Assembly (NCBI GenBank): GCA_029879555.1
Contig: JAOUQB010000039.1
Location: 1-11,625, forward strand
Origin: Nitrospirota bacterium
GTDB lineage: Bacteria > Nitrospirota > Nitrospiria > Nitrospirales > UBA8639
DNA length: 11,625 nt
Direction: 5' to 3'
Below the pieces are notes generated by a model. The model did not search any database. It saw nothing but the letters and a program-made list of their open reading frames with translations, and had not been told where the DNA came from. Positions 1 through 11,625 of this stretch are shown here, piece by piece. Each line of letters begins with the position of its first letter. The stretch's first letter is position 1. A program made the position numbers and the translations under genes.

Positions 1-471
1 CATGGCCCCATTCACGGCTTCAATGCTGGTAAATTCCGATTGCCCACTCGCTAATGCTTCTAATGCCTGCTGTTCAAAGCTATCTTGAGGAGCATTGGCC
101 ACATTCAATGGGGTCGCACTAATTACGCGGGCATTGTAAACCCCTTCCTTCGCTAAGGCTTCGGAGGTTTCACGGGTAAATGTCGCTGGGAAGGGAATCG
201 TATCAGGGGCGTCATGTTCCATACTGACTTTCATGCCCGCCCCCTTGCCCTTGACCACAAATTGTTTCGCCACATACGCACGAGTGACTTGAATTTGCTT
301 TTCAATGATCGAAGCTTGCGTGGCTAACACACGATTGAGGTCAGCTTGTAATTGCTGTCCGAGAAAATAGGCCCCAGCAACTAAAAGCCCGGCAAAGACA
401 ATCAATGTGCTCACGACCACTTTTGGGCCAATGCCTAATTCATTCCATTTTCCCTGTGTACCCACGTTCAT
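1..471 (-). CDS. Methyl-accepting chemotaxis protein with Tll0287-like sensor, N-terminal part (3' end outside window)
   Basis: The frame is open for 157 codons from ATG at 469-471 to the window edge with no stop, so the gene is cut by the boundary, not broken. Residues 17-37 form one hydrophobic segment (VVVSTLIVFAGLLVAGAYFL). Residues 40-157 match the Tll0287-like (DUF3365) extracytoplasmic sensor, seen in ITRAYV-type QVTRAYVAKQF at 61-71, DTIPFPATFTRETSE at 90-104 and NVANAPQDSFEQQAL at 123-137. In this family the sensor usually precedes a second membrane segment, HAMP and a signalling domain; that part is not visible, so a receptor is inferred from the neighbouring che genes. A sensor histidine kinase or a lone sensor protein is possible. 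A strong ribosome-binding site, GGAGGAGGA at 481-489, lies 9 bases before the start and supports it. It is probably the last visible gene of the che operon. Confidence 0.82.
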   Translation of the reverse strand, partial: MNVGTQGKWNELGIGPKVVVSTLIVFAGLLVAGAYFLGQQLQADLNRVLATQASIIEKQIQVTRAYVAKQFVVKGKGAGMKVSMEHDAPDTIPFPATFTRETSEALAKEGVYNARVISATPLNVANAPQDSFEQQALEALASGQSEFTSIEAVNGAM

Positions 472-512
472 AATCCTTGGTCCTCCTCCAACCATTAAAA
501 TGTCGATTCATT

Positions 513-573
513 TCGTAAGGCGTGAGGCGTCAGGCGAATAAGCATGTATCGCCTCACGCCTCACCCTTCACGC
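513..573. repeat. Heptamer palindrome copy A (short, gene-less)
   Basis: The left arm 513-537 contains GTAAGGC, GTGAGGC and GTCAGGC in tandem. After an 11-base loop, the right arm 549-573 carries the complementary GCCTCAC units and CACCCTTCACGC. Arms 517-537 and 549-568 pair over about 20 positions with one bulge and one or two mismatches. TTCATT occurs at 507-512 and again at 574-579, directly outside the arms; the second copy overlaps the stop codon of the dCache receptor (578-580). There is no U-run after the hairpin, so it is not a standard intrinsic terminator. Confidence 0.75.
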
Positions 574-577
574 TTCA

Positions 578-2791
578 TTAGAATTCTTCAAAAAAGTCAT
601 CGTCCCCTTTCGAGACACTCTTCCCATTGCCGCTTCCGACGCCTACCGGTTGTGGCGCAGCCTTAACCGGCGCCTTGGCATGGCTTGGGGACTTCGCTTT
701 TGGCGCTGCAGCCGGCTTGCTTCCGCCGGTTGGACGCATAGGCTCACGTGGGGCCAAGCCCGAACTGGCTTCAGTGACCTTAAAGAACGCCACTTGCTCC
801 AAAAGTGCTCCGGCTTGCTGTTTCATGGATTGGGAGGCGGAGGTCGCCTCCTCCACGAGCGCCGCATTTTGTTGCGTGCCTTGATCCATTTGCATCACCG
901 CTTTATTCACCTGGTCGATGCCGCTCGCCTGCTCCTGCGACGCCGCACTGATTTCGGCAATGATGTCCGTCACCCGCTTCACCGAGTTGACGATCTCAGA
1001 GAGGGTCTGACCCGATTGATTCACCAATTCGCTGCCATCCCCGACTTTCTGAACGGATTCATTAATCAGCGATTTGATCTCTTTGGCGGCTGTGGCCGAG
1101 CGTTGTGCCAAGTTCCGCACTTCCGAGGCGACCACGGCAAACCCTCGACCTTGCTCACCGGCACGAGCCGCTTCCACCGCCGCATTCAACGCCAAGAGGT
1201 TCGTTTGGAAGGCGATTTCATCAATCACATTAATAATATCCGCAATTTTCTTACTGCTCTTATTAATTTCATCCATAGCGTTGACGGCTTTATCCGTAAC
1301 CGCGCCACCCTTTTCGGCCACTTCCCGTGCGGCAACGGCCAACTGATTGGCCTGCTTGGCATTATCGGCGTTTTGCTTGATGGTGGAGGTCATCTCTTCC
1401 ATCGAGGCACTGGTTTCTTCTAACGCGCCGGCTTGCGCCGACGTGCGTTGCGACAGATCCTCATTGCCTTGCGTGATTTCACTGGAGGCGGTCGAGACAT
1501 GATCGGCCGCTTGGCGCACCTCTCCCACGACATTGGCAATATTATCCAACATCACATTCATCGCGGACCCCAATGTGCCTAATTCATCCTTGGACGACAC
1601 AGTCACGCGGGAGGTCAAATCGCCTTCCGCGGCTCGCTGAGCCACTTGACTGACTTGAATGATGCTGGCGGCACCTCGACGACCGACCCACAAACCAATC
1701 ACCACAATCAAAGCCAGACACACGATCGCCGTCATCATTAAATTACGATTGAAGGCCATCGCGGCAGCCAAGGCTTCTTCTTTCGGCATCCGAACCAACA
1801 CCGACCAATTCATGCCCGGATAACCAAGGGCCCCTTTCAAATGGGTATAGCCGGCAAGCTGGTCGATGCCCTTTCGTGCGTGCGTAGCAATCATATTGCC
1901 CGTTTTTCCAGCAACGGCTAATTTCGCGGGTTCCACCCCTTTTTCCGCCAGATTGAGCTTAAACAAGACAGCCTCAAGATTATGAGTCACCTCCTCTTTG
2001 CCCTGGGCAACGGGATCATAATCCACGAGCACCTGACCTTTATCACCCAGAAGGGTGATCTCGGTTCCTGGATATCCGGCGGATTTAAGTTGCTGATACG
2101 ATGTCTGGACAATGCCTTCGACCAATGAGAAATCGACTCGGTTGGACCAATAGCCGATCAAATCCCCATCCACATACACCGGAGCCGAGAATCCCATCAC
2201 CAGCCCATCTTGACCGGGATAAGCAGCTTTCACATCCTCATCAATGTGAAGATCTTCGATAAACGTTCCCGTGAGCGTATCATTTCCAGGAGCCGTAAAA
2301 GGTTGTTTCGTGGTAAATTCCTTGGCTTGTAAGGCCTTAAACCAGGGCGCCTCTGCATATTTATTGGAATAAATCGCTGTGGTATCGATCGGATTGCCTT
2401 TGGCATCTTTGGAGTTAACCGCCATGACATCCCCCACCGGGTCCACCAGAATCATTAAGGAATAAATCCCATAGGTGGCAACATATTGGTTCATGGCATG
2501 GGCGATGGCATTATTCTCTTTGGAATACCAATGGTATCGTTCACCCACGATCTTGTTGAGCCCAAAGGCTTGAACGTCCCCATACCGTTCGGACAAATTT
2601 CGGTCGATGATATCTGCAACGGTGACCGCTGTAGACTCGACCCGTATTCCGGCCGCCTTTTCCATTTCTCCGGTGGCTGAATTTCCTAAATACCCCACCG
2701 CCGCCATCGGCACGATACCGAAGATGGCAAACAACACCACCAACTTTGTGGCAATTCCCCAACTCAAACATGTACTCATGACATTCTTCAT
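578..2791 (-). CDS. Methyl-accepting chemotaxis protein, dCache-HAMP-MA, 737 aa
   Basis: A transmembrane receptor that would sense a small ligand outside the membrane and control CheA. Visible parts in order: membrane segment about 12-33; a long periplasmic region 36-345 with dCache-like features ([16 protein letters not shown] at 117-132, APWFKAL at 148-154, FSAPVY at 201-206); second membrane segment 351-370; HAMP about 371-424; and a signalling domain 430-668. The hairpin tip is [20 protein letters not shown] at 523-542, followed by [20 protein letters not shown]. Adaptation-type segments [12 protein letters not shown] (456-467) and [12 protein letters not shown] (642-653) flank it. The length and sequence resemble the Tsr-like 36-heptad class. 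A Pro/Ala/Lys-rich linker (about 672-728) ends in FFEEF, which resembles the C-terminal CheR/CheB-docking pentapeptide (NWETF in E. coli) with Phe for Trp. AAGGAT lies 9 bases before the chosen ATG. The ligand cannot be told. Confidence 0.95.
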
Positions 2792-2816
2792 GGCTTGTTC
2801 ATCCTTGATTGAAAGT

Positions 2817-2909
2817 TTACTGCTCGCGTTGTGTGACCGACCGTCCTTCCATCACCAATACGCCTCTAGTACGTTTTTTATGCGTTCTGTAAAGTTGACT
2901 CATGGACAT
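2817..2909 (-). CDS. Possible 30-residue basic peptide between cheW and the dCache receptor
   Basis: ATG at 2907-2909 starts 12 bases after the cheW stop and is preceded by AAGGA with a 5-base gap, a good ribosome-binding site. The frame runs 30 codons to TAA at 2817-2819 and encodes a Lys/Arg-rich peptide beginning [17 protein letters not shown] recognise no family. It fills most of the 130-base gap between cheW and the receptor gene. The only support is the start signal and the fit into the gap, so it may be chance or a translated leader. Confidence 0.3.
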
Positions 2910-2921
2910 ACTCTTCCTTCT

Positions 2922-3473
2922 CTATTTCGTTTGTGAGGCTGAGGCTTCAACGGCTTCCACGTCTGCTGGGATCTCGGCCACGGCTTTCATTTCGTCATTG
3001 GTTAACACCCGATCGATATCTAACAACGTCACGAGGTGATCATTGGAATTCCCTATCCCCGCCACGAAGGTGATATCCACGGTACTACCGAGCTCTGGCG
3101 GCGGTTGAATTTCTTTCGCGTTCAAGTCCAACACATCGGACACCGCATCCACGAGAAACCCCATCACCCGGTTACGAACATTCACCACCACCACCACGGT
3201 AAAAGATGTCGGCTCCGTCACCCCCATCCCGAATTTCATTCGCAAATCGACGATGGGCACAATCGTTCCACGCAGATTTAAGACTCCTTTTAAATAGTCT
3301 GGGGTATTGGGAATTTTGGTGACATTGGTATAGCCTTTGATTTCTTGGACTTTCAGAATGTCCACGCCATAATATTCTTCAGCCAGATTAAAGGTCAGAA
3401 ACTGTTGGTCATCGCTGGAATAGCTCGTCCGAATGTCTTGCTTCTCAGCCGATTCAATCGTTGCCGTGGACAT
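2922..3473 (-). CDS. cheW: Chemotaxis coupling protein CheW, 183 aa
   Basis: The scaffold protein that links receptors to the CheA P5 domain in the cytoplasmic chemosensory array. One CheW domain spans about 23-160, with the family landmarks QFLTFNLAEEYYGVDILKVQEI (split at 24-45), IPNTPDYLKGVLNLRGTIVP (54-73), VDLR (75-78) and the region GFLVDAVSDVLDL at 105-117. The 20-residue N-terminal extension and the acidic 23-residue tail look disordered. Length is slightly above the usual 150-170. AAGGAG lies 8 bases before the ATG. It follows cheA after a 161-base gap that holds palindrome copy B, which would separate two genes that are usually close together. Confidence 0.97.
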   Translation of the reverse strand: MSTATIESAEKQDIRTSYSSDDQQFLTFNLAEEYYGVDILKVQEIKGYTNVTKIPNTPDYLKGVLNLRGTIVPIVDLRMKFGMGVTEPTSFTVVVVVNVRNRVMGFLVDAVSDVLDLNAKEIQPPPELGSTVDITFVAGIGNSNDHLVTLLDIDRVLTNDEMKAVAEIPADVEAVEASASQTK

Positions 3474-3536
3474 GGGTGCGCTCCTTGGTTATGTATGCCA
3501 TCATCAAAATAGTTGATTCCTCATCATCATTTCCTC

Positions 3537-3630
3537 GTAAAGCGTGAAGCGTTAGGCGTAAGGGGGAAATTCCTTTTTCACATCTTCTCCGCCTTACGCC
3601 TTCCTCGCCTAACGCCTCACGTCTTCTGTC
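3537..3630. repeat. Heptamer palindrome copy B (short, gene-less)
   Basis: The left arm 3537-3564 reads GTAAAGC, GTGAAGC, GTTAGGC, GTAAGGG. The right arm 3591-3630 carries GCCTTAC, GCCTAAC and GCCTCAC units with pyrimidine spacers (on the minus strand GAAGACGTGAGGCG, a 14-mer also seen in the IVP cassette). TTCCTC stands directly outside both ends, at 3531-3536 and 3631-3636. The right copy contains part of the cheA stop codon (3635-3637). Confidence 0.72.
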
Positions 3631-3634
3631 TTCC

Positions 3635-5737
3635 TCACGCTGCTGCCGTATGGCCCACCCTGGCGAGTTTCGCCAGCCCTGGTACATCCAGAATCAACGC
3701 CACTTGTCCATCGCCCAAAATCGTGGCGCCCGAAATGGCCTCGACTTTTCGATAGTTTTGCTCCAGCGTTTTAATCACCACCTGCTGTTGGCCAGTCAAT
3801 TCGTCGACTAAGACCGCCACGCGCCTATTTTCGGCTTCCACAATGACTAATAAAGCTTGTACTGGGTCGGTATACTCCGGCGTAATATTGAATACCTCAT
3901 AGAGTCGGACCAAGGGCACCCATTCCCCGCGTAAATTCACCACTTCGCCTTTCCCGACAATACGCTGCAAATCGCTAGGTTTGGGGCGAATGGACTCCGT
4001 GACGGTAATGAGCGGAATAATATAATTATCTTCTCCGACTCGAACCGTCATGCCATCAATAATGGCTAACGTCAGTGGTAACTTGAGAATCAGTTTTGAC
4101 CCTTTCCCTGCGGTGCTTTCAATGGAGACCGATCCACCTAAACCCTCAATATTCCGCTTTACGACATCCATGCCTACACCACGGCCGGACACATCCGTAA
4201 TCGTATCGGCGGTGGAAAACCCGGCCCGGAAAATGAGTTGATAGATATCTTGATCACTCATGGAGGCTCCATCGGCAATCAGGCCCCGCTCAACCGCTTT
4301 TTTAACAATTTTTTCTCGATTCAACCCTCGTCCATCGTCTTCCACTGCCACACAAATATTGCCGCCATCATGATAGGCATGGAGACGCACCGTCCCGCGT
4401 TCAGGTTTCCCCGCAGCCACGCGTTCTTCTGGCCCCTCCAATCCATGATCAGCGGAATTGCGCACCAAATGGGTCAGAGGATCACCGATCGCTTCGATCA
4501 GCGTTTTATCGAGTTCCGTTTCTTCACCAGACATGACGAGCTGGATCTGTTTCCCGCTCTTCCCGGCCAAATCCCGGACTAAACGTGGGAAGCGGTGGAA
4601 GGCCGACCCGATCGGCATCATGCGAATGGACATGACCCGCTCTTGCAGCTCCCGCGTGTTGCGCTCTAATTGCACGATTCGTTCTTGCAACACGGGTAAT
4701 TGGCTCATGGTAAATTTCTCACCCAAATCGGTAATCATCGATTGGGTGATCACGAGTTCTCCGACCAAATTGATGAGTTTATCGATTTTTTCGGTATCCA
4801 CTCGAATGGAGGCCGCTTCGCCTTTTTTAAGCTGTTGCTGCTTTTGCAGGACCTTATCGACTTGTTGAGGGGTGACCTTTTTCTCGTCGACCAGAATTTC
4901 CCCCAACGGCTTTTGTTTCGCGAGACTATCGGAAATGTCTCCCGGGGTGATGGCGCCTTCCTCGACTAACAGTTCCCCAACCCGTTTATACGGTTCGGCC
5001 TGTTTGGGCGCACAATCGGTCATCGTCAATTCACTCCCGTCCCGCACAAAATCAAACACGGCTTCCACTTTGGCCAGTGGCACATCCGTTTCCAGTTCGA
5101 TGGCCCAACTTAAATAGCATCGCTCAGGATCCATACTTTCTAACGACGGCAACTGATCCGTTTGCACCTGAAGGGCTTTGACCATGCCCAATTCATGCAG
5201 CTCCTTGAAAATTTGGGCCGGATCTAATCCGCGTTGAAACAATTCCGGTAAGGGGACCCACGCAATTTTTATCAGACGCCACAGATTGGCGGGTGGAGCC
5301 ACCGGGGCTGCGACTTCAGCGGAAGGCACCGGTGCCGCACTGCCGCTATCTCCGTCTTGACAGGCTTGCAGTTCTTGCTCCAACCCGTGAATCACGGCTT
5401 CTTCAGGTTCCCCTCCCCCTTGAGCCGCATCCAATAAGCTTTTCAGGCCATCGAGGGATCGCAGCAACACGTCCACGCCATGGGGCGTCACCGGGATTTT
5501 TTCGTTCCGCATGAGATCCAGCACGTTTTCCATTTTATGCGTGAGTCCCGCAATGGCGGTGAAGTTGAACATGCCCGCATTGCCTTTAATGGAATGTGCC
5601 GCTCGAAAGATCCGGTTCAATAAGTCCAAATCTTGGGGACGTTGTTCCAACTCCAAAAACCCGGACTCCATCGTTTCGACATGCTCCGCCGATTCCATAA
5701 AAAACGATTCCTGAAAATGCGAGAGATCAACAGCCAT
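3635..5737 (-). CDS. cheA: Chemotaxis histidine kinase CheA, 700 aa
   Basis: The kinase that autophosphorylates on receptor signal and passes phosphate to CheY. Domains: HPt 1-105 with phosphorylated His48 in AAHSIKGN; a second domain about 151-242, perhaps the response-regulator-binding part, containing ERCYLSWAIELETD; a helical insert 250-300 with two half-repeats, VGELLVEEGAIT and LGEILVDEKKVT, like the N-terminal bundle of MshE/GspE ATPases; P3 dimerisation 308-370 (IDKLINLVGELVITQS); P4 ATPase 375-555 with the N box HLVRNSADHGLE (423-434), DDGRGL (467-472) and SGRGVGMDVV (517-526); and the CheW-like P5 558-695. All catalytic motifs are intact. The start overlaps the IVP stop as TAATG, and the site AAAGGAG lies inside the IVP coding end, so translation may be coupled. 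The stop codon lies at the edge of palindrome copy B. Confidence 0.97.
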   Translation of the reverse strand: MAVDLSHFQESFFMESAEHVETMESGFLELEQRPQDLDLLNRIFRAAHSIKGNAGMFNFTAIAGLTHKMENVLDLMRNEKIPVTPHGVDVLLRSLDGLKSLLDAAQGGGEPEEAVIHGLEQELQACQDGDSGSAAPVPSAEVAAPVAPPANLWRLIKIAWVPLPELFQRGLDPAQIFKELHELGMVKALQVQTDQLPSLESMDPERCYLSWAIELETDVPLAKVEAVFDFVRDGSELTMTDCAPKQAEPYKRVGELLVEEGAITPGDISDSLAKQKPLGEILVDEKKVTPQQVDKVLQKQQQLKKGEAASIRVDTEKIDKLINLVGELVITQSMITDLGEKFTMSQLPVLQERIVQLERNTRELQERVMSIRMMPIGSAFHRFPRLVRDLAGKSGKQIQLVMSGEETELDKTLIEAIGDPLTHLVRNSADHGLEGPEERVAAGKPERGTVRLHAYHDGGNICVAVEDDGRGLNREKIVKKAVERGLIADGASMSDQDIYQLIFRAGFSTADTITDVSGRGVGMDVVKRNIEGLGGSVSIESTAGKGSKLILKLPLTLAIIDGMTVRVGEDNYIIPLITVTESIRPKPSDLQRIVGKGEVVNLRGEWVPLVRLYEVFNITPEYTDPVQALLVIVEAENRRVAVLVDELTGQQQVVIKTLEQNYRKVEAISGATILGDGQVALILDVPGLAKLARVGHTAAA

Positions 5738-6159
5738 TATTTAACTCCTTTGTGGGTGGGCTGAATTTGCGTCTTATCGTGAGGGGTGAGGCGTAAAGCG
5801 TGAGGGGATTTCTTAAGACGAATCAGTCCACTAAGCATTTTATCGATACGATTCATTGTTGTTTCTAAGTCACTCCAATCATTTTGAGACAAAACACCAA
5901 GCCGATTGGTAATTTCTAACTGAGTATCCAATTCGCTTAAAGAACCTTGCGCAATATGCAAAAACTGAATAAATTCTTTTGAAGTTTGTCGACCTGCCCC
6001 TTCAGCAATGTTGCTAGGAATACTCACAGCCGCTCTGCGTATTTGATTCACCAGACCATACGTTTCCTTTTCGGGAAAATTTTTCGAAACACCGTACACG
6101 TCAGTAACTAATTGCATCGCCATATTCCACACATCTAATTTTTTATGCGGCTTCTCCAA
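5737..6159 (-). CDS. Four-helix-bundle protein, 23S rRNA intervening-sequence (S23/IVP) family, 140 aa
   Basis: A small helical protein of the family first found in intervening sequences of 23S rRNA; family function is unknown, with nucleic-acid binding suspected. The core is 7-117, with the signature KLDVWNMAMQLV (7-18), FPEKETYGLVNQIRRAA (28-44), SIPSNIAEGAGR (46-57) and FLHIAQGSLSELDTQLEI (66-83). The start is TTG at 6157-6159, set by the family start EKPHKKLDVW and by AGGA 6 bases upstream. An ATG at 6164-6166 with GGAGG is out of frame and opens only 7 codons. Residues 118-140 are not family sequence: SPHALRLTPH is a translation of the palindrome arm, and the rest is the old cheA leader, ending TAATG on the cheA start. 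GC is 121 of 300 (40%) at 5821-6120 against 158 of 300 (53%) in adjoining cheA (5401-5700), a sign of transfer. Nothing ties it to chemotaxis. Confidence 0.88.
   Translation of the reverse strand: MEKPHKKLDVWNMAMQLVTDVYGVSKNFPEKETYGLVNQIRRAAVSIPSNIAEGAGRQTSKEFIQFLHIAQGSLSELDTQLEITNRLGVLSQNDWSDLETTMNRIDKMLSGLIRLKKSPHALRLTPHDKTQIQPTHKGVK
5778..5807. repeat. Left arm of the IVP cassette (heptamer palindrome copy C)
   Basis: Tandem heptamers GTGAGGG, GTGAGGC, GTAAAGC, GTGAGGG on the plus strand. On the minus strand this arm is read as the C-terminal codons of the IVP gene (residues SPHALRLTPH). Confidence 0.75.
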
Positions 6160-6200
6160 GCTTCATCCTACCTCCGACTCCTCGTCTATCGACTTATTTC

Positions 6201-6259
6201 GGCTTACGTCTTAATCGCCTTACGCTTCACGGCTTCTCCGCCTCCCGCCTTACGCCTCA
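6201..6259. repeat. Right arm of the IVP cassette (heptamer palindrome copy C)
   Basis: On the minus strand it reads GTGAGGC, GTAAGGC, GGGAGGC, then GTGAAGC, GTAAGGC and a degenerate GTAAGCC, with purine-rich spacers. Its outermost 20 bases pair with 5786-5805. A 10-mer, GGAGAAGCCG, is present here (6230-6239) and again over the IVP start region (6148-6157). Confidence 0.72.
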
Positions 6260-6265
6260 CGTCTT

Positions 6266-6637
6266 CTACCCGGGCAGAACTTTTTTGATCGTCGCGAGCA
6301 TTTGTTCGGGGTTGAAGGGCTTCACGACCCATCCCGTGGCGCCAGCGCCTTGGCCTTCCTTCTTTTTGTCATCCGACGATTCGGTGGTGAGCATGAGAAT
6401 CGGAGTAAATTTATGAGCCCCCATGGCGCGAATGGCCTTAATCAAGGAAATGCCATCCATGTTGGGCATATTCAAATCCGTAATAACCAAATTCGGCTTG
6501 GCTCCCCCGTTGAGCTTATCGACGGCTTCTTTTCCATCGCCGGCTTCGACCACCTCATACCCAGCCCCGGTCAGTGTAAAACTCACCATTTGCCGCATGG
6601 AAACGGAATCATCAACTACGAGTACGGTCTTGCCCAT
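6266..6637 (-). CDS. cheY: Chemotaxis response regulator CheY, 123 aa
   Basis: A single receiver domain that carries phosphate from CheA to the flagellar switch. The acidic pair is Asp9-Asp10 (VLVVDDS), the phosphorylated residue Asp54 (LVITDLNMPNMDG), the switch Thr84 (LMLTTES) and Lys106 (VVKPF). Position 103 is Trp, where many CheY proteins have Tyr or another aromatic. Length is standard and there is no output domain. AGAGGGA stands about 6 bases before the ATG. It is 185 bases downstream of the short MA-domain receptor, with palindrome copy D between, and its stop codon is immediately followed by the IVP cassette that separates it from cheA. Since cheY-cheA are usually adjacent, this is the best sign that the cassette is a late arrival. 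Confidence 0.96.
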   Translation of the reverse strand: MGKTVLVVDDSVSMRQMVSFTLTGAGYEVVEAGDGKEAVDKLNGGAKPNLVITDLNMPNMDGISLIKAIRAMGAHKFTPILMLTTESSDDKKKEGQGAGATGWVVKPFNPEQMLATIKKVLPG

Positions 6638-6708
6638 GATTGTCCCTCTCTGTTGTCGGGTTACTTGGATATGGTCTCACGTCATTGCTCAATGTCATTC
6701 ATTTCTTT

Positions 6709-6819
6709 CGTAAAGCGTTAGGCGTTAGGCGAGTTTTCCCTGACCCCACTTCTTACGTCAAATTCTCTGCCCGTCTTTCGTCTTTCTCGCTTCACATCTT
6801 CCTCGCTTCACCCTTCGCG
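6709..6819. repeat. Heptamer palindrome copy D (short, gene-less)
   Basis: Left arm 6709-6732: GTAAAGC, GTTAGGC, GTTAGGC. The right part 6751-6819 is a looser pyrimidine-rich stretch with CGCTTCAC and CACCCTTCGCG units; pairing is weaker than in copies A and C. TCTTT stands directly outside both ends (6704-6708 and 6820-6824), the right copy overlapping the stop codon of the short receptor (6823-6825). Confidence 0.65.
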
Positions 6820-6822
6820 TCT

Positions 6823-7959
6823 TTAAAACAAGGTGACAGAATCGCCGTCGTCAGTGCCACTCGTTGTTCCCACCAAGACGGCCTCTTGCCCAGCATGGGC
6901 GGCTTCGATCGTGAGTCGTTCCGACTCCATCGTATAGCCATGTTTCAAGTTCCGAAGTTCTTCGATCACGTCGGTCATCGTCTCAACTCCACCCGTTGCT
7001 TGGGCGGCCACATGCAATGGGGCATAAATACGTTCGAGCGGTTCATAGACATGTTCGATTTTTTGTCGGGTAATGTCCTGAAATTGCATAGACATGACGA
7101 TTTGTCCAATATCTTGCCCAAGCTCCTTGGCCCGCCCCGAGTTTTGCCCCACACTTTTTTTCAATGCCGAATTCTTCGCAACCATCACTTCGGTCATAGC
7201 CATAATGTTTTGTTGCGCTTGCAAGGTTGTCGTCAGATCCAAGGCCGCGAGAACTTGCAACTCAGCCATCGCTGATTCCGTCGTCCCTTTCACAGCGGTG
7301 GCCAATGCCCGGATTTGTTCAGCCGCCTGGGCGGAACGATTGGCCAGTTTCGTCACTTCATCTGCGACGACCGCAAATCCTCGGCCATGTTCCCCGGCTC
7401 GCGCCGCCTCAATGGCCGCATTCAAGGCCAGCAAGCGCGTTTGATCCGCGATAAACTCCACTTCTTCCACCACTTCTGAAATGCGCGAGGTGGTTTCTAC
7501 GGCTTCCTCCATGACACTGACCGTCGAAACGGTAACCGTTGCCGTTTGGGTCACTTGATCCACAAACATTTGCATCGTATCTTTGGTCTTATTCAGAATC
7601 GTCTCGACACTCATCCCATCGTCATCCCCTTCACCCATACTCAGGATCGTTTCCGTCTCAAAGGCCGATTCCCGGGCCTGTTGGGATATTCGTTGAAATC
7701 GCTGAATGAGGCCCCCGGCCGCTTGCTCCGTTTCTTGAATCACGGCCTTGAGCTGCCCGACGAAGACCGGGAAGGTTGGCGCGAGGCAAGCGCAAAATTC
7801 TTTCCAATTCTGCTGAACCTTGGTCTGCACCATGGCGGCTTCCTGCAATTGGCGTTCAAGATTCCCGACTTTGGATTGGCTGGTACGACGCCCCACGCCA
7901 TATCCCACACCCCCACCCACAAGCAGACACAGTCCCCACATCATCCAATCAATCGCCAC
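6823..7959 (-). CDS. Short membrane-anchored MA-domain chemotaxis protein with CheZ-like motif, 378 aa
   Basis: A receptor-like protein without periplasmic sensor or HAMP. One N-terminal membrane segment (4-22) is followed by a helical region with [19 protein letters not shown] (62-80), then an MA signalling domain about 115-285 with the tip [20 protein letters not shown] (171-190) and [20 protein letters not shown]. After it comes [20 protein letters not shown] (289-308), close to the CheZ active-site helix (QDFQDLTGQVIKR in E. coli): Asp295 and Gln299 have the same spacing as CheZ Asp143 and Gln147. MA proteins with an FQDITRQ tail are a known type, so phosphatase activity is only a possibility. 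The start is GTG at 7957-7959 with AGAGGTG just upstream; an out-of-frame ATG overlaps it. The gene lies 61 bases after the STAS gene and is probably co-transcribed with it. Confidence 0.9.
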
Positions 7960-8020
7960 ACATCACCTCTTTTAATAAATATCCCACCACAGTGAATCGG
8001 TCGCGTCTCATCCCATCTCC

Positions 8021-8365
8021 TTAGGCCGCACTATGTCCGGTTGACAGGAACTGTGCAAAGCCAATTTGTTCAAATCGATCTCGAATCTGAGATGAATATC
8101 CCTTTACGGTCAGTCGTCCGGAACGGGTGGCGGCCACAACTATTTGCACCCCCGAAGAATCCATCCGGTCAATTTCCGACAAATCCAGTTCCAACGGCCC
8201 TTCCTGCTGATGAAGCGAACAGAGATCCTGATGAAACTGTGCCGCTTCAAAAATCGTGACATCACCGATGGGCTTTAACACAGAATCGGCTGCAACCGTG
8301 GGTTCCTCTTGGTGTTCTTGCATCGTGTCCTCAACCTTCTTGTGACGACTTTTTTTACCTTTCAT
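8021..8365 (-). CDS. Single-domain STAS protein, 114 aa (start may be at 8323)
   Basis: A small anti-sigma-antagonist-like protein, likely cytoplasmic. The STAS fold covers about 27-110 with ELDLSEIDRMDSSGVQIVVAA (59-79, split here as ELDLSEIDRM and DSSGVQIVVAA); the DSSG serine pair (70-71) is where family members are phosphorylated by an RsbW/SpoIIAB-type kinase. The ATPase encoded at 10163-11116 is an obvious candidate partner, but that pairing is inference. The first ATG (8363-8365) adds a very basic 14-residue extension and has only a purine-rich leader; the ATG of residue 15 (8321-8323) has GAGG 5 bases ahead and gives the usual 100-residue size, so it may be the true start. STAS proteins of this kind often open che operons. 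It is the first gene after a 384-base gap. Confidence 0.88.
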   Translation of the reverse strand: MKGKKSRHKKVEDTMQEHQEEPTVAADSVLKPIGDVTIFEAAQFHQDLCSLHQQEGPLELDLSEIDRMDSSGVQIVVAATRSGRLTVKGYSSQIRDRFEQIGFAQFLSTGHSAA

Positions 8366-8749
8366 GTCTTCTTTTTCCCCTTATAACTTGAACCGTATCT
8401 GTCCCGTTTACATTCCTTCGTGACCCATGGTTTTCATAGGTGTCACTAGATACTTAGTGCTATCGGATTAGAGTTTTTCTGACTTAAGAGTTTGGGGGAG
8501 TTTTTTTTGGAAACCCGAGGTCCCTCTCACGATCCCAACAGAAACCGCCCTTCCAATTTTCCCACAGGCCATTCTTCAACCCTCCGCGCTCCGTCTTTTC
8601 TCGAACCCACCCGGCATTCCCCGATAGCCGAACCCTGAGTCAGTTTATGAATAGCGGTGATCGTCGTTTAATCACTGGTTGGTATTTTCACCCTCACGAG
8701 AGAAGGAATCTCAGAAACTCCCAGACGGAAGATACGCTTCAATACCCGT
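8366..8749. other. Gene-free 384-base region upstream of the STAS/chemotaxis genes
   Basis: No gene is supported on either strand. It separates the STAS-HDOD gene from the chemotaxis genes and probably holds the promoter of the latter. I see a weak sigma-28-like pair at 8460-8487, a TTATAA box on the minus strand near 8391, a T8 run at 8501-8508 and a small inverted repeat (CACTA/TAGTG) at 8445-8460. There are no GTNAGGC heptamer arrays. No convincing terminator follows the HDOD stop. Confidence 0.6.
8460..8487 (-). promoter_or_regulatory. Candidate sigma-28 (FliA-type) promoter
   Basis: On the minus strand, TTAAGTCA (8480-8487) is followed after 12 bases by TCCGATAG (8460-8467). The flagellar sigma factor consensus is TAAAGTTT, 11 bases, GCCGATAA. 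The -10 box matches 6 of 8 and the -35 box 5 of 8. It lies about 95 bases before the STAS gene, a sensible place for a che operon promoter, but the match is imperfect. Confidence 0.3.
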
Positions 8750-9982
8750 TTAGTTGAGGAGGGAATCGAGGTGTGGTTGGATATGATCTTTCATGGCCAA
8801 GAGGCCATCCATCATTTCAGAGGTCATGTTGAGGGATGCGGCAACGGGAAGCGCCAAAATGATGTCGTGAGACAGATGCACGGCATCCAGATGAGAAGTG
8901 GCGAGATGTCGAGCCAAGCAGGTGATGGCCGCGCTTTTGGAGGGGTGAACAGCCAAATGATAGGAATACTGTTGATGAAGGTTAATCGCTTCTTTGACGG
9001 GAAAAGGGAAATTCCAAGCCTCCGCCAATTGACGCCCTACTTCAATAGAGGATTGTTCCATCAGCATGAGCATAGTGGCCCATGGCAGTGGTGGATCGGA
9101 AACCGGGCATGATTGATTGACGGTATGGACCACAAAAAACTTGCCCAGACTATGCAATAATCCGCTAAGAAAGGCTGTATCAGGATTTTTCCCCATTAAC
9201 GAAGCCAGGGCCTTACCATAAAAGGCCGTGGCGATGGCATGGACCCACAAACCTCGCACCTCCCGCTCGTATCCGCGATCCAGAAACACCCCTGATTGTA
9301 AGGACAGGGCAAACGCCAACCCCGTCACGGAATGTAAGCCCAGGAACACAATTGCCTGGGATAAGGAGTCGATTTGCCGTGATGCCCCATAGGCTGCTGA
9401 ATTCGCGACCTTAAAAATTCGAGCCGTGAGCACGGGGTCTTGTTGGATTAGCGTTATCAATCGATCCAGTGTGGCATCTGGATCTGTCGTCAGGGCCAGA
9501 ACTTGCTGGGCCACATGCGAGAGGGGCGGAAGTTCTAAATCCTTCTTTTCCAATTGTTCTAAAATTGGCAGCAATAACTCCTGCATTTCATCAGATTCAC
9601 ACACCAGCAGCGGTTTTGGCTGAGGCGTGAATGCGCCAGATTGTTTTTTCCGTCCCACCGGCGATACGGAAGGTGGAATGAGCACGATGGGGATTTCCCC
9701 CCCAAGATTGGTTAACGTGAAGACCTCCTTCACATATCCTTCCGTGACTTCGATCTTGAGACGAATCTGTAATTCCTCTAATTTTTTCTTTGCCAACATG
9801 AGCAGTCCGAGTCCCGCACTATCGATAAATGTGACGTCAGAGAAGTTCAAGATGATGCTATGAGGCTTCGGTTGTGCCGCCTGATCAATAGACATCATAA
9901 AAGATGACCGCGTATTAAAATCCATTCGCCCGGCAAGAGCCAATTGAACCAGTCCATCTTTAACCTGTGCCACAATCGTCAT
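8750..9982 (-). CDS. STAS-HDOD fusion signalling protein, 410 aa
   Basis: An N-terminal STAS domain (1-103) has the conserved phospho-acceptor region FSDVTFIDSAGLGLLML (47-63, Ser55). A linker (104-148) leads to an HDOD domain (about 151-345), seen in LPPLSHVAQQVLAL (151-164), IQQDPVLTARIFKVANSAAY (179-198), LSQAIVFLGLHSV (207-219) and FLSGLLHSLGKFFVVH (271-286). In HD-type hydrolases the last motif is GLLHDIG; here the Asp is Ser278, which fits HDOD proteins being non-catalytic signalling modules. The C-terminal 60 residues are unassigned. AAGGTG precedes the ATG at 9980-9982. It lies 180 bases after the receiver-ATPase gene. A role as the phosphorylatable partner of that ATPase is inference from the neighbourhood. 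Confidence 0.9.
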   Translation of the reverse strand: MTIVAQVKDGLVQLALAGRMDFNTRSSFMMSIDQAAQPKPHSIILNFSDVTFIDSAGLGLLMLAKKKLEELQIRLKIEVTEGYVKEVFTLTNLGGEIPIVLIPPSVSPVGRKKQSGAFTPQPKPLLVCESDEMQELLLPILEQLEKKDLELPPLSHVAQQVLALTTDPDATLDRLITLIQQDPVLTARIFKVANSAAYGASRQIDSLSQAIVFLGLHSVTGLAFALSLQSGVFLDRGYEREVRGLWVHAIATAFYGKALASLMGKNPDTAFLSGLLHSLGKFFVVHTVNQSCPVSDPPLPWATMLMLMEQSSIEVGRQLAEAWNFPFPVKEAINLHQQYSYHLAVHPSKSAAITCLARHLATSHLDAVHLSHDIILALPVAASLNMTSEMMDGLLAMKDHIQPHLDSLLN

Positions 9983-10162
9983 AACACCTTTAGCCCCTGT
10001 TCCTCTCCACAGTCTTCAATCACACCCTTCACGGAATTGTAAGAACTCAACACTGGCCTCTCAGATCAGTGAAATGATGTCCATAGATCACCATCTGATT
10101 TCAAGCATGTATCTGAATGAATATTGATCCGGTTAGACTTGCCACATTCTCTCGCCGTCCGA

Positions 10163-11116
10163 CTAAGAACGCTCAAGGACGGCATGCTCGGGCACCGCCT
10201 GACCGGAACATGCTTCAGGTTGGATCTTCACCCGACACACCACTTGATTCCCGTTCCCCTGATATTCGAGATGCTCGAAACTCAAGGTTTTCGCCATGGC
10301 AATCCCCCGGCCATGACTTTCCATGATTCGATCTGCTCGTATTTCTTGATACTCGCTCCAGTCGAAACCGTCCCCTTGATCGGTCACGGTTAATTGAATG
10401 TGTTCAGCATGCCGCTCAAAGCTCACTTCGACGAATTTATGAGCATGTTCTTCCATCATTTGTCGACGTGCAATTTCTTCTTCCCATTGATTGGTTTCTT
10501 GGAGTTGCGTTTTTTCATCGTAGCCAATTTGCAAATTGCCATGTTCCACGCCATTCATAATCAGTTCATTCAATCCAAACGCGACCTTTTCAGAATCGGG
10601 ACAGGCTTGGCCGATTAACAACGCGACGTCATAGGCCTCATCTATGGTTTGCACGCGAAACCGCCCTTGCTGCAGGGATCCGATAGTCTTAACCTGCACT
10701 CGCAAATTTCGGGCAACGCTCTGCCATTTTCGACCTTCTTCTACGGCTGCGCTCACGAGTCGTCGTAAGACCTGCGGGGCAAAGGGCTTCGTGAGATAAA
10801 AAAAGACTCCAGCTTCCATTCCCTCGCAGATTTCGCGCGGTGAGGCTGCCGATGTTTGCATGACAACCGGGAGCCATTGAAAATGTTCATCCGCCTTTAA
10901 TTCCTTCATCACGTCAAGACCGGTCAAGCCCGGCATCATGCGATCCAGCACCATCCCCGCAAATCCCTCTCGGTCCTGCCGTAAGAGATCCAACGCCTGA
11001 GCCCCATTGCGGGCCTGAACCAATTCATAGGGTTCCTCCCTGAGGCATTCAACGAGGACCTCTAAATTCAGGTCATCATCATCAACGATCAGAAGGCGTG
11101 GTAGGTTATTCAGCAT
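10163..11116 (-). CDS. Response regulator fused to RsbW/SpoIIAB-like ATPase, 317 aa
   Basis: Residues 1-125 form a receiver domain: acidic cluster VDDDD (11-15), phospho-acceptor Asp58 in GMVLDRMMPG, Thr88/Ser89 in VMQTSA and Lys110 in LTKPFAP. Residues about 150-300 form a GHKL ATPase of the anti-sigma kinase type: N box LNELIMNGVEHGN (182-194), DQGDGFDW (246-253) and SHGRGIAMAK (267-276). A stretch 200-225 rich in Glu/Gln lies between the boxes and is longer than in SpoIIAB. The protein likely phosphorylates STAS partners under receiver control; two STAS genes are nearby. No Shine-Dalgarno site precedes the ATG (11114-11116), but TGCTATAAG ends 5 bases before it, which would give a leaderless message. 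The C-terminal 20 residues look unstructured. Confidence 0.9.
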   Translation of the reverse strand: MLNNLPRLLIVDDDDLNLEVLVECLREEPYELVQARNGAQALDLLRQDREGFAGMVLDRMMPGLTGLDVMKELKADEHFQWLPVVMQTSAASPREICEGMEAGVFFYLTKPFAPQVLRRLVSAAVEEGRKWQSVARNLRVQVKTIGSLQQGRFRVQTIDEAYDVALLIGQACPDSEKVAFGLNELIMNGVEHGNLQIGYDEKTQLQETNQWEEEIARRQMMEEHAHKFVEVSFERHAEHIQLTVTDQGDGFDWSEYQEIRADRIMESHGRGIAMAKTLSFEHLEYQGNGNQVVCRVKIQPEACSGQAVPEHAVLERS

Positions 11117-11121
11117 ACGTG

Positions 11122-11130
11122 CTTATAGCA
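11122..11130 (-). promoter_or_regulatory. Candidate extended -10 promoter giving a leaderless transcript
   Basis: The minus strand reads TGC-TATAAG, five bases before the receiver-ATPase ATG. Transcription would start on or next to the ATG, which fits the missing ribosome-binding site. No good -35 box is seen. The box overlaps the small palindrome AGCAAATTGCT (11127-11137). Confidence 0.3.
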
Positions 11131-11150
11131 ATTTGCTTAACTGATGAATG

Positions 11151-11178
11151 TTGGTGTGTGACTGCATCTTTGTATAAT
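11151..11178 (+). promoter_or_regulatory. Candidate plus-strand promoter reading into palindrome copy E
   Basis: TTGGTG (11151-11156), a 16-base gap and a perfect TATAAT (11173-11178). The start site would fall near 11185, inside the left arm of copy E, so the RNA would cover the palindrome and run antisense to the phosphatase gene end. The -35 match is only 3 of 6 and there is no plus-strand gene downstream. Confidence 0.25.
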
Positions 11179-11179
11179 C

Positions 11180-11366
11180 CGTCAGGCGTGGGGCGTCAGG
11201 CGTCAGGGGGTAAGGCGAGAAAGAAACGCCGTGAAGGGTAAGGCGATAACCCGTTTGACTGGTCAATCCCACGCTTCACGCTTTTTCCTTTCGCCTCACG
11301 CCTTCCGTCCTATTACACTTCACGTCTTCTTCGCCTCACGTCTTTTTCCCGCCTCACGCTTTACGA
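11180..11366. repeat. Heptamer palindrome copy E (long, gene-less)
   Basis: Left arm 11180-11245: GTCAGGC, GTGGGGC, GTCAGGC, GTCAGGG, GTAAGGC, GTGAAGG, GTAAGGC. The apex 11255-11266 is itself an inverted repeat (TTGAC/GTCAA). The right arm 11270-11366 has many GCCTCAC and CACGTCTT units; on the minus strand it opens with TCGTAAAGCGTGAGGC, the same end sequence as the left ends of copies B and D. It supplies the last codons (SRKA) and stop of the phosphatase gene. Only a 4-base AAAG is found outside both ends. Confidence 0.72.
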
Positions 11367-11625
11367 CTTTCACTTTCCGAAGATTTTTCATGCCACTCCA
11401 ATCCGATGACGGCCACGTCGTCCCCAAATATTCCATCGACCTGCCACGCTCGACTGGAATGGATCAGACTTTTTAACCCTAATTTCATTGGGCGTGTATA
11501 CACACCCTCTAGAGCCGCCTGCAACCGTCCTCTCCCCCAAATTTCATCATTGGCATTGACCACCTCATAAATGCCATCACTAAACACATACAGTCGATCA
11601 TGATTGGCAAGGCTGATTGAGTTCG
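11354..11625 (-). CDS. PP2C/SpoIIE-type serine phosphatase, C-terminal part (5' end outside window)
   Basis: The frame is open from the window edge, with 89 residues visible before TGA at 11354-11356. HDRLYVFSDGIYEVVNA near its beginning and FGDDVAVIGLEW near its end are the two metal-binding Asp motifs of the SpoIIE/RsbU phosphatase family, which dephosphorylates STAS antagonists. The start codon and any N-terminal receiver or sensor domain lie outside the window. The final residues SRKA and the stop are encoded by the end of palindrome copy E, so the native C-terminus may have been changed. It is 237 bases upstream of the receiver-ATPase gene; with it and the STAS proteins it completes a phosphatase-kinase-antagonist set. 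Confidence 0.87.
   Translation of the reverse strand, partial: NSISLANHDRLYVFSDGIYEVVNANDEIWGRGRLQAALEGVYTRPMKLGLKSLIHSSRAWQVDGIFGDDVAVIGLEWHEKSSESESRKA

Follow-up and report, generated by a model that had tools for sequence, protein, structure and literature searches.

Intervening sequences (IVSs) of 23S rRNA, found in Leptospira, Coxiella and others, are the nearest known kind to the element described here. In both, a protein of the same family (23S_rRNA_IVP; PF05635/TIGR02436, hereafter IVP) is encoded in the loop of a stem with complementary ends. As far as PMC4990558 describes it, the Coxiella IVS is ∼430 nt long, carries tandem heptameric repeats upstream of the S23 open reading frame (ORF) as well as a terminal stem, and is excised by RNase III. 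The same account describes S23 proteins without a known function, and cites the structure of XCC0516 from Xanthomonas campestris for the pentameric state of IVP; structures of IVP relatives are available as PDB 2GSC (XCC0516) and 2RLD. The element presented here differs from the rRNA IVSs in its intergenic location in protein operons and plasmids, its inverted heptamers, its IVP-less hairpins and its empty sites.

Some features are shared with other repeat systems. RAYT genes are single-copy genes beside repeats that are dispersed as inverted pairs and fall into several groups, each group of repeats having its own gene (as outlined in PMC3116915). However, RAYT is a tyrosine transposase, whereas IVP is a four-helix bundle in which no catalytic domain was found, and the repeats of the IVP element are tandem heptamers instead of REP palindromes. 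Insertion sequences and MITEs also end in inverted repeats, leave short duplications on some of their insertions and have truncated or gene-less derivatives, but the IVP element is devoid of a transposase and its arms are tandem heptamers of element-specific sequence. Heptamer repeats have been reported piecemeal from cyanobacteria, Xanthomonas and Geobacter (in the relevant parts of PMC4692102 and PMC2700814). The GGGAATC heptamers of Xanthomonas are dispersed, largely intergenic, and form 70 (Xcc) and 75 (Xac) convergent pairs (as given in PMC4692102); the IVP whose structure was solved, XCC0516, is likewise from X. campestris. These heptamers were, on the other hand, described as G-quadruplex-forming, and the main text of PMC4692102 has no mention of xcc0516 or of four-helix. 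In stem P6b of the Nostoc tRNA-Leu intron, degenerate heptanucleotide repeats pair into a hairpin of variable length; this one is located in an intron, and the passages of PMC3488679 that describe it mention no IVP gene. By analogy, both the Xanthomonas heptamers and the Nostoc intron stems look like bearers of the IVP-element signature. Among the open-access matches listed (most subscription papers lie outside this scope), there was no description of a general link between IVP genes and heptamer arms.

We analysed a window, i.e. the whole stretch of 11,625 nt of Nitrospirota DNA, from an assembly (G000) of 3.2 Mb in 605 contigs that is 91.8% complete. A Pfam scan of nine ORFs identified the window as a chemotaxis cluster. 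Its features are as follows.

6266..6637, minus strand: cheY-like response regulator, the 5′ neighbour (ORF list and Pfam)
6213..6267, minus strand: 5′ arm, preceding IVP on the coding strand, a GTNAGGC-type heptamer array (scan segment 6217–6267, minus)
5737..6159, minus strand: IVP/four-helix-bundle gene, 140 aa, TTG start (Pfam and NCBIfam profile matches)
5778..5810, plus strand: 3′ arm, inverted heptamer array (scan segment 5779–5806, plus)
3635..5737, minus strand: cheA, the 3′ neighbour (ORF list and Pfam)
3537..3627, unstranded: IVP-less heptamer hairpin of the same heptamer type in the cheA–cheW gap (array scan)
6710..6830, unstranded: IVP-less heptamer hairpin in the gap that separates cheY from the MCP-domain gene (one of its arms is picked up by the scan, and its partner looks decayed)
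515..578, unstranded: IVP-less heptamer hairpin (scan: 515–542 plus, 551–578 minus)
11174..11378, unstranded: IVP-less heptamer hairpin with long arms (scan: 11174–11251 plus, 11286–11378 minus)

The original prediction, made from the sequence of this window, had placed an IVP gene between cheY and cheA, and the profile searches bore this out. The ORF at 5737–6159 (minus strand) matched PF05635 (E = 5.5e-41; 139.5 bits against a cut-off of 33.8) and TIGR02436 (129.5 bits against 24); both scores exceed the curated cut-offs and thus place it in the family. This copy was the only IVP gene found in the genome. Pfam and NCBIfam scans of the protein returned only IVP, four-helix-bundle, PRK12275-type and Avd families and no transposase, and this IVP is the single ORF of the element, which therefore lacks the encoded transposase of an insertion sequence. 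The match to PF22296 (bAvd) was weak (E = 1.1e-6, below its cut-off). It likens IVP to the bAvd proteins of diversity-generating retroelements as a related fold family, although a reverse transcriptase was absent from the nine window ORFs scanned.

The 5′ arm begins immediately past the cheY stop codon and the 3′ arm ends ahead of the cheA ribosome-binding site. The IVP reading frame is co-oriented with the che genes. It runs through the 3′ arm to the C-terminus of the protein and ends in a TAA stop that shares one base with the ATG of cheA. The low GC content noted for the gene was confirmed (40.7% for the ORF and 39% for its core, compared to 52.1% for cheA and 52.4% for cheY). The arms that had been proposed as 18/20 inverted repeats are indeed 20 nt long and 90% complementary (5786–5805 and 6241–6260), and are not peculiar to the IVP cassette. 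The proposal of an IVS-like layout outside rRNA also held: the same protein family is encoded between complementary ends enclosing the S23 ORF, and the site is not within 23S rRNA but between cheY and cheA. An Rfam scan of the window gave no family at the gathering score. Folding of the cassette transcript had been suggested as a check; in the structure of minimum energy the two arms are indeed paired, but the whole fold was no more stable than that of shuffled sequences (z = +0.76), and we rejected whole-cassette RNA stability as support.

We consider it likely, with a probability of about 0.8, that the cassette at cheY–cheA is a resident member of a family of mobile elements, each consisting of one IVP gene between inverted, lineage-specific heptamer arrays. 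The best reading of the data presented below is an IVS-like mobile element, without a recognisable transposase, accompanied by MITE- or REPIN-like IVP-less derivatives.

We collected 68 IVP loci, comprising the window, 29 loci found in relatives with the Pfam model and 38 found by similarity in named genomes. Scoring was feasible for 66 (L054 and L059 have no IVP match and were dropped), and removal of the duplicates L080 (of L032) and L095 (of L044) left 64 loci for the arm, period and similarity tests. The arm score compares the sequence upstream of the IVP core with the reverse complement of that downstream. A score of at least 24 was reached by 49/64 IVP loci and, among further ORFs from these loci that served as controls, by 8/144 (p = 6e-19); a score of at least 40 was reached by 14/64 and 3/144, respectively. 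Both sources of loci contributed (23/28 for the Pfam model and 26/36 for similarity). The mean autocorrelation of the flanks of the 64 loci was 0.372 at lag 7, 0.346 at lag 14 and 0.316 at lag 21 over a background of ∼0.27, and among lags 4–12, seven was the best repeat period in 51/64 loci. When orthologues were merged into 37 distinct loci, 31 had the arms and 29 the 7-nt period. Only 2/64 loci had neither strong arms nor a best period of 7. These results show that the inverted-heptamer layout is general for IVP genes across phyla.

The heptamer itself varies by lineage (GTGATGG, CGTATYT, GGTTGGA, GTGAGAT and others). Arms were more similar to their own partner (0.464) than to the arms of other loci (0.378) or to the partner in direct orientation (0.376), while the own partner was the best match of all 64 for only 14/64 upstream arms. 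The closer two IVPs are in sequence identity, the more similar are their heptamers, and this extends to comparisons between phyla (rho = 0.286; equalled in 0/500 permutations; 63 loci). Matching of arms to their home 10-kb flanks gave rank 1 in 7/34 cases, which we found too weak to be used as support. Five Bacteroidota loci from several families (L099, L101, L103, L104 and L107) have the IVP gene at one conserved position, and this copy is old and perhaps domesticated.

The window was also scanned for three tandem copies of GTVARGC. Eleven array segments were found, forming four inward-facing site pairs and one single, compared to none in the reversed window and a total of five in 20 shuffles. 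The notion of a heptamer cassette unique to cheY–cheA was rejected, as arrays occur elsewhere in both the window and the genome. In the G000 genome, a related pattern with two mismatches allowed gave 85 overlapping matches (reversed control, 0). Among neighbouring arrays, as surveyed in the window, in the contigs examined and at 14 loci of G000, 26 pairs faced inward, none outward and eight lay on the same strand. Heptamer hairpins are found in several of the che cluster's gaps, e.g. at 6710–6830 and 3537–3627.

AAGACG had been noted on both sides of the cassette as a possible insertion footprint. The sequence is present as stated (CGTCTT, AAGACG on the minus strand, at 5770–5775 and 6260–6265), but the footprint was not upheld. 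On that strand of the window CGTCTT occurs 12 times, nine of which are within or beside heptamer hairpins, and the right-hand position reads AAGATG in the orthologous cassette of G004 and AAGATA in those of G001 and G009. We rejected AAGACG as a target duplication because it is part of the arrays and its right copy is not common to the orthologues; the ends of the cheY–cheA copy thus show no target duplication.

Next, we compared the cheY–cheA site among relatives. The junction was readable in 14 of 20 members of the genus. An IVP gene is present at this site in 9/20 members (G000, G001, G002, G004, G005, G009, G013, G018 and G019) and also in G027 of another genus; the copies of G019 and G018 have stop codons and that of G027 a frameshift. 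Removal of the cassette body had been predicted to leave a 44-base junction, and the distance from the cheY stop to the cheA ATG is 45 nt in G006 and 46 nt in G007, both IVP-less, which is close to this length; in G017 the spacer is ∼115 nt. The junctions of G016 and G003 are ∼440–450 nt long with no detectable IVP, and we read them, by eye, as decayed cassettes.

G004 and G005 are sisters in the CheA tree (100/100) and 90% identical from cheA onward. In the interval from the cheY stop codon to the start of cheA, however, they differ: G004 has GTNAGGC arms and G005 has GAAGTRA arms, and their IVP genes are 67% identical over 240 nt. In the IVP tree, G004 groups with G000 (99/86) and G005, weakly, with G018 (99/44). 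At eight hairpin sites, including cheY–cheA, in 51 kb of synteny between the two genomes, with heptamer types assigned by eye, the type was swapped at four, kept at three and the hairpin missing from G005 at one; a ninth G004 hairpin, at 17002, is outside this comparison. The G005 hairpin at the cheA–cheW position is of the GAAGTRA type. Both types are present genome-wide in both G004 and G005. A pair of loci in other genomes, L038 (G053) and L052 (G040), represents the same position with flanks 80–82% identical, distant IVP genes and different arms, and is perhaps a second cassette swap of the G004/G005 kind.

The dN/dS of IVP was 0.127 for G000/G004 over the 111 codons of the intact core, 0.305 for G001/G009, 0.61 for G002/G013 (which looks decayed) and 0.618 for G001/G002; four further pairs gave no dS. 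By the first of these ratios, purifying selection acts on IVP between G000 and G004, the closest of its relatives that bear IVP. The cassette is old because it occurs in 9/20 genus members and in a member of another genus, and as it is swapped, decayed or missing in relatives and the trees are discordant, the site is both old and labile. To judge from sequence comparison, therefore, the window cassette is an old resident, and a recent insertion is not supported. The original prediction had asked whether relatives carry IVP here in step with the che phylogeny: the site is occupied in relatives, yet discordantly with the cheA tree.

We then related IVP presence to dispersed arrays by counting four tandem copies of GTNANNN in 59 genomes (overlapping matches, uncorrected for kinship). 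The median count was 43 in genomes with IVP (n = 29) and 2 in those without (n = 30; p = 2e-4). It was 15 (n = 21) against 1.5 (n = 20) at completeness of at least 90% (p = 1e-4), and 43 (n = 15) against 1 (n = 11) at completeness of at least 98% (p = 6e-4). The reversed control was above zero in some genomes, up to 19 in G055. Two genomes with IVP had few arrays (G009, 4; G013, 5). Array-rich genomes with no IVP detected were G010 (64), G045 (65) and G014 (59), all 81–87% complete, and G046, G049 and G056, at 99% completeness, had no detected IVP and 14–20 arrays. The scattered IVP-less arrays appear to be descendants or dependants of the IVP element.

The CGTATYT type, from the IVP arms of G031, was found in 4/59 genomes, three of which belong to one genus, and all have IVP. 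Eleven of the 12 exact CGTATYT matches of G031 surround its IVP gene; degenerate arrays of this type also occur elsewhere within the 400 kb surveyed. The period survey of these 400 kb was noisy at long lags (lag 15 was the commonest, in shuffles too), and only lags 7 and 14 were read. At G031:C1:1882000-1885600 (L152), CGTATYT arrays gather at a single IVP gene, reminiscent of REPINs that cluster next to a RAYT gene. The GAGKRCT type of the G051 arms was found in 6/59 genomes (G042, G046, G049, G050, G051 and G056), and only G050 and G051 have an IVP match. A GAGKRCT pattern derived from the G051 and G057 arms was rejected as tracking IVP, being present in four genomes with no IVP detected and absent from G057; from its distribution over the six genomes, this type goes with genus and not with IVP presence. 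Dispersed inverted pairs matching the arms beside IVP were seen in G000 and, by eye, in G026 and G033, but not in G050, where the dispersed GTTANNC arrays do not match the IVP arms. In genus g16 (G045, G050, G042 and G052), it is mainly the two N of the GTTANNC hairpins that vary, with arms ∼50–65 bp apart.

A protein search yielded 42 plasmid records with an IVP relative, mostly cyanobacterial, of which 18 formed an independent sample (ORF ends were set by hand for the unannotated L198 and L199). Inverted arms with a score of at least 24 were present in 15/18, compared to 32/306 mismatched pairs. The autocorrelation of the flanks at lag 7 was 0.419, and lag 7 was the best in 13/18. The exceptions were L193 and L202, with heptamers in direct orientation on both sides, and L189, with weak arms. 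The elements of L187 and L188 are antisense to both of their neighbours. Among 50,697 phage records there was no IVP match.

Three of the plasmid loci, L195, L196 and L200, share 416–419 bp containing IVP and its arms at 78–82% identity in unrelated flanks, with no further mutual match of at least 200 bp. A different element of ∼440–450 bp is shared at 87% identity, again in unrelated flanks, by L051 (G034) and L057 (G015, another genus). Flank searches found element-free records for four filled regions; that for L187 recovered only L187 itself and no empty site. The target bases of five filled/empty pairs were read by eye, as were L209 and L204. Duplications were seen of GTAAT (or TAAT) in L196 against L203 (flanks 98% identical), of TTCTA in L200 against L197, and of ATG in L197 against L210/L211. 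Bases were replaced, with no duplication, in L195 against L205 (about eight target bases) and in L191 against L208 (intergenic bases). A stop codon is the insertion point in four of the five cases (L196, L200, L197 and L191), and the element of L195 lies within the 3′ end of a small ORF. In another Nostoc plasmid, L209, the L191 site is occupied by an IVP-less hairpin built of similar heptamers, and L204 has a truncated copy, with the left arm and part of IVP, at the L196 site. From the five pairs together with L209 and L204, we concluded that whole elements insert and that IVP-less hairpins can occupy element sites. The same element family at unrelated sites, along with its empty sites, shows that it is mobile on cyanobacterial plasmids. 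The original prediction of a mobile element therefore stands for such elements on plasmids but not as a recent insertion at cheY–cheA. A counterpoint to our explanation is that the duplications are inconsistent (5, 5 and 3 bp, and none in the two pairs with replaced bases).

In the mechanism that we propose, an IVP pentamer would bind the heptamer arms, whether these are present as a duplex, as a cruciform, as a single strand or as RNA. Once bound, it might promote copying or insertion of its own element in cis, and could act in trans on IVP-less hairpins to promote their copying. The strand chemistry would be performed by host enzymes, as the element encodes none. That no nuclease, recombinase or polymerase is encoded counts against IVP as the mover, and this role is our inference. 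An RNA step is possible, given the weak Avd match and the fact that RNase III cleaves rRNA IVSs. More tentatively, and at somewhat less than even odds, IVP could be the trans-acting factor of bacterium-wide genome parasites, in which each lineage reads its own heptamer and inserts or rewrites intergenic hairpins, including heptamer-type switches at fixed sites such as those between G004 and G005, without a known transposase, recombinase or polymerase; the rRNA IVSs and the cyanobacterial and Xanthomonas heptamers would then be members or by-products. Linking S23/IVP proteins with heptamer repeats gives them a class of function and a testable recognition code, and a mobile element whose sole product is a four-helix bundle would offer a new solution to the problem of DNA mobility.

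The heptamer hairpins could themselves be the spreading entity, moved by another activity, with IVP genes as cargo in their loops. Such a role would suit the 85 overlapping array matches of G000 against one IVP gene, the persistence of arrays in some genomes where IVP was not found, and the lack of an enzyme in IVP. We think it unlikely, as heptamer similarity tracks IVP identity across phyla, hardly any IVP locus is without both strong arms and the 7-nt period, and the G000/G004 core is under purifying selection. That the cassette works mainly as an intervening sequence at the RNA level, its arms pairing in the che mRNA and RNase III cutting there to separate the cheY and cheA messages, with mobility secondary, is possible, though we would wager against it. 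The RNase III excision of the heptamer-bearing Coxiella rRNA IVS (as reported in PMC4990558), the pairing of the arms in the predicted fold and the hairpins in several che gaps agree with it; the unremarkable stability of the whole fold and the antisense orientation of L187 and L188 do not.

An ordinary, immobile operon gene, inherited vertically and flanked by regulatory hairpins, would account for the same site being used in nine genus members and G027, and for the locus shared by five Bacteroidota. This is very improbable here and, for the family, is contradicted by the empty and unrelated insertion sites, while at cheY–cheA the cassette types conflict with the cheA tree. It is scarcely credible that IVP serves CRISPR-Cas or another system as an accessory, even though IVP genes were noted in cas loci (in a passage of PMC3936711), IVP is named in the legend to a figure from a CRISPR-association screen (PMC10910872), and 3/18 plasmid IVPs lie between cas genes (L190, cas6–cas4; L192, cas10–cmr3; L193, cas6–cas4). 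L190 and L192 carry the usual inverted arms, L193 has its heptamers in direct orientation, and the nine window ORFs scanned include no cas gene. Hitchhiking between cas genes may explain the appearance of IVP in such screens.

Long perfect tandem heptamer arrays, of at least 10 units, were found at G005:C38:3-125, G004:C51:27785-27893, G033:C11:25754-25869 and G026:C27:1115-1195. One of the four stands at the start of its contig, and arrays of this kind may break assemblies and be places where expansion is active.
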